NCBI GenBank assembly: GCA_030430575.1 | Contig: JAUIKF010000052.1 | Span: 1 to 61,064 of the forward strand | Length of the DNA: 61,064 nt | Direction of reading: 5' to 3' | Origin: Bacteroidia bacterium | Lineage (GTDB): Bacteria; Bacteroidota; Bacteroidia; J057 | Shown: positions 1 through 61,064 of the stretch, piece by piece | Layout of the letters: each line of letters begins with the position of its first letter | Numbering within the stretch: position 1 is the stretch's first letter | Translations under genes and position numbers: made by a program | Notes under the pieces: model-generated | Database searches by the model: none | What the model was told of the DNA's origin: nothing | Seen by the model: the letters and a program-made list of their open reading frames with translations, nothing else

Positions 1-3
1 TAT

Positions 4-64
4 AAGCATGACCTTGGGTTTCTTTTGTTTTAACAATCGAAGTGTTACCCCAAATGTCATGCTT
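4..64. repeat. imperfect inverted repeat at the window edge
   Basis: The arms AAGCATGACCTTGGG (from 4) and CCCAAATGTCATGCTT (ending at 64) are largely complementary around a loop of about 30 bases. It could be the terminator of a gene to the left or one of the intergenic palindromes common in this window. Nothing else is recognisable in bases 1-278. Confidence 0.3.
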
Positions 65-278
65 TTTCCTTTAAAATCCCACTATACTCCCTGAGTATCA
101 AGACCTTAGATAAAGAACTCACGTTAAAAAGGCATTCGTAAGGAAAATCACGCCGTTTGCAAAAGAAATTTGGGCAAATAAAGCTTGGGCTATAGATTGA
201 GATAGAATCCAATTGGATCCACATCATCAATCAAAAATCCTTGTTCATCAATCGATATTCTGCAATCTCCCTCCCCTC

Positions 279-1313
279 ATGAATCTCTCCTACCAAACGG
301 TCAAACGCCTCCTCCACCTCGGTTTCTGGGTGGGATTTGTGTTGATAGCCAGCCTGTTAGTGGGCAATTTTGCGGGATTTTGGCCCTCGCTGGGGCGGAC
401 AATGGTGATGGCGATCTTTCATGCCATCTTGGTGTATACCAATCTCTGGTGGCTGCTGCCACGCTATTTTGACCACAAACGCTACCTTACCTATGCAGTG
501 GGCCTTGTCGTGGTGTTGGGGCTAGTGGTGATGGCGCGGATGTGGACAGATGACTGGATGCTGTATCAAATCAATAATCCCGATTCGCCTTTGCTCCCTT
601 TCAAAGGGACCACCTTCCATGTGCTGAGCACCTTGTTTTCGAGCATCATTATGCTGGCGGTGTTTACGCCTTTGCATTGGTTAGATGACTGGTACCAAAA
701 AAAGCAGGCGCAGCAGCAACTCGAAAATCAGCGGCTGGAAGCTGAACTCAAATTTTTGAAAGCGCAGGTCAATCCCCATTTTTTATTCAACACCCTCAAC
801 AATATCTACGCCCTCGCCTTCACAGACTCGCCCCAGGCCGCGCCCATGATCTTACAACTTTCCGACATGATGCGCTATATGCTCTATGAGAGTGAAGCCG
901 CCGAGGTACCCTTGTCCAAGGAAATTGCCTATTTACGCAACTTCATCAGCCTACAACAGCTCAAGACGGAGGAGCCGCAGGCGATTTCTTTCGAGGTAGG
1001 TGGCGAGGTCTCTGGGGTAAAAATTGCGCCACTGCTGCTCGTCCCTTTATTCGAAAATGCCTTCAAACACGGGAATTTGGAGGAAGATGGATGGCTAAAA
1101 GCGAAACTCTCCTTGGAAGCAAATACCCTCACATTTTCCATTCAAAATACGATAGGCCAGAATCATCAAAAGGACGAGGTAGGAGGAATTGGTCTGCAAA
1201 ATCTTCAACAACGACTCCAATTATTATACCCAGATCGGCATGATATCCAAGTGAAATCATCAGATGGCATTTTTGAGGTATTGATACGAATTAAACAAGC
1301 TATTCCACAATAA
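279..1313 (+). CDS. LytS/YehU-type membrane sensor histidine kinase
   Basis: A 344-residue sensor kinase of the His_kinase (PF06580) type. The N-terminal ~135 residues hold about four hydrophobic helices (for example around FWVGFVLIASLL) and no recognisable ligand domain. A short coiled coil rich in Gln/Glu leads into the phospho-acceptor motif NPHFLFNTLNNIYAL with His near residue 167. The ATP-binding part has the N-box LFENAFKHG and the G-box GIGLQNLQQRL. I chose ATG 279: the reading frame opens at a TTG at 213, but residues before MNLSYQTVKRLL show no family character. Members normally signal to a LytTR response regulator. None is adjacent here, so its partner is elsewhere or lies left of the window. 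Confidence 0.9.
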   Translation: MNLSYQTVKRLLHLGFWVGFVLIASLLVGNFAGFWPSLGRTMVMAIFHAILVYTNLWWLLPRYFDHKRYLTYAVGLVVVLGLVVMARMWTDDWMLYQINNPDSPLLPFKGTTFHVLSTLFSSIIMLAVFTPLHWLDDWYQKKQAQQQLENQRLEAELKFLKAQVNPHFLFNTLNNIYALAFTDSPQAAPMILQLSDMMRYMLYESEAAEVPLSKEIAYLRNFISLQQLKTEEPQAISFEVGGEVSGVKIAPLLLVPLFENAFKHGNLEEDGWLKAKLSLEANTLTFSIQNTIGQNHQKDEVGGIGLQNLQQRLQLLYPDRHDIQVKSSDGIFEVLIRIKQAIPQ

Positions 1314-1365
1314 TTTGCTTTTTTACTACAAATTAGTGATTTTTGCTAAAATAATTTGCTTTATC

Positions 1366-2130
1366 ATGGCCAATCAACAACTGGGCAATGCCGCCCAAAT
1401 CACCATCGGGACTTCAGACCTGGAAGCCTCGCTCCCCTTTTATGCCAAATTAGGATTTGAAGTCGTCAAGCGAGACACTAAGCCCAACCCTTGGGCGCAA
1501 GTCAGTGATGGGAGTGTCCTCATCCTCCTCAATCAAGACAATATGTCTTATATGGGACTCACTTATTTCTCGGCAGACATGCCGCAGAAAGTGGAAGCCC
1601 TCAAGGCCAAGGGCGTGAACTTCGTCCAAGAAATCAAAAATGGCGATACGCTCTTCCAGGCGATCTTGGAGACGCCTGACAAGTTTTACGTCAGCCTGAT
1701 CAACCATGACGCAACTGACATGTATCAGCCCACAGAACCCACACTCGCTGACATCCCTGAGTCAGACTGGGAGAAAGCCCCAAGCCCCAATGCCAAAATT
1801 GGCATTTTTGGGGAACTCTGCCATGACGTCACCGACGTAGATAAGTCCATCGCTTTCTGGGAGATACTTGGTTTTAAGGTCAAAAAGTACCCTGGCCCCT
1901 ACCCTTGGGCCATCGCCATGGACGGCCACCACATAGTTGGACTCCACCAGACCAAAGACTTTGACTATCCCGCCCTCACCTACTTCGCCAAAGACATGGG
2001 CGAACGGCTCAAAGCCCTCAAAGCTGACGGCGTAGACTCCCTCTCCGTCTTCACCGGCCAAGGAGGCAACGAAAGCAATATGGTGGCCACAACCCCAGAA
2101 GGGCAGAAATTCTTTCTGTTCTCTTATTGA
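1366..2130 (+). CDS. VOC (glyoxalase/dioxygenase-fold) protein, two domains
   Basis: A 254-residue protein made of two vicinal-oxygen-chelate modules, residues ~8-120 and ~140-254. Each has the typical start (ITIGTSDLEASLPFYAKLGF; later DVDKSIAFWEILGFKVKK) and a late beta strand with an aromatic/hydrophobic finish (FYVSLIN; KFFLFSY). VOC proteins include glyoxalase I, extradiol dioxygenases and resistance proteins. The sequence does not fix the substrate, and the metal ligands are not clearly conserved. ATG 1366 is preferred over the upstream in-frame codon at 1315 because the extra residues are AT-rich intergenic sequence. The stop codon lies inside a large palindrome (2127-2180) that probably terminates the transcript. 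Confidence 0.8.
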   Translation: MANQQLGNAAQITIGTSDLEASLPFYAKLGFEVVKRDTKPNPWAQVSDGSVLILLNQDNMSYMGLTYFSADMPQKVEALKAKGVNFVQEIKNGDTLFQAILETPDKFYVSLINHDATDMYQPTEPTLADIPESDWEKAPSPNAKIGIFGELCHDVTDVDKSIAFWEILGFKVKKYPGPYPWAIAMDGHHIVGLHQTKDFDYPALTYFAKDMGERLKALKADGVDSLSVFTGQGGNESNMVATTPEGQKFFLFSY

Positions 2131-2180
2131 TTTTTGACTATTGCGACGGACTGAAGTCCGTCGCAATAGTCAAAAATCAA
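2127..2180. terminator. 54-bp perfect palindrome at gene end (TTGCGAC family)
   Basis: Two 25-base arms, 2127-2151 and 2156-2180, are perfectly complementary around the loop TGAA. The inner stem is TTGCGACGGAC/GTCCGTCGCAA; the outer part is an A/T-rich stem. It overlaps the VOC stop codon. A relative with the same TTGCGAC/GTCGCAA stem but different outer arms lies at 50478-50523, so this is a dispersed palindrome that probably also acts as a terminator. Confidence 0.65.
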
Positions 2181-2218
2181 GTACCTGCTAGCCTGTAATG
2201 GAGCGGTAATGGCTATCA

Positions 2219-2254
2219 AAGAGGCAACAGATTTTCTTCAATCTGTTGCCTCTT
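2219..2254. repeat. CAGATT-core palindrome, copy 1
   Basis: The 15-base arms AAGAGGCAACAGATT and AATCTGTTGCCTCTT flank the loop TTCTTC. Two more copies at 57799-57834 and 57845-57880 keep the AACAGATT/AATCTGTT core, while the outer arm bases differ and remain paired. Confidence 0.75.
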
Positions 2255-2354
2255 CGGCCTGCATTTGCTGATCATCATCCCTGCTTTGAGATTTGAATGT
2301 GTTCGGCGTATCTTAGCATGGAATTATTGCCTATCCTTCAAAGCCTAATTATCT

Positions 2355-2807
2355 ATGAAATGCCTTATTGCACTCCTTTTTATTGCTTTGGTTTTTAACT
2401 CAAGCTGCTCACCTGAAAAAACAGAACCTCTTCCTGCCAAAAGTTCCTCTCATTCCAATTTAGCCATTTCTCAAACCGAATTTGATCTTCTCATTAACTA
2501 CTACATAGACAGTATGTGTGTAAATGGAGAGGTTAATTGGTCTTTTTTTCAAAATTTCGAGAAAAAAGATTGGGTAACATATTTTCGAGCATACAAAACC
2601 ATTATGCTGCTAGATAGCTCAAAATGGCGAAAATACGATCATTTCACGGAGAATCTCACTAAGACTTATTTGATTGTTTCCCCTCTTTTTGGAGGAGAAA
2701 TATTACCGGGGATGATGCTGTATTCCAAGAAGTACGACTTTTATCCTTTCGGTTCCCCCTACACTGATAGTACGAAGCATATTGGCTCATTTTCAGTCTC
2801 CCATTAA
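2355..2807 (+). CDS. small lipoprotein of unknown function
   Basis: A 150-residue protein with a hydrophobic leader (MKCLIALLFIALVF) followed by a lipobox-like NSSC near residue 18, so it is probably a lipoprotein. I do not recognise the mature part, which is rich in aromatic residues (DSMCVNGEVNWSFFQNF). The frame is closed by TAA at 2805-2807, directly followed by a hairpin. Base composition is more A/T-rich than in flanking genes. The gene stands alone between two palindromes and faces the convergent CPBP gene. It could be a recently acquired orphan. Confidence 0.6.
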   Translation: MKCLIALLFIALVFNSSCSPEKTEPLPAKSSSHSNLAISQTEFDLLINYYIDSMCVNGEVNWSFFQNFEKKDWVTYFRAYKTIMLLDSSKWRKYDHFTENLTKTYLIVSPLFGGEILPGMMLYSKKYDFYPFGSPYTDSTKHIGSFSVSH

Positions 2808-2857
2808 TTTTCCGCTGATTTTGGCGGATTCTTATCCGTCAAAATCAGCGGAAAATT
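2806..2857. terminator. bidirectional hairpin between convergent genes
   Basis: The arms 2806-2829 and 2834-2857 (core TCCGCTGATTTTGGCGGAT) pair with one G-T exception around a 4-base loop. It starts at the stop codon of the lipoprotein gene and runs 13 bases into the 3' end of the CPBP protease gene on the other strand, so it probably terminates both transcripts. Confidence 0.6.
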
Positions 2858-3795
2858 ATTTGCCAAAAGGCAAATAACTCCATCAACACCGCAATCCCCA
2901 TATGCACCCACACCCCTCCCATGATGTTGCGGCTACGAAGGGCAATGACACCAAGAAGATACCCCCCAAAAAAGGAGCTGATCGTCTCGCCCATGGGCTT
3001 AGAGAAATGGCGGATCGTGTAGATCGCCGCCATCGGCAGGACAGCGTCCTTCCCTAAGACATGCGCCATGCCTACAATCAGGAAGCCCCTGAATATCAGC
3101 TCTGTCCAGATGAAGTCAAAGGCGTAGCAAGCTTCAAACATCACCAAGGCAGGGCCTTGAGAGAGAAGTGTTAGCCCTTCTGCCTGATGCGGTTTGATCC
3201 GCGGATAGTAGGTATTGAAATCAGGCTGAAAGGAGGCCATGAAAATCAAGGGAATCATCAGCCCCAACATAAGGGCATAGGGCTTCCAGTCGTATCCTTT
3301 GGTGGTAAGACCGTACAGACTTTCCTGCTGCTTATCATAGGTCAGGCGAAATAGCAAAAGTGGCAAGAACATGGTGATCATGCTTTTGAATTTGCCGAGG
3401 GTGATACGGAGGTAGTACAGATCCTTTTGAGGAAGATCCAGTTCGTAAATGACGTCAAAATAATAAAAGGCTGAGTCCACACTCAAGATCAACATGGCCA
3501 GGCCACATTTTACCCAAAACTCCTTTTTCCGAATTAACCCCCACCGCTTTTTAAAAATCGCCAGCATCAATATCGCAAAGAGATATGGCAGGCTGTGAAT
3601 CCCCATCATGATAAGGATAAGTCCTTCATCCTCTCGAAACTGCTGGCGCAGCATCAGGACAAATGGGCCTCCATCGGCAAGTAGCCCATAGTTGAGGTAA
3701 ATGAGCAAGCCCAAAAAGCCCATGACACTGGCGTATTGCCAAAAATGGAAATCCTCCCTTAAGTGTTCCTTGAGGTACTGGAGGATCTTTTTCAT
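2845..3795 (-). CDS. CPBP-family intramembrane metalloprotease
   Basis: A 316-residue, multi-helix membrane protein of the CAAX protease/bacteriocin-processing (ABI, PF02517) family. About eight hydrophobic segments are visible. The C-terminal third carries the family motifs: TELIFRGFLI (usually EExxxR; the first Glu is Thr here), a His in YTIRHFSKP and another in VWVHMGIA. The change at the first catalytic Glu may weaken activity, although the second Glu, Arg and both His remain. It overlaps the upstream DUF1684 gene by 4 bases (ATGA type), so the two are co-transcribed and translationally coupled. Substrate unknown. Confidence 0.8.
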   Translation of the reverse strand: MKKILQYLKEHLREDFHFWQYASVMGFLGLLIYLNYGLLADGGPFVLMLRQQFREDEGLILIMMGIHSLPYLFAILMLAIFKKRWGLIRKKEFWVKCGLAMLILSVDSAFYYFDVIYELDLPQKDLYYLRITLGKFKSMITMFLPLLLFRLTYDKQQESLYGLTTKGYDWKPYALMLGLMIPLIFMASFQPDFNTYYPRIKPHQAEGLTLLSQGPALVMFEACYAFDFIWTELIFRGFLIVGMAHVLGKDAVLPMAAIYTIRHFSKPMGETISSFFGGYLLGVIALRSRNIMGGVWVHMGIAVLMELFAFWQIIFR

Positions 3796-4430
3796 TTCCG
3801 CTTCACATATTCTTTCTTTTCCCCAGCTGCTATTTCCACCATCAATTTATTTTCTAACGGAGGAAGTGGACAGACATAGCCTTCATTATAGACACAGTAG
3901 GGATTATAAGCGCGGTTGAAGTCAAGCTGGTAAGGCCCTTCCGCTACAATCTCCAAGTCCAAATAGCGCCCGCCACCATATGTAGCACGGCCCGATGTAA
4001 GGTCTTTGAACGGCACAAATAGGGTAGTGATCGCAGGATCGAGGTAGCGGTAGGCAGCGAGCTGTTGGGGCCTTTCTTGCAAGGTAAAGGAGAGTGTGCC
4101 CGCGCGGATCATCTTTCGGTCTTCGCCTGTGGTTGTCATCAGATGCAGGGTATCTGCCTGAGGATCAGGGGTGAAGGTCGCTTCTACCAGATAGGCTTCA
4201 TTGGTAGGGAAGTAATCCAGTTTCACGAAAGCATCCCGCTCTTCTTTGGGGATGGGAGAATCTGCCGCATGTTTAAATTGGCTGTCCTTCTGACTACGCT
4301 GCATCTCTAGCGTCCGCGCATGAAGCGTTTGGTCTGAGCGCGAGAAAAATTGGATCAAAATAATGCCTATAAACAAGACGCCAACGCCTATGACGATGAA
4401 GCTGCTATTTTTTTTTGAGTTAGTTTCCAA
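3792..4430 (-). CDS. DUF1684 membrane-anchored protein
   Basis: A 212-residue protein with one N-terminal hydrophobic segment (FIVIGVGVLFIGIILIQFF) and a soluble DUF1684 domain (PF07920). The C-terminal family signature is clear: LDFNRAYNPYCVYNEGYVCPLPPLEN. The family is common in Bacteroidota and Actinobacteria and has no established reaction. The conserved Asn/Tyr/Cys cluster suggests a binding or catalytic site. It is the first gene of a two-gene operon with the CPBP protease, overlapping it by 4 bases, so a link to envelope maturation is possible but unproven. Confidence 0.85.
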   Translation of the reverse strand: METNSKKNSSFIVIGVGVLFIGIILIQFFSRSDQTLHARTLEMQRSQKDSQFKHAADSPIPKEERDAFVKLDYFPTNEAYLVEATFTPDPQADTLHLMTTTGEDRKMIRAGTLSFTLQERPQQLAAYRYLDPAITTLFVPFKDLTSGRATYGGGRYLDLEIVAEGPYQLDFNRAYNPYCVYNEGYVCPLPPLENKLMVEIAAGEKKEYVKRK

Positions 4431-4611
4431 GGGAAAGATGAAGATTATAGGTGATATACGCTGAATGTGTAAAGTTCAGGGCAAAACTAAACATCCTGTA
4501 CTAGTCTTCAAATTTATCCCTTTTGAGTTTCCAATTGGATTGGGCGTAAAGGGGGGCAAAGGCGAAGCAAAAAATAAAATAAAATGAAACCGTATCGCAT
4601 GCGAGAGAAAC

Positions 4612-4619
4612 TATCTTTG
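4612..4619 (+). promoter_or_regulatory. candidate Bacteroidota -7 box
   Basis: TATCTTTG matches the Bacteroidota -7 consensus TAnnTTTG and lies 23 bases before the start codon at 4642. A clear -33 TTTG is not visible at the usual spacing, so this is only a candidate. Confidence 0.35.
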
Positions 4620-4641
4620 GGAAAACTAAGTTTGGAGACAA

Positions 4642-5091
4642 ATGAAAATATTTTTTAGCCTACTCATCTTTATCTCTTCCCTGACAAGCCTGCAAGCGCA
4701 AAACACCCGTTTGGTGGAGAAACATGCGATAAAAGCCATTCGTCAGCAATCCAACGAAGCCTACCAGCGATATGACCTCGACGCAATTGCTGCCTGTTGG
4801 CACGATGATATCGTCATTTTGCCTGCTAGTGGGACATTGCTTCAAGGGATTGAAATGATCAAGAATTACCTCTCAAACGCATATTTAAAAACGCCAGATA
4901 TCTACTTTTTTCGAAAGACAAAAAAGCTCAAACTCAGTGACGAAGGAACCTTAGCCTGGGAAACTGGCACCTGGCGGAGCTATCGACCCAAAACGCCTGA
5001 TGCCTCTACTTTTCGCGGAGAGTATGTAGCGATTTGGGAAAAAAGAGCGGGGAAATGGAAAATGAGGTCGCAAGTATTTATGGCGTTTTAG
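4642..5091 (+). CDS. secreted NTF2-like (SnoaL/DUF4440-type) protein
   Basis: A 149-residue protein with a Sec signal peptide (MKIFFSLLIFISSLTSLQAQ) and one NTF2-like alpha+beta domain. Typical features are the first helix (IRQQSNEAYQRYDLDAIAA), the strand with CWHDDIVILPASG and the final strands around GEYVAIWEKRAGKWKMRSQ. Family members act as isomerases, dehydratases or ligand binders. No catalytic residue can be assigned here. A candidate promoter precedes it. The next gene (SGNH hydrolase) starts 53 bases downstream on the same strand and may be co-transcribed. Confidence 0.8.
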   Translation: MKIFFSLLIFISSLTSLQAQNTRLVEKHAIKAIRQQSNEAYQRYDLDAIAACWHDDIVILPASGTLLQGIEMIKNYLSNAYLKTPDIYFFRKTKKLKLSDEGTLAWETGTWRSYRPKTPDASTFRGEYVAIWEKRAGKWKMRSQVFMAF

Positions 5092-5144
5092 GCTAATAAG
5101 ATCCAAGCTACTCCTCGTTCCGTAAGTTTTCCAAATTTTTAACA

Positions 5145-6095
5145 ATGATGAATTCTATACAGAAACAGCTACTCTTTTCTTTCCTTTTCTGGATTGGCAC
5201 CCATGCTTTTGCCCAATCCCTTTCGTTGAAAAATCCTATCCGCTACCTTGCCCTGGGTGATTCCTATACCATTGGTCATAGTGTAGCACCTGCTGAGCGC
5301 TGGCCCAATCAGCTCAGCGACTCCTTAATTCTCCGCAGCTACCAAGTGGATACCACCCATATCATTGCCACCACAGGATGGACCACCCGAAATTTGCTCA
5401 ATGCCATCAGCGGCAAAAACCTCGAAAACCAGCAATTTTCCCTTGTTTCCCTCTTAATTGGCGTAAATAACCAGTACCAAGGATTAGATATTGAGTGGTA
5501 CCCCATAGAGTTCAAAGCCTTGCTGGACTCCTGTATCCGCTACGCTGGGGGGGATACAAGTTGCGTATTTGTGGTCTCGATCCCAGATTACGCCTATACG
5601 CCTTTTGGCAATGGGAGTGCCGCTATCAGCCAGGGGATTGATCTCTATAATCAGATCAATGATAGCATCACCGCGACCTATGGAATTACCTATTTCAATA
5701 TCACTCCGATCTCTCGCCAAGGCTTAGCGGACCCTTCCCTCGTTGCTAGGGATGGACTCCATCCTTCAGGCTCACAATATACCGAATGGGTCAAGTTGAT
5801 CCTCGAATACTTGGATGCAACCCAATCTACTGCCACATCTCCGTTAGTTCCACTGGAGGTTCTGAAAATATACCCTGTGCCTGCTCAGGGCACGATTCGT
5901 GTGGCTGGCCTGCCCACCCAATCAGCAGATTTCCTGCGGATTATTGACCTACAAGGGAGGCAAGTAAAGCAAGTACCCATAGACAGCAGTGGGACTACTG
6001 AGATCATTATTGACTCCCTCGCTCAAGGGATGTACAAGATAGAAGCGCTGAAAGGTGGGAGAATCGTAGGGATTGGTGGGGTGATTGTGGAATGA
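5145..6095 (+). CDS. secreted SGNH/GDSL hydrolase with T9SS sorting domain
   Basis: A 316-residue exported esterase-like protein. After a signal peptide (ending AFAQ near residue 24) comes an SGNH fold with block I GDSYTIG (nucleophile Ser near residue 40), a block III-like GVNNQYQ and block V DGLHPSG (catalytic Asp and His). Residues ~240-316 form a type IX secretion C-terminal domain: KIYPVPAQGTIRV, then a strand with LQGRQVKQV and AQGMYKIE near the end. It should therefore be surface-attached or released through the T9SS. The substrate, probably an ester, cannot be told. Confidence 0.88.
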   Translation: MMNSIQKQLLFSFLFWIGTHAFAQSLSLKNPIRYLALGDSYTIGHSVAPAERWPNQLSDSLILRSYQVDTTHIIATTGWTTRNLLNAISGKNLENQQFSLVSLLIGVNNQYQGLDIEWYPIEFKALLDSCIRYAGGDTSCVFVVSIPDYAYTPFGNGSAAISQGIDLYNQINDSITATYGITYFNITPISRQGLADPSLVARDGLHPSGSQYTEWVKLILEYLDATQSTATSPLVPLEVLKIYPVPAQGTIRVAGLPTQSADFLRIIDLQGRQVKQVPIDSSGTTEIIIDSLAQGMYKIEALKGGRIVGIGGVIVE

Positions 6096-6233
6096 ATCAA
6101 ATTAGCATGCATGCCTTATTTGGAATAATTCTAAACAATGCCTAGACTTGAAGTTTCGTTGGAAACACGATTTTTTGATGAGTTGGTGAATGAATAATCA
6201 ATCAATTTATCAATCCATAATTTTTCTTCCTCT

Positions 6234-6875
6234 ATGGCCAACAAGTCTATCCCTGTGCTGATTGCTGATGCCCAATACCTGATCCGTACAGGATTGCAGG
6301 CATTGATTGCGCAGCAATCAGACATGGAGGTAGTCGCTACGGCCACCCATTCTTCTCAGTTGGCCCTTCAACTCCCCGCAACAAACTCTGCTATTGTCCT
6401 GATGGATTATGGATCAGAAGGCGGATTTAACCCAGAAGACATTGGCGAAATACAGGAGCAACACCCTGACAGTCAGGTGGTTGTCATATCTTCAGATTTA
6501 CAGCAAGAAAAAGTCCTTCGAGCCTTGTCTCTCGGTGCGCGTGGCTTTTTGACCAAATACTGTGATGACACGGAGATCCTTGAAGCCATTCGCGCGGCTG
6601 CAGAGGGCAAGAAGTTTTTTTGCCAAACCGTCTTGGACATTATCCTGCAAAAAGACGAAGCAGATTCTAGCTGTGAACCCGTTCATCTCAGCGTGCGTGA
6701 GCTAGAGGTGATCCGCCTGATGGCTGACGGCCTAAAGGCCCAAAGCATAGCCCAGGAACTGCATCTAAGCATCCACACCGTCTACACCCATCGTAAAAAT
6801 ATTTTGCGCAAACTGGGCGCGCAGAATGCTGCTGAAGTCATTCGGTATGCCTATCAGGCTCAATTAGTAGAGTAA
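6234..6875 (+). CDS. NarL/LuxR-type response regulator
   Basis: A 213-residue two-domain regulator. The receiver (residues ~1-120) starts IPVLIADAQYLIRTGL with the phospho-acceptor Asp in LMDYGS and a conserved Lys in GFLTKYCD. A LuxR-type helix-turn-helix follows (LSVRELEVIRLMADGLKAQS, then LHLSIHTVYTHRKNILRKLG). The start is ATG 6234. There is no adjacent histidine kinase; the neighbours are an SGNH hydrolase and recG, so it is an orphan regulator by context. Confidence 0.93.
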   Translation: MANKSIPVLIADAQYLIRTGLQALIAQQSDMEVVATATHSSQLALQLPATNSAIVLMDYGSEGGFNPEDIGEIQEQHPDSQVVVISSDLQQEKVLRALSLGARGFLTKYCDDTEILEAIRAAAEGKKFFCQTVLDIILQKDEADSSCEPVHLSVRELEVIRLMADGLKAQSIAQELHLSIHTVYTHRKNILRKLGAQNAAEVIRYAYQAQLVE

Positions 6876-6924
6876 GGGGAGAATTTTGTATTTTGAATGA
6901 AGAATTTTGAATTAATTGACTTAT

Positions 6925-6963
6925 TTTTAATTCAATTTTTATTTTCATTTTCATTTTCATTCC
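6925..6963. repeat. TTTTCAT stutter repeat before recG
   Basis: A run of ATTTTCATTTTCATTTTCATT-like words (20-base pieces of TTTTCAT) ends directly at the recG start. The same word, in either orientation, occurs at about 10213-10295, 40382-40412, 40458-40490 and 44204-44225, always beside gene boundaries. Confidence 0.6.
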
Positions 6964-6964
6964 A

Positions 6965-9061
6965 ATGGGTTTTTGGGAAAAAGACATCATGTATTTGAAG
7001 AAGGTGGGGCCGCAGCGCGCCCAGGCACTGGCCAAGGAAGTGGCGATCAAAACCTATGGGGATTTACTGCATTATTACCCACGAAAATATGTTGATAGAA
7101 GTAAAGTGACCGAGGTCAGAGACCTCAGGCCCGATACCTATGCGACCCTGGTTGGGAAGCTTTCTCATGTCCATGTCATGAAAAGTCAGCGTGGTCGTGG
7201 GCGCTTGACAGCAACATTTACAGATGGGACAGGAAACCTCGATCTGAACTGGTTTCAAGGGGTAAAGTATTTAGAGAAATACCTTAAAACGGGGGAAGAA
7301 ATTGCCTTATTTGGCAAAGTCAGCTTGTTCAATCGGAGCCTCCAGATGTCCCATCCAGAAGTGGATTATTTGAAGGACGAGAATCAGGCCATGAGTTCAA
7401 GGCAGATTGTGCCTTTTTATCCATCATCGGACAAACTGGGGCGTGTGGGCCTCGACTCCAAAGGCTTTCGGGGCCTCACCTATCAGCTATTGCAGGACGG
7501 CGCGACCTATATTCAGGAGAATTTGCCGCCCAGTATTATTTCAACTTATAAGCTCATCTCTCGCCAAGAGGCGATCAGTCACATCCACTTCCCCCAAAGC
7601 TTTGGGGCGCTGTCAGCTGCCCGCCGAAGACTCAAGTTTGAAGAGTTTTTCTTCTTCCAACTCCTGCTTGCGCAGCGGCGCGGTACCCATCGGGCCAGCC
7701 ATGAGGCGAGCCCCTTCAAAGAAGTAGGGCATTATTTCAATACCTTTTACAAAGAACATTTACCCTTCAGCCTCACCGGCGCACAAAAACGCGTCCTTAA
7801 GGAGATACGTCGCGACCTCTACCTCCCCATCCAAATGAACCGTCTGGTTCAAGGAGATGTCGGAAGTGGTAAGACTATGGTGGCGTTTATGACCATGCTC
7901 ATCGCCCGCGACAATGGATTTCAGTCTTGCCTCATGGCACCCACAGAGATTTTGGCAGAACAGCATTACAAGAAATTGGGAAATTATGCGGAGAAATTGG
8001 GGCTCAAAGTGGTGATCTTGGTAGGCGGACAAAAGAAGGCGGTACGCCGTGAAGTGTTGGAAGCCATGGCTTCTGGAGAGGCGGACATCGCCGTGGGGAC
8101 GCATGCCCTCATTGAGGACAGCGCTCAGTTCAAGAACCTGGGCCTTGTTGTGGTAGATGAACAGCACAAATTTGGGGTGCTCCAACGCGCACGCCTATGG
8201 CAGAAAGCCGATCCCTATCCCCACAATATGATCATGACGGCTACCCCTATTCCGAGAACCCTCGCCATGACCCTCTATGGCGATGTGGATGTCTCCATCA
8301 TAGATGAACTACCCCCTGGTCGTCGGCCTATTTCCACCTCTTGGCGAGGAGAATCCAAGCGTTTGCAAGTTTTTGGCTTTATCCGAAAAGAATTGGAACG
8401 GGGCAAACAAGCGTATGTCGTGTATCCACTGGTGGAGGAGTCGGAAAAGCTTGATTACCTGGCTGCGGTGCAGTGCAAAGAGCTATTGGAGCAGCACTTC
8501 AAGGAATATCGGGTGGGCATGGTTCACGGACGAATGAAGCCTGAGGATAAAGACGTTGAGATGCAATTGTTTATCCAAAAAAAATCTCACATCCTCGTCT
8601 CTACTACGGTCATCGAAGTGGGCGTAGACGTGCCCAATGCGACGATTATGCTGATCGAAAATGCGGAGAAGTTTGGCTTGTCTCAGTTACATCAGCTTCG
8701 TGGACGTGTCGGGCGAAACGATGAGCAATCTTATTGTATCCTCATGTCAGGCCCCAAAGTCTCCAAGGTAGGCAAAGAACGCCTTCAGGCGATGGTAGAC
8801 ACCACCGACGGTTTTAAAATTGCCGAAATAGATCTAAAGCTGCGCGGCCCGGGCGACTTCCTTGGCATCCGCCAAAGCGGCTTGCCCGAATTCCAACTCG
8901 CCAATATCGTCGATGACCAGGACATCCTTCGCGAAGCCCGCAAAGCGGCTTTTGAGCTTCATGAGCAAGATTCCTTGCTCACTGCCAAGGAACTCCATGG
9001 CCTTAAGTGGTACTTTGAGCAGTATAAGCGCAAGTATGCGAGTTTGAGTACGGTGGCGTAG
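6965..9061 (+). CDS. recG: ATP-dependent DNA helicase RecG
   Basis: A 698-residue cytosolic helicase that remodels stalled replication forks and Holliday junctions. The N-terminal wedge domain has an OB fold (ATLVGKLSHVHVMKS... LDLNWFQG). The superfamily-2 motor carries Walker A GDVGSGKT, motif Ia APTEILAEQH, the DEQH box (VVDEQHKFG), motif III TATPIPRTLAMTL, motif V ILVSTTVIEVGVDVPNA and motif VI QLRGRVGR. The C-terminal TRG-like region ends near residue 698, the usual length for RecG. The start MGFWEKDIMYLKKVGP aligns with the normal N-terminus. It is preceded by a stutter repeat and followed by a hairpin. Confidence 0.97.
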   Translation: MGFWEKDIMYLKKVGPQRAQALAKEVAIKTYGDLLHYYPRKYVDRSKVTEVRDLRPDTYATLVGKLSHVHVMKSQRGRGRLTATFTDGTGNLDLNWFQGVKYLEKYLKTGEEIALFGKVSLFNRSLQMSHPEVDYLKDENQAMSSRQIVPFYPSSDKLGRVGLDSKGFRGLTYQLLQDGATYIQENLPPSIISTYKLISRQEAISHIHFPQSFGALSAARRRLKFEEFFFFQLLLAQRRGTHRASHEASPFKEVGHYFNTFYKEHLPFSLTGAQKRVLKEIRRDLYLPIQMNRLVQGDVGSGKTMVAFMTMLIARDNGFQSCLMAPTEILAEQHYKKLGNYAEKLGLKVVILVGGQKKAVRREVLEAMASGEADIAVGTHALIEDSAQFKNLGLVVVDEQHKFGVLQRARLWQKADPYPHNMIMTATPIPRTLAMTLYGDVDVSIIDELPPGRRPISTSWRGESKRLQVFGFIRKELERGKQAYVVYPLVEESEKLDYLAAVQCKELLEQHFKEYRVGMVHGRMKPEDKDVEMQLFIQKKSHILVSTTVIEVGVDVPNATIMLIENAEKFGLSQLHQLRGRVGRNDEQSYCILMSGPKVSKVGKERLQAMVDTTDGFKIAEIDLKLRGPGDFLGIRQSGLPEFQLANIVDDQDILREARKAAFELHEQDSLLTAKELHGLKWYFEQYKRKYASLSTVA

Positions 9062-9085
9062 GGGAAGAAAAGTTCAAACACAAAA

Positions 9086-9145
9086 TCAAGTGTCAAGTGC
9101 AAACAATTGTTCTTCATTGAACTTGAAGTTGCATTTGACACTTGA
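9086..9145. terminator. bidirectional hairpin between recG and the barrel gene
   Basis: The 17-base arms TCAAGTGTCAAGTGCAA and TTGCATTTGACACTTGA pair with one G-T exception around a 26-base loop containing TTGAACTTGAAG. The two convergent genes end on either side, so it probably serves as their terminator. Confidence 0.5.
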
Positions 9146-9160
9146 AATTTTCTTTTATCC

Positions 9161-10207
9161 CTAGAAGTTCAGCACATTCACACCCAGGGTGAACGTCTGG
9201 GCCGCAGGGCCTTTATTCTCTTCGAATACTTCACTCAGGTTATAGGTCGCGTAGACGTCGAGCCATTTGAGGTCAAAGCGGGCCATGAGGCCGTAGCGGA
9301 ACTGGCTGAGGTTAAAGTCATCTTCTATGGTTTCTTTTCCTAACTCCTCACTATCTTGCTTGAGATGGGCTTTCCATAACATGCCACCATAGACACCGAA
9401 GGACACACTCAGGCCGTCTGTGGTCCAGGGAGAAGTGTTGACATTCAACAACATAGGTACCTGAACATAGCGCGTCACCAACTTGTTGGTAGTATAGTTG
9501 ACATTCGTCTCTTCAAAGGTCACCTGATCCTGATCAGGCAATAGGTTGACATTTCGCACAAAATTGTACTTGGCATAGTCAAGGGTAATCGCTGTCTTGA
9601 GGTTGAGGTAACCATGACCGTTGTCAAGGCTGACAGTAGTTGGCAAAAAGTGGATCGCAATATGCGAACCTGGACGGAAATCAGGCAATTCAAGGTTAGG
9701 ATCGTTCACTGCGTCTAGTCCATAGGTACCTTGATAGTAGTAATTTGTCGTCCCAATATCCAGTCCCAGGAGGTCTACCTTAGAAGAGCGTTTTTCTTTA
9801 TCATCTTCATCGTCATCATCTTCATCATCGCGATCTCTATCATAATCACGGTCATAGTCCCGATCGTCATCATCGTCGCGGTAATCACGGTCTCTATCGC
9901 GATCTCGGTCACGATCACGATCCCAATCGCGATCATATCGGTCATAACGATCATCATTATCATCTGTATCCTCTACTTCTACATAGGTCTCTCCATTATT
10001 TTTGGTAATAATCACGGTACGATTGCCAAGAGTAATGATTGTGGTGTCATTGGTTTTGACCTTGGTTCGGGTTGTATGCGAATCGTCATCTCGGTCTTCA
10101 GGAATGACAATGACAGTTTCTCCTCCTCGGCCGTTCTGGGCAAAAAGCTGATTCCAGCCAGGGAGCAAAAGGGCGGTAAGCAGGGTGAGTTGTATGATCC
10201 TTTTCAT
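9161..10207 (-). CDS. outer-membrane beta-barrel protein with Asp/Arg-rich linker
   Basis: A 348-residue exported protein with a signal peptide (LTALLLPGWNQLFAQ). Residues ~30-80 are a short strand-rich segment with TTIITLGNRTVIITK. Residues ~82-145 are an extreme low-complexity tract of alternating Asp, Arg and Tyr (DRDRDRDRDRDYRDDDDDRD). The remaining ~200 residues look like an outer-membrane barrel with alternating strands and a terminal aromatic (TFTLGVNVLNF). It is the third gene of a sigma / anti-sigma / barrel operon, so it may be the output or sensor of that system. The acidic/basic tract could bind metal or envelope polymers (inference). Confidence 0.75.
   Translation of the reverse strand: MKRIIQLTLLTALLLPGWNQLFAQNGRGGETVIVIPEDRDDDSHTTRTKVKTNDTTIITLGNRTVIITKNNGETYVEVEDTDDNDDRYDRYDRDWDRDRDRDRDRDRDYRDDDDDRDYDRDYDRDRDDEDDDDEDDKEKRSSKVDLLGLDIGTTNYYYQGTYGLDAVNDPNLELPDFRPGSHIAIHFLPTTVSLDNGHGYLNLKTAITLDYAKYNFVRNVNLLPDQDQVTFEETNVNYTTNKLVTRYVQVPMLLNVNTSPWTTDGLSVSFGVYGGMLWKAHLKQDSEELGKETIEDDFNLSQFRYGLMARFDLKWLDVYATYNLSEVFEENKGPAAQTFTLGVNVLNF
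9800..9960. repeat. GAT/CGN microsatellite-like tract inside the barrel gene
   Basis: On the plus strand this reads as ATC/TCG-rich triplet and hexamer repeats (for example CGATCTCGGTCACGATCACG), coding for the Asp/Arg tract on the minus strand. Such tracts expand and contract by slippage without shifting the frame. Confidence 0.65.
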
Positions 10208-10296
10208 GGTGATAGAATTAAAATGAAAATTAAAATGAAATTGAAAAACAGGAAGTCAGAATTTTGATTCTTATTTTCATTTTGATTTTAATTCCC

Positions 10297-11148
10297 TTAG
10301 ATATTTTGTTTGTGGCGTTTTCGTGTGATACTAAACTTGTTTAAGCCTAGCCGAAATAGACTGAGTTTTTCCTGTCCATTATTTTTATCTGCATGGTTGA
10401 AATGGATAGGACTGTTGATGCCGAGCTGCTCGATTTTGTAAGAGGCAAAGGCTAGCACTTTGCTTGCTTCTAGGTCTTGAAGGTCCAGCTTTGCAGGTGC
10501 TTCTAATGGCTTCACTGTAGTAGGTTGAAGTCGGACGAGCACATACTTTGGCGCTTTCACTTCACTGGTTTTAGGCGTATCCCATAGTTGAACAGGCGCG
10601 GCCTCAGGCTTCATAGTTGAAAGAGCGATAATTCTTTGCTTATTAGAGGATGAAGGAAAAGAATCGGTTGCATCTGGGGTGAAATTTTGTTGAGACCGCT
10701 CGGCTCGAAGACTCACCTCACTGCGAGACCGCTTCGCTGCGAGATCGTTCGTAGACTCACTGTCAGACCGCTCGGCTCGAAGACTCGCCTCGCTGCGAGA
10801 TCGCTGCACTGTCAGATCGCTCGAAGACTCGCTGTCAGACAATTGAGACGGAGTCGATGGCGATTGCTCAACTGAAAGCAACGCGCTTTCAGTTGCTTTT
10901 GAACTTGAACTTGAACTTGAGCTTGAACTTGAGCTTGAATTTGAGATTGAACTTGAATCAGTCCTTGAACCTTGAACCTCTTGAACGACTTGAACACCAA
11001 AGGTCAATGCAATCACTGCTGCTGCAGCCCATACAGCCCAGAGGGGGCGTTTCTTCTTGGGCTGGACACCTTCGGCAATCCCTTCCCACAGGTCCTTAGA
11101 GGGAGTGGGAGCATAGTCTTCAAATTTATTTTTCAGGGCACCTTTCAT
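10297..11148 (-). CDS. anti-sigma-factor-like single-pass protein
   Basis: A 283-residue protein following the sigma gene. The N-terminal 35 residues (KFEDYAPTPSKDLWEGIAEG) resemble the short cytosolic domain of Bacteroidota anti-sigma factors. A basic stretch (PKKKRP) and one membrane helix (LWAVWAAAAVIALTFGVQVV) follow. The outside part starts with a poly-Ser run and an almost exact 24-residue tandem repeat containing RSRSEVSLRAERS. This repeat is the translation of dispersed intergenic DNA repeats also present near 20.6 and 29.4 kb. The C-terminal ~100 residues look ordinary. The gene lies between sigma (11267-11827) and the barrel gene, supporting the anti-sigma role. Confidence 0.7.
   Translation of the reverse strand: MKGALKNKFEDYAPTPSKDLWEGIAEGVQPKKKRPLWAVWAAAAVIALTFGVQVVQEVQGSRTDSSSISNSSSSSSSSSSSSSKATESALLSVEQSPSTPSQLSDSESSSDLTVQRSRSEASLRAERSDSESTNDLAAKRSRSEVSLRAERSQQNFTPDATDSFPSSSNKQRIIALSTMKPEAAPVQLWDTPKTSEVKAPKYVLVRLQPTTVKPLEAPAKLDLQDLEASKVLAFASYKIEQLGINSPIHFNHADKNNGQEKLSLFRLGLNKFSITRKRHKQNI
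10694..10801. repeat. two copies of a dispersed 36-bp repeat within a coding sequence
   Basis: Copies at 10694-10729 and 10766-10801, 72 bases apart, share the core CTCGGCTCGAAGACTC. Near-identical copies stand in intergenic DNA at 20598-20634 (opposite strand) and 29413-29448. In the gene the repeat is read in frame as RSRSE-SLRAERS. Confidence 0.75.
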
Positions 11149-11165
11149 GGGGAAATAGTTTTAGG

Positions 11166-11246
11166 TTCTAGGTTCTAGGTTCTAGGTTCTAGGTTCTAGG
11201 TTCTAGGCGAAAAACGACTTAGAACATAAAACTTAGAACCTAGAAC
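11166..11246. repeat. six tandem TTCTAGG units with an inverted partner
   Basis: Six exact 7-base units TTCTAGG run from 11166 to 11207. CTTAGAACATAAAACTTAGA and CCTAGAAC (to about 11246) are the inverted counterpart, so the block can fold as a hairpin. It fills the 118-base gap between the anti-sigma gene and its sigma gene. Confidence 0.7.
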
Positions 11247-11266
11247 CGTCTTCGTTAGATTTGGGA

Positions 11267-11827
11267 TTAAACAATCATCCGCTCAAAGCCTTTAATCGAT
11301 TCCAATTGAGATTTCAACAGGCTTTTGGCGCGAGAGAGTTGAGACTTTGATGTCCCTTCGGATATGCCAAGCATGCCTGCGATTTCCTTGTGGGGAAAGC
11401 CTTCTACCACGTACAGATTGAATACGGTGCGGTAGCCAGGGGGCAATGCTTGGATCATGGTGACGAGTTCTTCTTTGCTGAGCTGAGAAAGCTGATCGGC
11501 TTGCAGCTCGACCTCGCCTGCATGGTCGATATCGACCATGAAATAGCGCGAACGCTTGCGATAGTGTTCTATCGCTGTATGAACCATGATCCGACGGATC
11601 CATCCTTCCAAAGAACCTTTGCCCTTGAACCCCTTGATGTGCTTGAGTACCTTGATGAATCCATCTTGCAGGACGTCTTCAGCATCATCTTTATGATCAG
11701 TGTATCGCAGGCACACGCCAAACATCTTGCGGTAGTACTGTTGGTAGAGGCCTTTCTGGTGTAAAGGGTTTTGTCGTCTACATCCTTCAACCAATTCCTT
11801 CTCTGTGTACAAGTAACGCTTCTTCAT
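11267..11827 (-). CDS. ECF-type RNA polymerase sigma factor
   Basis: A 186-residue sigma-70 family factor with only regions 2 and 4. Region 2 includes YRKMFGVCLRYTDHKDDAED followed by VLQDGFIKVLKHI, the core-binding and -10 recognition helices. Region 4 includes LPPGYRTVFNLYVVEGFPHK and the recognition helix in LGISEGTSKSQLSRAKSLL. It heads a minus-strand operon with an anti-sigma-like protein and an outer-membrane barrel, a common Bacteroidota envelope-signalling arrangement. No -7 box matching TAnnTTTG is obvious in the 290 bases upstream. Confidence 0.93.
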   Translation of the reverse strand: MKKRYLYTEKELVEGCRRQNPLHQKGLYQQYYRKMFGVCLRYTDHKDDAEDVLQDGFIKVLKHIKGFKGKGSLEGWIRRIMVHTAIEHYRKRSRYFMVDIDHAGEVELQADQLSQLSKEELVTMIQALPPGYRTVFNLYVVEGFPHKEIAGMLGISEGTSKSQLSRAKSLLKSQLESIKGFERMIV

Positions 11828-12121
11828 TTGACGGTCTATTAGGTAGATGAAAGTGAATGTGAAAGGGTTGCTTTAGGGAAAAAATCTCGTTGTAAGGCTT
11901 GGGAACCTGGTTTCTTCCTATGGGCCAATTACCCCATAAGCTTTCCTTTCACTAAATCCATCCTCCTGAAGGGCCTAAAAAGCGGATTGAAAGTAGAAAA
12001 AAACGATGTGTGCCAAACAGGAGCTAAATTTGGCGGTTCGTTGTATAGGTAAGGGAAACATCTGAATGAACCCCTTACCTTGGGAATCAATAATCATTCA
12101 ATCAGTAATCAATCATTCGAT

Positions 12122-14413
12122 ATGCGCTTTGCTTATTTCCTAACTATCTGCCTCCTCCTCTCCATTACCGCAACCTTTGCCCAAAAACAACTCCTGAGAA
12201 ACAACCTGAAGGTCGTGGTACAAGGAGATACGTTGCTGAGTCCTTGGGCTGGGGGAATGAATGCGCCTCAATTTTCTGCCGTGGATATAGACCTCGATGG
12301 AAAATTAGATATGGTCACTTTTGACCGTGAAGACCATATCTTCACCCCTTATATCAACAAAGGTGATAGCGGCCAGACAGCTTATCGTTTTTCACCTGAA
12401 CATCTCGATATTTTTCTCACTTGTGAATGCGAGGATTGGGCGCTCTTTGAAGATTATAACTGTGATGGTTTGCCGGACCTCTTCTGTGGTTCAGGTTCCT
12501 ATATCGATGTCTATGACCAGGACACCTCTGGCGGCAAAGTCACCTTTACCCAATCCTATGACAATGCCTTTTCGAAATACTCAAATGGCATTGTCCTTTG
12601 GCTATTTTCTGCGCGCATAGACCTGCCAGCTCTCGCGGATATGGACGACGATGGAGATCTCGACATCCTTGTATGGCGCCTCGGGTTCAATTACCTTGAA
12701 TACCACAGCAACCAGGCCATGGAGCAATTTGGGCGGTGTGATACCCTCGTCTGGGAAGAAGCCTCAGGATGCTGGGGACATATGTCGGAGGGAAATGTGA
12801 CCAACGATTTATTCCTTCACGATACTATGTTTTGTGCCTTAGGGAATTTTTCACCTGCGTCTTGTTTAAATAAAATGGGCGCCATTGACACCCCCACACG
12901 CCCGGGGAATAGTACCCGGCATACGGGTTCTACCACACTGTTGCTAGATTTAGATGCAGACAACCTCAAAGACGTGGTTATCGGCGATGTCTCCTTCAAC
13001 AACCTCGTGGCGGGCCACAACTGTGGAAGGCTAGACTACGCTTATATGGATTCTACCGACAATGCTTTCCCTTCCTACGATACGCCTGCTCATCTCGAGC
13101 TTTTCCCAGCAGCTTTTTATGTCGACATCAATAATGACAACATTCGAGACCTCGTCGTCTCGACCAATTCTATCGAAGACGCCGAGAATAAACACAGTGT
13201 CCACCACTACATCAATCGCGGCATGGACAATTATCCTGACTTCCGGTTCCAAGGGGCAGGATTCCTTCAAGATGACAATTTGGATTTTGGAGGCGGGGCC
13301 TCGCCTGCATTCTTGGACTATAACCAAGATGGACTGATGGATCTATTGGTGGGAAATGTCGGGATTTATGATACCGTGAGCAATGAATACAAATTTGGCC
13401 TACACTTGCTGGAGAATGTCGGCTCGACGGACAGACCTATTTTTGAGCTGATTGACGACGATTATTTAGGATTAATTGGTGGGACAAATGTCTTCTCCCG
13501 TATTCAACCTACGGTAGGGGATCTGGACGGGGACAATGACATGGATTTGTTGTTAGGGTCTGTTTCTGGGGAAATCACCTACTTCCGCAATGATGCCACA
13601 GCGGGGGGGACAGCCAATTTTGTATTTGTCACGAGTCAGTTTGAAAGTGTAGATGTCAGCTTCAGCAGTGCCCCCTATCTCTATGATATCGATGGGGACA
13701 TGGATTTGGACTTATTTGTCGGAAATCAAATGGGAAATATTGCCTTTTACGAAAATGTAGGCAGCCAGCAATCATTTGATTTTCAGCTAATTACTGAAGA
13801 ATGGGGGTTCATCCATGTGAAGGATGATTTTGGCGGACGATTTACAGGAAGTGCGCGCCCCTTGTTGATGGACTTTGACAATGACGGGGCTGTAGAGATG
13901 CTGGTGGGTTCGATCACAGGAAAAGTAGAGATCTTTGAAGATGTCGCCAAGGCCCTTACGGATACCTTGCCGACTATCGGCGCTTTGTTCAACTTTGACG
14001 CAGGATCATTCGCCGCACCTGCATCTGCTGTCCTCGACAGCACAGGTTCTCCGACGATCTTGATCGGCAATCAAAGGGGTGGGTTGTATTTGTTCAATAC
14101 CCTCCCTATAAATACAGATCCCATAGTCGTAGACCCTACCGATGCCATAGACCCTTCTCTCAAAGAACGTCTCAACCTGAAAGTCTTTCCGAATCCCACG
14201 CGCAGCGTCCTTTATGTCAACCTGACGTTGCCAGCAGGGGCGAGAACAGCACAGCTCACGCTGCTCGACGCTATGGGTAGATCAGTACATCAGCAGATGC
14301 TCAGTCAATCTAGCAATCAGCTTTCCGTAGCGCATTTAGCTGAGGGGCTGTATTTGGTACAAATAGAGGTAGAAGGGCTACGTTATGTGGAAAAGCTTTT
14401 GATCAGACATTGA
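12122..14413 (+). CDS. VCBS/FG-GAP repeat surface protein with T9SS domain, copy A
   Basis: A 763-residue exported protein. The signal peptide (LTICLLLSITATFAQ) is followed by many integrin-like beta-propeller blades with Ca-binding loops of the DxDxDGxxD type: DIDLDGKLD, DMDDDGDLD, DLDGDNDMD, DIDGDMDLD and DFDNDG. The C-terminal ~80 residues are a T9SS sorting domain (LKVFPNPTRSVLYVNLT ... LLDAMGRSVHQQ ... AEGLYLVQIEVEG). ATG 12122 starts the signal peptide; an in-frame TTG at 12080 only adds intergenic repeat sequence. The next gene is a close paralogue in tandem. A cell-surface adhesion or scaffold role is usual for the family. Confidence 0.88.
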   Translation: MRFAYFLTICLLLSITATFAQKQLLRNNLKVVVQGDTLLSPWAGGMNAPQFSAVDIDLDGKLDMVTFDREDHIFTPYINKGDSGQTAYRFSPEHLDIFLTCECEDWALFEDYNCDGLPDLFCGSGSYIDVYDQDTSGGKVTFTQSYDNAFSKYSNGIVLWLFSARIDLPALADMDDDGDLDILVWRLGFNYLEYHSNQAMEQFGRCDTLVWEEASGCWGHMSEGNVTNDLFLHDTMFCALGNFSPASCLNKMGAIDTPTRPGNSTRHTGSTTLLLDLDADNLKDVVIGDVSFNNLVAGHNCGRLDYAYMDSTDNAFPSYDTPAHLELFPAAFYVDINNDNIRDLVVSTNSIEDAENKHSVHHYINRGMDNYPDFRFQGAGFLQDDNLDFGGGASPAFLDYNQDGLMDLLVGNVGIYDTVSNEYKFGLHLLENVGSTDRPIFELIDDDYLGLIGGTNVFSRIQPTVGDLDGDNDMDLLLGSVSGEITYFRNDATAGGTANFVFVTSQFESVDVSFSSAPYLYDIDGDMDLDLFVGNQMGNIAFYENVGSQQSFDFQLITEEWGFIHVKDDFGGRFTGSARPLLMDFDNDGAVEMLVGSITGKVEIFEDVAKALTDTLPTIGALFNFDAGSFAAPASAVLDSTGSPTILIGNQRGGLYLFNTLPINTDPIVVDPTDAIDPSLKERLNLKVFPNPTRSVLYVNLTLPAGARTAQLTLLDAMGRSVHQQMLSQSSNQLSVAHLAEGLYLVQIEVEGLRYVEKLLIRH

Positions 14414-14492
14414 TTTTTGGATAAATTGGCATTTACAGGCATGGTATAATGGTTAAAATCAGATGAATAGTCTGTTGACTTATCTTCATTTT

Positions 14493-14575
14493 TTGAACCA
14501 TATAAGACATTTAAGGGCATATAAGATCAAAAAAGTGATTTTCTTAAATGTTCTTATAATCCTTATATGGTTCAA
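14493..14575. repeat. long imperfect hairpin with ATATAAG words
   Basis: The outer arms TTGAACCATATAAG and CTTATATGGTTCAA are perfectly complementary. Inside them ACATTTAAG pairs with CTTAAATGT. It lies between the two VCBS paralogues and may act as a terminator or be a dispersed intergenic repeat. Confidence 0.6.
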
Positions 14576-14645
14576 TTAATACGACCTTTCACTCAGGCAT
14601 AAGCATTCTTTCAAAAACCCACTTTATCATTCCTACACGATTATT

Positions 14646-16946
14646 ATGCACATTTTTCGACTTTTCGCCATCAGCCTTCTCTTCCTAGGCTACCATTCCC
14701 TTTTAGCCCAAAAACAAGAACTCCGAAACAACCTCCAGGTCGTGGTAAAAGGCGACACCTTACCCAGTGCCTGGGCAGGTGGGATGAATGCCCCAGGGTT
14801 CTCAAACCTAGATGTAGACCTCGACGGGAAGCTGGATATAGTCACATTTGACCGAGAAGGGCATCGGTTCACGCCTTATGTCAATAAGGGGGATAGCGGC
14901 GAGACCGCCTTTCGTTTTTCGCCCGAACATTACGATATCTTCCTCAACTGTGTGTGCGAAGATTGGGCCTTATTTCAGGACTATAATTGTGATGGGCTGC
15001 CTGACCTTTTTTGTGGATCGGGGTCCAATGTTGATGTATATGATCAGGATACCGTAGGAGGCAAGGTCACTTTTACCCAAACGTACGATCAGGCTCTCTC
15101 CACCTACAATAGTGGATTCACTTTCCCCTTATTTTCCTCACGGGTAGACCTGCCAGCCCTTGCCGACATCGACGATGACGGCGACATGGACATTCTCGTC
15201 TGGATGCAAAATGCCAACTACCTCGAATACCACCGCAACTTTGCGATGGAGGATGTCGGGCGGTGTGACACCATCATTTGGCGGCAGGAGTCTAGCTGCT
15301 GGGGCCACATGCATGAAGCCAATGCCACCAATGACTTGATCCTCCACGATACCGTGATGTTCTGCCCCCTGGGCAATTTCTCTCCTTCAGCCGAATGCTT
15401 GAGCTTAGCCGGGAAAAAGGAGCCTATTTCTCGCCCCCTCAATAATCCCCGCCATACGGGTTCCACCACCTTATTGCTCGACCTCGACGCGGATAATCTC
15501 CTAGACGTCGTTATTGGCGATGTCTCTTTTGGCACCCTCGTGGCAGGCCACAATTGTGGCAGGCCTGACTATGCCTACCTAGACTCTACAGATTATGGAT
15601 TTCCATCTTATGATACCCCCGCCTATATCGAGATTTTCCCAGCCCCTTATTACGTAGATGTCAACAATGACAACATTCGAGACCTCATCATTGCGCCCTT
15701 TGATATTATAGGAACGGAGAATAAAAATAGCGTTCAGCATTACGTGAATCGTGGGATGGACAACTATCCCGACTTTCGCTTCCAGGGAGCAGGCTTCCTT
15801 CAAGACGACAACCTCGATTTTGGCGGTGGGTCATCGCCTGCTTTCCTCGATTATAATTCAGATGGTTTGATGGATCTGCTCGTGGGCAATAGGGGCATCT
15901 TCGACACAGTGAGCAATGATTACAAATTTGGCTTGCACTTATTCGAAAATGTAGGCTCTACCGATAGGCCGATTTTTAAGCTGATTGATGACGACTATTT
16001 GGGATTAATAGGAGGAACCAATGTCTTCGCAAGGATTCAACCGACAGTAGGTGACCTGGATGGCGACAATGACATGGATTTGTTGCTAGGATCTGTCTCA
16101 GGCGAGATTGCATACTATCGAAATGATGCCACAGGTGGCGGCCCGGCCAATTATGTCTATGTCACCAGTCAATTTGAAATGATCGATGTGAATTTCAATA
16201 GTGCGCCCTGTCTCTATGACATAGATGGGGATATGGATTTGGACCTTTTTGTGGGAAATCAAATCGGGCAAATTGCTTATTATGAGAATGTAGGCACTCC
16301 GCAAGCATTTGATTTCCAATTGGTTACCAATGAGTGGGGCTTCATCCGCGTGACCGACGACTACGGCGGTCGGTTTACAGGCAGTGCACGTCCGATGCTC
16401 ATGGACTTTGACAATGATGGCGCACCCGAAATGCTGGTAGGAACCATCACAGGCCATGTGGAGGTCTTTGAGGATGTGGCGAGAGCCCTTACGGACACGT
16501 TGCCGACAGTCGGCTCTCTCTTCAACTTTGACGCAGGCAATTATGCTACGGTGGCTGCCGCTGTCCTGGACAGCACGGGTTCACCGACGATCTTGATCGG
16601 CAATGAGCGCGGTGGGCTGTATTTGTTCAATACCCTGCCTGTCTATACGCCACCGATCGTTGTAGACCCGCCTAATTCCATTGATCCATCCCTCAAGGAC
16701 CGCCTTGATTTGCACATTTTCCCCAATCCTACACAGGGAAAACTCTATGTCAGGCTTCAATTGCCATTAGGGGTTCAACATGCCCATGTATCGCTTTTTG
16801 ATCCAATGGGGCGCATCGTCCTCCAGCAATCGTTACATCAGGGAAGTAATGCGCTTTCGCTTGCTCACCTTTCTGCTGGCCTTTATTTGGTACAGGTTGA
16901 GGTGGAAGGGAAGGTGTATACGGAGAAGGTGGTTTTGGAGAAATAG
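14646..16946 (+). CDS. VCBS/FG-GAP repeat surface protein with T9SS domain, copy B
   Basis: A 766-residue paralogue of the preceding gene, similar over its whole length, with runs of identity such as NYPDFRFQGAGFLQDDNLDF. It has a signal peptide (FAISLLFLGYHSLLAQ), the same Ca-binding propeller loops (DVDLDGKLD, DIDDDGDMD, DLDGDNDMD, DFDNDG) and a T9SS C-terminal domain (LHIFPNPTQGKLYVRL ... LFDPMGRIVLQQ ... SAGLYLVQVEVEG). The pair is a tandem duplication. The differences are spread out rather than clustered, which argues against a very recent event. Confidence 0.88.
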   Translation: MHIFRLFAISLLFLGYHSLLAQKQELRNNLQVVVKGDTLPSAWAGGMNAPGFSNLDVDLDGKLDIVTFDREGHRFTPYVNKGDSGETAFRFSPEHYDIFLNCVCEDWALFQDYNCDGLPDLFCGSGSNVDVYDQDTVGGKVTFTQTYDQALSTYNSGFTFPLFSSRVDLPALADIDDDGDMDILVWMQNANYLEYHRNFAMEDVGRCDTIIWRQESSCWGHMHEANATNDLILHDTVMFCPLGNFSPSAECLSLAGKKEPISRPLNNPRHTGSTTLLLDLDADNLLDVVIGDVSFGTLVAGHNCGRPDYAYLDSTDYGFPSYDTPAYIEIFPAPYYVDVNNDNIRDLIIAPFDIIGTENKNSVQHYVNRGMDNYPDFRFQGAGFLQDDNLDFGGGSSPAFLDYNSDGLMDLLVGNRGIFDTVSNDYKFGLHLFENVGSTDRPIFKLIDDDYLGLIGGTNVFARIQPTVGDLDGDNDMDLLLGSVSGEIAYYRNDATGGGPANYVYVTSQFEMIDVNFNSAPCLYDIDGDMDLDLFVGNQIGQIAYYENVGTPQAFDFQLVTNEWGFIRVTDDYGGRFTGSARPMLMDFDNDGAPEMLVGTITGHVEVFEDVARALTDTLPTVGSLFNFDAGNYATVAAAVLDSTGSPTILIGNERGGLYLFNTLPVYTPPIVVDPPNSIDPSLKDRLDLHIFPNPTQGKLYVRLQLPLGVQHAHVSLFDPMGRIVLQQSLHQGSNALSLAHLSAGLYLVQVEVEGKVYTEKVVLEK

Positions 16947-16972
16947 ACCTACTGACTCTTCGAGGTTTCTTA

Positions 16973-17018
16973 CAATTTCCCGTAGGGTCACGATATATCG
17001 TGACCCTACGGGAAATTG
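16973..17018. terminator. 46-bp perfect palindrome, CACGATATATCGTG family, copy 1
   Basis: A perfect, loopless palindrome centred at 16995.5. The inner part is GTAGGGTCACGATA|TATCG..., flanked by CAATTTCCC/GGGAAATTG arms. It lies between convergent genes ending at 16946 and 17043. Other copies are at 19976-20023 and 29280-29327. Confidence 0.8.
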
Positions 17019-17042
17019 CATAAAACGACTTTGCCGCTCTCC

Positions 17043-17543
17043 TCAAGGATTCTCCTTTGCGATCCGCTTCGCTACCTCATTGAGCTGCACAAGGGCAGCG
17101 GTGCCATACCAAGGACGCAGTTCCATGGTGAGTCTTCCAGCTTGGATAGCGGGATCGGTGGCGGTGAGTTCACGTGCTTCTTCTATCGTGGCTACGTCAA
17201 AGACATAGATTCCGCGGACGGAATCATCGTCTAGGAATGGCCCTGCCAGCACTAGCTTACCTTCTTCTGCCATGCGATTGATATTCGCCATGTGGGCGGC
17301 CTGTAGCCTGGCTGCCTCAGTGGAGTCCTGGCTGCGGTTGGGGCCGCGCTTGAGGTAGGCCATGATGAAAGTCTTCATGCCGTACTGATCGGCGCCGAGT
17401 TGGGCGGCGAGCTCTGCATCGTAGCCTAGGGAGTCGGCCGCTTGGGCGGTAGTTTCACTAGCTGCCGGGGCCGTAGGCTGGCAGGAAAAATAGCAGCAAG
17501 AAAGAAGAGATAGAGCTGTGGAGAGAAAGATAATTCGTTTCAT
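17043..17543 (-). CDS. YCII-related domain lipoprotein
   Basis: A 166-residue probable lipoprotein: the leader FLSTALSLLSCCYFSC has Cys residues suited to lipidation. The mature part is a YCII-like dimeric alpha+beta barrel. Visible family features are the opening strand (KTFIMAYLKRGPNR), the helix with HMANINRMAEEGKLVLAGPF and RGIYVFDVATIEEARELT, then the final MELRPWYG. YCII proteins resemble muconolactone isomerase. The activity here is unknown. ATG 17543 begins the signal sequence; the frame extends to 17612 without support. Confidence 0.85.
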   Translation of the reverse strand: MKRIIFLSTALSLLSCCYFSCQPTAPAASETTAQAADSLGYDAELAAQLGADQYGMKTFIMAYLKRGPNRSQDSTEAARLQAAHMANINRMAEEGKLVLAGPFLDDDSVRGIYVFDVATIEEARELTATDPAIQAGRLTMELRPWYGTAALVQLNEVAKRIAKENP

Positions 17544-17675
17544 TTGTTTACATAAAATCATTCTAGGAAAAGTCGAAAATACAATAAAAATAGCGTAGGT
17601 CTGGTGACGCATTCAGTTAAACTACCGTTGTTCAAATTAACAGGGTTCCTTTAAACCTTTTCAAATCCAACCCAA

Positions 17676-19973
17676 ATGCGACAATTATTACTCACCTTAG
17701 TTCTATCTATTTTGACAACCTCTGCCTCCTTCAGCCAAGTGACGGCGGACTTTAGTTTTACTTTTAATACTACCTGCGAAGTTGCCTTCACAGACTTATC
17801 GACAGGAAGCCCGACGTCTTGGTCATGGGATTTTGGTCCCAATACACAAGGAAATACAATCAATAATCCGACCCATCTTTTTTTGCCTGGCACCCATTCT
17901 GTCAAATTGATTGTATCTGACGGGACTTCCACTGACTCGATCATCAAACAAGTTATTGTAGCGGAGATTCCCTTTGCCATTCATGGATCAAAAGGCCCTA
18001 ACTGTTGCGACACCTTGACGGTGACCCCGTCTTCAGTCTTTGTCAATTGGTGTGATGGAAGTATTGGTCATACGCACATTACGTGCCCCCCTTTTTTCAA
18101 TGGAATTTTCTGTGCCTCTGCCTTAGACCCAAATGGTTGTTGGGGATCAGATAGCATCCTATTGCCTTTGGGCTTGGGGGTCCTCCCTACCATAACCCAT
18201 CCCACATGCGACAATACGGCTGATGGCAGCATTTTTCTCAACCCCGATACCACAAATGGTCCTGTAAGTATCTTGTGGGATAATGGAGACACCACCGCTT
18301 CACGCATCAATCTCCGTGCTGGCACCTATACCGTTGTTCTCACCAATGCAAACTGTTCCGATTCGTTGAGCTATACCCTTCGAGGAGCAAACCTTGGACT
18401 AAGCGTTACATCAACTGAAGCCAATTGCGACGGGACAGGTGCTACCGCTACGGTGACTGCCACAGGTGGGACAGCCCCTTATAGCTATTCATGGACAAAT
18501 GGCGATTTGGCGCCTACAGCGAGTTTTGACAGTGTCGCAGGATATACGGTATATGTGACGGATGCAGCAGGGTGTGTCAACCATCGCCCGATCATTCCAC
18601 AGTATGCAGATACTTGTTTTAGCGTGGTAAGAGGAAAGGTCTATTTGGACTATAATAAAAATTGTGTTCAGGATATGGGAGAGCCAGGTGTACCTTATAT
18701 TCCTTTTAAAGCCAATAATTCACTAAGTACCTACACGAATATTACGGGTCAATTTGCCATTCATATTTTCAAAGCGGATACCTTTCAATTATTCCCCAAT
18801 TTAGCTAGTATTTCATGGCCTATCACGGGATTTTGTCCCCCCAGTGGAAGTTATCAAGTGATCATCTCTGATCTTGAAACGGATACCGCTGGTTTTGATT
18901 TTGGGATTCAAGCAGATACTTTGGTTGACCTTGCTATACGTGCCTCTGGAGGCAGATTTAGGCCTGGGTTTAGGATCTATTCTTATTTAAATGTCATCAA
19001 TAAGGGAACCATTCTTTCTGCTGCTCCTACTGTTTCATGGGAACATAATGCAGACATTGATTTCCTTGGCGCTACGCCTGCTCCAGCAAGTTATGACTCG
19101 ATGACAAGGACAGCTGTTTGGAACTTATCTCCGCTTGCCGTATTGCACCGTCATACCATCCGACTTCATGTGAGAACAGATCAGTCTGTCCCTTTAGGAA
19201 CCGTCATTCCACTCTATGCAACAGTGACGCCTGTTATTGGAGATAGCGTACCAGCGAATAACTTTGACACCCTGCATGCGATTGTTCAAGGCGCTTATGA
19301 TCCCAATGACAAGCAGGTGGAACCTATTGGCGATATTGGCCCCGATCAAGAAACCCTCATCTATACCGTACGATTCCAGAATACGGGAACGGATACAGCC
19401 TTCTACGTGGTCATACGAGACACCATTGATGCCAATCTCGATCCGTTTTCCTTCCAGACATTGACTGCCAGTCATCCCTTCGATGCCGTCATCGAAGAAG
19501 ACTCTATTCTTGTCTTTACATTTGCCAATATCCTGCTCCCTGACTCCAACGTCAACGAACCCGAAAGTCATGGACACATTCAGTTTTCGCTGAATCTCCG
19601 CGACTCCCTTGTCAGCAACCAAATCGATAACCGCGCAGCGATTTATTTTGACTTCAACGCGCCCATAATCACCAACACAGTCTCCAATCCCATTGCCATC
19701 ATTCAGTGCATTTGCGGTCCAGAAGGAACCACTCACCTGACACTATTTCCCAATCCTACAACAGGAGAAGTTACCATCGCAGATCCTTATGGAAATAATT
19801 CCTTACAATCGATTGAGGTCTTTGACCTCTCAGGGAAGCGAATGGATCACTTAGAGATCACAGGCCCGACGGATTCCTTTTCCTGGGATTTAAGTAATTA
19901 TCCTGCGGGCATGTACCTGATCCGCGCCATGACAGCAGATGGGCCAGCGACGGGGAAGTTGGTGAAGGAGTAA
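17676..19973 (+). CDS. PKD-domain T9SS surface protein
   Basis: A 765-residue exported protein. A signal peptide (LVLSILTTSASFSQ) is followed by a PKD domain (VAFTDLSTGSPTSWSWDFG), then SprB-like segments (CDNTADGSIFLNPDT and similar) and a SdrD-B/carboxypeptidase-like fold (VRGKVYLDYNKNCVQD). A conserved repeat region typical of Bacteroidota adhesins comes next (AYDPNDKQVEPIG ... YTVRFQNTGTDTAF ... DNRAAIYFDFNAPI), and finally a T9SS sorting domain (TLFPNPTTGEVTI ... VFDLSGKRMD ... PAGMYLIRAM). Likely displayed on the cell surface; ligand unknown. Confidence 0.88.
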   Translation: MRQLLLTLVLSILTTSASFSQVTADFSFTFNTTCEVAFTDLSTGSPTSWSWDFGPNTQGNTINNPTHLFLPGTHSVKLIVSDGTSTDSIIKQVIVAEIPFAIHGSKGPNCCDTLTVTPSSVFVNWCDGSIGHTHITCPPFFNGIFCASALDPNGCWGSDSILLPLGLGVLPTITHPTCDNTADGSIFLNPDTTNGPVSILWDNGDTTASRINLRAGTYTVVLTNANCSDSLSYTLRGANLGLSVTSTEANCDGTGATATVTATGGTAPYSYSWTNGDLAPTASFDSVAGYTVYVTDAAGCVNHRPIIPQYADTCFSVVRGKVYLDYNKNCVQDMGEPGVPYIPFKANNSLSTYTNITGQFAIHIFKADTFQLFPNLASISWPITGFCPPSGSYQVIISDLETDTAGFDFGIQADTLVDLAIRASGGRFRPGFRIYSYLNVINKGTILSAAPTVSWEHNADIDFLGATPAPASYDSMTRTAVWNLSPLAVLHRHTIRLHVRTDQSVPLGTVIPLYATVTPVIGDSVPANNFDTLHAIVQGAYDPNDKQVEPIGDIGPDQETLIYTVRFQNTGTDTAFYVVIRDTIDANLDPFSFQTLTASHPFDAVIEEDSILVFTFANILLPDSNVNEPESHGHIQFSLNLRDSLVSNQIDNRAAIYFDFNAPIITNTVSNPIAIIQCICGPEGTTHLTLFPNPTTGEVTIADPYGNNSLQSIEVFDLSGKRMDHLEITGPTDSFSWDLSNYPAGMYLIRAMTADGPATGKLVKE

Positions 19974-19975
19974 GG

Positions 19976-20023
19976 ACCGTTTTTCGTAGGGGCACGATAT
20001 ATCGTGTCCCTACGAAAAACGGT
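19976..20023. terminator. 48-bp palindrome, CACGATATATCGTG family, copy 2
   Basis: The arms 19976-19999 and 20000-20023 pair with one C/T exception. The outer arm ACCGTTTTTCG matches copy 3 (29280-29327) but differs from copy 1. It lies between the convergent PKD gene and FMN-reductase gene. Confidence 0.75.
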
Positions 20024-20041
20024 CTCGGAGTGAGGGCCTTC

Positions 20042-20551
20042 TTAGGCCCTAGTGGTCTCATTTTTGGCAAATGTGGCTAACAAATGCGCGACAGAATCAG
20101 GGATATTTCCCTCTTCTACCCACCCATGTACATGGCTGCCATAGGTCATGCCAAGATACTCAGCAGTATTGCGAAAAGGCACCTCAAACCCTTCCGGAAT
20201 GGTCTCATCCGAGGCACAACTGATGACCGAAAGAGTTTTCCCTTTCAACTGATAGCCCAGGTCTTTACGCACCTTGATCAGATCCGTCATCCGATCAAAA
20301 AAGGTCTTGAGTATTCCAGACATCGCATACCAATAAATAGGCGTCGCAAAGATCAAGTGATCATAAGGCAAAATCTGCTCAATGGTAGGAATGAAATCGT
20401 CATCCATATGCCGATATTCATAATCGTAATGATGAATGTCTTTTCCCAATAAATCGATAATCACAGCATCTGTATGCGCCGCTACAGCCTCCGCGAGCAT
20501 ACGCGTATCGCCGTTTTTGCGGGAACTTCCAAGGATGATGGCAGAGGTCAT
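20042..20551 (-). CDS. NADPH-dependent FMN reductase / flavodoxin-fold oxidoreductase
   Basis: A 169-residue flavodoxin-like protein. The FMN phosphate loop is ILGSSRKNGDTRMLAE and the second flavin-contact segment is IFATPIYWYAMSGILKTFFD, typical of the NADPH-dependent FMN reductase / iron-sulfur flavoprotein group. It probably reduces quinones or FMN in the cytosol. The last residues (FAKNETTRA) are encoded by the start of a dispersed repeat block (CCTAGTGGTCTCA), so the repeat may have replaced the original C-terminus. A second, different FMN reductase lies at 40501-41025. Confidence 0.87.
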   Translation of the reverse strand: MTSAIILGSSRKNGDTRMLAEAVAAHTDAVIIDLLGKDIHHYDYEYRHMDDDFIPTIEQILPYDHLIFATPIYWYAMSGILKTFFDRMTDLIKVRKDLGYQLKGKTLSVISCASDETIPEGFEVPFRNTAEYLGMTYGSHVHGWVEEGNIPDSVAHLLATFAKNETTRA

Positions 20552-20574
20552 AAGAAGATTCAGAGTTTAGGGTT

Positions 20575-20811
20575 CAGGGTCCAGGGGCTGGCTTTAGTCT
20601 CACAGTGAGGCGAGTCTTCGAGCCGAGCGATCACTTAAGAAGTGTGAGTTTGCGTCCTTCGACGGGGCTCAGGACAAGTGTGAGAGTGGTTCTTGTCTCA
20701 TAGCGAGTCTTCGAGCGGTCTGACAGTGAGTGCCGAAGGCGCGAACGATCTCGCAGGGAGCCTGCAAGGCGACCGGTCTCGCAGCGAGGGCCTTCTTAGG
20801 CCCGAGCGGTC
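20575..20811. repeat. dense block of dispersed GC-rich repeats
   Basis: The gap consists almost wholly of repeated words such as GTCTTCGAGC, GTCTCACAGTGAG, TCGCAGCGAG, CTTCTTAGGCC and TTCGACGGGGCTCAGGACAA. The 20598-20680 part is the reverse complement, with few differences, of 29366-29448. No open reading frame or RNA gene is recognisable. Confidence 0.7.
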
Positions 20812-21975
20812 TCACTCCCCAATAACTGGTCTACGCTTAAAGGGTTTGGATTCGTCAAATAACTTACGGTAAGTGATAAAGGTCCGGTACCGTGTACAGT
20901 TCACGATATCGGCCATCTTAAGCATGACTGGGTTGAAATCACCCAGCCACCCCATCTCAAAATCGTCATAGCGATTGAGGGCTTGGCAGACTTCCTGCGC
21001 ATGAAGGGCCATGGCCACTTCCAACCCCTTGCGCTGCTGGCTCGGCACGACGCCGTAGGCGATGCCGAATAATCGCTTCACCGCACCTCGCCGCTGATGG
21101 TAGAGAAACTTCAGCTTGGCCAATAAGTCAAAATTGCCATTCAGGTATTTGATCAATTGATTGATCTCAGGGATGCACACAAAGAAGGCAGCAGGCTCGT
21201 CTTTGTAGAAGGCAAAGATGATCATATCCTCATCGAGTATCGGTAGCATCTGCTTGATGATGCTTTTGGACTGAGCTTCGGACATCGGCTTATATGCCTC
21301 ATGGGTCACCCATGCTTCGTTATAGATTTTGCGAAAAGCGTGAGAGAATTTGTCTTTTTCCTTGCGAGAAAACTTGGGGAAGGTATAGGCTGGATTTTTC
21401 AAAATACGCCCTGCTATGCGCTTATAAGCTGGACGGAAGTCCGTCATCACAGGGCGGTAATAGTTGTACTGTTCGTAGTAGGTCTGGAAGCCATAGGCTT
21501 CAAAGAGGGCTTGGTAGTAAGGCGGATGATAATTGAACCCATAAGGGGGGGGCGTGAAGCCTTCTACCAGCAAGCCCCACCAATTGTTCTTCGCCCCAAA
21601 GTTGATGGGGCCATCCATGGCTTCCATTCCACGCTCAGCAAGCCACTTTTTACACTGGTCAAATAAGGCAAAAGCAGCCTCCTGATCATCTATGCATTCA
21701 AAAAAGCCCATGCCACCGGTAGGCTGGTCGAAGGTGTCACACTCTTCCCGATTGATGAAGGCCCCTACCCTACCGATCACTTCGCCCTGATCATTTTTCA
21801 AAATCCAACGGGTGGCTTCCCCATGTTCAAAAAACGGGTTTTGAGCAGGATCAAACACTTTTTCGATCTCGTGCTTCCACGGGCGTATCCAATTGGGATC
21901 GTCCTGGTAGATCTTTTTGGGTAAAGCGTGAAAAGCTTTGCGGGTCTTGCGGTCAGTGACGGGGATGAGTTGCAT
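20812..21975 (-). CDS. GNAT-fold acetyltransferase-like protein
   Basis: A 387-residue cytosolic protein. Its N-terminal half contains an acyltransferase-like core (GEVIGRVGAFINREECDTFD, then GMGFFECIDDQEAAFALFDQ) and AMDGPINFGAKNNWWGLLVE. The C-terminal half has a second GNAT-like segment (YGVVPSQQRKGLEVAMALHA) followed by FEMGWLGDFNPVMLKMADI. Such long GNAT-like proteins are frequent in Bacteroidota with no assigned substrate. No amino-acid carrier or peptide partner lies nearby. The 3' end runs into the repeat block (20575-20811). Confidence 0.65.
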   Translation of the reverse strand: MQLIPVTDRKTRKAFHALPKKIYQDDPNWIRPWKHEIEKVFDPAQNPFFEHGEATRWILKNDQGEVIGRVGAFINREECDTFDQPTGGMGFFECIDDQEAAFALFDQCKKWLAERGMEAMDGPINFGAKNNWWGLLVEGFTPPPYGFNYHPPYYQALFEAYGFQTYYEQYNYYRPVMTDFRPAYKRIAGRILKNPAYTFPKFSRKEKDKFSHAFRKIYNEAWVTHEAYKPMSEAQSKSIIKQMLPILDEDMIIFAFYKDEPAAFFVCIPEINQLIKYLNGNFDLLAKLKFLYHQRRGAVKRLFGIAYGVVPSQQRKGLEVAMALHAQEVCQALNRYDDFEMGWLGDFNPVMLKMADIVNCTRYRTFITYRKLFDESKPFKRRPVIGE

Positions 21976-22056
21976 AAACTTCAGATTGTGGCCCGAAGAT
22001 AGCAGTTAGGAGATAATTTTGAATGAATGAATGTGGAATTTTGAATAGCGGGCAGG

Positions 22057-23298
22057 TTAAATGAGCTTATAAGCAAAAATAAAGGAGATGGTCCTATAGC
22101 TGGAGGTCCAGTAGGCATAATTTTTTAACACCCCACGATCTGGGTCGAATTTCACTTCCAGGCTGTATCTGTCCTTAAAAGTGTAGCCACCTCCGAGGGA
22201 AAAGCTATTAAATGTGCGGATCTCTAAGTTTGGATCATAGAAAGAGGGATTACCATAAAAGGTACTATGGCTAGATAAAGGGGAATCAAAGATATAGGCA
22301 GCGCTCAGGTATACCTTGGATTGTTCATTCAAAAAAAAGTAATGGCGAACGCCAAATAAATACTCTATGGATTGATAATCCACACGCCCAATTCCTGCTT
22401 CTGAAGACATTTCTTCTTGAAAGGATTGGTAACTGACCTCGCCAGTAATCGCCCATTTATTTTTCAAAAATGGAAGGGTCACTTCTCCTTCAACGCCCAT
22501 CCTGAAATTCCATTTCATCCCGAAGTCAGCACTTCTATGAGGTAGGATATGGTTCGTAAGGACCAAAGAAGAAGCATTCATTCCAGGTCTCAATCTCAAC
22601 TTAAAGAGGTCTCTTTTGTACTTGATATCAAAGTTTTCGTAAGGCGCATTTGCACATTCATGATAGCCATGAAAGAATTTGATGAGGCTATTTTTGGTAT
22701 AGCTGACTCGCTCCGCATCCCGCATCGTCATCTCTCCACAGCGCATGTCGATCCAGAGTTGCTGCCTGTATTTATTGTTTTGCTTGATTTCGTTGGCAGT
22801 CGTGTACTGGGTGGCACTATAGTAGGCTTCTTTAGGCTTTTTTATATAGCTTTTGTAGACCAACTGCTTCACTTCCCCTCCATCCATTTGGTAGAAAAAT
22901 CGCCTCAGGTTTCCCTCTCGGTAGGCAAATAGGCTAGCCTTTCCCTCAATTAATGTTTTCAGAAACAGCGTTTCTTCCTGAAATTCAGGGTCCTTGACTT
23001 CACTTAATTGGCTGGGCTGATCGCTGGACCTATCCATCTGAACAGTGTGGCGTAGGTATTTAGAAAAATTCAAGACGCCAAACTCTCGCACCCTTTCGAT
23101 GGTCGCAGTTTGGGGCGCATCACTTTCAGTCAGTTTGTAGGTAAATTGGGTGGGATTATTGTCCCAATCCAGGTTCTTGATCAGGCAGGTAGTCTTTTTA
23201 CCTTCATTGTCAATGAAATAGCCAGGATCGAAAGTGATTTGAGCATGGACATGGAGGCAACACAGGAGGCTCAGAAGGATGAGGAAATTCTTTTGCAT
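22057..23298 (-). CDS. exported outer-membrane barrel-like protein, paralogue 1
   Basis: A 413-residue protein with a signal peptide (FLILLSLLCCLHVHAQ). The first ~200 residues form a conserved module starting FDPGYFIDNEGKKTTCLIKN and containing FAYREGNLRRFFYQM and LWIDMRCGEMTMRDAE. The last ~180 residues look like a beta barrel (RLRPGMNASSLVLTN ... YLFGVRHYFFLNEQSKVYLS ... FIFAYKLI). It is clearly paralogous to the next gene upstream (23447-24661), showing a tandem duplication. Probably in the outer membrane; function unknown. Confidence 0.78.
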   Translation of the reverse strand: MQKNFLILLSLLCCLHVHAQITFDPGYFIDNEGKKTTCLIKNLDWDNNPTQFTYKLTESDAPQTATIERVREFGVLNFSKYLRHTVQMDRSSDQPSQLSEVKDPEFQEETLFLKTLIEGKASLFAYREGNLRRFFYQMDGGEVKQLVYKSYIKKPKEAYYSATQYTTANEIKQNNKYRQQLWIDMRCGEMTMRDAERVSYTKNSLIKFFHGYHECANAPYENFDIKYKRDLFKLRLRPGMNASSLVLTNHILPHRSADFGMKWNFRMGVEGEVTLPFLKNKWAITGEVSYQSFQEEMSSEAGIGRVDYQSIEYLFGVRHYFFLNEQSKVYLSAAYIFDSPLSSHSTFYGNPSFYDPNLEIRTFNSFSLGGGYTFKDRYSLEVKFDPDRGVLKNYAYWTSSYRTISFIFAYKLI

Positions 23299-23446
23299 GA
23301 TTTAGAAATTGAAGGTTAAATGTCTTTGGCTTCATTAGACGAAGGAGGAAAAGACATCTAAACAAAATCTTTCATTTTATCTCATCGGACCTCAATAGCA
23401 CTTTTTTGAAACAAATAGCAGAAACTCCCCCTCATGGCCAGATAAT

Positions 23447-24661
23447 TTATAGCAACCTATATCCCAAAACGATGGCTAAGGTACGATACCTGGCAGTCCA
23501 TGAAATGTACTTATTTAGCAACTGGCGGCTAGGATTTATTTTCGCCTCAATGGTGTACTTATTCCGATAAGTGACCCCCATACCTGCAAAGAGGCTATTC
23601 CCTGTGGAAATGTCTAGATCAGTTCCCGATTCAAAGTCAAAAATCCCCGCCTTCGGGACGTCAACCATAAACCCAAGTGAAACAAATGATTTCAAATCAT
23701 CACGTAAAAAGAAATAATGCCTTGCCCCTAAAGCAAGTTCTATGGATTGATAATCAAGGGTGACAGGACTGGTAGCTGAGACTGCTGCTGACTTGAAATA
23801 TTGGTAGGTAACTTCTGAAAAGATTGACCATTTATTTTTATTAACGGGTAAAATAATTTCCCCTTCTATCCCCATCCTAAATGCATATTTACGCCCAAAA
23901 TCAGCCTCCTTCCTTGTACTCAAAGGATTTTTGATCACTAGAGATGAAGCATTTATTCCAGGTCTAATTTTTATATTAAACAGGTCCTTCTTCCCCTTTA
24001 ACTCATGGGTCACATAGGCGGAATTAGCGCATTCATTATAGGTCACAAAAAATTGCGAGAGGCTTTTCTTCGTATAACTGAGGCCTTCTATTTCCTTCAT
24101 AGAAAGGTCCCCACACTTCATATCAACCCATAATTGTTCCTTATACTGCTCATTTTTTCGAACCTCATGGCTCTTGTTATAGATATAGATTTGATCAACT
24201 AATTGCTTATATCGCTTATAGACCAATTGCACAATTTGGCCATTCTCTAGCCGATAAAAATATCTTTTCAGCTTGCCTTTCCTGTAGGAATACAGCGTCG
24301 CTTTTCCTTCTATCAATACGCGGAGAAATAGGGTATCTTCCTCAAATGAGGGGGCTTTATCCTTGCTCAAATTAGCTTCCTCATCACTTGATTTGTCTAT
24401 GAGTACTGTGACCCGCTGGTATTTGGAATAATGGCTCACCCCAAACTCCTTCACTTGTAGGATGTCTACCACCTGGTGCTTTGAGTTTTGGTCGAGTTTA
24501 TAGCTAAAATGGTCTGGATTGTTGACCCAATCGAGGTTTTTGATCAGGCAGTCTATCTTGTTGCCTTCATTGTCAATGAAGTAGCCAGGTTCATACTTGA
24601 TTTGGGCGGAAGCATGTAGGCATAGGAATGCTAGCAGGGCAATAAAAAGGCTTGATTTCAT
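23447..24661 (-). CDS. exported outer-membrane barrel-like protein, paralogue 2
   Basis: A 404-residue paralogue of 22057-23298 with the same order of segments: signal peptide (LFIALLAFLCLHASAQ), YEPGYFIDNEGNKIDCLIKN, LYSYRKGKLKRYFYRL, LWVDMKCGDLSMKEIE, then a barrel-like C-terminal half (IKIRPGINASSLVIKN ... ALGARHYFFLRDDLKSFVSL). I chose ATG 24661, directly before the signal peptide; the frame extends to 24694 without support. A single conserved Cys pair (CLIKN and MKCGD) in both paralogues suggests a disulfide. Confidence 0.78.
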   Translation of the reverse strand: MKSSLFIALLAFLCLHASAQIKYEPGYFIDNEGNKIDCLIKNLDWVNNPDHFSYKLDQNSKHQVVDILQVKEFGVSHYSKYQRVTVLIDKSSDEEANLSKDKAPSFEEDTLFLRVLIEGKATLYSYRKGKLKRYFYRLENGQIVQLVYKRYKQLVDQIYIYNKSHEVRKNEQYKEQLWVDMKCGDLSMKEIEGLSYTKKSLSQFFVTYNECANSAYVTHELKGKKDLFNIKIRPGINASSLVIKNPLSTRKEADFGRKYAFRMGIEGEIILPVNKNKWSIFSEVTYQYFKSAAVSATSPVTLDYQSIELALGARHYFFLRDDLKSFVSLGFMVDVPKAGIFDFESGTDLDISTGNSLFAGMGVTYRNKYTIEAKINPSRQLLNKYISWTARYRTLAIVLGYRLL

Positions 24662-24703
24662 CAGTTGATCATTAGGGTGGAATAAAGGTCCCAAGTTACC
24701 ATA

Positions 24704-25306
24704 TTAATCCAATAATTCCTCAAATGATCGAATGCTTGAATCCCCTTTTTTAGTTCCCTTGCGATCTAGCAGCAAGGCATCCCACCCAGCATTTTTTGCC
24801 CCTCGATAATCTGAATTGAGGCTATCTCCAATCATCAGGACCTTAGGGGAACGGATCATTTGGCTCACGAATTCAAAAATTTTTGAGTCTGGTTTTTTTA
24901 GGCCAATGTCGCAAGAGAAGAAAGGGGTTTGAATCCACTTAAATAACGCAAGTCGCTCATAAACAGCTTTATAGGGAGAAGAAAGGTTAGAGAGGAGGTA
25001 AATCGGCAGAACGCCCTTATAGGTTTTGAGAAAGCGTTGGGCGTCTTCGTATAGATAGGCATTGTCAATCTCTTGCTCTATTTGGCTTGTCAATTTGGAC
25101 CAATTATTTGATGGCTTAGAATTGAGGTAAATCCTAAGGCTTTCTAGGGTTTGGAAGTTCTGGGTAAGGAGGATATTTTTTAGGTAAAGCTTGGAGATAT
25201 TCAGTTCCTCATAGAGCCAGTCATAGCGAGCATAGGTCTGAGGAATTTGGGCCAATGTACCAAAGAGGTCAAGCACGATTGCGTCATAAGTTAACAAGGA
25301 GTTCAT
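24704..25306 (-). CDS. HAD-superfamily hydrolase
   Basis: A 200-residue phosphatase-like enzyme of the HAD (subfamily I) type. Motif I is IVLDLFGTL (nucleophile Asp; the usual second Asp is Phe-shifted as in many DLFGTL members). Motif II is LLSNLSSPYKA, motif III KKPDSKIFE and motif IV MIGDSLNSDYRGAKNAG. The start MNSLLTYDAIVLDLFG at 25306 fits the family. The frame also opens at 25405 with an ATGA overlap to the upstream gene, adding 33 unfamiliar residues, so translational coupling from there cannot be excluded. Substrate unknown. Confidence 0.85.
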   Translation of the reverse strand: MNSLLTYDAIVLDLFGTLAQIPQTYARYDWLYEELNISKLYLKNILLTQNFQTLESLRIYLNSKPSNNWSKLTSQIEQEIDNAYLYEDAQRFLKTYKGVLPIYLLSNLSSPYKAVYERLALFKWIQTPFFSCDIGLKKPDSKIFEFVSQMIRSPKVLMIGDSLNSDYRGAKNAGWDALLLDRKGTKKGDSSIRSFEELLD

Positions 25307-25401
25307 ATAAGTGCTTTCTTTAGGAAGCTGGCGTGGATTTCCGGACTTGGGGCGATGGTTAGTGGGTAATCCGCGCCTCAGCAATGTGTGAATCGGGCCA
25401 T

Positions 25402-26256
25402 TCATTTTTTATGATGTTTTTTCCCTATCTTCACCTGCACCAGCACAGGCAGATGATCCGACGGATAGTGAAGGTCCTTAGCGTCACTGAGAACCGCATA
25501 TTTCCGAACAGAAACCTGGGCTTCCCTCACAAAAATATAGTCAATCCGTCGGGTGACGGGCTCTTGAAACTTAAAGGCATTGAAGGTGCCCTCTGGCCCA
25601 AAAGCGCCTTCGGCGCTTATCTCATAGCAGTCTGATAACTGCCCTCTAAGCAATTGGATAGCATCTGCGGATGGCTCCAGGTTGAGGTCGCCCATGAAGA
25701 CGACCGCGTCTGTGGGATCTGTCAAGGCTTCTATCTTCTGCAAGATCAGCAATACACTTTGCTTCCTGGCTTCTTCGCCGATATGATCAAAATGGGCATT
25801 AAATACCCAAAGCTTCTGCTTGCTCCTTTTGCGTTTCACTAGAATAAAGGTGCAGATGCGCTCCATGGAAGCATCCCATCCTACGGATGGTTTTTCAGGG
25901 GTCTCTGACAACCAAAATGTCCCACTTTCAAGCAAAGTAAATACCTCCGTTTTGAAAAATATGGCGCAGTATTCGCCTTTTTTTTCCCCATCGTCTCTTC
26001 CTACCCCTACCCTTGTATATGCAAGAAGCTGTTCTTCTAAAAAAGCAACCTGTTGGGCCAGCGCTTCCTGGGTGCCCAAAATATCGGGGGCATAAAAGCG
26101 TACTTGTGCTGCGAGATATTCTTTACGTTGAGACCAAGCATCCGCTCCATCGTGAGAATTGTCATAACGGATATTATAGGTCATGAATCGCAGGTCCTGC
26201 GCGATGGAAGAAAAACAAATGGCCATAAACATGCCCAGTAAGAAAATAGATTTCAT
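25402..26256 (-). CDS. exported endonuclease/exonuclease/phosphatase-family protein
   Basis: A 284-residue EEP-fold protein with a signal peptide (IFLLGMFMAICFSSIAQ). Family landmarks are FMTYNIRYDN (Asn), DILGTQEAL (catalytic Glu), VFNAHFDHIG (His), FMGDLNLEP (Asp/Asn), RIDYIFVRE and SDHLPVLVQ (terminal Asp-His pair). All metal and catalytic residues look intact. Exported members often act on sphingomyelin, inositol phosphates or nucleic acids. ATG 26256 begins the signal peptide. It overlaps the first possible start of the HAD gene, so the two are probably co-transcribed. Confidence 0.87.
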   Translation of the reverse strand: MKSIFLLGMFMAICFSSIAQDLRFMTYNIRYDNSHDGADAWSQRKEYLAAQVRFYAPDILGTQEALAQQVAFLEEQLLAYTRVGVGRDDGEKKGEYCAIFFKTEVFTLLESGTFWLSETPEKPSVGWDASMERICTFILVKRKRSKQKLWVFNAHFDHIGEEARKQSVLLILQKIEALTDPTDAVVFMGDLNLEPSADAIQLLRGQLSDCYEISAEGAFGPEGTFNAFKFQEPVTRRIDYIFVREAQVSVRKYAVLSDAKDLHYPSDHLPVLVQVKIGKKHHKK

Positions 26257-26405
26257 CTGGACAAAATAAACAAGAAGCACTGAACACCCAAGCTTGTCGA
26301 TGTCCAGCGCTGAAGAAATGGTAGGATTTAATTCAAGGAAAGGGGAAAGGCTTGAAAGTCCTTCAAGCTACCCCACCCCAACACATTTCTCAATTACATT
26401 TATTC

Positions 26406-27269
26406 TCAAAAATCCAACTCCATCATAAATTCCCGCAAGTAGTCTGGCTGGGTCATCTGAAGGGGATGATCTCCTCCCTTGACGGTTACAAGCTCGTTTT
26501 CCGTGGTTAAGTGGGTCTGTAGAAAAGTAGAGTTTTCATAAGGGACAAGTGCGTCATTATCCCCATGAATCAGGATTACAGGAATCTTTATTTGCCCATA
26601 ATAAGGCAAAATATCCCGCAAAGCGGCTGGATGAGAAAGCTTTTCCACATTGGATGTCCAGATCATTCGGGGCAGCAGGTATTTGAAAACGAGGAAATCG
26701 ATGAAGTAAGAAATGCGAAAAGTCTTCTCATTGTCAGGGTCGTATTGACCAGAAACGCCTACCACTTTGGTGATCTTGTCGGGAGCTAAGGCTGCCATGA
26801 CCATGGCGACAGGCCCCCCATAACTATGCCCCATGACGACTGCGGGCTGCGTTTCTTTGTCGAGAACTTCTAGGACGCGCTGGGCTTGGACCAAAATAGA
26901 TTTCTCTGGCCCTTTGGGCCGAGTCCCTCCGTAACCTGGACGCTCCGCAATCAACAAGCGGTATTTTTTGTAAACGTCCGGATTTTGGGCAAAAGCCTTC
27001 CAATCCATGGCACTGCCAGGCGCTCCATGAACGAGCAGCAAGGCAGGCTTGTCAAAGTCCCCAATCTCTAAGTAGCGTACGCCTGAAGCTGTAAACTTGA
27101 TCTTGATGTCACGATAAGGGACTTCATTGTAAAGCCATCTGGTGCCCTTTTCTGAAGAAATATAGCGGTCAAATATCTCTACAGCCAACAACAGCAGGAC
27201 GAGTATGATAAAAGCTGATAAGAGTACCCATCGGCTGATTTTCCAGGTTTTGAGGAGGATTTTTTTCAT
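26406..27269 (-). CDS. alpha/beta hydrolase, membrane-anchored
   Basis: A 287-residue hydrolase with an N-terminal membrane anchor (WVLLSAFIILVLLLLAVEIF) and an alpha/beta fold. Motifs: oxyanion loop LLVHGAPGSAMDW, nucleophile elbow VMGHSYGGPVAM (Ser), acid ILIHGDNDALVP (Asp) and GGDHPLQM (catalytic His). A periplasm-facing esterase or peptidase is likely. The gene stands alone between the EEP gene and the repeat-filled gap before the aminotransferase. Confidence 0.88.
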   Translation of the reverse strand: MKKILLKTWKISRWVLLSAFIILVLLLLAVEIFDRYISSEKGTRWLYNEVPYRDIKIKFTASGVRYLEIGDFDKPALLLVHGAPGSAMDWKAFAQNPDVYKKYRLLIAERPGYGGTRPKGPEKSILVQAQRVLEVLDKETQPAVVMGHSYGGPVAMVMAALAPDKITKVVGVSGQYDPDNEKTFRISYFIDFLVFKYLLPRMIWTSNVEKLSHPAALRDILPYYGQIKIPVILIHGDNDALVPYENSTFLQTHLTTENELVTVKGGDHPLQMTQPDYLREFMMELDF

Positions 27270-27333
27270 GAAGAAATCAATTTTGGTTCTTCAAGGCATT
27301 TAAAGGAATATATCCTTTTCCCTTAACAATTGG

Positions 27334-27368
27334 CCACGGATTACACGGATTTACACAGATTAAAGAAG
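27334..27368. repeat. 35-bp dispersed repeat (CCACGGATTACACGGATT)
   Basis: Nearly identical (two differences) to the reverse complement of 41171-41205. It lies in the 202-base gap before the aminotransferase gene end. The rest of that gap (27400-27471) is a TTGAACTTGAACTTGAG stutter with an imperfect inverted partner (GTACAAATTCAAACTCAA). Confidence 0.7.
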
Positions 27369-27471
27369 ATAAAGCTTCCTACACCACCAAGAAAAAGTAC
27401 AAATTCAAACTCAAATGCAATTATTCTTTTTTGAACTTGAACTTGAACTTGAGTTTGTACTTGCCCCTTCC

Positions 27472-28605
27472 TTATCCCCCCATGATCTCCTCCAACGCCG
27501 TCACAAAAGCCATATTAGCTTCGTGAACGCCAATTGACACGCGAATGCAGCCAGGGGCACCATTGTTTTCGCCTGAGCGGATCATGACTCCATATTCGAG
27601 CATTTTAGCGATCATCTCATCAGTAGACATAGGGCATTTGAATAGGATAAAATTCGTATGGCTATCCCAATGGTGGATGCCAAGTCTATCGAGTTCTTTT
27701 TGTAACCATTTCCTTTCCGTTTGGACAAGGGTACGGGAGGCTTCGATGTGCGCTTCGTCTTTCATCGCAGCTAAAGCCCCAGTCATACTGAGGGTATTGA
27801 TGAAAAACGGGCGTCGTAGTTTTCTGAGATAATGCGCTATGCGAGGGGTAGAAAAGCCATAGGCCACGCGAAGCCCAGGTAAACCGTGGGCCTTAGAGAA
27901 GGTGTGCAAGCCAATCACGTTTTTCCCTTCCAAAATATAGTCTTTCGCAAATGGAAAGTCATCTGATTCCATGAAGTGAAAATACACTTCGTCATGAATC
28001 ACCACCACATGATCTGGCAGGTTATAAATCAGCTTATCTAGCGTAGTTTTGGTGATCATCGTACCCGTAGGGTTGCTGGGATTGGTGATAAAGATGAGGC
28101 GGGTGCGCTCATTCACTGCTGCGAGAATGCCTTCTACATCCAATTCAAACGCCCCTTCCAGCAGCGGCACATCGATGACTTTGGCCCCATTTACCTTCGC
28201 AAAAATCTCATAGACGTGAAAAGTAGGATTGGTGACAATGACTTCCAGGCCTGGCTCCAAAAAACCTCGACAGGCAATATCGATGACCTCCAGGCCCGCA
28301 TTCCCTGTGATAAATTGGTCTTCCTTGATTTCATGGTCAAATGCTTCTTCCAAAGCATCACGAAAGACATCATCTGTCCGAAAACCATACTCATACAGCG
28401 TGGGAAGCACCTCCTGTATCGCTTCTAATGCCTTCGGAGATGGTCCCATGGCATTTTCGTTAGACGATAGTTTGTAGAGCTTTTTGCCCTTTAGGAGATC
28501 CTTGACCTCACTGGAAGTACGACCTGCTTTTTGGTTGAGGTCTGAGGTAAAATTGTCAATATGCGGCTTAAATAGCGAATTTTTCTGTTGCGTGTTGTGG
28601 CTCAT
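27472..28605 (-). CDS. hisC: histidinol-phosphate aminotransferase-like PLP enzyme
   Basis: A 377-residue fold-type I aminotransferase. Landmarks in order: LSSNENAMGPSPKALEAI (substrate loop), ITGNAGLEVIDIACRGFL, ITNPSNPTGTMI (cofactor Asn), VVIHDEVYFHF (Asp-x-x-Tyr), TFSKAHGLPGLRVAYGF (PLP-binding Lys) and APGCIRVSIG (carboxylate Arg). It resembles HisC but lies alone, not in a his operon. It may serve another amino acid or be a stand-alone HisC paralogue. The start MSHNTQQKNSL gives an N-terminal extension of about 30 residues before the family core. Confidence 0.75.
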   Translation of the reverse strand: MSHNTQQKNSLFKPHIDNFTSDLNQKAGRTSSEVKDLLKGKKLYKLSSNENAMGPSPKALEAIQEVLPTLYEYGFRTDDVFRDALEEAFDHEIKEDQFITGNAGLEVIDIACRGFLEPGLEVIVTNPTFHVYEIFAKVNGAKVIDVPLLEGAFELDVEGILAAVNERTRLIFITNPSNPTGTMITKTTLDKLIYNLPDHVVVIHDEVYFHFMESDDFPFAKDYILEGKNVIGLHTFSKAHGLPGLRVAYGFSTPRIAHYLRKLRRPFFINTLSMTGALAAMKDEAHIEASRTLVQTERKWLQKELDRLGIHHWDSHTNFILFKCPMSTDEMIAKMLEYGVMIRSGENNGAPGCIRVSIGVHEANMAFVTALEEIMGG

Positions 28606-28729
28606 GGAATTAATTTTTAGTTTGATGGGGCAATGAGGCTAAAGAGAAGTAAGAATAAATAACAAGAAACAAAAAAGTACAAAGTGAAGATACTTTATGT
28701 GGCTCTCCTAATCCGCTATCTTCCACACC

Positions 28730-28800
28730 ATTTTATCATCTACTCATTTTCTCATCTAATCATTTCATTCACTCCTTCTATCATTCCCTCATTCTATCAT
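28730..28800. repeat. TCATTC/TCATCT stutter in the divergent gap
   Basis: Between the divergent aminotransferase and iron-sulfur genes, words such as ATCATCTACTCATTTTCTCA and CTATCATTCCCTCATTCTAT repeat. The same wording in reverse orientation is found at 41036-41070 and, as AATCATTCAATCAG, before 12122. No open frame is present. Confidence 0.5.
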
Positions 28801-28825
28801 TGATTCTGCAAATCTAACCAATCCT

Positions 28826-29278
28826 ATGGCAAATTATACCCTCGATGTTAATGGAAAAAAATCTCAAGTGGAAGTAAGTGAAGATACCCCCCTTTTATGG
28901 GTACTACGAGACCATTTGGAATTATTTGGAACTAAATATGGTTGTGGAATAGGCCAATGTGGGGCGTGCACGGTCCACTTGGATGGAAATGCGATCCGAT
29001 CGTGTAGTTTTCCAGTGTCAGCAGTTGCGGACAAAAAGATCACCACCATCGAAGGCTTATCGGCTGACGGGACACACCCCGTCCAGAAAGCCTGGATGGA
29101 GGTTGACGTCCCCCAATGCGGCTACTGCCAGGCAGGACAGATCATGACGGCTTCCGCCTTTTTGGCCCAAAACCCCAATCCGACAGACGCCGAAATCGAG
29201 CAAGCCATGCACGGCAATATCTGCCGCTGCGGCACCTATCTACGTATCAAGAAAGCTGTGAAAGCTGCGTCGCAGTGA
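28826..29278 (+). CDS. [2Fe-2S] subunit of a molybdenum hydroxylase (IorA/CoxS type)
   Basis: A 150-residue small subunit with two [2Fe-2S] clusters. The plant-ferredoxin-like cluster is held by [15 protein letters not shown] with a fourth Cys in RSCSFPVS. The second cluster uses [10 protein letters not shown] and [13 protein letters not shown]. It passes electrons from the molybdenum site of the large subunit encoded at 29515-31659. There is no FAD subunit gene, which fits the isoquinoline 1-oxidoreductase/aldehyde oxidase type of two-subunit enzyme that uses a cytochrome or other acceptor. Confidence 0.93.
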
Positions 29279-29279
29279 G

Positions 29280-29327
29280 ACCGTTTTTCGTAGGGTCACG
29301 ATATATCGTGACCCTACGAAAAACGGT
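29280..29327. repeat. 48-bp perfect palindrome, CACGATATATCGTG family, copy 3
   Basis: Perfect palindrome centred at 29303.5, with arms starting ACCGTTTTTCGTAGGG. It lies between two genes of the same enzyme on the same strand, so a full terminator here would uncouple the subunits. The arms match copy 2 (19976-20023) almost exactly. Confidence 0.8.
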
Positions 29328-29359
29328 GAGACTCGCTATGAGACAAGAGACACCTTCAC

Positions 29360-29448
29360 TCCCACACTTGTCCTGAGCCTTGTCGAAGGACTCAACCTCG
29401 CACTTCTTAAGTGATCGCTCGGCTCGAAGACTCACCTCACTGCGAGAC
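29360..29448. repeat. dispersed GC-rich repeat, long copy
   Basis: Contains CACACTTGTCCTGAGCC, TTGTCGAAGGACTCA, CACTTCTTAAGTGATCGC and the 36-bp unit CTCGGCTCGAAGACTC... ending GCGAGAC. The reverse complement occurs at 20598-20680, and the 36-bp unit twice in the anti-sigma gene. It is followed by a CCTTGAACCCTTGAAC stutter up to the large-subunit start. Confidence 0.7.
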
Positions 29449-29514
29449 TTCCCCTTGAACCCTTGAACAACTTGAACCTTCTTCACCCCCTTGAACCCTT
29501 GAACCTCTCTTGCT

Positions 29515-31659
29515 ATGCAAACAAAAATAACCTTCGACCGCCGCTCTTTCCTCAAAGCCTCCGCCTTGGCAGGAGGTGGTTTTATGCTCGGCTTCAATTT
29601 CTTTGCGGGCTGTACCTCGCCTGAAAAAGAGGTGCAAAGCATTCCCAAGGAATGGTTTGACGTAAACGCCTACCTCAAAATCGCTGATAACGGCCTCGTG
29701 ACCATCATGTCGCCCAATCCTGAGATTGGGCAGGGGGTGAAGACCTCTATGCCTATGGTGGTGGCCGAAGAGCTGGATGTACCATGGAAAATGGTAGTCG
29801 TAGAGCAAGCACCCTTGGCACCGAACTCCTTCAAACGCCAAGTCGCTGGCGGCAGTCAATCCCTTCGTCAGAGTTGGGAAGCCTTGCGTATGGCAGGCGG
29901 TACAGCCCGCAAAATGCTTGTCGAAGCTGCCGCTCAGAAATGGCAGGTGCCAGCCGCAGAATGCACCACGGACGCAGGACAAGTCAAGCACGAAGCGAGT
30001 GGCAAATCGATTGGTTACGGTGAAGTGGCTTCAGCCGCCGCCTTGCTGGAAGTGCCCGAAACAGTGGAGCTAAAAGATCCGAAGGATTTTAAATTATTGG
30101 GAAAGGCCATCCACAATGTCGATAACAAAAAGATTGTCACAGGACAGCCGCTGTTTGGGATTGATGTGAAAAAAGAAGGCATGTTGATCGCTATGGCAGC
30201 GTTTCCGCCTGCTTTTGGCATGAAGCTGAAGTCGGTTGACGATACCGCAACCAAGGCCATGCCCGGTATCCTCCATGTCGTCAACCTAGACGATTTTGTG
30301 GCTGTTGTTGGCAAAACGACCTGGGAGGTGAAAAAAGGGCGAGATGCCCTGAAGGTAGAATGGGAAGCCGATGACCCGCTAGAAAGTACGGCGGACCAAG
30401 ATGAATTGCTTACCGCCGCTTTAGGACGGAAAACGGACGAACCCGCCCGTCGAGACGGAAATCCTGAACAGGTGTTCAGTTCAGCCGCCAAAGTCTTTGA
30501 GCGGACCTATAAAGCTCCTTATTGGGCACACAATACCATGGAGCCGATGAACTTCTTCGCGGATGTCCGCGAAACGGAAGCCATCCTCGAAGGCCCTATC
30601 CAGACCCCCGAAGGCACGCGTCGTCGCTTGGCCAAGGAATTGGGGATGGAGGAAGAGAATATCTCTATTATGCTCACCCGCATGGGCGGTGGTTTTGGCA
30701 GACGACTATACGGCGACTTTGTCTTTGAAGCAGCCTTTATCTCAAGAGCCATTAAAGCACCTGTCAAGCTTATTTACACCCGCGAAGATGACATGACCAA
30801 GGGCTTGTATCGCCCGTATCTCACCTCCACTTATCGCGCTGCCATCGGCGAAAACGGAGAACTGCTGGCCTTCCACGTTCGTGGGGCAGGCATGAACGGT
30901 CGCGCCGTTCGACAAGACAATTTCCCCGCAGGGGCGATGACCCACTACCTCGCTGAGAGCCATGTCGAACCCTCCAAAGTCACCACCGCTGCCTGGCGTG
31001 CGCCAGGCCATAATTATGTCGGTTTTGCCGAACAAGCCTACCTCGAAGAGCTAGCCCATGAACTGGGCAAAGACCCCGTCGCCTTCCGCATCGAACTCCT
31101 CGAACAGGCGAAAAATGCGCCTATAGGCGAACTGATCTATGAGCCAGACCGCTTCATCGGTGTCATCAAACTAGCTGCCGAAAAGGCTGGCTGGGATACG
31201 CCCAAGCCAGGCGTCTTCAAAGGATTTGCCGCCTATTATTCGCACAATAGCTATGTAGCAGAAGTAGCAGAAGTCGTGATGAAAAATGATAAACCCGTCA
31301 TTCAGAAAATTTATTGTGGGGTGGATTGTGGGATTGTGGTAAACAAAAGTGGGGCAGAAACCCAAGTCGTAGGCGGCGTCATTGACGGCATTGGCCACTC
31401 GATGTATAGTGCTCTGACGATCAAAGATGGAGCCTCCGAACAGCAGAACTTCCACAATTATCAATTGATTCGGATGATGCAGGTACCTGATGTGGAAGTC
31501 CACTTCGTGGAGAGTACCATCAGCCCTACGGGCCTTGGTGAACCTGCCTTGCCACCTGCTGGCGGCGCCATAGCGAATGCGCTTTCAGCAGCGATTGGCC
31601 GGAGGCTGTATGTGCAGCCATTTGCTGAGGCGCTGAAAGCGCCATTGGCGGAGGGGTAA
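29515..31659 (+). CDS. molybdopterin-binding large subunit (IorB-type aldehyde/isoquinoline oxidoreductase)
   Basis: A 714-residue large subunit of the xanthine oxidase family. The N-terminus is a twin-arginine signal (RRSFLKASALAGGGFMLGFN) with a Cys (FAGCTS) suggesting export and possible lipidation. The molybdopterin-binding regions include NPEIGQGVKTSMPMVVAEEL, RQVAGGSQSLRQSWEALR, GGGFGRRLYGDFVFEA and AWRAPGHNYVGFAEQA. The C-terminal catalytic Glu motif is GLGEPALPPAGGAIANAL. Periplasmic oxidation of an aldehyde or N-heterocycle is likely; the substrate cannot be told. The small iron-sulfur subunit is encoded upstream, separated by 236 bases of repeats. Confidence 0.93.
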   Translation: MQTKITFDRRSFLKASALAGGGFMLGFNFFAGCTSPEKEVQSIPKEWFDVNAYLKIADNGLVTIMSPNPEIGQGVKTSMPMVVAEELDVPWKMVVVEQAPLAPNSFKRQVAGGSQSLRQSWEALRMAGGTARKMLVEAAAQKWQVPAAECTTDAGQVKHEASGKSIGYGEVASAAALLEVPETVELKDPKDFKLLGKAIHNVDNKKIVTGQPLFGIDVKKEGMLIAMAAFPPAFGMKLKSVDDTATKAMPGILHVVNLDDFVAVVGKTTWEVKKGRDALKVEWEADDPLESTADQDELLTAALGRKTDEPARRDGNPEQVFSSAAKVFERTYKAPYWAHNTMEPMNFFADVRETEAILEGPIQTPEGTRRRLAKELGMEEENISIMLTRMGGGFGRRLYGDFVFEAAFISRAIKAPVKLIYTREDDMTKGLYRPYLTSTYRAAIGENGELLAFHVRGAGMNGRAVRQDNFPAGAMTHYLAESHVEPSKVTTAAWRAPGHNYVGFAEQAYLEELAHELGKDPVAFRIELLEQAKNAPIGELIYEPDRFIGVIKLAAEKAGWDTPKPGVFKGFAAYYSHNSYVAEVAEVVMKNDKPVIQKIYCGVDCGIVVNKSGAETQVVGGVIDGIGHSMYSALTIKDGASEQQNFHNYQLIRMMQVPDVEVHFVESTISPTGLGEPALPPAGGAIANALSAAIGRRLYVQPFAEALKAPLAEG

Positions 31660-31667
31660 GGGATTTC

Positions 31668-31884
31668 TTAATCAAGATACTCATTCAGATTTTCAACCAA
31701 TTGGTATACAGAAGTAGAAGGCTTGGCATCAGCTGGTGTTAATCCTTTTACTTGTTCCTCCAATCGCTTGGCATATCGTACGGCTAATGCCTGATCCCCA
31801 TACTTTTCAAGCAATTCGTAGATATCTTGACGATTTTTCTCATATCGAAATGATTGCCCTAATGCTTTTGATAACTGCTCATTT
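31668..31884 (-). pseudogene. rloB: rloB, 3' fragment separated by a transposon
   Basis: In minus-strand frame this codes the C-terminal 71 or so residues of an RloB-family protein: NEQLSKALGQSFRYEKN, DIYELLEKYG and the family end motif KPSTSVYQLVENL. The open frame continues to 31952 only because the inserted element supplies codons and an ATG. The other part of the gene lies at 36883-37373. Joining them after removing 31885-36882 and one TCATTT copy gives ...DMLNE-QLSKALG... without a frameshift, 233 codons in total. This fragment alone has no native start. Confidence 0.88.
31879..31884. repeat. target-site duplication, left copy (TCATTT)
   Basis: TCATTT directly abuts the left terminal inverted repeat; the same six bases abut the right end at 36883-36888. 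Reconstruction of rloB needs exactly one copy, which supports a true duplication of 6 bp (Tn3-family elements usually give 5). Confidence 0.85.
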
Positions 31885-31917
31885 GGTCTCTGCCCAACAA
31901 AAGGCAAAAATGTCTCA
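31885..31917 (+). repeat. left terminal inverted repeat
   Basis: 33 bases; 30 match the right end. Twenty contiguous matches at the tip, GGTCTCTGCCCAACAAAAGG, then CAA against ATG, then AAATGTCTCA. Slightly shorter than the ~38 bp usual for Tn3 elements, and lacking their common GGGG tip. Confidence 0.88.
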
Positions 31918-31971
31918 TATATAACTATCGAACCAGATAGACTCCATAGCAACTACTTCGACCAAAAATGC

Positions 31972-31985
31972 AGACAAAATTGTCT
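31972..31985. promoter_or_regulatory. inverted repeat before the transposon-borne sigma gene
   Basis: AGACAA-AA-TTGTCT ends 17 bases before the sigma-factor ATG at 32003. Its position fits an operator or a sigma-specific promoter element. No Bacteroidota -7 box is obvious beside it. Confidence 0.4.
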
Positions 31986-32002
31986 AAATTGAAAAGAAAA
32001 TA

Positions 32003-32821
32003 ATGGTCGAAAAACTACAGTTGGCGAAACAAGGGGATATTACAGTATTTAATGAACTGTTTCAGCAATACAATCAGCCCTTAAAATCCTATTTATACAG
32101 GTTACTGACGAACCGTGAAGATGTTGAAGATTTTTATCACAATACTTTCATTACAGCTTTTGACAAGCTAGGCACATTCAACGGAGAGGTTTCCCAACTC
32201 AAATCATGGATATTTTCAATTGCTACTCGATTATCCCTCAATCATTTGAACCGAAAAAAGAGGTGGAGCCTAAATGCTCAAGACGAATGCAGAGATAGTC
32301 TGGTAAATAACCCGATCGAGCAAAAATCTTTTGTAGAAAAAGTTAGCAGAAGCACATACAATTACTATGAAGTAAAAGAGCATATAGATTTTTGCTTTAC
32401 CTGTATCAATAAGACCTTACCAATTGATAAACAAATCGCCTTACTGTTGAAAAATGTCTATGAATTCAAGGTGAAAGAAGTCGCTGAAATCATGAGTAAA
32501 ACGATGGGGCAGGTAAAGCACTTGCTGTTGGATGCCCGAAAAGAAATGACCGAGTTATTTGATGGTCGTTGCGCGTTAATCAATCAAAACGGAACCTGTC
32601 ACCAGTGTTCTGAATTGCAAGGCTTATTTAACCCTAAAGTAGATTTTCATCGAGAAGCGAATAAACTGCAAATGGTCAAGGATGCAGCCGCTTTCGATAA
32701 GCATGCGTTATATGATTTGCGAGAAGAATTGGTCAAACAAATAGATCCACTACAGGGAAAAGGGACTGATTTGCATGACTATTTTATGCAACATTTAAAA
32801 AAGGTGAATAATCTCGACTAA
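32003..32821 (+). CDS. ECF sigma factor with Cys-rich C-terminal extension (transposon cargo)
   Basis: A 272-residue sigma-70 family protein. Region 2 is seen as FNELFQQYNQPLKSYLYRLL and REDVEDFYHNTFITAFDKL with KSWIFSIATRLSLNHL; region 4 as IDKQIALLLKNVYEFKVKEV and the helix MSKTMGQVKHLLLDARKEM. It is longer than ordinary ECF factors by ~90 residues. The extra tail begins CALINQNGTCHQCSELQG, a C-x8-C-x2-C pattern suited to binding a metal or a redox switch, as in sigma factors with built-in Cys-rich sensors (CorE-like; inference). It heads a three-gene unit inside the transposon, so the element can carry its own regulator between genomes. Confidence 0.85.
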   Translation: MVEKLQLAKQGDITVFNELFQQYNQPLKSYLYRLLTNREDVEDFYHNTFITAFDKLGTFNGEVSQLKSWIFSIATRLSLNHLNRKKRWSLNAQDECRDSLVNNPIEQKSFVEKVSRSTYNYYEVKEHIDFCFTCINKTLPIDKQIALLLKNVYEFKVKEVAEIMSKTMGQVKHLLLDARKEMTELFDGRCALINQNGTCHQCSELQGLFNPKVDFHREANKLQMVKDAAAFDKHALYDLREELVKQIDPLQGKGTDLHDYFMQHLKKVNNLD

Positions 32822-32884
32822 TTCCCGACCGTTTTTGACTCCTCAATTGTCTAATGAGTGATTCTAACACCTAAACTTGTAAAA

Positions 32885-33280
32885 ATGACAGTTTATAATC
32901 ACTCACTGTATACTTTTGACTTAATAGAAAACGGTAAAATCCTGCTTTTCAACTGGACAGATGCTACTGAAAATATGTCCGGTGAAGATTATCAGGAAGC
33001 CCTGCACAACTATGCTGGCTTTGGCTCAGAATATCAGGTGCCTGCCATGCTGGTTGATGTTCGAAACTTCAAATACAAGATGAGCCCAGAATTGGGAACC
33101 TGGAGAGATGATCATATTTCTCCGCGATACTCCAAGTTTGGCTTGGCCAAGTTCGCATACATTGTCCCATTAGGGGTGGTTTCAAAAATGAAAGATACGA
33201 TGAAGCCTGTAGAACGGACTTTCGAGGAAGCTTATTTTGAAGATAAGCAAGAGGCAATTAACTGGTTATTAAACAAGTAA
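32885..33280 (+). CDS. small STAS/SpoIIAA-like protein (transposon cargo)
   Basis: A 131-residue cytosolic protein with an alternating alpha/beta pattern: LIENGKILLFNWTDATENMS, VPAMLVDVRNFKYKMSPEL, KFAYIVPLGVVSKMKDTM and EEAYFEDKQEAINWLL. This resembles STAS-like/SpoIIAA-like proteins found near Bacteroidota regulators. It is placed directly after the sigma gene and ends immediately before the ATG of the membrane protein gene, so the three form one operon. It might act as an anti-anti-sigma or sensor, but no phospho-Ser site is evident. The frame opens at 32858; ATG 32885 fits the first strand better. Confidence 0.6.
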   Translation: MTVYNHSLYTFDLIENGKILLFNWTDATENMSGEDYQEALHNYAGFGSEYQVPAMLVDVRNFKYKMSPELGTWRDDHISPRYSKFGLAKFAYIVPLGVVSKMKDTMKPVERTFEEAYFEDKQEAINWLLNK

Positions 33281-33760
33281 ATGATGACACCATTTATAAT
33301 CGGAAATATCCAATTCACCCTCTCGCTAATCGTTTATGCTTGCATTGCCATTTGGTATGTATACCCTGGATTAAAAGACAAAGAATGGTATAAAGCGATC
33401 GTTCCTCTCCTGCTTGTCCATGCTTTCAGATATGGTCCTTTGACGCTATTGATGCCAGGCCAAGTCGGTTCCGAAGTTCCGGTAGATATAGCGCAAACCA
33501 TCGCCTATGGCGATTTAGTTTCAGGCATTTTGGCGATTATTGCAGCCATTATGGTTTGGCACAAGGTAAAAGGAGCAAAAATGCTAGTTTGGTTATTTAC
33601 CCTTGTAGGATTTGCAGATGTGGTGGTAGCCTCTGCTAAAGGCATTGGAGCAGGATTAATTGATATGTCGATGGGGTTTAATCTGTATATATTAAACTTT
33701 TATGTACCCATGTTGATTGTTACGCACATAATGATTGTCTTATTACTCATGAAGAAGTAA
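33281..33760 (+). CDS. multi-pass membrane protein (transposon cargo)
   Basis: A 159-residue protein, nearly all hydrophobic, with about five membrane helices: FTLSLIVYACIAIWYVY, IVPLLLVHAFRYGPLTLLM, DLVSGILAIIAAIMVW, MLVWLFTLVGFADVVVA and FYVPMLIVTHIMIVLLLM. His residues in helices 2 and 5 (VHAFRYG and VTHIM) are possible metal or haem ligands. It starts directly at the stop codon of the upstream gene. No family recognised. In this setting it could be the membrane partner of the cytochrome encoded next on the other strand. Confidence 0.75.
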   Translation: MMTPFIIGNIQFTLSLIVYACIAIWYVYPGLKDKEWYKAIVPLLLVHAFRYGPLTLLMPGQVGSEVPVDIAQTIAYGDLVSGILAIIAAIMVWHKVKGAKMLVWLFTLVGFADVVVASAKGIGAGLIDMSMGFNLYILNFYVPMLIVTHIMIVLLLMKK

Positions 33761-33793
33761 GAATGTCTTCAGATATGGCTAAAAGTGATGCTA

Positions 33794-35284
33794 TTACAGA
33801 CACATCAGGTATTCTGCAATCGCATCCTTCTCTTCTTCTGAAAGCTTAAGTTCGAGGACTAGGTTAAAAAATTCTACGGCATCGTCAAGGGTAGGGAGTC
33901 GATCATCATGCAGGTAAGGCGGCGAATCTTTAATTCCCCTTAGCGGGAAATTCTTAATTGGGCCTTCTGGTCTGCCCTTATAAAACCTTTCTACCTGAAG
34001 GTCATACATTTGATCATCTACAAAAGCTGGCCCGTAATGACATGTTCCACATTTTGCCTTTCCCCAAAAGAGCGTTTCTCCCAGCAATTCTTTTTCAGTA
34101 GCTTTAGCAGGAATCAATTTTCCTAAAGGGTCTAATTTAGGTGCAGGCGGAAAATCAAGCATGGCATTAAAATCTCCCATCCTGTTTGCAACAGATTTCT
34201 GATGTGCTCTTGGTCCAATATGTTGCATCATCCCTGGATCTCCATCAAAATATTCTTCAATTTCTGCAAAATGATCCATACTTCTGATCGACCGTTTGGA
34301 ACCTAGTTGCATCAAATTGTAGTTCCCTCTCATAGAAGGAGTTCCAACCCGAAGCCTTGCCAAATGTGGCCGACTATCAGGAGATAATTCAAATGCACCA
34401 TTGGTGTGGCCGTTTACATGGCAGGAGAAGCAAGAAACACCTGCACTAGCTTCTAAAGTTACCCTGTGGGTAGTATGATTGAACCAGGTTGTAGGGGTAG
34501 GCCTGACCAGTTCTTTTAGCCCTTCCATCTGTTCAGGAGTGAGCAAACCATTAAATATTTCGTAATAATTGCTTATGGTTACTTCTTGGCCTTTGGTTAC
34601 ATCTCCGAGTTCTTTATGATTAGACAGGAACATAGGAGGTGGAAACTCTGGCAGGTATTCATCAGGGTAATCATGATCTACATCTATTCGCATATGCTCT
34701 GGATGCGCCTCATTCCAATTATCGGGAAAAACCATGTGAGCAGTAGATGCTAATGGATGGGCTAAGGGTTTGAAGGGGAAAAGATCCCTTTCCTTTATTT
34801 CTTCAGGCGATAGGCTGGCTAATTCTTCATAAGATGTTATTCCTTTGGGCAAGCGGGAAACAGGACCTCTCATGATTTTATTCCTTCCCCCAGACATGAA
34901 CTTGTTAGGATATGCTTCTCCATTAAAATCAAACCTAGAGTTCATGTAGGCCCTAATATCCTTCATCAGTTCAGGTTTTTGTTTTTTGTGAAATGCTACC
35001 CATTCATCCCAGCTCATGGGCAGTTCTGGATTCATGAATGAAGTATTTCCTTTTCCTGCATATCTCCATAAATCAAAAGGGGTTCTTTCTCCTTTTTTAA
35101 CATCGGGATAGGGCATTAAGGAATCAACATGACCTGAGCCCAGGCCATAATCAGGCTCTTGGTAATTCTCGATAACTGCTCCAGGGGATTGTAATAAATG
35201 TAATCCCAGTTCCTCAACAACTTTAAATCCTACTAAGATAAAAGCTACTAAGATCAGTAGTATGGTAGTCCGTTTTCTATTCAT
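33794..35284 (-). CDS. di-haem cytochrome c, CcP/MauG-like (transposon cargo)
   Basis: A 496-residue exported protein anchored by one N-terminal helix (TTILLILVAFILVGFKVV). It has two covalent haem motifs, CFSCH (near residue 283) and CGTCH (near residue 415). The end reads FPLRGIKDSPPYLHDDRLPT and EEEKDAIAEYL, typical of cytochrome c peroxidase/MauG-like proteins (PYLHDGR-type segment). The 270-residue N-terminal part is unusual for simple CcP proteins and is not recognised. It is only 9 bases downstream of the tyrosine recombinase and is probably co-transcribed with it. It may detoxify peroxide or oxidise an envelope substrate. Confidence 0.8.
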   Translation of the reverse strand: MNRKRTTILLILVAFILVGFKVVEELGLHLLQSPGAVIENYQEPDYGLGSGHVDSLMPYPDVKKGERTPFDLWRYAGKGNTSFMNPELPMSWDEWVAFHKKQKPELMKDIRAYMNSRFDFNGEAYPNKFMSGGRNKIMRGPVSRLPKGITSYEELASLSPEEIKERDLFPFKPLAHPLASTAHMVFPDNWNEAHPEHMRIDVDHDYPDEYLPEFPPPMFLSNHKELGDVTKGQEVTISNYYEIFNGLLTPEQMEGLKELVRPTPTTWFNHTTHRVTLEASAGVSCFSCHVNGHTNGAFELSPDSRPHLARLRVGTPSMRGNYNLMQLGSKRSIRSMDHFAEIEEYFDGDPGMMQHIGPRAHQKSVANRMGDFNAMLDFPPAPKLDPLGKLIPAKATEKELLGETLFWGKAKCGTCHYGPAFVDDQMYDLQVERFYKGRPEGPIKNFPLRGIKDSPPYLHDDRLPTLDDAVEFFNLVLELKLSEEEKDAIAEYLMCL

Positions 35285-35293
35285 AGATTAAAA

Positions 35294-35992
35294 TTATTTA
35301 TACGATATTTTATGGGTTGCTTTTCGAAAGGCCTCTTGCGTGTCAATAGCAGCTGTATGTGTATACACCTGTGTTGTATTGGGGAGTTCATGGCCTAAAA
35401 ATACCTGCAAATGATCCTTTCCCATTCCATTTTCTGCTAAAAAAGTAGCCCTGGTATGTCGTAGGGTATGAGGGGTTACTTCTATAGACTTGATGTCTGC
35501 TGAGTGGGCAATTTCTTTTACGATCTGCTGAATTCTACGATTAGTAAACCTACTTCCTCGCTGACTTCTAAAAACAGGGCCCGTCTTTCTTTCCTTAAGA
35601 TGTGTTGATAAAAGGCGCATCAATTGCTGCTCTATGGGTACTTCCCTCCTTTTTTCCCCCTTTCCAGAGCGAATAATGATTCTCAATTCCTCGAAATAAA
35701 TATCATCTGCATTTAAGGAGGTAAATTCATCTACTCTTGTCGCCGTTTCAAACAAGGTCTGCATCATCAGGCCAATCTGCGATGATTTTTCATAGGCTGC
35801 ATGGATGAAGGCTTGATATTCCTGCCTGGACATACGCTTTACCGTTCCCTTGTTTTTCTTCCCTGGTTTTAGCTCAATCTTTTTTCTGACTTCCTTAAAA
35901 ATGTACTGTGATTGGCTATAAGTAACATTCTCCTTCGCGAATTTTTTGGCAATGAGATTGATGATATGCTTAAAATCCGGGGAATTTACCAT
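35294..35992 (-). CDS. tyrosine recombinase, TnpI/XerC-like (transposon resolvase)
   Basis: A 232-residue site-specific recombinase. The catalytic set appears complete: Arg in TATRVDEFTSLN (~86), Lys in SGKGEKRREVP (~111), His and Arg in TPHTLRHTRATF (~175 and ~178), His in FLGHELPNTTQ (~201) and Tyr in VYTHT (~210). The N-terminal SAM-like domain is short (~45 residues). Tn3-family elements of the Tn4430 group use such a recombinase (TnpI) to resolve cointegrates instead of a serine resolvase. Its position next to a candidate resolution site and the tnpA remnant supports that role; it could instead be an unrelated integrase. Confidence 0.87.
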   Translation of the reverse strand: MVNSPDFKHIINLIAKKFAKENVTYSQSQYIFKEVRKKIELKPGKKNKGTVKRMSRQEYQAFIHAAYEKSSQIGLMMQTLFETATRVDEFTSLNADDIYFEELRIIIRSGKGEKRREVPIEQQLMRLLSTHLKERKTGPVFRSQRGSRFTNRRIQQIVKEIAHSADIKSIEVTPHTLRHTRATFLAENGMGKDHLQVFLGHELPNTTQVYTHTAAIDTQEAFRKATHKISYK

Positions 35993-36102
35993 TTCGCATT
36001 CTATTTTTGAGAAGCGAAAAGGTAGCGGTTTTTGAGAGAAGTGCCAAGCATTTTTCTTAAAAATATGGCTGATTAATTCGCACTCTGCCTCTTATGCGAA
36101 AT
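35991..36102. other. candidate internal resolution site
   Basis: Four similar motifs lie in 112 bases: ATTTCGCAT (35991), AGCGAAA (36013), ATTCGCA (36076) and ATGCGAAAT (36094). The first and last are exact inverted copies; TTCGCATTCT and AGAAGCGAA form a nearby inverted pair. In Tn4430 the TnpI site is of similar size and also has several short recognition motifs (established knowledge). The last motif is the very start of the truncated tnpA frame. Confidence 0.5.
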
Positions 36103-36843
36103 CTTTTAATCCCTACCGACTCCCATGGACAGACTGAAGCGGTTTTTGGCCTCACGCATTTGCTGGGTTTTGGGTTTGCCCCACGAATTGCTAAACTCTA
36201 TAAACAACAGATCTATAGTTTTACCAAACGAAAAAACTATGAAGAGTTGAAATACAAAATTCTGCCAGATGGTTATATCAACACACAACTTATTGAAGAA
36301 AATTGGGATCAGATACTCAGATTGGTTACTTCCATTAAGCTGAAGGTCTGTACAGCTTCCCAGATTTTTAAGCGGTTAAACTCCTATTCCCGTCAGCATC
36401 CTGTCTATCAAGCCCTCAAAGAATTTGGTAAAATCATCAAAAGCCTTTATGTCCTTCAATATATTGATGACCTAGAACTCCGCCAGATGGTTCAGAAACA
36501 ACTCAACAAAATTGAACATGCCAATAGGTTTTCCAATGCGATCTTCTTCAATAATGGAGGTGAAATGATCTTTCCTACTCGCCAGGAACAGCGGCTTGCT
36601 GAGGCCTGTAAAAGGCTGATCAAAAGTGCCATTGTATGTTGGAATTATTTATATCTATCCAAGAAAATTGCGGAGACAGAATTAGGAGAACGAAGACAGA
36701 AACTTCTCAAAGCCATCAAGTCGAAATCGCCAATGACCTGGCAGCATATTTACTTTCATGGGCTTTATGATTTTTCTGAAGAAAAACTCGCTGATTCATA
36801 TAGCTTGGCTTATGCCCAGTATATCAACCTGAAACTCGCTTAG
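36094..36843 (+). pseudogene. tnpA: Tn3-family transposase TnpA, C-terminal fragment
   Basis: A 249-residue open frame matching only the last quarter of TnpA, usually ~950-1000 residues. It starts at the motif around the second catalytic Asp (PTDSHGQTEAVFGLTHLLGF, then APRI) and continues with ENWDQILRLVTSIKLK, TASQIFKRLNSYSR, LNKIEHANRF (third catalytic residue, Glu ~141) and the end motif MTWQHIYFHGLYDF. The first catalytic Asp and all DNA-binding domains are missing, so it should be inactive. An in-frame stop at 36070-36072 closes the frame upstream. It ends just inside the right inverted repeat, the normal place for tnpA. Confidence 0.88.
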
Positions 36844-36849
36844 AAAATG

Positions 36850-36882
36850 TGAGACATTTCATCCTTTTGTTGGGCAGAGACC
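36850..36882 (-). repeat. right terminal inverted repeat
   Basis: Reverse complement of the left end except for three bases (ATG for CAA). It directly abuts the target duplication TCATTT at 36883-36888. It also supplies the last 13 codons (ending KDEMSHIF) and stop of the interrupted rloB frame. Confidence 0.88.
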
Positions 36883-36888
36883 TCATTT
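36883..36888. repeat. target-site duplication, right copy (TCATTT)
   Basis: Pairs with 31879-31884. These bases belong to the native rloB codons (minus strand A-AAT-GA). Confidence 0.85.
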
Positions 36889-37374
36889 AGCATATCAATA
36901 TACCGATGCCTCCTAATCGCTGCATCAAAATAGATAAAATGCAACAGGTACCAAAGTTCAAAAGCCTCGTTCGAAAAAGCGCAGTGAACATCTTGCGTTT
37001 TTGCTATAGCTATTGCCTCGTTTACCCGTTGTGAGGGAAAGGAATCCCTATCAAAAACAGCCCACACTTCATCAAAATTGGGATTAACAGGGTTACGACT
37101 TCGAATCTCTCGGAATTGAATCGCCTTATTGACAACAGAAAGGGTATTAGCCCCTTCACCAACAATATCAATTGTGTCGAGCATATTAGGGGGGAGTTTT
37201 TGCCTAAATGCCTCAAAATAGGAAGGTTCAGTTCGTTCCCCTTCACATACGATCAAGAAGTACTTGCGCTCCTTCTTTTCTCCTTCCTTTCGTTTGTCGG
37301 GCGTTTTGCTTTCAGCTAATTCATTCAAGAAGGCAGAAAAGTTGAACGCCTCCGAGCGTTGTTTCTTTGGCATA

Positions 37375-38655
37375 TCAGGGCATGGCTTGGGTCAAGTCCT
37401 CAATAAATGGAATCCCACCATATCTTCCTTTTAGGTAGTTTTTATCAAATGGTGTTTCTTTTCGCGGCTTAAATTCAGCGAGGGAAAACAGCTGAGAGCC
37501 TCCAAATTCGTCTTTTTCGAGAAAATAAACTTGGTCTCTTCTGATCATTTTTTGATCTAACAGATTGGTGTCATGTGTGGTGAAAATCATCTGGCCACTT
37601 GGGTTTTTGGTTGAATTGAATAGGTCGATAATTCCCTTTGTAAGCAAAGGGTGCATACGCGCATCCAATTCATCAACAATGATGGTTTTTCCTTGGAGAA
37701 TTGCTGTCAGAAAAACGCCCAACAGATTAAAAAACTTTTTAGTGCCTTCTGAGCCAGAAATCTCCAAACTAAGGTCTACATGGCCCTGAAACTGATTATG
37801 TTCATCAAATGTCTTATGACGTGTTTTGATCATCTTTGGCGTTTCTCCCTCCCTAAGAACCCTGGACACATCTTGCAGAAAAGAATAGTTCCTCCCCCTT
37901 GCCGGTGGCCTCGCAGGGTAATATTTCCCATTAGTTGGTTCATTTTCCTCAATCAAGATGCCTTCAATACCCAAATCTGCTTGGCCAATAATATGAGAAA
38001 CTAATGCTAAATTCTCTTCATTGCTCAAAAATTCGAGCGTCTCTGCAGCATATAATGTATCTCGAAGCCCATGGATCACTTCTAATTGATTAAACCAATC
38101 AATTAGGGAAACCGCTTTTTCTACATTAAACTGCCCACATACTGAGGAAAATAGGGCATTGTTTCTGGTTTTGCTCTCAAGACCTCTTGCTTCTTTGAAC
38201 CGATCAAAGACTTTTATATCGTCTCCTTTTCTAAGGAATAATGGATATTCTTTTCTCTTGGGGCTTTCCAAAAACCACTCAGCGTGAATCCTATTTTCAT
38301 CTGCCGTAAATCCGTATCTGAATCTGATATTTTCGTAAAAAAATTCGATTTCAAACTTGCAAGGAGCATTTTCTGTCGAGGTATTGAGAACAAATGGAAA
38401 AACGTTCAACCCTTCCCCTTGCTGCATATTTTTTGAGGAGTTGATGACTAGCCATTTCATGGTTTCTATCCCACTGATGAGATTGGATTTACCACTAGCA
38501 TTGGCTCCATAAATAGCAAGGGTCTTCAATACCCTTAGCTTGGCTATTGAGATCACATTTGTCGATTCAAAATCTGTCATGGAGGCTGCTAATACGTTGA
38601 GGTTTGCGGCTTCCTTAAAAGATTTATAATTTTCAATAATGAATTTTAATAGCAT
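37375..38655 (-). CDS. rloA: RloA-type AAA15 ATPase
   Basis: A 426-residue ATPase of the AAA_15/OLD-like group. The N-terminal Walker A is YGANASGKSN (~50-58). The C-terminal half has the Walker B region TIIVDELDARMHPLL and the switch His in MIFTTHDTNLLDQK. The body between is the usual insertion with coiled-coil character. In PARIS, RloAB and related systems such an ATPase senses a phage trigger and controls a TOPRIM nuclease. Here its partner rloB is split by a transposon, so the ATPase is probably intact but without its effector. Confidence 0.9.
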   Translation of the reverse strand: MLLKFIIENYKSFKEAANLNVLAASMTDFESTNVISIAKLRVLKTLAIYGANASGKSNLISGIETMKWLVINSSKNMQQGEGLNVFPFVLNTSTENAPCKFEIEFFYENIRFRYGFTADENRIHAEWFLESPKRKEYPLFLRKGDDIKVFDRFKEARGLESKTRNNALFSSVCGQFNVEKAVSLIDWFNQLEVIHGLRDTLYAAETLEFLSNEENLALVSHIIGQADLGIEGILIEENEPTNGKYYPARPPARGRNYSFLQDVSRVLREGETPKMIKTRHKTFDEHNQFQGHVDLSLEISGSEGTKKFFNLLGVFLTAILQGKTIIVDELDARMHPLLTKGIIDLFNSTKNPSGQMIFTTHDTNLLDQKMIRRDQVYFLEKDEFGGSQLFSLAEFKPRKETPFDKNYLKGRYGGIPFIEDLTQAMP

Positions 38656-38736
38656 ATATTAGGGTGTTTTTGTAGAAAAAACGCAATTTGCTACACTTTT
38701 ACCCAAATATACTATCTTTTATTCGATTTTTCAAGT

Positions 38737-40365
38737 CTATCGCAACACCAAAAACACCACCTGCGCAATGACAATCTTCAGAATCAGCGCAATCGGAAAG
38801 ATGCGCGTAAAGCCAATCGTCGGCAGGCTGTTTTTTGCACGGACTGTCCCAAATTCAAGAATGGCGGGCTGGTTGGCGACCATGCCTATAAGCAGACTGA
38901 AGGGGATTTTCATAAGCTTATAGCCAAGGGCCATAATAGAGAAAGCCGTGAGCAGGCTGATCACCCCACTAGCCATGAAATACCACAATCCTTCTAGCGA
39001 TAGGCTATCGACAAAAGCGTGACCTGAGCGCACGCCTATGGTGCTGAGCAGAAGGATCAGCCCCAGTTGTTGGAGGGTGACATTGGCGCTGTAGGGCAAG
39101 GTCCAGACGATAGGACCTGTGCGGCGCAAGGCACCGAGGATAAGGCCCACAATCAGTGGCCCGCCAGCATAGCCTAGTTTGAAGCTGATTTGGGAGCCAA
39201 ATTCAAATTCGATATTTCCGAGGATGAGGCCAAGGGCGATGCCCAGGCCAAAGGAAAAGAGGTTGATCTTGCTGGAGGCGTAATAAGAGTCGCCAAAGTA
39301 AGCAGAAAGGGCTTTCAGGTCTTCCCGCCTTGCGATAAAACGAATGCGGTCGCCTAACTCTAACACCGTATCGCCTGTAGCTAGCATGTCCGTATCCCCT
39401 CTTCGAATCCGGGTAATGATGGCATTATACCGCTCGTTGAGGTTGAGCGATGCAAGGGTACGGCCCACCACTTTGGGGTTAGAGATAAAAATCCGCTGGA
39501 CGTCGAACAATTTACGATCATATGCGAGGGTGGAATCAATGGATTCTCCCAGAACAGCCGTCACTTGTGCCAGCTCCTCTTGATTGCCCACAATCATGAC
39601 GGTGTCACCTGCTGACAACACCATATCCCAATGGGCCAAACTGACTTGTCCATCTTGTTTAATTCGCCCAAATATCACCTTCCAATCGTGCTGCTTAAAT
39701 AAATCTCTTAGGGTAATACCCGTAATTTCAGCGTTTGTGACCAAAACGGACGTGCTGGAAAGGTCATTGGCGACAGGGTATTCCTTTCGCAGATCATAGG
39801 CTTCTTTATCGTAATTGACCTTCAGCCATTTTTCAAATAAGACAATGGCAATCATTCCCCCCAAAACGCCCATCGGATAGGAAAAAGAATAGCCTACCAC
39901 GACGTCTTCGAGTAAGGGAGTCGCTGCCGCTGTCTCATAGCTATTGCTGATCAGGTCGATGACCCCTGCCAGGGCTGCCGTATTCGTGGTGCTCCCTGCA
40001 AAAATGCCTGTCACGGCAGATGCTGAAAAGCCAAATAGTAAGCCGAGCAAGGCTGCGACGACACTTGCCATCGTCAAGATGGCAGTGATGAAAACGAAGT
40101 CTCTGAGGCCGTTTTTACGGTAGGCCGCAAAAAAGGCAGGTCCCGAACTCAGTCCGATAGAGTAGACAAAAATCGACAAGCCGATTTGGAGAATGATGTC
40201 AGGGATTTGCAGACTGGGGTCTATCGTGCCAAAAGCCAGCCCTGTAAACAGGATCGCTGCCACCCCCAAAGAATTGCCCTTGATCTTGATATTTCCAATG
40301 AAATAGCCAAGAGCAGCTACAATAAAAAGAAAAAGAATGGGATTTTCGGATAAAGTAGCGACCAT
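38737..40365 (-). CDS. AspT/YidE-type membrane transporter with TrkA-C domains
   Basis: A 542-residue membrane protein of the AAEx (aspartate:alanine exchanger) family: two sets of about five helices (the duplicated domain is seen in IGLSIFVYSIGLSSGPAF and LGLILLLSTIGVRSGHAF) separated by two cytosolic RCK_C domains (ITLRDLFKQHDWKVIFGRI ... LSAGDTVMIVGN; NERYNAIITRIRRGD ... LELGDRIRFIA). Family members exchange amino or dicarboxylic acids; the substrate is unknown here. ATG 40365 (MVATLSENP) is chosen: the longer frame to 40422 only translates a TTTTCAT stutter repeat into Phe/Ile. Confidence 0.87.
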   Translation of the reverse strand: MVATLSENPILFLFIVAALGYFIGNIKIKGNSLGVAAILFTGLAFGTIDPSLQIPDIILQIGLSIFVYSIGLSSGPAFFAAYRKNGLRDFVFITAILTMASVVAALLGLLFGFSASAVTGIFAGSTTNTAALAGVIDLISNSYETAAATPLLEDVVVGYSFSYPMGVLGGMIAIVLFEKWLKVNYDKEAYDLRKEYPVANDLSSTSVLVTNAEITGITLRDLFKQHDWKVIFGRIKQDGQVSLAHWDMVLSAGDTVMIVGNQEELAQVTAVLGESIDSTLAYDRKLFDVQRIFISNPKVVGRTLASLNLNERYNAIITRIRRGDTDMLATGDTVLELGDRIRFIARREDLKALSAYFGDSYYASSKINLFSFGLGIALGLILGNIEFEFGSQISFKLGYAGGPLIVGLILGALRRTGPIVWTLPYSANVTLQQLGLILLLSTIGVRSGHAFVDSLSLEGLWYFMASGVISLLTAFSIMALGYKLMKIPFSLLIGMVANQPAILEFGTVRAKNSLPTIGFTRIFPIALILKIVIAQVVFLVLR

Positions 40366-40381
40366 AGAAGAAGGGAGGAAA

Positions 40382-40490
40382 ATAAAAATGAAAGTAAAAA
40401 TGAAAATGAAAGCATGAAACACAATTGCAAATATGGGTCAATTGGGCGAAATTGTTTAGATTTTGATTTTAATTTTCATTTTGATTGACT
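40382..40490. repeat. inverted AAAATGAAA / TTTTCATTTT stutters in a divergent gap
   Basis: AAATAAAAATGAAAGTAAAA with AAAATGAAAATGAAAG, 45 bases, then GATTTTGATTTTAATTTTCA. The two tracts are mutually complementary in an imperfect way and flank the divergent promoters of the transporter and FMN-reductase genes. Confidence 0.5.
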
Positions 40491-40500
40491 TCTCTCCCTT

Positions 40501-41025
40501 ATGGTCACAGTCATCTCAGGCACCAATAGCAAAGACAATATCTCCTATCAGGTTGCTAGCCTTTATTTAGCTTACCTCCTTCAAAAAGGCCAAAAAGCCC
40601 AACTTTTAGATCTTCGAGACCTGCCCACAGACTTTATCAGTCCAGAGATGTATTATGACCGTGCGCCTTCTTTTGTACAGGTTCAGGATCAATATTTAGT
40701 GCCAACAGAAAAATATGTCATCATCATCCCAGAGTATAATGGGGGCATCCCTGGCATCTTCAAACTCATGCTAGATGCCAGCGATATCAAGACCTGTTTT
40801 TGGGGTAAAAAAGCGAGTATCACGGGTATATCCTCTGGGAGGTCCGGCAATCTGCGTGGTCTAGACACTTTAACCAATATCTTTCACTACCTCAAAATGG
40901 ACGTTTTGCCCAATAAGCTTCCAATCTCACGTATCGAGACTTTTTTGGATGACAACGGCCAATTTTCAGATGAGACTACCCTCAAGTTGATCCACCAGCA
41001 GATGGACCAGTTCATTGCGTTTTGA
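40501..41025 (+). CDS. NADPH-dependent FMN reductase
   Basis: A 174-residue flavodoxin-fold protein. The FMN loop is VISGTNSKDNISYQVA, and YVIIIPEYNGGIPGIFKLML is the PEYN-type segment typical of ChrR/azoreductase-like FMN reductases. ISSGRSGNLRG follows. It probably reduces quinones, nitro compounds or FMN with NADPH. It is not closely related to 20042-20551. The 3' flank is a GAATGA stutter and a dispersed repeat. Confidence 0.9.
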   Translation: MVTVISGTNSKDNISYQVASLYLAYLLQKGQKAQLLDLRDLPTDFISPEMYYDRAPSFVQVQDQYLVPTEKYVIIIPEYNGGIPGIFKLMLDASDIKTCFWGKKASITGISSGRSGNLRGLDTLTNIFHYLKMDVLPNKLPISRIETFLDDNGQFSDETTLKLIHQQMDQFIAF

Positions 41026-41140
41026 GGGGAAATGAGGGAATGATTGGATGAGGGAATGATAGAATGAATTTTGAATGAAGTATCTTTTTGAGTTTGATTT
41101 TTTGGTTCATCGAGGATTTTAGTGGAGGAAAGAAAAAAAA

Positions 41141-41207
41141 CCACCGATAACACAGATTCTCACAGATTTTCTTCTTTAATCCGTGTAAATCTGTGTAATC
41201 CGTGGTG
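41141..41207. repeat. hairpin of the CCACGGATTACAC dispersed repeat
   Basis: The right arm (41171-41205) is the reverse complement of 27334-27368 with two differences; the left arm (CCACCGATAACACAGATTCT) is a degenerate inverted copy. The remaining gap 41026-41303 holds an AATGA stutter and no gene. Confidence 0.65.
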
Positions 41208-41303
41208 AATTTTTGGCGGAAAGTGATCATTCCACTAAATGTCTTGATGAGCGAACTTTTCCCAATATTTTTCTGAACTACTTCCTCCTAATCTTATTTA
41301 CCA

Positions 41304-42464
41304 ATGAAATTTTTCGTTTACACCCTCCTTCCCCTTAGCATCCTCTTGGGCCTCTTTTTGCAAAGCTGTGATCAGCAATCACATGCAGGCGAGGCGCCGC
41401 TGCCTACTACCTACATCATCAGCGGAACTGTAGATACGGTGATGGAAAATGGCGAGGTCATATTAGCCCTGTACGATCCTGTGATGCAAAAGAGCACAGG
41501 GCTGGACACAGCAACCATTTCACCTTCAGGGACTTATGCCATAAATTTCACCTTTGATGAGCCAGACCTCTTCCGCCTGAATATCCAAAAACAACAAAAG
41601 GTCATGTTGGCCATTGATGAAGGGCAGTCCAGCATCACGGTCAATGCCGAAGGCATTCGCAAAGGAAAAGTCTCTATCGAGGGCTCTCCCGATTCGGATA
41701 AATTGCTAGGCTATGAAACATTTCGACAAGAATCGAATGCGCGCTTGATTCAACCGCCTTATGCCGCCATGCGCGCCGCCACCAAGGCTGGCAACCAGGA
41801 AGAAGAAGTGGCTGCAGTGAAAGCTTATGCAGAGGGGAGCGAGGAACACCGGAAGGAATTGATCGACTACACGGTCAAAAACATCGGAACTTCTATCGCC
41901 CTGTATGGGACCATGCTGCGCTGGACAGGTGATGATGAGGTCAGTAAGTTGGAGGCCCTGGTAAGTGCCTTCAAAGCCATGCATCCAGACCTCAAGATGA
42001 CACAAGCGATGGAGGACAAGGTCCAGCGTTATAAGAAAGTGGCAATTGGCGCCATTACACCGGCTTTTTCGCTAGCGGATACGGCAGGCGTGAACCGCAG
42101 CCTCGATGAGTTAAAGGGTAAATATACCCTGCTGGACTTTTGGGCGTCGTGGTGTGGGCCATGCCTGCTTCAGGTGCCTGACTTGCAGGAAGCCTATACC
42201 GAATTCCACGACCGTGGATTTGAGATTGTGAGTGTGTCGGTAGACAGGAAGGCAGACCGCTGGAAGGCGGCTATCGTCAAGTATGAGATGGGCTGGCCCC
42301 ATGTCTCCGATCTCAAAGGCTGGGCCTCCGAAACCGCCAATGACTATAATGTGACCTTTATCCCGTTCAACCTGCTCATCGATCAGGATGGAAAGATCAT
42401 TGCGAAGAACCTACATAGCAAGGAATTGCTCGGGATGCTGGGGGAATTGTTGGCGGCTGAGTAG
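41304..42464 (+). CDS. TlpA-like thiol-disulfide lipoprotein with DUF4369 domain
   Basis: A 386-residue periplasm-facing lipoprotein (leader LSILLGLFLQSCDQQS). Residues ~35-140 form a DUF4369-type domain (YIISGTVDTVMENGEVILAL), a helical middle follows, and residues ~245-386 are a thioredoxin fold with active site WASWCGPCLLQVPDL and the cis-Pro region FIPFNLLIDQDG. Such Bacteroidota proteins reduce disulfides or act in cytochrome c maturation. No client is encoded next to it. The start is ATG 41304 just before the signal peptide. Confidence 0.92.
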   Translation: MKFFVYTLLPLSILLGLFLQSCDQQSHAGEAPLPTTYIISGTVDTVMENGEVILALYDPVMQKSTGLDTATISPSGTYAINFTFDEPDLFRLNIQKQQKVMLAIDEGQSSITVNAEGIRKGKVSIEGSPDSDKLLGYETFRQESNARLIQPPYAAMRAATKAGNQEEEVAAVKAYAEGSEEHRKELIDYTVKNIGTSIALYGTMLRWTGDDEVSKLEALVSAFKAMHPDLKMTQAMEDKVQRYKKVAIGAITPAFSLADTAGVNRSLDELKGKYTLLDFWASWCGPCLLQVPDLQEAYTEFHDRGFEIVSVSVDRKADRWKAAIVKYEMGWPHVSDLKGWASETANDYNVTFIPFNLLIDQDGKIIAKNLHSKELLGMLGELLAAE

Positions 42465-42794
42465 GGGCATAGGTGTAGGCTGTTCAATCTGTTATTGATT
42501 AGGCATGGCCGTTTTTATGACATTGTCGCGGATTACCCACAAGCCCCTTCGACAGGCTCAGGGACCGCACAAGCCGAAATCCACGACAGCACGTATAAAA
42601 CGTGCTATTTGCGCATTTTTTATGCGCTGGGCTGGATTTCCGGAAGTGGATGGGCCTGTAACGTAATCCAGCCTTGGCAGGAAATACCCCATGATTTTTC
42701 ACCTCTTTTTTCGCTAAAAAAACTGTTTGATATATCTGGAGAAAAGCATTATTTGCGCAAATTTTTTTTCGCAAACTTAAACTGCTTTTGCCAA
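42465..42794. other. 330-bp gap with dispersed repeats, no gene
   Basis: Contains CCCCTTCGACAGGCTCAGGG, related to words at 20660 and 29370, and an inverted pair GGCTGGATTTCC ... GTAATCCAGCC (about 42632-42673). The open frame continuing the decarboxylase upstream to 42495 lacks any family similarity. The promoter of the 42795-50261 cluster should lie here but I cannot place it. Confidence 0.5.
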
Positions 42795-44204
42795 ATGAAA
42801 AACACTTATTTTGACCTGATTGATCAAAGCTATTACTTTCCTCAAAATGGCTTTGACATAAAAGATGACTACCTCAATTTTCATGGCATCTCTCTCAAAT
42901 ACTTGATTGAAAAATACGGGACGCCTTTTAAAATCCTGTATTTGCCTAGAATTGGGGAGCAGGTCAAAAGGGCAAAAAATCTGTTTAATCGCGCCATCAG
43001 AAAGCATAAGTACAAGGGCAAATATCACTACTGCTATTGTACCAAATGCTCTCACTTCTCCCATGTGGTCAAGGCTGCTTTAAAAGAAAAAACCCATCTA
43101 GAGACCTCCTCTTCTTTCGATATTGATTTGATCTTGAAATTATATGCTGAAGGGGAGTTGAAAAAAAAGACCATTATCGTCCACAATGGCTATAAGACCC
43201 AGGATTATCTGGAAAAAATTCTAGCCCTACAAAAGACTGGTTTTAAGAATTCCATCATCGTTTTAGATTCTAAAAATGAGCTGAAACGCATCAAGGAAAT
43301 GCTGGGCGAGGAACACCAGCAGATCAAATTGGGGATTCGAATGGCGATCAACGAAGAACCACAATCTGCCTATTACACTTCCCGATTGGGGATCCGGCCT
43401 TCAGAAGTTCTGGAGTTTTATAAAAATGAAATTGAAGGGAATGAAAGTTTTAGTTTAAAAATGGTGCATTTTTTTATCGATTCAGGCATCAAAGACACCA
43501 TGTACTACTGGGGCGAGTTTCAGAAAGCACTTAAGCTTTTTGTGCAGATAAAGGAACTTTGCCCTTCCGTCAAAGCCTTAAACCTGGGAGGCGGTTTTCC
43601 TATTCGCAACAACCTAGGTTTTGACTATGACTATGAATACATGATCAATGAGATTGTAGGCAATATCAAGACTGTCTGCCAAGAAGAGGAAATAGAGGAG
43701 CCAGACATTTTTACCGAGTTTGGGAAATATACGGTTGGGGAAAGCGGCGCGATCATTTTCTCTGTACTGGAGCAAAAACAGCAAAACGATGCAGAGAAAT
43801 GGTATATGGTGGACAATAGTTTGATGAATACGATCCCAGATGCTTGGTCTATTTTGGAGAAATTCATCCTCTTGCCTGTCAATAAATGGGATAAAGAATA
43901 TGCCCGCGTAAATATCGGCGGCATCAGTTGTGATCATTCTGACTACTACAACTCAGAAGAGATGAACCAGCAAATCTTTTTGCCTAGCTATGAGGATTCA
44001 GACCCTGAACCTTTGTACATCGGTTTTTTTCATACAGGTGCTTATCAAGATTCCATCAGTGGGTATGGAGGCATCAAGCATTGCCTGATTCCTTCGCCTA
44101 AGTTGATCATGATTGACCGAGACGAAAAAGGCCATTTTGTGGATACCGTCTACCGCAATGAACAGACGGTAGATGAGATGCTCACTATTTTAGGGTATAA
44201 GTGA
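42795..44204 (+). CDS. speA: arginine decarboxylase (Bacteroidota type)
   Basis: A 469-residue fold-type III PLP enzyme that would convert arginine to agmatine, the entry to polyamines. The PLP Lys lies in YCYCTKCSHFSHVV (~84). Other landmarks: LETSSSFDIDLI, GIRMAINEEP, LNLGGGFPIRNN (phosphate loop), FTEFGKYTVGESGAI (the EPGR-like segment) and NIGGISCDHSDYY (catalytic Cys and Asp). ATG 42795 (MKNTYFDLIDQSYYFP) matches the usual N-terminus. It is the first gene of a tight plus-strand cluster and is followed after 27 bases by the DHS homologue. Confidence 0.87.
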   Translation: MKNTYFDLIDQSYYFPQNGFDIKDDYLNFHGISLKYLIEKYGTPFKILYLPRIGEQVKRAKNLFNRAIRKHKYKGKYHYCYCTKCSHFSHVVKAALKEKTHLETSSSFDIDLILKLYAEGELKKKTIIVHNGYKTQDYLEKILALQKTGFKNSIIVLDSKNELKRIKEMLGEEHQQIKLGIRMAINEEPQSAYYTSRLGIRPSEVLEFYKNEIEGNESFSLKMVHFFIDSGIKDTMYYWGEFQKALKLFVQIKELCPSVKALNLGGGFPIRNNLGFDYDYEYMINEIVGNIKTVCQEEEIEEPDIFTEFGKYTVGESGAIIFSVLEQKQQNDAEKWYMVDNSLMNTIPDAWSILEKFILLPVNKWDKEYARVNIGGISCDHSDYYNSEEMNQQIFLPSYEDSDPEPLYIGFFHTGAYQDSISGYGGIKHCLIPSPKLIMIDRDEKGHFVDTVYRNEQTVDEMLTILGYK

Positions 44205-44231
44205 AAATCAAAATTAAAATGAAAGTATGCA

Positions 44232-45215
44232 ATGAAAAATGTAATTGAGGCACCTATCACAGCCTTTATGCTGAACCATTTCAAGCATTTTAATGCGGCT
44301 TCCCTGGTTGATGCCGCTCAGGCGTATGAAGCCCAGCTTGCTGCGGGGCACAAAATGATGATCACCCTCGCAGGAGCCATGAGCACGGCAGAACTAGGCA
44401 AGTCCCTTGCCGAGATGATCCGTCAGGACAAAGTCCATATCATTACCTGCACAGGGGCCAATTTGGAAGAAGATGTCTTCAACCTCGTTGCCCATAACCA
44501 CTACAAACGAATCCCTGGATATCGAGACCTCTCCCCACAAGACGAGCAAGAACTGCTCGACCAGCACTTCAATCGCGTGACAGATACCTGTATTCCCGAA
44601 GAAGAGGCCATGAGGCGAATAGAAGGGCACCTCTATCAGGCATGGAAGCAGGCCGATGAGCAGGGTGATCGCTTCTTTCCGCATGAGTATTTCTACAAAA
44701 TCCTTCTCAGCGAAGAACTGAAAGATAAGTATCAAATAGACCCGAAAGACAGCTGGTTGCTGGCCGCAGCTGAGAAGAACCTGCCGATAATCGTCCCTGG
44801 ATGGGAAGACTCTACCTGCGGCAATTTTTTTGCCTCCTATTGTATCAATCAGGAAATGAAGCCCTTTACCATGAAATCAGGCATTGAATACATGATGTAT
44901 TTGTCGAACTGGTATCGCAAAGAGGCGGGCAAAAAAGGCATCGGCTTTTTTCAGATTGGCGGAGGCATCGCAGGAGATTTCCCTATCTGTGTAGTGCCCA
45001 TGCTGCATCAGGACCTGGAACTAACAGACACGCCGATGTGGTCTTATTTCTGCCAGATAAGCGACTCTACGACCAGTTATGGCTCCTATTCTGGGGCGGT
45101 ACCCAATGAGAAAATCACTTGGGGCAAATTGGCTGTGGATACGCCTAAGTTTGTCATTGAATCTGATGCGACGATTGTAGCACCATTGATATTTGCTTAT
45201 TTATTGGGCTGGTAA
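44232..45215 (+). CDS. deoxyhypusine-synthase-family protein (likely polyamine aminobutyltransferase)
   Basis: A 327-residue NAD-dependent enzyme of the DHS family (PF01916). Landmarks: MITLAGAMSTAELGKSL, IITCTGANLEEDVFNLV, IIVPGWEDSTCGNFFA, GFFQIGGGIAGDFPICVVP and ITWGKLAVDTPKFVIESDAT, where Lys ~299 is the residue that carries the aminobutyl imine in the eukaryotic enzyme. Bacteria lack eIF5A, and bacterial homologues are known that move an aminobutyl group from spermidine to a small amine (homospermidine synthesis). Placed after arginine decarboxylase, it may act on agmatine or putrescine. Short gaps on both sides (27 and 14 bases) indicate an operon. Confidence 0.88.
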   Translation: MKNVIEAPITAFMLNHFKHFNAASLVDAAQAYEAQLAAGHKMMITLAGAMSTAELGKSLAEMIRQDKVHIITCTGANLEEDVFNLVAHNHYKRIPGYRDLSPQDEQELLDQHFNRVTDTCIPEEEAMRRIEGHLYQAWKQADEQGDRFFPHEYFYKILLSEELKDKYQIDPKDSWLLAAAEKNLPIIVPGWEDSTCGNFFASYCINQEMKPFTMKSGIEYMMYLSNWYRKEAGKKGIGFFQIGGGIAGDFPICVVPMLHQDLELTDTPMWSYFCQISDSTTSYGSYSGAVPNEKITWGKLAVDTPKFVIESDATIVAPLIFAYLLGW

Positions 45216-45229
45216 AAATTACTTTCATC

Positions 45230-46753
45230 ATGGATATGCAAATAGACAATATTGAGCTGCTGTTTTTGAACCTGGATGATTACCAGGAACTCAAGGTAGC
45301 CATGGTGGCAGCCTATACGACGATGCCCAATTCCTATTGGAAAGAGCACCATATTCAATCCTTGATTGAAAAGTTTCCTGAGGGGCAAGTCGTCATCAAA
45401 ATCAATCAACAAGTGGCTGGGTGCGCCCTATCGATCATCGTCGAAGACGAGCAATTTGAAGATCAGCATACCTATCGGGCCATCACGGCTGATTATAGCT
45501 TCGATACGCACACGGCTGATGGCAATCTGCTATATGGCATTGATGTGTTTATCAAACCTGAATTTAGAGGCCTCCGCCTGGGCAGACGTTTATATGATTA
45601 TCGAAAGGAGTTGTGTGAAAAACTCAACCTCAAAGGCATTGCCTTTGGGGGCCGTATTCCCAATTACCACAAATATGCTGAGGAATTAACGCCAAAAGAA
45701 TATATCGCTAAGGTAAGGAGAAGGGAAATCCACGATCCCGTGCTCAACTTTCAAATTTCCAATGACTTTCACCCAGTCAAAATCCTGAAAGGCTACCTAG
45801 AAGGAGATGAAGCGTCCAATGAGTTTGCTGTGTTGATGGAGTGGGATAATATTTACTATGAAAAACCTTCTCGAAAAGCGCAAACACAAAAGAAAATCGT
45901 GCGTTTGGGCTTGATCCAATGGCAAATGCGGCCTTATCAGCATATAGAGGATTTGATGCGGCAGGCGGAATATTTTATTGATGCCGTAGCGGGCTACCGC
46001 TCGGATTTTGCCCTTTTTCCCGAATTTTTCAATGCCCCATTGATGGCTGAGAACAACCATCTATCCGAGCCAGCAGCTATCCGCGAATTGGCCCAGCATA
46101 CTGAAGGAATCGTGCAAAAATTGTCAGAATTATCCATATCCTACAATATTAACATCATCTCTGGTAGCATGCCCGAAATCAAAGATGACCGCCTGTATAA
46201 TGTCGGATATCTATGTAAAAGAGATGGCTCCATCGAAAGGTATGAAAAGCTTCATGTGACGCCTGATGAAGCCAAAGTATGGGGCTTGCAAGGGGGCAGT
46301 CACATCCAAGCCTTTGACACAGATTGCGGAAAAATAGGCATCCTTATATGCTATGATGTGGAGTTTCCTGAGCTTAGCAGATTGTTGGCAGCAGAAGGAA
46401 TGGATATCCTGTTTGTCCCATTCTTGACAGATACCCAAAATGGGTACTCACGGGTAAAAAATTGTGCACAAGCTCGTGCCATTGAAAATGAATGCTATGT
46501 CGCCATAGCAGGCAGTGTCGGCAACCTGCCCAATGTCCACAACATGGACATTCAGTTTGCTCAATCCATGGTATTCACCCCCTGTGATTTTGCCTTCCCT
46601 ACCAATGGCATCAAGGCCGAAGCTACCCCCAATACGGAAATGATCCTCATTGCAGATGTGGATATAGACCTCTTGCGCGAACTGCATGAATTTGGGGCTG
46701 TGAGGAACCTCCAGGATAGGCGAGAAGACATTTATGAATTGCGAAAAAAGTGA
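45230..46753 (+). CDS. fused GNAT acetyltransferase and carbon-nitrogen hydrolase
   Basis: A 507-residue two-domain protein. Residues ~1-205 are a GNAT domain (acetyl-CoA loop in KPEFRGLRLGRRLYDYRKEL). Residues ~222-505 are a nitrilase-superfamily amidase with the triad Glu (FALFPEFFNAP, ~264), Lys (YEKLHVTPDE, ~338) and Cys (ILICYDVEFPEL, ~374). The hydrolase half resembles N-carbamoylputrescine amidase and related enzymes. The fusion is found in other Bacteroidota. In this operon the amidase could act on an agmatine- or polyamine-derived amide, and the GNAT half could acetylate a polyamine nitrogen (inference). Confidence 0.88.
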   Translation: MDMQIDNIELLFLNLDDYQELKVAMVAAYTTMPNSYWKEHHIQSLIEKFPEGQVVIKINQQVAGCALSIIVEDEQFEDQHTYRAITADYSFDTHTADGNLLYGIDVFIKPEFRGLRLGRRLYDYRKELCEKLNLKGIAFGGRIPNYHKYAEELTPKEYIAKVRRREIHDPVLNFQISNDFHPVKILKGYLEGDEASNEFAVLMEWDNIYYEKPSRKAQTQKKIVRLGLIQWQMRPYQHIEDLMRQAEYFIDAVAGYRSDFALFPEFFNAPLMAENNHLSEPAAIRELAQHTEGIVQKLSELSISYNINIISGSMPEIKDDRLYNVGYLCKRDGSIERYEKLHVTPDEAKVWGLQGGSHIQAFDTDCGKIGILICYDVEFPELSRLLAAEGMDILFVPFLTDTQNGYSRVKNCAQARAIENECYVAIAGSVGNLPNVHNMDIQFAQSMVFTPCDFAFPTNGIKAEATPNTEMILIADVDIDLLRELHEFGAVRNLQDRREDIYELRKK

Positions 46754-46845
46754 CCCTATTTTCTTTGAGTAGCTTGGAATTAGACAAAAGAAACCTACAT
46801 TAGCACACTTTCATTTTTTGATGTGTCTTAAGCTAAATTGTCACC

Positions 46846-48291
46846 ATGAACATCCAACCAACGAGGGTCATTCAACCTGGCGATTTTGAGCCGAGCAACC
46901 ACTGGTATCCCAAAGCACTGAATGCCCAGATTCACCCCATGGTTGCTTATTTTATGAACCTGAAGCCTGAAAAGGTCATTAACAGGTATTGTCACCTGAA
47001 CCCAGCTGTCAATAAAGAAAAGTTACAGGAATTGATCTTGTATAGGCCTCGGTTTTTTCTGCATGCGGGGGCAGATCTTTTTCACGTGACCAATGCGGCA
47101 GGCAACCGAAAAATGGTCGTGATTGAAACCAATTCAAGCCCCTCTGGCCAGAAGTCCCTTCCGCTTCTTGATGACAATCAAGAGCAAGGCGGGTATTTGC
47201 GCTATGTGGAGGAGAGTTTTCTGCCTTATCTCAAAGCCAAACGGCCCAAGATCAAGGGAGGATTGGCAGTGATTTATGACAAAAATGAGATGGAAGCTTC
47301 GGGGTATGCATCAGCCATGGCTGATGTATTTCAAGAGCCTGTCTATTTGGTGCCTTTTTTTAGGTTTGACGAAAATCCGCCTGTGCGTTTTGTGGACCAT
47401 GTGATGGAAATTCGCCTGGAAGATGAAACCTGGGTACCCATTCGAGCGGCCTTCCGGTATGTCACCCAAAGGCCCTGGAACCGCATCCCTGTGCATACAA
47501 GGACAGTAATCCTCAACCCCATCATTACCTGTCTTGCGGGAGGCCGAAACAAGATGATCGCAGCGAAAGCTTATGATCTCTTTAATGCAGAAATTAGACC
47601 CTTTGGATTAGAAATTCGAACCCCTGAGACCATCTGGGATGTTCGCAAAAATGAAATTCCGCTTTGGGTCAGAAAAATGGGCGGGCAAGCAGTGATTAAG
47701 GTGCCGTATGGGAATGCCGGCCAAGGCGTCTACACGATTGTGAATGAGAAAGAGCTGGATGAGTTCATGGAAATGGATTTTTCCTATGACATGTTTATCG
47801 TTCAGAGCCTCATAGGCAACTACCAATGGAGCTCTACAGGGGTGAAAGGCAAATTCTTTCACGTAGGGACTATGCCCGACCGTCGAAATTTCTCCTATGC
47901 AGCAGATATACGGATGGTGGTTCACGGGACCAAAGATGGGTTGAAGCCCTTATGCGTTTATGCGCGAAGAGCCAGATTGCCACTTATAGATGAGTTGCAA
48001 GAAGGGAAAAGCTCTTGGGATATTCTGGGTACCAACCTCTCTATCAAGCAAGATGATGGCACTTTTACCACAGACAGTTCTAGGCTCATCATGATGGACC
48101 GCAAAGACTTTAATCGCCTGGGAATCAGTGTCGATGACCTGATAGAAGGGTATATTCAATCTGTCCTGGCTACCATTGCGATCGACAAGATGGCTACTAC
48201 GTTGATCAATAAAAAAGGACGCTTTAAGTCGCGCTTGTTTCGGTCACTGAATGATGATCCTTCATTGTTTGAGGAAATAAAACTTGAATAG
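46846..48291 (+). CDS. ATP-grasp-like protein of unknown substrate
   Basis: A 481-residue cytosolic protein. A central part resembles ATP-grasp ligases: VRKMGGQAVIKVPYGNAGQG (nucleotide-binding Lys and glycine loop), YDMFIVQSLIGNYQW and AADIRMVVHGTKDGLKPLCV (acidic/basic metal region). The N-terminal half (IETNSSPSGQKSLPLLDD) is unfamiliar. It starts 92 bases after the GNAT-nitrilase gene and stops one base before the next ATP-grasp gene, so translation is probably coupled. It may add an amino acid or carboxylate to an amine. Confidence 0.65.
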   Translation: MNIQPTRVIQPGDFEPSNHWYPKALNAQIHPMVAYFMNLKPEKVINRYCHLNPAVNKEKLQELILYRPRFFLHAGADLFHVTNAAGNRKMVVIETNSSPSGQKSLPLLDDNQEQGGYLRYVEESFLPYLKAKRPKIKGGLAVIYDKNEMEASGYASAMADVFQEPVYLVPFFRFDENPPVRFVDHVMEIRLEDETWVPIRAAFRYVTQRPWNRIPVHTRTVILNPIITCLAGGRNKMIAAKAYDLFNAEIRPFGLEIRTPETIWDVRKNEIPLWVRKMGGQAVIKVPYGNAGQGVYTIVNEKELDEFMEMDFSYDMFIVQSLIGNYQWSSTGVKGKFFHVGTMPDRRNFSYAADIRMVVHGTKDGLKPLCVYARRARLPLIDELQEGKSSWDILGTNLSIKQDDGTFTTDSSRLIMMDRKDFNRLGISVDDLIEGYIQSVLATIAIDKMATTLINKKGRFKSRLFRSLNDDPSLFEEIKLE

Positions 48292-48292
48292 C

Positions 48293-49303
48293 ATGAAAGG
48301 AAAATACGCTTTCTTGATCCTGACAGATCATCGGGTTCACAATCCCAGGAATCCTATCTACTACCTCGCCCGGCAAATCAATGCGCACCCCAATTGCACC
48401 TGTGTGCATATCGCAAGTCGGGGCAATCCCGCCAACGACGCTTTTTTTGCTCATCGAACCCAAGCTGATTTGGAAATACTTGAAGTTGATGAAAGCTTCA
48501 CTTTTGATGAAAGTGGAAAGCAATTTGTAGAAACTGGGAAAATAAAGCCATTAGATACGTATGATTGCATTTTGATGCGGCTTCCTAGACCCGTAGAAGC
48601 GGAGTTCATGACTTTTTTGGCAGATATAGCCGCAGACGTTGTCATCATTAACCATCCCCTGGGCATTGAAAAAACCAGCAACAAATCATTTTTGCTCAAT
48701 TTCCCAGAACTATGTCCTCCTATCAAATTGTGCTTCTCAGTACAAGAGATTCTGGAATTTGCTGCAAATTTTCCCATCGTTCTGAAGCCGCTTAAAGAGT
48801 ATGGGGGAAAAGGGATATTGAAGATTGAAGGGAAAACGCTTTATGAAGGGGGTCGTGAACATCAGGCACACGATTTTCTCAACAAACAAACGGCTTATAT
48901 TCAAAACCAGGGATACTTGGCGATGAAGTTTATGGAAGCAGTCTCTCAGGGGGATAAAAGAATCCTCCTGGTGGGGCGGACCATTATGGGAGCTTCCTTG
49001 CGCCTGCCCCCAGATGGATCTTGGCTGTGTAATGTCGCTCAAGGCGGGACTTCTGTTCCTGCTGAAGTGGCACCTGAGGAAGAACAAATTATTGAACATA
49101 TTGCGCCCTTTTTGGAAAAAGAGGGCATCTTGATAGCTGGGATTGATACCCTGATGGGAGATGAGGGAAAAAGGATTCTTTCAGAAATCAATACCCTCAG
49201 TGTAGGCGGATTTCTCAACATACAAGAACAAAGTGGTAAGCCCATTATTGCACAAACCATTCAACTAATCATTAATCATGTCGACCAAAAAATTAGCCGC
49301 TGA
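48293..49303 (+). CDS. ATP-grasp ligase resembling glutathione synthetase/RimK
   Basis: A 336-residue ligase. ATP-grasp landmarks: NHPLGIEKTSNKSFLLNFPE, PIVLKPLKEYGGKGILKIEG (P-loop-like), DKRILLVGRTIMGASLRLP and LSEINTLSVGGFLNIQEQSG (metal-binding Glu/Asn). The N-terminal domain (YLARQINAHPNCTCVHIASR and DCILMRLPRPVEAEF) is like prokaryotic glutathione synthetase. It is unlikely to be a housekeeping gshB because no gamma-glutamylcysteine ligase is nearby and it sits within a polyamine cluster. ATG 48293 follows the previous stop by one base; it overlaps the next gene by 26 bases. Confidence 0.8.
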   Translation: MKGKYAFLILTDHRVHNPRNPIYYLARQINAHPNCTCVHIASRGNPANDAFFAHRTQADLEILEVDESFTFDESGKQFVETGKIKPLDTYDCILMRLPRPVEAEFMTFLADIAADVVIINHPLGIEKTSNKSFLLNFPELCPPIKLCFSVQEILEFAANFPIVLKPLKEYGGKGILKIEGKTLYEGGREHQAHDFLNKQTAYIQNQGYLAMKFMEAVSQGDKRILLVGRTIMGASLRLPPDGSWLCNVAQGGTSVPAEVAPEEEQIIEHIAPFLEKEGILIAGIDTLMGDEGKRILSEINTLSVGGFLNIQEQSGKPIIAQTIQLIINHVDQKISR

Positions 49304-50261
49304 CCGAGATATTCCGATTGTCCTTGAATTTAATATTGAGGATACTCCTAGGCAATCCATCAGACACTATTGGCTAAAGATTATCTCCGATGGCTTGGGA
49401 AGCCCCATTTCTGTACCCTTGATGGTGGCGAGAGGGAAAGAAGATTTTCCCATTTTGGGACTCACTGCTGCAGTACATGGCAATGAGCTAAACGGAATTC
49501 CCGTGATCCAACGGCTGTTCAATGAAATTGACGTAGCGGACCTAAAAGGGACAATTGTTGGCGTCCCTGTGGTAAATATTCCTTCATTTATCAGAAAAAA
49601 GCGACGGTTTAATGATGGCGTAGACCTCAATCACATTATGCCAGGCAAGGAAAACGGGAATGTCAGTCAGGTATATGGGTACCGATTCATCGAAAGGGTG
49701 GTAAAACACTTTGACTATTTGCTCGATCTTCATACAGCTAGTTTTGGGCGGATAAACTCCTATTACATTCGGGCAGACATGAAACATCCTATCACGCGTA
49801 AACTGGCCCTGCTTCAAAATGCCCAGATCATTGTTCACAATCCTCCTTCCGACGGGACCCTCCGAGGGGCTGCCGAGTCTTTGGATATCCCCGCTATCAC
49901 CCTTGAGGTGGGCAATCCGAATACCTTCCAGAAAAAACTCATCCGAAGCGGAGTAGAAGGCATTCACAATGTCCTTTCCTATTTAGAAATGACAGAAGAC
50001 GAAATTGAAAAACCTGAAAATGAAGCTGTCATTTGTAAGCGTTCCTATTGGATATATACCGACACGGGGGGCTTGCTCACCATCCCTGTTAATTTAACTG
50101 ATCAGGTAAAAAAGGGCGATCTTATTGCGAGCCTCAGAGATGTGTTTGGCAACCTCACGCGTGAATACTTTGCGCCAGAAGATGGAATTGTCATTGGAAA
50201 AAGCGTAAGCCCTGTGAATCAATCAGGAGGCAGAATCCTGCATTTGGGGATTCTTAAGTGA
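49278..50261 (+). CDS. AstE/aspartoacylase-family zinc metallohydrolase
   Basis: A 327-residue M14-like enzyme. Zinc ligands: His and Glu in AAVHGNELNGIP (~68, ~71) and His in LLDLHTASFG (~151); VVNIPSFIRKKRRFNDGVDL holds the substrate Arg cluster and LDIPAITLEVGNP the later strand. The C-terminal ~90 residues form a barrel-sandwich-like domain (VKKGDLIASLRDVFGN). Relatives remove succinyl or acetyl groups or cut small amide bonds and are often encoded beside ATP-grasp ligases of the RimK type. Overlap with the upstream ligase gene shows tight coupling. It may trim the product or remove a protecting group. Confidence 0.85.
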   Translation: MSTKKLAADRDIPIVLEFNIEDTPRQSIRHYWLKIISDGLGSPISVPLMVARGKEDFPILGLTAAVHGNELNGIPVIQRLFNEIDVADLKGTIVGVPVVNIPSFIRKKRRFNDGVDLNHIMPGKENGNVSQVYGYRFIERVVKHFDYLLDLHTASFGRINSYYIRADMKHPITRKLALLQNAQIIVHNPPSDGTLRGAAESLDIPAITLEVGNPNTFQKKLIRSGVEGIHNVLSYLEMTEDEIEKPENEAVICKRSYWIYTDTGGLLTIPVNLTDQVKKGDLIASLRDVFGNLTREYFAPEDGIVIGKSVSPVNQSGGRILHLGILK

Positions 50262-50477
50262 TTGGGGAATGTGTCAAAATTAAAATGCTAGCGCGGACTT
50301 CGGCCTTGTGAGGTTGGCTTTGTTGCGTAGTCCGCGCCCTTGTTTGCAAGCATTCGCTTGTTGTTTTCAGGCGGATTACGCTATAGGCCTATTCTCGAGC
50401 CGAAATCCGCCAAAGCATTACTTTTTAGATTTTTACAGTTATTTAGTGAAAACTAATAAGTCGCGCCGCAATAGTTC

Positions 50478-50523
50478 CTTTTGCCATTGCGACTGGGTTT
50501 CAACCCGTCGCAAGAAGGCAAAA
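50478..50523. repeat. TTGCGAC-family palindrome, copy 2
   Basis: TTGCGACTGGGTT and AACCCGTCGCAA pair with one bulged base; the outer arms CTTTTGCC and GGCAAAAG pair after short unpaired stretches. Shares the TTGCGAC stem with 2127-2180 but not its outer arms. Confidence 0.6.
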
Positions 50524-50542
50524 GTCCTTAAAAAGGACTTTT
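50520..50542. terminator. bidirectional terminator
   Basis: AAAAGTCCTT-AAA-AAGGACTTTT, a short stem with A-tract on one side and T-tract on the other, between the convergent genes ending at 50261 and 50573. It fits a factor-independent terminator in both directions. Confidence 0.6.
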
Positions 50543-50572
50543 CGGAGAAGACTCAACTATCGAACGTTCTTA

Positions 50573-53500
50573 CTAATACCTGGCAAAGCGAAACGAGAAT
50601 CGACTTGCTACTTCGGCGTCTTTGATCAGCCGCGCCATGCTCAATTGGTTTAATTGATCGACGCGGGCAGTAGTTTCAGGCGTGGGCGGCTCAGGAGGGT
50701 GCTGATCGTCTTCTTCAATTAATCCCGTCTTTATTTGCATCAAATGACAGAAGGCCGCCCATTCACCCCAAAGTTCTTCCTGCGTCCAGAATTTGCCCTC
50801 AAGGAATGTGCTTCTGGTAGAGATAATCAATTCTTGTAGCGTGGTTGCCTTGATCTGTTCAGGGGTCATGGTCACCCTTTCCTGATCCATTTTTTCAAAA
50901 AACCAAGCCGAAAAATGTGGAAGGCCCGTCACCATACTCAGCAAAAATACCATGGATTCATAGGAGCTAAGCACTTCCTGGTCCTCAGCTTTAGTGGATG
51001 ATTTCCCCCATCTGTCGTGAGATTTGATCAGGCGGCAGGTATTGATAAAGCGCTTCACAGCGCGGGGGCTGTCGCTGAGGATAGGCGTAAGCGTTTTGAT
51101 AAAACGCTTCTCATCGGGCGTGAGCTTCGCTTTGGCAAAGTGGCGGGGGGCCTTCGCCGACTTTTTGGGAGGCTCAGGTGTAGTAGAAACAGGTGCATCC
51201 TCGTTTTCCAACGGTTCCCCTTCGGGAGTTTCATTTGTTTGTGGGATAATGCTTTGAGATTCCTGTTTTTGATCAAGGTTAGAGACAGGAGGTAGCTCAT
51301 CTTCTGCCATTTGTTTTTGCTCAGGCAAATTAACGTTATCCAATAAAGCATCAACTTCTGATTGGGATAATGAATCCGTTGTCTTGGGCGTTTCTGCCTC
51401 CTCAATATCTCCCTTCAACAAATCATCGATATAGTCCAATTTAGCCTGCTGGTTCATGGGTTTGAGGCGGAAGGGGATTTGGAAAATCTTTTCGAGGTAG
51501 TCGTATTGGGTGCCACTTCCGATCAGTCCCCCTTCTTCTGGATGGTCGTCATCTTGGGGAAAAAGGTCATCTACCGCCAAGACCGACGGTCGGAGCATGC
51601 TTCCGTATTGCTTCAACAAGGACTTGGAGATCCAACGGACATCTACACCTACCACTACGACAAACAGCGGAAACGCCAATATCAGGTGGATGGCCTGCAA
51701 GACCTCCACCACCTTGTCCGGTGGGCATCGGTCGAGGTCGTCAATGTATAGGATAATGCGGTCTATCTTATTCTTGGGATTTAGCGCAATTTTTCGAATC
51801 AAAGACTCTTTTTCCCTAATTTTTTCACTTTCATCCATCTGTTCAAAGCGGCTGGTTTGGACCACATCCTTATTGTGGAGGTAATCTGTCAGACGGTTGA
51901 AGTCCTCCCGAATGATGGATACGAGACCGAGGTACCGCTGATATTCATTGCTCCCAATCCGGTTTTCGAGGAAATGAGATAGATGACGCCCCTTTTCAAT
52001 ATCGTCCAGTTCTTCTATGGCTTTGTTGCTATCGAGATCAACCTGGGAGAGCCTTGTATGTAGGTCTTCCTCTTGCTTTATAAGGCTATCATACTTCGAC
52101 TGCAATGCGTCAATTTGAGCATTTATCTGATGGGAAGCTTGGTCTTCTAATTGCTTTCGGGCTGTCTCGAGGGTAGTCAAACCAGCCTTAGCTGTGTCCA
52201 ATATCGTCTCAGCATGCGGGATGACCTTACCCAATAACCCCAGCAGTCCTGTCATGGCAGCCACCACAATAGTGGCAAACTCAACGATCCCACTTCCAAC
52301 CTTCGTGAGGTTCAGGTCATCTACTTTCGTCAGGCCCCACATGGCCAGTAACGGCACCACAATTACAAGCAGCAGTGCCAAAAAGGGTTTCCACCCCTTG
52401 ACTGGGCTAAACGACTTCATGACCATGGCAGTCTGCTTCCAGGTAGAATGATAATCCTTGATGACCTCATCTATTTTCATCCCTCTTTCGATAAGGTCTT
52501 TAGAGGTTTCAGAAAGAGGAGTCATTCCCAGTTTTTCCGAACCTTCCTTGATCATCTTCTTGACAGTATCATCCTCCTGAACTAAGGTTTTGATCGTTTG
52601 GGTGAGGGAAATACCTTCGAGGGAATTCTTAATTTTTTCTTTATCAGTGGTCAACGTCCCTAACTGTTTTTCCAACTCCGCTTTTTCAGACGCCATACGC
52701 CGCCGAGTCGCCTTTGCTTCGGCCTTGATAGCCTCAGTCGTCGCCAGTTTTTCATACAGTTTTATTTCCTCTTTTTCCTCCTCGCTTTTATTGCCTACAT
52801 AGAGGGAGAGTTGAGAAAGGATAAAAGTGATGAGGCTGGCCCATAAGTTACTGTCCATATAGTGCCATGCGTTGAATTCTATTTGGGCGATATTCCTACA
52901 AAAACCAGCCTTTTCCTCTTCTTTGTCAGATACCAAACGCTTATAAATGTGAACTCCATGCCGTTTCTTTTCTGGTTTATCAGACCTTATCTTCTCTAGG
53001 ATGCGGTCACGCTCTTTCAACTTCTTCTCCGCGAGCAAGTGTAAAAAAGCGTCGCTTGCAGTGTCTCCTCCCTCCCTTACCCACTCACGGATGATGGCTT
53101 CAGTCTGATTTTTGGCTTTGGCCATTCGCTGCTCGGGCGTGAGCTTTTTTTGCACCTCTGTGGTAGCATTGGTGATTTCTGCATTAGATAGGGAATCAGT
53201 CTTGTCCGCTTGTGGCACTGTCTCATAGATCAGTTGTTGGACCTGATAGACGCTTTTAGCTTTGCCTTCGAGGACGCCTTTCCGGAGCTTGTCGTATTGA
53301 ACTTCCTCAGACACCATGAGGGATTCCAACGCATCGGCTTGCTGGGCGGGAGATTGTGCCAAAAAGGTTTCTAATGCCTTCTCGGCTTCGGCTTCCAGGT
53401 AATTGTTCACCCCCCCAACTAGTGTATCCACCTCTTCCTTGAGCTTCTCCATGAAAAAACTTTTCCCCGAACCCCAATCGCCAAATAGCCCGATAGAAAG

Positions 53501-53995
53501 CGGTGGTTTCAACTCTTTAGAAGCGACCAATTTGGTGAATGCCCAGACGTCAGGCATGATGCCGAGCTTGTCTTCGCCTTTGTCGGAATCCGAACTGTAG
53601 GAGGCACCGAGGACGGTGTCGATATTGGAAACTGGGGCCTCTGTAACCTCAATATTGGATTTTTCCTGAGGTTCATCTTGCTCAAGAGATGAGGCAGTTT
53701 TTTCTCTTTTTTCAAAAAAGAATTCGCCCCCTCCATCTCCCGCCTCTCGAATACGGCCGCTAATAGGAATCTGTCTGTAATTGCTTGCTGTTGCTTCCTT
53801 TACAAATTGGGCGAGGTCCACAAAAGAAGAATATTCATCTTCATTTTGTTCCAAAAACCTCGTAATCGCTCGCATGAAGGGCGTTCCTTTCCCTGATTCA
53901 CCATCACTAATAGAACTCCCTTGACCTGAAATTAAGGCCCAACGGGAGGGGTTTTCTGAAATGCGCCTTGTATGTTGATCGGGAGGAGCAGCCAT
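50573..53995 (-). CDS. KAP-family P-loop NTPase with N-terminal caspase p10-like segment
   Basis: An 1140-residue protein. Residues ~10-95 (SRWALISGQGSSISDGESGK then GTPFMRAITRFLEQN and IPISGRI) look like the C-terminal half (p10) of a bacterial caspase-like domain, whose first half is encoded by the neighbouring gene. From ~140 on it is a KAP NTPase: Walker A LFGDWGSGKSFFMEKL (~170-185), a long coiled-coil insertion, two membrane helices (FLALLLVIVVPLLAMWGL ~537; VAAMTGLLGLLG ~573), and Walker B IILYIDDLDRCPPDKVVEVL (~750). A Glu/Pro-rich linker precedes the C-terminal helical domain. KAP ATPases are membrane-associated and recurrent in phage-defence loci. It starts 23 bases after the p20-like gene. 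Confidence 0.85.
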   Translation of the reverse strand: MAAPPDQHTRRISENPSRWALISGQGSSISDGESGKGTPFMRAITRFLEQNEDEYSSFVDLAQFVKEATASNYRQIPISGRIREAGDGGGEFFFEKREKTASSLEQDEPQEKSNIEVTEAPVSNIDTVLGASYSSDSDKGEDKLGIMPDVWAFTKLVASKELKPPLSIGLFGDWGSGKSFFMEKLKEEVDTLVGGVNNYLEAEAEKALETFLAQSPAQQADALESLMVSEEVQYDKLRKGVLEGKAKSVYQVQQLIYETVPQADKTDSLSNAEITNATTEVQKKLTPEQRMAKAKNQTEAIIREWVREGGDTASDAFLHLLAEKKLKERDRILEKIRSDKPEKKRHGVHIYKRLVSDKEEEKAGFCRNIAQIEFNAWHYMDSNLWASLITFILSQLSLYVGNKSEEEKEEIKLYEKLATTEAIKAEAKATRRRMASEKAELEKQLGTLTTDKEKIKNSLEGISLTQTIKTLVQEDDTVKKMIKEGSEKLGMTPLSETSKDLIERGMKIDEVIKDYHSTWKQTAMVMKSFSPVKGWKPFLALLLVIVVPLLAMWGLTKVDDLNLTKVGSGIVEFATIVVAAMTGLLGLLGKVIPHAETILDTAKAGLTTLETARKQLEDQASHQINAQIDALQSKYDSLIKQEEDLHTRLSQVDLDSNKAIEELDDIEKGRHLSHFLENRIGSNEYQRYLGLVSIIREDFNRLTDYLHNKDVVQTSRFEQMDESEKIREKESLIRKIALNPKNKIDRIILYIDDLDRCPPDKVVEVLQAIHLILAFPLFVVVVGVDVRWISKSLLKQYGSMLRPSVLAVDDLFPQDDDHPEEGGLIGSGTQYDYLEKIFQIPFRLKPMNQQAKLDYIDDLLKGDIEEAETPKTTDSLSQSEVDALLDNVNLPEQKQMAEDELPPVSNLDQKQESQSIIPQTNETPEGEPLENEDAPVSTTPEPPKKSAKAPRHFAKAKLTPDEKRFIKTLTPILSDSPRAVKRFINTCRLIKSHDRWGKSSTKAEDQEVLSSYESMVFLLSMVTGLPHFSAWFFEKMDQERVTMTPEQIKATTLQELIISTRSTFLEGKFWTQEELWGEWAAFCHLMQIKTGLIEEDDQHPPEPPTPETTARVDQLNQLSMARLIKDAEVASRFSFRFARY

Positions 53996-54018
53996 GGAAT
54001 TATTGTTTATAGGAATGA

Positions 54019-54573
54019 TTATTTTTTGGTTTTGGGCCTTCTTTTTTGCTGATAATCAATGGTGGGATCACTTCGCTGTTTGGAACCAGGTTCTCTACTT
54101 CTCCTTCGAGGCTCTATCAAGAGGGATTCTTGAAAAGCTGCATCAGCAATGATCGCAATATGCTTAGCTTTGCTCGTTTCCATAAAGCGAGTGATTTCGT
54201 CCAAGGGGATTAGGGTGGAACGTTTCTCTATTTCTGCATCCACAGGCACCCAATATCCCCTATCCCCAGAAGGGTCCGTATTTCCATGGCCGATATATAC
54301 CATTAGCAGGTTGTCATCAGCGTCTATTCTGGATGACAATTCATCCAACGCCTTATAGATCGTGTCCCTAGTGGCATCGCTATCATATAACGCATAGACA
54401 TTTTCCATGTCAAAGGTGTATTTCTCCGTTAAAACAGCCATCAACCGTTTTGCATCCAGCACTGCATTGCGGAGGGGAGAAAGGTGAAGATAGGCATTTA
54501 TGGCTATCACTAGGAGAAAGTTTCGGCCTCGTGTGAGGGGTTGGTTTTCCAAATCTGATAGGTTAATGGCCAT
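54019..54573 (-). CDS. caspase p20-like protein lacking the catalytic Cys
   Basis: A 184-residue protein matching the large (p20) half of caspase/metacaspase folds: RNFLLVIAINAYLHLSPLRN, VLDAKRLMAVLTEKYTF, LLMVYIGHGNTD (catalytic His ~96), RGYWVPVDAE and IAIIADAAFQESLL. The family normally has Asp-(Ser/Ala)-Cys-(Phe/Tyr); here the codons are GAT-GCA-GCT-TTT, so the Cys is Ala146. The C-terminus (RRSREPGSKQRSDP ... QQKRRPKTKK) is basic and disordered. The p10 half is at the start of the next gene, 23 bases away. It is probably a pseudo-protease working as a binding or signalling subunit. Confidence 0.82.
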   Translation of the reverse strand: MAINLSDLENQPLTRGRNFLLVIAINAYLHLSPLRNAVLDAKRLMAVLTEKYTFDMENVYALYDSDATRDTIYKALDELSSRIDADDNLLMVYIGHGNTDPSGDRGYWVPVDAEIEKRSTLIPLDEITRFMETSKAKHIAIIADAAFQESLLIEPRRRSREPGSKQRSDPTIDYQQKRRPKTKK

Positions 54574-54599
54574 TTTGGGGATTTTTTGGTGAAAGTAGT

Positions 54600-54715
54600 A
54601 GGTGAAGATAAGGATTTTGGAGAAAAGAATAGGGAAAAGAGAATAGGGAAAAGAGACAAAAAGCTTTTCCCTTCTCCCTTCTCCCTTCTCCCTATTCTCT
54701 CCTCCCTCCTCCCCT
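54600..54715. repeat. GAATAGGGAAAAGA / CTTCTCCCTTCTCCC stutter hairpin
   Basis: Purine-rich words (GAATAGGGAAAAGAGAATAG) and their pyrimidine complements (TTTTCCCTTCTCCCTTCTCC) face each other in the divergent gap, so it can fold back. It lies between the caspase-like gene and the lectin-like gene and probably surrounds both promoters. Confidence 0.6.
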
Positions 54716-54744
54716 AAATCCCAATTTTTCCCTATCTTCCCTTC

Positions 54745-57003
54745 ATGTTTAGGTGCTTATTCCTCTTCTTCCTTGCTTGTCTCTCTTGCTCATGGCTTTT
54801 CGCCCAATTCCAATTAAATGGCAATTCATCTTCCCTCGGCAATGAATGTTATCAGATTACCCCTGCCTCTACTGCCCAAAATGGCTCGATATGGAGTCAG
54901 ACGCAATTGGACCTGAGCAATTCTTTCAACCTCTATATTCGCATGAATTTTGGCTGCTCAGATGGCGGTGCCGATGGGATGGCCTTTGCCTTGCAACAGG
55001 CAGGCTTGAATGCGACAGGGATCAGTGGCGACGGGATCGGTTATGGGGGGATAACTCCTTCCCTTGGGGTCGAATTTGATACCTATCAAAATGGGGGCTT
55101 TGGTGATCCAATAGGCGATCATATCGGGGTATTTAGCAATGGAACTACAGACCACACTTCGCTTGGAAGCCTGGCTGGGCCAGTAGATTTACTCTCTGGT
55201 GGAGGCAATGCAGAGGACTGCAGTTTTCACGATGTACATATCGCATGGGATGCGCCGAATACCACCCTTCGGGTCTATGTCGACTGCAATCTGCGGATTA
55301 CTTACACCGCCAATATCGTCTCGACGATATTTGGAAATAACCCCTCGGTCTACTGGGGCTTCACCGCCAGTACAGGCGCCCTGACCAATGCCCATCAAAT
55401 TTGTATGGAGTATACACCTACCACAAGGAGACTGACAGATACGACGATCTGCAAGGGCGATGTGGCTCCCGTAAGTGTATCACCTGGAAACAGTTTCTCC
55501 TGGACCCCTATTGCTGGAGTCAGCAATCCTTCTATCGGCAATCCTACGTTGTCGCCAGATACGACGTCAACTTATTATGTCACGATCACAGATGTGTGCA
55601 GCTTCGTGTGGACGGATTCCATCATCGTAGAGGTGGCCACTGTAGACGCAGGCCCCAACCAGTTGGTGGGCTTTGGCCAACCGACGATGCTGAATAGCAC
55701 GTATTACGGCCCTCCCGCTGCGCCTAACTGTATGCTGTACCCCGTAAGTACCATCACTTACGCTCCAGTCACGCTTACCTCTCCCACCGCTGTCACGCTA
55801 GGCAATGACCAGGTGAGTGGCGCCATCCCCATTGGCTTTGATTTCGATTTTTTTTGCAATACGTATACCCAGTTATACATTTCTTCCAATGGCTGGCTTT
55901 CCTTTACCCTTCCTGCCAATTCCTTTCCCAATGCTGCTGCCATCCCCTCTGCCAATACGCCCAATGACCTCATCGCATTTTGCTGGGCAGACCTGGATCC
56001 TAGCCAAGCTGGCGGATCTATCCAGTACCAGACGCTAGGCACTTTTCCAAATCGGACATTTGTGTTGGATGTGAATGTACAGCATACGTTCGCATCTTTT
56101 TGTGCGGGAGGAACCTGCCCTGTGACCTTGCAGGTCATTTTGCATGAAAATGACGGCGCCATTGAGATTCATACACGTGACCTAAATCCAGGCTGGTTTG
56201 GGACGATGTCTCAGGGGATAGAGAATGCTACCGGGACACTCAGTACGGTCTATAGTGGCCGCAGTCTAGCGACCTGGACAGCCACGAATGAAGGCCTACG
56301 CTTTGAACCCCAGCCTGCTGCGGTCACTTATTCCTGGACACCTGCTGGCATGCTCAACGACCCTACCTTGGAGGACCCAACGGCCACCGTAAATGTAGAT
56401 ACCTGGTTCTATGTCACCCTTGACAATGGCACTTGCATGCTGACGGATTCTGTGCTGCTGACAATCACTGCTTTGGGGATAGAAATTGTAGATTTTGAGG
56501 CGACAGGGTTAGGGCAAAAGGTGCAGTTGGATTGGGCATTGTCAGAAGTGCTTAAGGACGAACAAATCGTCCTTCGCCACAGCACTGATAATATGGATTA
56601 TCACACAATTGAGACATTTTACACAGCCGACCAAACTACTTTTTCCACTACCCACCATCATCCTTCCAGCGGAGAAAACCATTATCAATTACACTTGATC
56701 GATGTCTCTGGCAATGTACTTGAGACCCAAACTGTCTCTCTTTTTTTAGACCATATTTCTCCGAAATTTTTGCCTAATCCTACCATGGAGCGTACATACC
56801 TCACTTTCTGGCAAGAAAAGGCTGCTAGCATTTCATTGACGGTTTTTGATGTTGCGGGAAAAAAGGTGAAGGCCATCGAACATTCGGCTCCTCAAGGGCA
56901 TAATACCATTGCAGTGGACTTCAATGGACTTCCTGCTGGGCTTTATTTCTATCGTCTAAGACTCGGCGAGGAAGTGTATGAGGGGAAATTGGTGAAGGAA
57001 TGA
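54745..57003 (+). CDS. lectin-like T9SS surface protein
   Basis: A 752-residue exported protein (leader FLFFLACLSCSWLFAQ). Residues ~22-230 are an L-type (legume-like) lectin domain: GADGMAFALQQAG, SLGVEFDTYQN, DHIGVFSNG, HIAWDAPNTTLRVYVDC and YWGFTASTG. An Ig-like segment (FSWTPIAGVSNPSIGNPTLS) follows, then a nidogen-like region (YISSNGWLSFTLP ... IAFCWADLDPS ... EIHTRDLNPG), a fibronectin-like part and a T9SS sorting domain (KFLPNPTMERTYLTFW ... VFDVAGKKVKAI ... PAGLYFYRLRLG). A surface carbohydrate-binding role is likely. Confidence 0.87.
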   Translation: MFRCLFLFFLACLSCSWLFAQFQLNGNSSSLGNECYQITPASTAQNGSIWSQTQLDLSNSFNLYIRMNFGCSDGGADGMAFALQQAGLNATGISGDGIGYGGITPSLGVEFDTYQNGGFGDPIGDHIGVFSNGTTDHTSLGSLAGPVDLLSGGGNAEDCSFHDVHIAWDAPNTTLRVYVDCNLRITYTANIVSTIFGNNPSVYWGFTASTGALTNAHQICMEYTPTTRRLTDTTICKGDVAPVSVSPGNSFSWTPIAGVSNPSIGNPTLSPDTTSTYYVTITDVCSFVWTDSIIVEVATVDAGPNQLVGFGQPTMLNSTYYGPPAAPNCMLYPVSTITYAPVTLTSPTAVTLGNDQVSGAIPIGFDFDFFCNTYTQLYISSNGWLSFTLPANSFPNAAAIPSANTPNDLIAFCWADLDPSQAGGSIQYQTLGTFPNRTFVLDVNVQHTFASFCAGGTCPVTLQVILHENDGAIEIHTRDLNPGWFGTMSQGIENATGTLSTVYSGRSLATWTATNEGLRFEPQPAAVTYSWTPAGMLNDPTLEDPTATVNVDTWFYVTLDNGTCMLTDSVLLTITALGIEIVDFEATGLGQKVQLDWALSEVLKDEQIVLRHSTDNMDYHTIETFYTADQTTFSTTHHHPSSGENHYQLHLIDVSGNVLETQTVSLFLDHISPKFLPNPTMERTYLTFWQEKAASISLTVFDVAGKKVKAIEHSAPQGHNTIAVDFNGLPAGLYFYRLRLGEEVYEGKLVKE

Positions 57004-57026
57004 TATGGGTCGTAGGGGCGTTGATG

Positions 57027-57764
57027 TCAAATCCGTGCCAACATCCCGCCCAAGGCTGTCTTTTTCTCCTTGCTCAAGGAGACTGCATCTCCGCGTACCC
57101 ACACCACCATATCGGAGGTATCAATGCTTTCGAGATGATCTAGGTTGATCACAAAGGAGCGGTGCGTTCGGAAGAAGGTGTCATTGGGGACTTTGGCTTC
57201 CAGCTCGCCCAGGGTCTGGCGAACCGTATGTTTATGGCCGCTCTCCATGAAAATGGTGGAGTACCTTCCATCGGCTTCCATGTAGACGATTTCGGAGAAT
57301 AGCAGTTTGAGGAGTTTTCCTTTAGATCGGACAAAAAAGGAGTTTTCAATTTTACTGGGAGGAGTTTCCAAGGGAGGCATTTCAGGTGCTTGCTTCTTTA
57401 TTTGAAGCTGCCTGAGGGCCAACTCGATATGGAGCTTCAATTGAAAGCGGTCAAAAGGCTTCAGGATATAAGCCAGTGGCATCACGGCAGATGCCCGCTG
57501 AAAGGTGGCATCATCTCGTAGGGAGGTAATGAAAATAACGGGCGTCGCATATTGACGGAATATCGTCGCGGCCAGGTCTATTCCGTCCATTTCCCCTTCA
57601 ATCTGGATGTCCATCAGGACCAGGTCAGGTATATTTTTGTCCACAAGTTGTAAGGCCTTCACAGCATTGTCAGCTACGCCCACCACTTCATGGCCTAGCA
57701 GCTCTACCATCATTTCATGGCTTTGAGCCATCAAGGGTTCGTCTTCTACGATCAGTATTTTCAT
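57027..57764 (-). CDS. LytTR-family response regulator
   Basis: A 245-residue regulator. Receiver domain: MKILIVEDEPLMAQSHEMM, phospho-acceptor in LVLMDIQIEGEMDGIDLA, conserved Thr/Ser region VIFITSLRDD and Lys in AYILKPFDRFQL. LytTR DNA-binding domain: FFVRSKGKLLKLLFSEIVYM, EADGRYSTIF and FFRTHRSFVINLDHLESID. It lies 175 bases downstream of a TPR histidine kinase on the same strand; the two may work together, although LytTR regulators more often pair with LytS kinases. The gap between them holds two palindromes. Confidence 0.93.
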   Translation of the reverse strand: MKILIVEDEPLMAQSHEMMVELLGHEVVGVADNAVKALQLVDKNIPDLVLMDIQIEGEMDGIDLAATIFRQYATPVIFITSLRDDATFQRASAVMPLAYILKPFDRFQLKLHIELALRQLQIKKQAPEMPPLETPPSKIENSFFVRSKGKLLKLLFSEIVYMEADGRYSTIFMESGHKHTVRQTLGELEAKVPNDTFFRTHRSFVINLDHLESIDTSDMVVWVRGDAVSLSKEKKTALGGMLARI

Positions 57765-57798
57765 GTAGTCTATTGTCTTGATCAGCAGATGGTGGCTG

Positions 57799-57834
57799 AA
57801 GACGTAACAGATTGAGGAAAATCTGTTACGTCTT
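57799..57834. repeat. CAGATT-core palindrome, copy 2
   Basis: The arms AAGACGTAACAGATT and AATCTGTTACGTCTT flank the loop GAGGAA. The loop is the reverse complement of TTCCTC-like loops in the other copies, so this copy stands in the opposite orientation. Confidence 0.75.
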
Positions 57835-57844
57835 TGAGGCTACT

Positions 57845-57880
57845 GACACCTAACAGATTTTCTTCAATCTGTTAGGTGTC
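57845..57880. repeat. CAGATT-core palindrome, copy 3
   Basis: The arms GACACCTAACAGATT and AATCTGTTAGGTGTC flank the loop TTCTTC. It lies 10 bases from copy 2, so two complete hairpins stand head to head between the kinase and regulator genes. Confidence 0.75.
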
Positions 57881-57939
57881 TGAGCCACACGTCCCACCCC
57901 AAATTCATCCATTTTCGATGTTGCTGTATTTATTCAAAA

Positions 57940-60318
57940 TTACTTTCTTAATCTCCGATGGGGCAAAAAGACCGTAAAGGTACTTCCTTTTCCCACTTCA
58001 CTAGTGACCTGTAAACTCCCGTGATGCTTTTCCACCAACTCTTTGCACAAAACCAGGCCCAAGCCCGTCCCTTTCTCACCGCTGGTGCCTTTGACAGAGC
58101 CGCTTTCCAGGCTGAAGAGGGTTTCCATCTTGTGAGCTTCAATGCCAATTCCCGAATCTTGTATCGCAAATGCTATACCTTCTTCTGATGAACTAGCTTG
58201 CAACAGGATTTCTCCTCCCTCCGATGTATACTTGAGGGCATTGGACAATAAATTGCGGAAAATGGTCTGTAAGGCGCGGTCGTCCGCCCACACTTCTAAG
58301 TCCTCAGGAACGGCCAGGGTCACCTCCACCCCTTTCATAGAAGCCATCAATTCAAATGCGCTAGCTGCTTCCTGGGCTATTTCTGCAGCGTGATGATATT
58401 TCGGTTCAAAGGGCAAAGACCCTGTCTGGGCAAGGGCCCAGGCAAGGAGATTATCCAATAGGGAATTGAGTCGTTTGGTGGTGGTGTCCACCAGTCGCGC
58501 TACATTCTCCAATTTGTTTTGGTCATTTTTTTTGAGGAAATACTCCATTTGCATACCGACACTGGTGAGGGCAGTGATGGGACTACGCAAGTCATGGGCG
58601 ATAATGCCAAAAAAGCGGTTACGCGTTTGGTTAAGAGAACCTAACAGTAGGTTCTGAACCGCCAGGTCTGATTTGGCTTGGCGCATTTTTACATAAAACC
58701 AGAGGACCGCTCCCAGCCCTACCACAGCCAAGATAGCCAATGCTAAAAAGAGGTAGTTTTGGGTAGTAAGTAGTTTGTTTTCCCGCTCAGCAGCCGCTCT
58801 TTTTTCCTCCAAATTGGCCACATCTTGCTTCACGCTTTCCTCCATAAATCGTCGCCTGGCATCCGCGTTCTTTAGGCTATCGGTATAGGCAAAATAAAGC
58901 TCGTGGGCCTCCAGTGCTTCGGGCAGGTTGCCAGCCTCCTTTTGAAGTTGATAGACTAGTTGAAACATTTCTATCATGCCCAGTTTGATCCCTGTCTGCT
59001 GATAGTGTTCCAAGGCTATTTCCGCATACGTAAGGGCAGAATCTAGTTGTTGGTTTTTATAGAAATGGGTGGCGAGGTTTTTGGCTGTGGTGGCGATTTC
59101 ATATAGATCGCCTGTTTGATAAAAAAAGGCCAATCCCTCTTTATAATTCTCCCTTGCTTCCGTCATTTGCCCCTTCCCCTCCAGCACGGTTCCCATGGAT
59201 ATTTTTATGCGCATGAGAAGAACCGAATCCTCCAACTCTTCTAACTCTGTCATAGCTTCGGTGAGGTATTCCAAGGCAAGGTCGTACTTCCCTTCAGATA
59301 CTAGCAGAGGCGCTATATCTGCAGGCCATCCATGCAGGCCCCGTTCATCTCCTGCCGATTCTAATATCTCTCTGCCTTTTTCATAAGCTGCGAGGGACTT
59401 CTCAGGATCTTCCATTTGGAAATAAATAAGTCCTAAACGCAAATGATACTCTCCTTCTGCGCGCAAATCATTGATCCAAAGCTTTTGGCGTTCAATGGTC
59501 TTGCATTCTTCCAGTGCGCGTGCATAATCACCCAGGTGGCAATAGATATCGCAGAGGTTATGACGGCTAATCGCCATGCGCATGGAGTCGCCGTATGCCG
59601 CAGAAGCCCCCAGAGACAGCTCTTCATACGCCAATGCCTTAGGAAAGTCCCCTTTTGCCATATGAGTGTTGCTGATTAGGGTGAGCAAATAAGGTTTCCA
59701 GGGGAGCATGTTTTTTTCCCCTGTAGTGAGTTGTTTCTCCACAATATCCAATGCCTCAAATAAGTAGTTAAAGGCTGTTTCGAAGTCACCTAATTGCCCA
59801 TACCAATAGCCGATAGAAATAATATTTCTTGTCCTTCCCTGCATATTGGTTGCCACATCGGGGATCAATGCGTGGGATGCTTTGAGCCAAAAGATGCCTT
59901 CTTTCAGCTTATTTTCATAGAAAAAATTGTTGGCCTTGCCGTGGTAGGCTTCTGCCAGTCGGACATCGTCCTTTTGGGCCTTGGCCATGGGAATGGCTTG
60001 TTCGAAATGGACATTGGACGGTTCCAGGTTCCTTTTTCTGTAAAAAAATAATCCCAATTTGAGGTGGGCTTCTAATATCCCCGCTTCAAAGGCCAATTCT
60101 TCGGCAAGGGCAAGTGCTTTCTGAGACCAAGCAATAGATATGTCTATAGAGTCATACTGCACCTTTCCGGCAAACGTCAGGAAGCTATCGACTTTGGCGG
60201 CGCCCTCAGGCAGCTCAGTAAGCGTACTATCCATTCGCACAATAGGCGGCAGATTGGCATAGACTGGAGAAATGCCAAGTATTATGATCAAACATCCCAT
60301 GATGAGGTGGCGCATCAT
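57940..60318 (-). CDS. TPR-containing sensor histidine kinase
   Basis: A 792-residue exported-sensor kinase. A signal sequence (LIMGCLIIILGISPVYA) is followed by about ten TPR units (for example AEAYHGKANNFFYENKLKEG and LRLGLIYFQMEDPEKSLAAY) that face the periplasm. A membrane helix (LFLALAILAVVGLGAVLWFY) leads to the kinase core: H-box FFGIIAHDLRSPITALTSV, N-box FRNLLSNALKYTSEGG, G1 IQDSGIGIEAHKMETLF and G2 GEKGTGLGLVLCKELVEKH. No receiver is fused. ATG 60318 is preferred because a likely promoter lies at 60354-60360; an in-frame ATG at 60348, preceded by GAGGGAG, is the alternative. Confidence 0.9.
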   Translation of the reverse strand: MMRHLIMGCLIIILGISPVYANLPPIVRMDSTLTELPEGAAKVDSFLTFAGKVQYDSIDISIAWSQKALALAEELAFEAGILEAHLKLGLFFYRKRNLEPSNVHFEQAIPMAKAQKDDVRLAEAYHGKANNFFYENKLKEGIFWLKASHALIPDVATNMQGRTRNIISIGYWYGQLGDFETAFNYLFEALDIVEKQLTTGEKNMLPWKPYLLTLISNTHMAKGDFPKALAYEELSLGASAAYGDSMRMAISRHNLCDIYCHLGDYARALEECKTIERQKLWINDLRAEGEYHLRLGLIYFQMEDPEKSLAAYEKGREILESAGDERGLHGWPADIAPLLVSEGKYDLALEYLTEAMTELEELEDSVLLMRIKISMGTVLEGKGQMTEARENYKEGLAFFYQTGDLYEIATTAKNLATHFYKNQQLDSALTYAEIALEHYQQTGIKLGMIEMFQLVYQLQKEAGNLPEALEAHELYFAYTDSLKNADARRRFMEESVKQDVANLEEKRAAAERENKLLTTQNYLFLALAILAVVGLGAVLWFYVKMRQAKSDLAVQNLLLGSLNQTRNRFFGIIAHDLRSPITALTSVGMQMEYFLKKNDQNKLENVARLVDTTTKRLNSLLDNLLAWALAQTGSLPFEPKYHHAAEIAQEAASAFELMASMKGVEVTLAVPEDLEVWADDRALQTIFRNLLSNALKYTSEGGEILLQASSSEEGIAFAIQDSGIGIEAHKMETLFSLESGSVKGTSGEKGTGLGLVLCKELVEKHHGSLQVTSEVGKGSTFTVFLPHRRLRK

Positions 60319-60353
60319 GTAGGAGGAACCGATTAGTATACCATTCACTCCCT

Positions 60354-60360
60354 CAAAGTA
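60354..60360 (-). promoter_or_regulatory. candidate promoter of the TPR kinase gene
   Basis: On the minus strand TTTG-(16)-TACTTTG precedes the gene, resembling the Bacteroidota -33 TTTG and -7 TAnnTTTG elements but one base short in the -7 box. If used, transcription would begin near the 60348 ATG, favouring translation from 60318. Confidence 0.35.
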
Positions 60361-60612
60361 TCAATAAAGTGTCAACCAAAAAAGTTCATTGACATTTTTG
60401 GGCGATTCATTGACAGAAAGTGTTCCCCCAATACCTTTCTGAATTTGAGGCATGTTTCTACCCTAATTTAGGTCTTAACAAATTGATTGACGCTGCATTT
60501 GTCATCATCACCTTAATCAACGCCTATAGCCATGGACTACTGTCACCTCATCACAGAAGATATTATGGATGCCTAATGCCACTCCATTTAATCCCTCCCC
60601 AAAAGTACCATT

Positions 60613-61064
60613 ATGAAAAAACTAATTCTCCTCACCCTTACCCTCTGCACACTTTCCCTCACCGCTCAAAATTACGAATGGGCCTTCGACTTAGGCAGCC
60701 CAGAATCAGAAACTCCCCAAGCCATCACACATGATCTATTGGGCAATGCCTACATCGTAGGAACTTTTGCTGGCACATTTGATGCTGATCCTGGGCCCGC
60801 AGTATTTTCCCTCACTGCTGTCCCCACCTCATTGTATTATGATACACGTGACATATTTGTAGCCAAATACGATCCAGACGGTAATTTCCTATGGGCCTTT
60901 TCAGTGGGTAGCTCCGAAGATGAATATGTCGCTGATGTTGCTTTTGACGGGGTGGGCGCCATTTACCTTATCTGCAGTTATAGCACGGCTACTGATTTTG
61001 ACCCCGCGCCTGCTACTACGCATACCCTCACTCCTGTGGGTGATAGCGACGTCGCCATTGCCAA
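60613..61064 (+). CDS. secreted beta-propeller (SBBP-like) protein, 3' end outside the window
   Basis: An open frame without a stop runs to the window edge (150 codons seen). The signal peptide LILLTLTLCTLSLTAQ is followed by repeated segments of the SBBP type: WAFDLGSPESETPQAITHD with GNAYIVGTFAGTFDADPGP, then DIFVAKYDPDGNFLWAFSVG and YVADVAFDGVGAIYLICSYS. Such Bacteroidota proteins are beta-propellers that usually end in a T9SS sorting domain, which cannot be seen here. ATG 60613 is directly before the leader. The preceding 60349-60612 shows no gene of its own. Confidence 0.85.
   Translation, partial: MKKLILLTLTLCTLSLTAQNYEWAFDLGSPESETPQAITHDLLGNAYIVGTFAGTFDADPGPAVFSLTAVPTSLYYDTRDIFVAKYDPDGNFLWAFSVGSSEDEYVADVAFDGVGAIYLICSYSTATDFDPAPATTHTLTPVGDSDVAIA

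Follow-up and report, generated by a model that had tools for sequence, protein, structure and literature searches.

A p20-like pseudo-caspase ORF followed by a KAP NTPase with a p10-like N-terminus: a metacaspase-type domain apparently divided between two adjacent genes

The window, meaning the whole stretch of 61,064 nucleotides analysed here, carries two adjacent reverse-strand genes. The first encodes a p20-like pseudo-caspase of 184 residues (54019..54573) and the second a KAP P-loop NTPase of 1140 residues with an N-terminal caspase p10-like domain (50573..53995), and the stop of the former is separated from the start of the latter by 23 bases (53996..54018, reverse strand). The 184-residue ORF has the p20 profile of the caspase/metacaspase C14 fold: PF00656 matched residues 19-160 (E=2.7e-15, 57.1 bits against the Pfam cut-off of 21.4), and a p20 HMM built for this analysis matched with E=4.5e-44. 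By these profile matches it is a metacaspase-type p20. A model of the p20 alone, built from a 3-row alignment, was of low confidence (mean pLDDT 60.0), and its best PDB matches in Foldseek were metacaspases, with yeast Yca1 at the top (E=9.2e-5).

Comparison with 67 other readable p20s showed that one half of the active metacaspase His-Cys dyad is gone. The histidine of the GHG motif, His96 (54286..54288, reverse strand), is kept and is invariant in the alignment (67/67), while the position of the catalytic cysteine is filled by Ala146, encoded by GCT (54136..54138, reverse strand). This column holds Cys in 65 of the 67, with one T and one X, and the Cys-to-Ala exchange was seen in the window p20 only, among 69 distinct p20s collected with the window included. 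The glycine three residues further on, present in all 67, has also been replaced (G149E). Overall, 40 of 47 conserved caspase columns are kept; the seven that changed include Y92V, C146A, G149E and, in the p10, E27S, and several of the lost conserved residues lie near the active site. This pattern would fit a domain that lost catalysis and kept much of its fold. A larger fraction of conserved columns had changed in 5 of 60 other caspases. Proteolysis by the split caspase is unlikely because both the Cys and the Gly three residues past it are absent.

The p10-like domain spans residues ~15-106 of the KAP protein (53678..53953, reverse strand). Pfam gave no match at E<=1 for KAP residues 1-132; residues 3-112 resemble a caspase that this genome encodes elsewhere (39% identity, E=1.3e-15), and the KAP N-terminus was matched at E=3.6e-21 by a p10 HMM for which relatives had supplied the sequences. 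A p10 thus does follow the p20, though it sits on the next ORF. An earlier note on this DNA had described a p20-like gene with the catalytic His but Ala for Cys, a p10-like half at the N-terminus of a KAP protein 23 bases downstream, and a suggested role as sensor or adaptor controlling the ATPase instead of as a protease, and had proposed asking whether the Cys is conserved elsewhere; both descriptions were confirmed, the cysteine proved to be kept in 65 of 67 others, and the 'not a protease' part of its reading was supported.

A single HMM of the full caspase was covered at positions 5-157 by the p20 ORF and at 156-256 by the KAP ORF, so that the two ranges abut. Type I metacaspases carry p20 and p10 in one chain, whereas here the two lie on separate ORFs in different frames. 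Among the 69 p20 ORFs, 61 had the p10 in the same ORF, and the window's was the only complete p20 with its p10 on another. Separate p20 and p10 trees (55 taxa each) placed the window beside the same two caspases, G004:C288 and G002:C314, albeit with weak support of 35 for the p20 group, which also held L018, and 60 for p10; the nearest p10 by tree distance was L198 from the same genome and not G004:C288. The like placement in both trees is as expected if the halves derive from one caspase. Judged from sequence, the p20/p10 match on two ORFs exceeds chance, and what lies here is one metacaspase-type domain that is shared out over two neighbouring co-directional genes, with the break at the p20/p10 linker.

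The remainder of the downstream protein has the hallmarks of the KAP family. PF07693 matched it in three pieces (E=2e-26) and the NTPase motifs are intact: Walker A, GDWGSGKS at residues 172-179 (53459..53482, reverse strand), has its G172, G175, G177 and K178 in 78/78 aligned KAP rows, and Walker B, YIDDLDRC at residues 750-757 (51725..51748, reverse strand), has D752, D753, D755 and R756 in the same 78/78. Between the two motifs lie two hydrophobic segments, 538-556 (52328..52384) and 570-588 (52232..52288, both reverse strand), which are probable membrane helices by hydropathy only. Hydrophobic 19-mers scoring >1.6 between the FNAW motif and Walker B numbered two in 35 of the 78 rows and one in the other 43. 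The spacing from Walker A to FNAW is 195 residues in the window protein vs 29-96 (median 34) in 77 relatives, and the region (52901..53428, reverse strand) holds a predicted insertion that is mostly helix in the model, part of it at low confidence; no further copy of this insertion was found in the same genome. Modelled alone, the KAP protein reached a mean pLDDT of 68.8 with the p10 part at low confidence. With its model, none of the PDB matches reached E<=0.001, and a sequence search of the PDB with the KAP alignment returned five chains only (E 0.025-0.075), mostly named as coiled-coil proteins.

From the p20 start to ~54093 the p20 frame outscores the other two and is free of stops, and across the linker between the two halves the best-scoring frame passes from f0 to f1 to f2. 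Over 54000..54113 (reverse strand) the +1 frame has no internal stop and looks more like coding sequence than the p20 frame does, ending in a stop at 54002-54000, 4 bases ahead of the KAP ATG. In the p20 tail, a stretch of 31 codons picked for scoring after inspection, the +1 frame was better by 7.15 bits, and 15 of 3542 control windows were equally extreme. The p20 ORF may therefore be read in the wrong frame over its final ~30 residues, and it is possible from these coding scores that the linker holds an indel. The closing 40 bases of p20 contain two six-A runs, and slippage at these A-runs near the stop could yield a fused product; inspection by eye showed no canonical ribosomal slippery site near the p20 stop.

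As one indel could join the frames, a misread or a decayed fused gene is a serious rival explanation. The first of these is an error in sequencing or assembly that hides a single fused pseudo-caspase-KAP ORF, or a p20 whose real end lies in the other frame, 4 bases ahead of the KAP ATG. The succession of best frames and the A-runs would fit such an error, and to join the genes it would take no more than one shift in the stretch 54055-54019, which is free of stops in the p20 frame and in the KAP frame. However, fusion would place the Cys site ~62 residues from the p10 SR motif vs 18-37 in 65 fused caspases, and the f1 stretch, if it were the true p20 tail, has a stop of its own. An error at this point is considered unlikely, and the Cys-to-Ala exchange is in any case independent of it. 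The other explanation is decay: an ancestral single caspase-KAP protein would have lost its protease function and acquired one or more linker indels, leaving the p20 as a useless remnant and the KAP protein to start from an internal ATG. Loss of the active site together with the split, the better coding of the +1 frame in the tail, and the fraction of changed columns, larger in 5 of 60 others and compatible with relaxed selection, all speak for decay. Against this stand the stop-free p20 frame up to ~54093, the conserved columns that were kept, the intact NTPase motifs, and the lack of any fused caspase-KAP relative among those examined, including the best 80 of 386, and decay is regarded as rather improbable.

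A search for homologous pairs, which the earlier note had proposed while naming a single fused ORF as the case that would speak against its reading, returned neither a second pair nor a fusion: no caspase lay beside or was fused to a KAP relative in the retrieved DNA of the best 80 of the 386 relatives. The KAP protein had no pattern match in viral contigs and none in phages at E<=1e-3; it matched six plasmid records, and the five of these that were examined (H1, H2, H4, H5 and H6, that is L050, L052, L053, L054 and L051) had no caspase match. The p20 matched eight plasmid records, all at <60% identity, one of them within a NACHT-annotated protein of Haliscomenobacter (H9). Caspase scans of viral contigs returned distant relatives only; the hit L207 falls within a protein that seems to be another kind of ATPase. 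Among the titles and abstract openings listed from open-licence literature, none described a caspase split into p20 and p10 or a KAP protein arranged in this way; a search of the text of PMC4933709 for KAP gave unrelated words only, and PMC9122126 has passages on transmembrane segments but no KAP as a whole word.

Six other p20 matches were found in the same genome, all with the Cys. They would suit a further alternative in which the p20 is independent of the KAP protein, acting as a free dominant-negative partner of the genome's other caspases while the KAP p10 serves as a separate recruiting surface, and for which cFLIP and TbMC4 are precedents cited in passages of PMC6426788. That the genes are adjacent and their profile ranges abut points instead to a single domain shared by both, and a free p20 seems very unlikely.

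The window protein is a member of a KAP family with 386 relatives in one scan, and this family shows an exchangeable N-terminal domain in the manner of EAD-type systems. Among 87 N-termini there were TIR (8), Clp_N (3), EVE (3), WD40 (2) and kinase (2) domains; EAD11 was present in two stretches of the best-scoring scan relative, from a Saprospiraceae MAG, and another relative (L114) had a Trypsin_2 match slightly below cut-off together with Clp_N. EAD11 matched 14 times in the genome of the window, 13 of these over cut-off, while in 14 control genomes one matched and none exceeded the cut-off. Of 85 KAP loci, 26 had a close same-strand neighbour on the upstream side and 35 had one on the downstream side. 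Pfam scans of 48 of 61 neighbour proteins indicated no constant operon partner, the commonest family occurring in 3 of the 48. A defence island around the window pair was considered and found to be unsupported, as none of the seven neighbours scanned had a defence-type Pfam match; their matches were ATP-grasp, AstE/AspA, a legume-type lectin, a LytTR regulator, a CN-hydrolase with acetyltransferase and deoxyhypusine synthase, and one had no match.

The likeliest reading, held tentatively, is that the split pseudo-caspase is a docking or ligand-binding module that gates a membrane KAP ATPase. The KAP family would here be a switch of modular build, with effectors, adaptors or sensors taking turns in its N-terminal slot, and in the window protein this slot would be occupied by the p10. 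A separately made p20 would dock on this p10 and complete the caspase beta-sheet, and the assembled fold, presumably unable to cut without its Cys, would act as a binding module, either sensing some ligand or peptide or bringing in partners such as intact caspases of the same cell, as cFLIP does with caspase-8. Whether the p20 is bound or released may then decide which nucleotide state the KAP domain and its membrane hairpin adopt, and switching may lead to a response that limits the cell when it meets an invader or stress. A further, rather improbable proposal is that the caspase fold has become a two-piece docking device, with p10 as an NTPase-borne receptor and p20 as a detachable subunit, in adaptor-like strand completion; this pairing of dead-enzyme halves would replace the small adaptor domains (EADs, death domains) of other systems. 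The p20/p10 linker of caspases is the site of cleavage on activation, and a break at this position means that the genome would encode a permanently 'processed' pseudo-caspase.

The window pair has the look of a single, unrepeated variant among the mix-and-match proteins with which bacteria are thought to carry out self-destruction or virus defence. If real and functional, it would provide a new means of coupling an NTPase switch with a death-type domain, with one fold spread over two proteins, and a small bacterial model of pseudo-caspase signalling. The membrane KAP family as a whole, whose N-termini include TIR, trypsin-like, kinase and EAD11 domains among others, seems to be a group of conflict proteins that has so far been described too little.

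Compared with known systems, the pair shares its p20 and p10 families with type I metacaspases (27-44% and 25-39% identity, respectively, among the matches listed), but differs from them in using two ORFs, in having Ala for the nucleophile and in joining the p10 to a KAP protein. Loss of the His-Cys dyad is a feature in common with bacterial pseudo-metacaspases and pseudo-orthocaspases: passages of PMC6426788 report a substituted dyad in 4 of 1,121 bacterial metacaspases surveyed and His-Ala among the dyad combinations of Rhizobiales pseudo-orthocaspases, and the word 'split' is absent from the main text of this survey. The KAP fold is shared with QatA, PifA and Tmn, KAP NTPases in phage defence, of which Tmn is described as having two unusual transmembrane domains (passages of PMC11846954). 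In agreement with the earlier note, which did not recognise the arrangement, named defence families matched only in part: PADLOC models of Qat, PifA and PDC-S20 matched around Walker B and not at full length, NCBIfam QatA reached 63.6 against a cut-off of 600 on the KAP protein, and the EACC1-associated caspase NF047832 (NCBIfam) reached 43.8 bits against 140.

EAD-type conflict systems resemble the pair in that the effector or adaptor at the N-terminus of their NTPase can be exchanged, and inactive caspases are common in effector position of one such system. According to passages of PMC8195603, STAND NTPases of EAD-type systems can be substituted by KAP, and the N-terminus may be a caspase, trypsin, TIR or kinase; in MoxR-vWA systems ~70% of effector-position caspases are inactive (section 12 of PMC7159879). 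Unlike in those systems, the window caspase comes as two halves, and Pfam found no EAD domain on the window proteins. The comparison with the cFLIP/caspase-8 pair concerns how the proteins may work and implies no membership. Unlike the window pair, cFLIP consists of a single chain, which also carries death-effector domains. What the two would have in common is a dead caspase fold that serves as a regulator, as passages of PMC6426788 describe for cFLIP and caspase-8.

The p20 ORF (184 aa; 54573-54019, minus strand) and the KAP ORF (1140 aa; 53995-50573, minus strand) are co-directional, spaced by 23 bases and in different frames, and because the flanking genes on both sides are on the plus strand, they form an isolated pair. 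A Pfam scan placed PF00656 over residues 19-160 of the p20 ORF and detected no p10 in the KAP N-terminus. Many caspases match this N-terminus in their p10 part, the best being a PF00656-carrying caspase of the same genome (39% identity to KAP residues 3-112), and a p10 HMM from relatives recognised it at E=3.6e-21. On a single caspase profile, the p20 ORF occupied positions 5-157 and the KAP ORF the abutting positions 156-256; with the HMM match, this upholds the earlier note's claim that the p10-like half is the N-terminus of the KAP protein. The spacing from the Cys column to the SR motif of p10 is 18-37 residues in 65 fused caspases, and in the window it is made up of 38 residues in p20 and 16 in KAP. 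The halves are thus separated within the interdomain linker.

The related genome G005 retains three genes corresponding to 46846-50261 (65-90% identity), followed by a different gene, and no p20 or KAP match was found within the 16 kb read. Since the neighbours are kept there without it, the pair is a gain specific to the window's lineage or a loss in G005. Purine-/pyrimidine-rich inverted repeats occur at 54600-54744, in the gap separating p20 from the divergently oriented lectin gene; folded as single-stranded DNA, 4 of 200 shuffles were at least as good (z -2.26).

The p20 half was compared within a set of 69 distinct sequences, window included, from its own genome and relatives (duplicates removed). 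Among the 68 others, the catalytic His was present in 67/67 readable sequences and Cys in 65/67, the exceptions being one X and one T. The Cys is thus conserved elsewhere, a check that the earlier note had named, and its reading of an Ala in this position held; the window's p20 is the only collected one with Ala. The one other non-Cys candidate, L157 (G047:C10), combines Thr with a weak same-ORF p10 match (4e-7) and is possibly a second pseudo-metacaspase. At E<=1e-3, p10 was found in the same ORF in 61/69 sequences and was missing from that ORF in eight, namely the window's, L154 (truncated by a contig end) and six others, three of which (L044, L189, L192) extend beyond the sequence examined. 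At the wider cut-off of E<=0.1, p10 without a same-ORF p20 occurred within the collected set only in the window and in L146, a fragment at a contig start. L030:2-2097 (G044:C1), a caspase split over two ORFs inside p20 itself, is probably an interrupted gene. L034:223-2412 (G000:C1, the window's own genome) is one protein with caspase, FGE-sulfatase and HSP70 matches, and a Haliscomenobacter plasmid protein annotated as NACHT (H9; NC_015511.1, 15154-15597) matched the window p20 at 35.8% and is a possible caspase-NTPase relative.

Separate p20 and p10 trees of the same 55 taxa both placed the window beside G004:C288 and G002:C314, single-ORF caspases whose tails read as repeat or FGE-like. In the p20 tree, L018 was closest to the window (support 52) and the group of four had support 35; group support in the p10 tree was 60. 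By distance, the nearest p20 was G004:C288 and the nearest p10 the own-genome L198, and the window branches were long (0.85 for p20, 1.35 for p10). The agreement of the trees is suggestive, no more, of a common origin of the halves.

The window halves keep 40 of 47 columns conserved at >=80%. The changes are G24A, Y92V, C146A and G149E in p20 and E27S, V29I and S38T in p10, some of them at the active site; a larger fraction was changed in 5/60 other caspases. This pattern fits a dead enzyme retaining its fold, and relaxed selection as well. Signs of a possible indel in the p20 tail speak for two rivals, decay of a fused gene and a sequence error. Codon scoring ranked the p20 frame best of three to about 54093 and near zero at its end, while the +1 frame is open from 54113 and scored 7.15 bits better across 31 codons; 15/3542 control windows were as extreme, and the true significance is weaker because the stretch was selected after inspection. 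A genuine indel would move the end of p20 to 54000, four bases ahead of the KAP ATG. Over 54055-54019 the frames of p20 and KAP are both open, so a single shift in this stretch would fuse the two genes, the linker then measuring about 62 residues. Read as it stands, the sequence puts the halves on separate ORFs. The likeliest reading, held with somewhat less than even confidence, is that p20 docks on the p10 of KAP to form a regulatory or sensing module; decay and error rank behind it.

The NTPase motifs are intact: Walker A, FNAW (F, N, W), Walker B and the PR motif have identical key residues in 78/78 rows. The stretch from Walker A to Walker B contains two hydrophobic segments, with membrane topology predicted by hydropathy only. 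Walker A and FNAW are 195 residues apart in the window KAP versus 29-96 (median 34) in 77 aligned relatives, from which an insertion of ~150 residues between these motifs (52901-53428) is absent. The insertion is predicted to be mostly helix, has no further copy in the window's own genome and has no family assignment; it matched only a DnaK model, weakly and far below cut-off.

One scan of genome contigs gave 386 relatives of the window KAP, and the p20 and p10 HMMs (E<=1) had no match in or near the best 80 of these, in up to 7 kb of DNA per side (shorter near contig ends). There was also no caspase match, the window's excepted, at KAP loci from 100 relatives, 395 phylum genomes and 395 class genomes, samples that overlap and in which some loci cut the frame's N-terminus (e.g. 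L239). The window holds the single caspase-KAP pair among the loci examined, and conservation of the pair therefore cannot be shown. Scanning 87 N-termini (the window, seven from relatives, plasmids and phylum genomes, and 79 of the best 80, L124 being too short) gave TIR 8, Clp_N 3, EVE 3, WD40 2 and kinase 2 among the matches listed (25 of 76 families); judged by these domains, KAP family N-termini are diverse. A second scan, of nine, left six without match; the other three were the top-scoring scan relative, a Saprospiraceae MAG KAP NTPase (L055:2738-6271) with an N-terminal effector-associated domain, EAD11, in two stretches, L114 with Clp_N and, just under cut-off, Trypsin_2, and L122 with Clp_N. 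The window's genome holds 14 EAD11 matches, 13 above cut-off, a number that points to many conflict proteins of the EAD type. On Rhizobiaceae plasmids, KAP relatives (L050 and L052, the latter with an N-terminal TIR) have as neighbours either SIR2 and nucleoside deoxyribosyltransferase genes or genes for DarT and a macro domain. L051:3233-5466 (Microscilla pSD15) is a KAP relative that may be broken, since its N-terminal part and a short KAP match fall in different frames.

PMC8195603 lists KAP among the NTPases that take the place of STAND domains in EAD-type systems, and names caspase, trypsin, TIR or kinase as alternative N-termini. For MoxR-vWA systems, PMC7159879 gives about 70% of effector-position caspases as inactive and suggests dominant-negative or peptide-binding roles for them; a substituted dyad is reported in 4/1,121 surveyed bacterial metacaspases in PMC6426788. 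The window pair resembles the EAD-type and MoxR-vWA systems and fits as a variant of their effector slot, but differs from them in that the dead domain is shared out between two genes.
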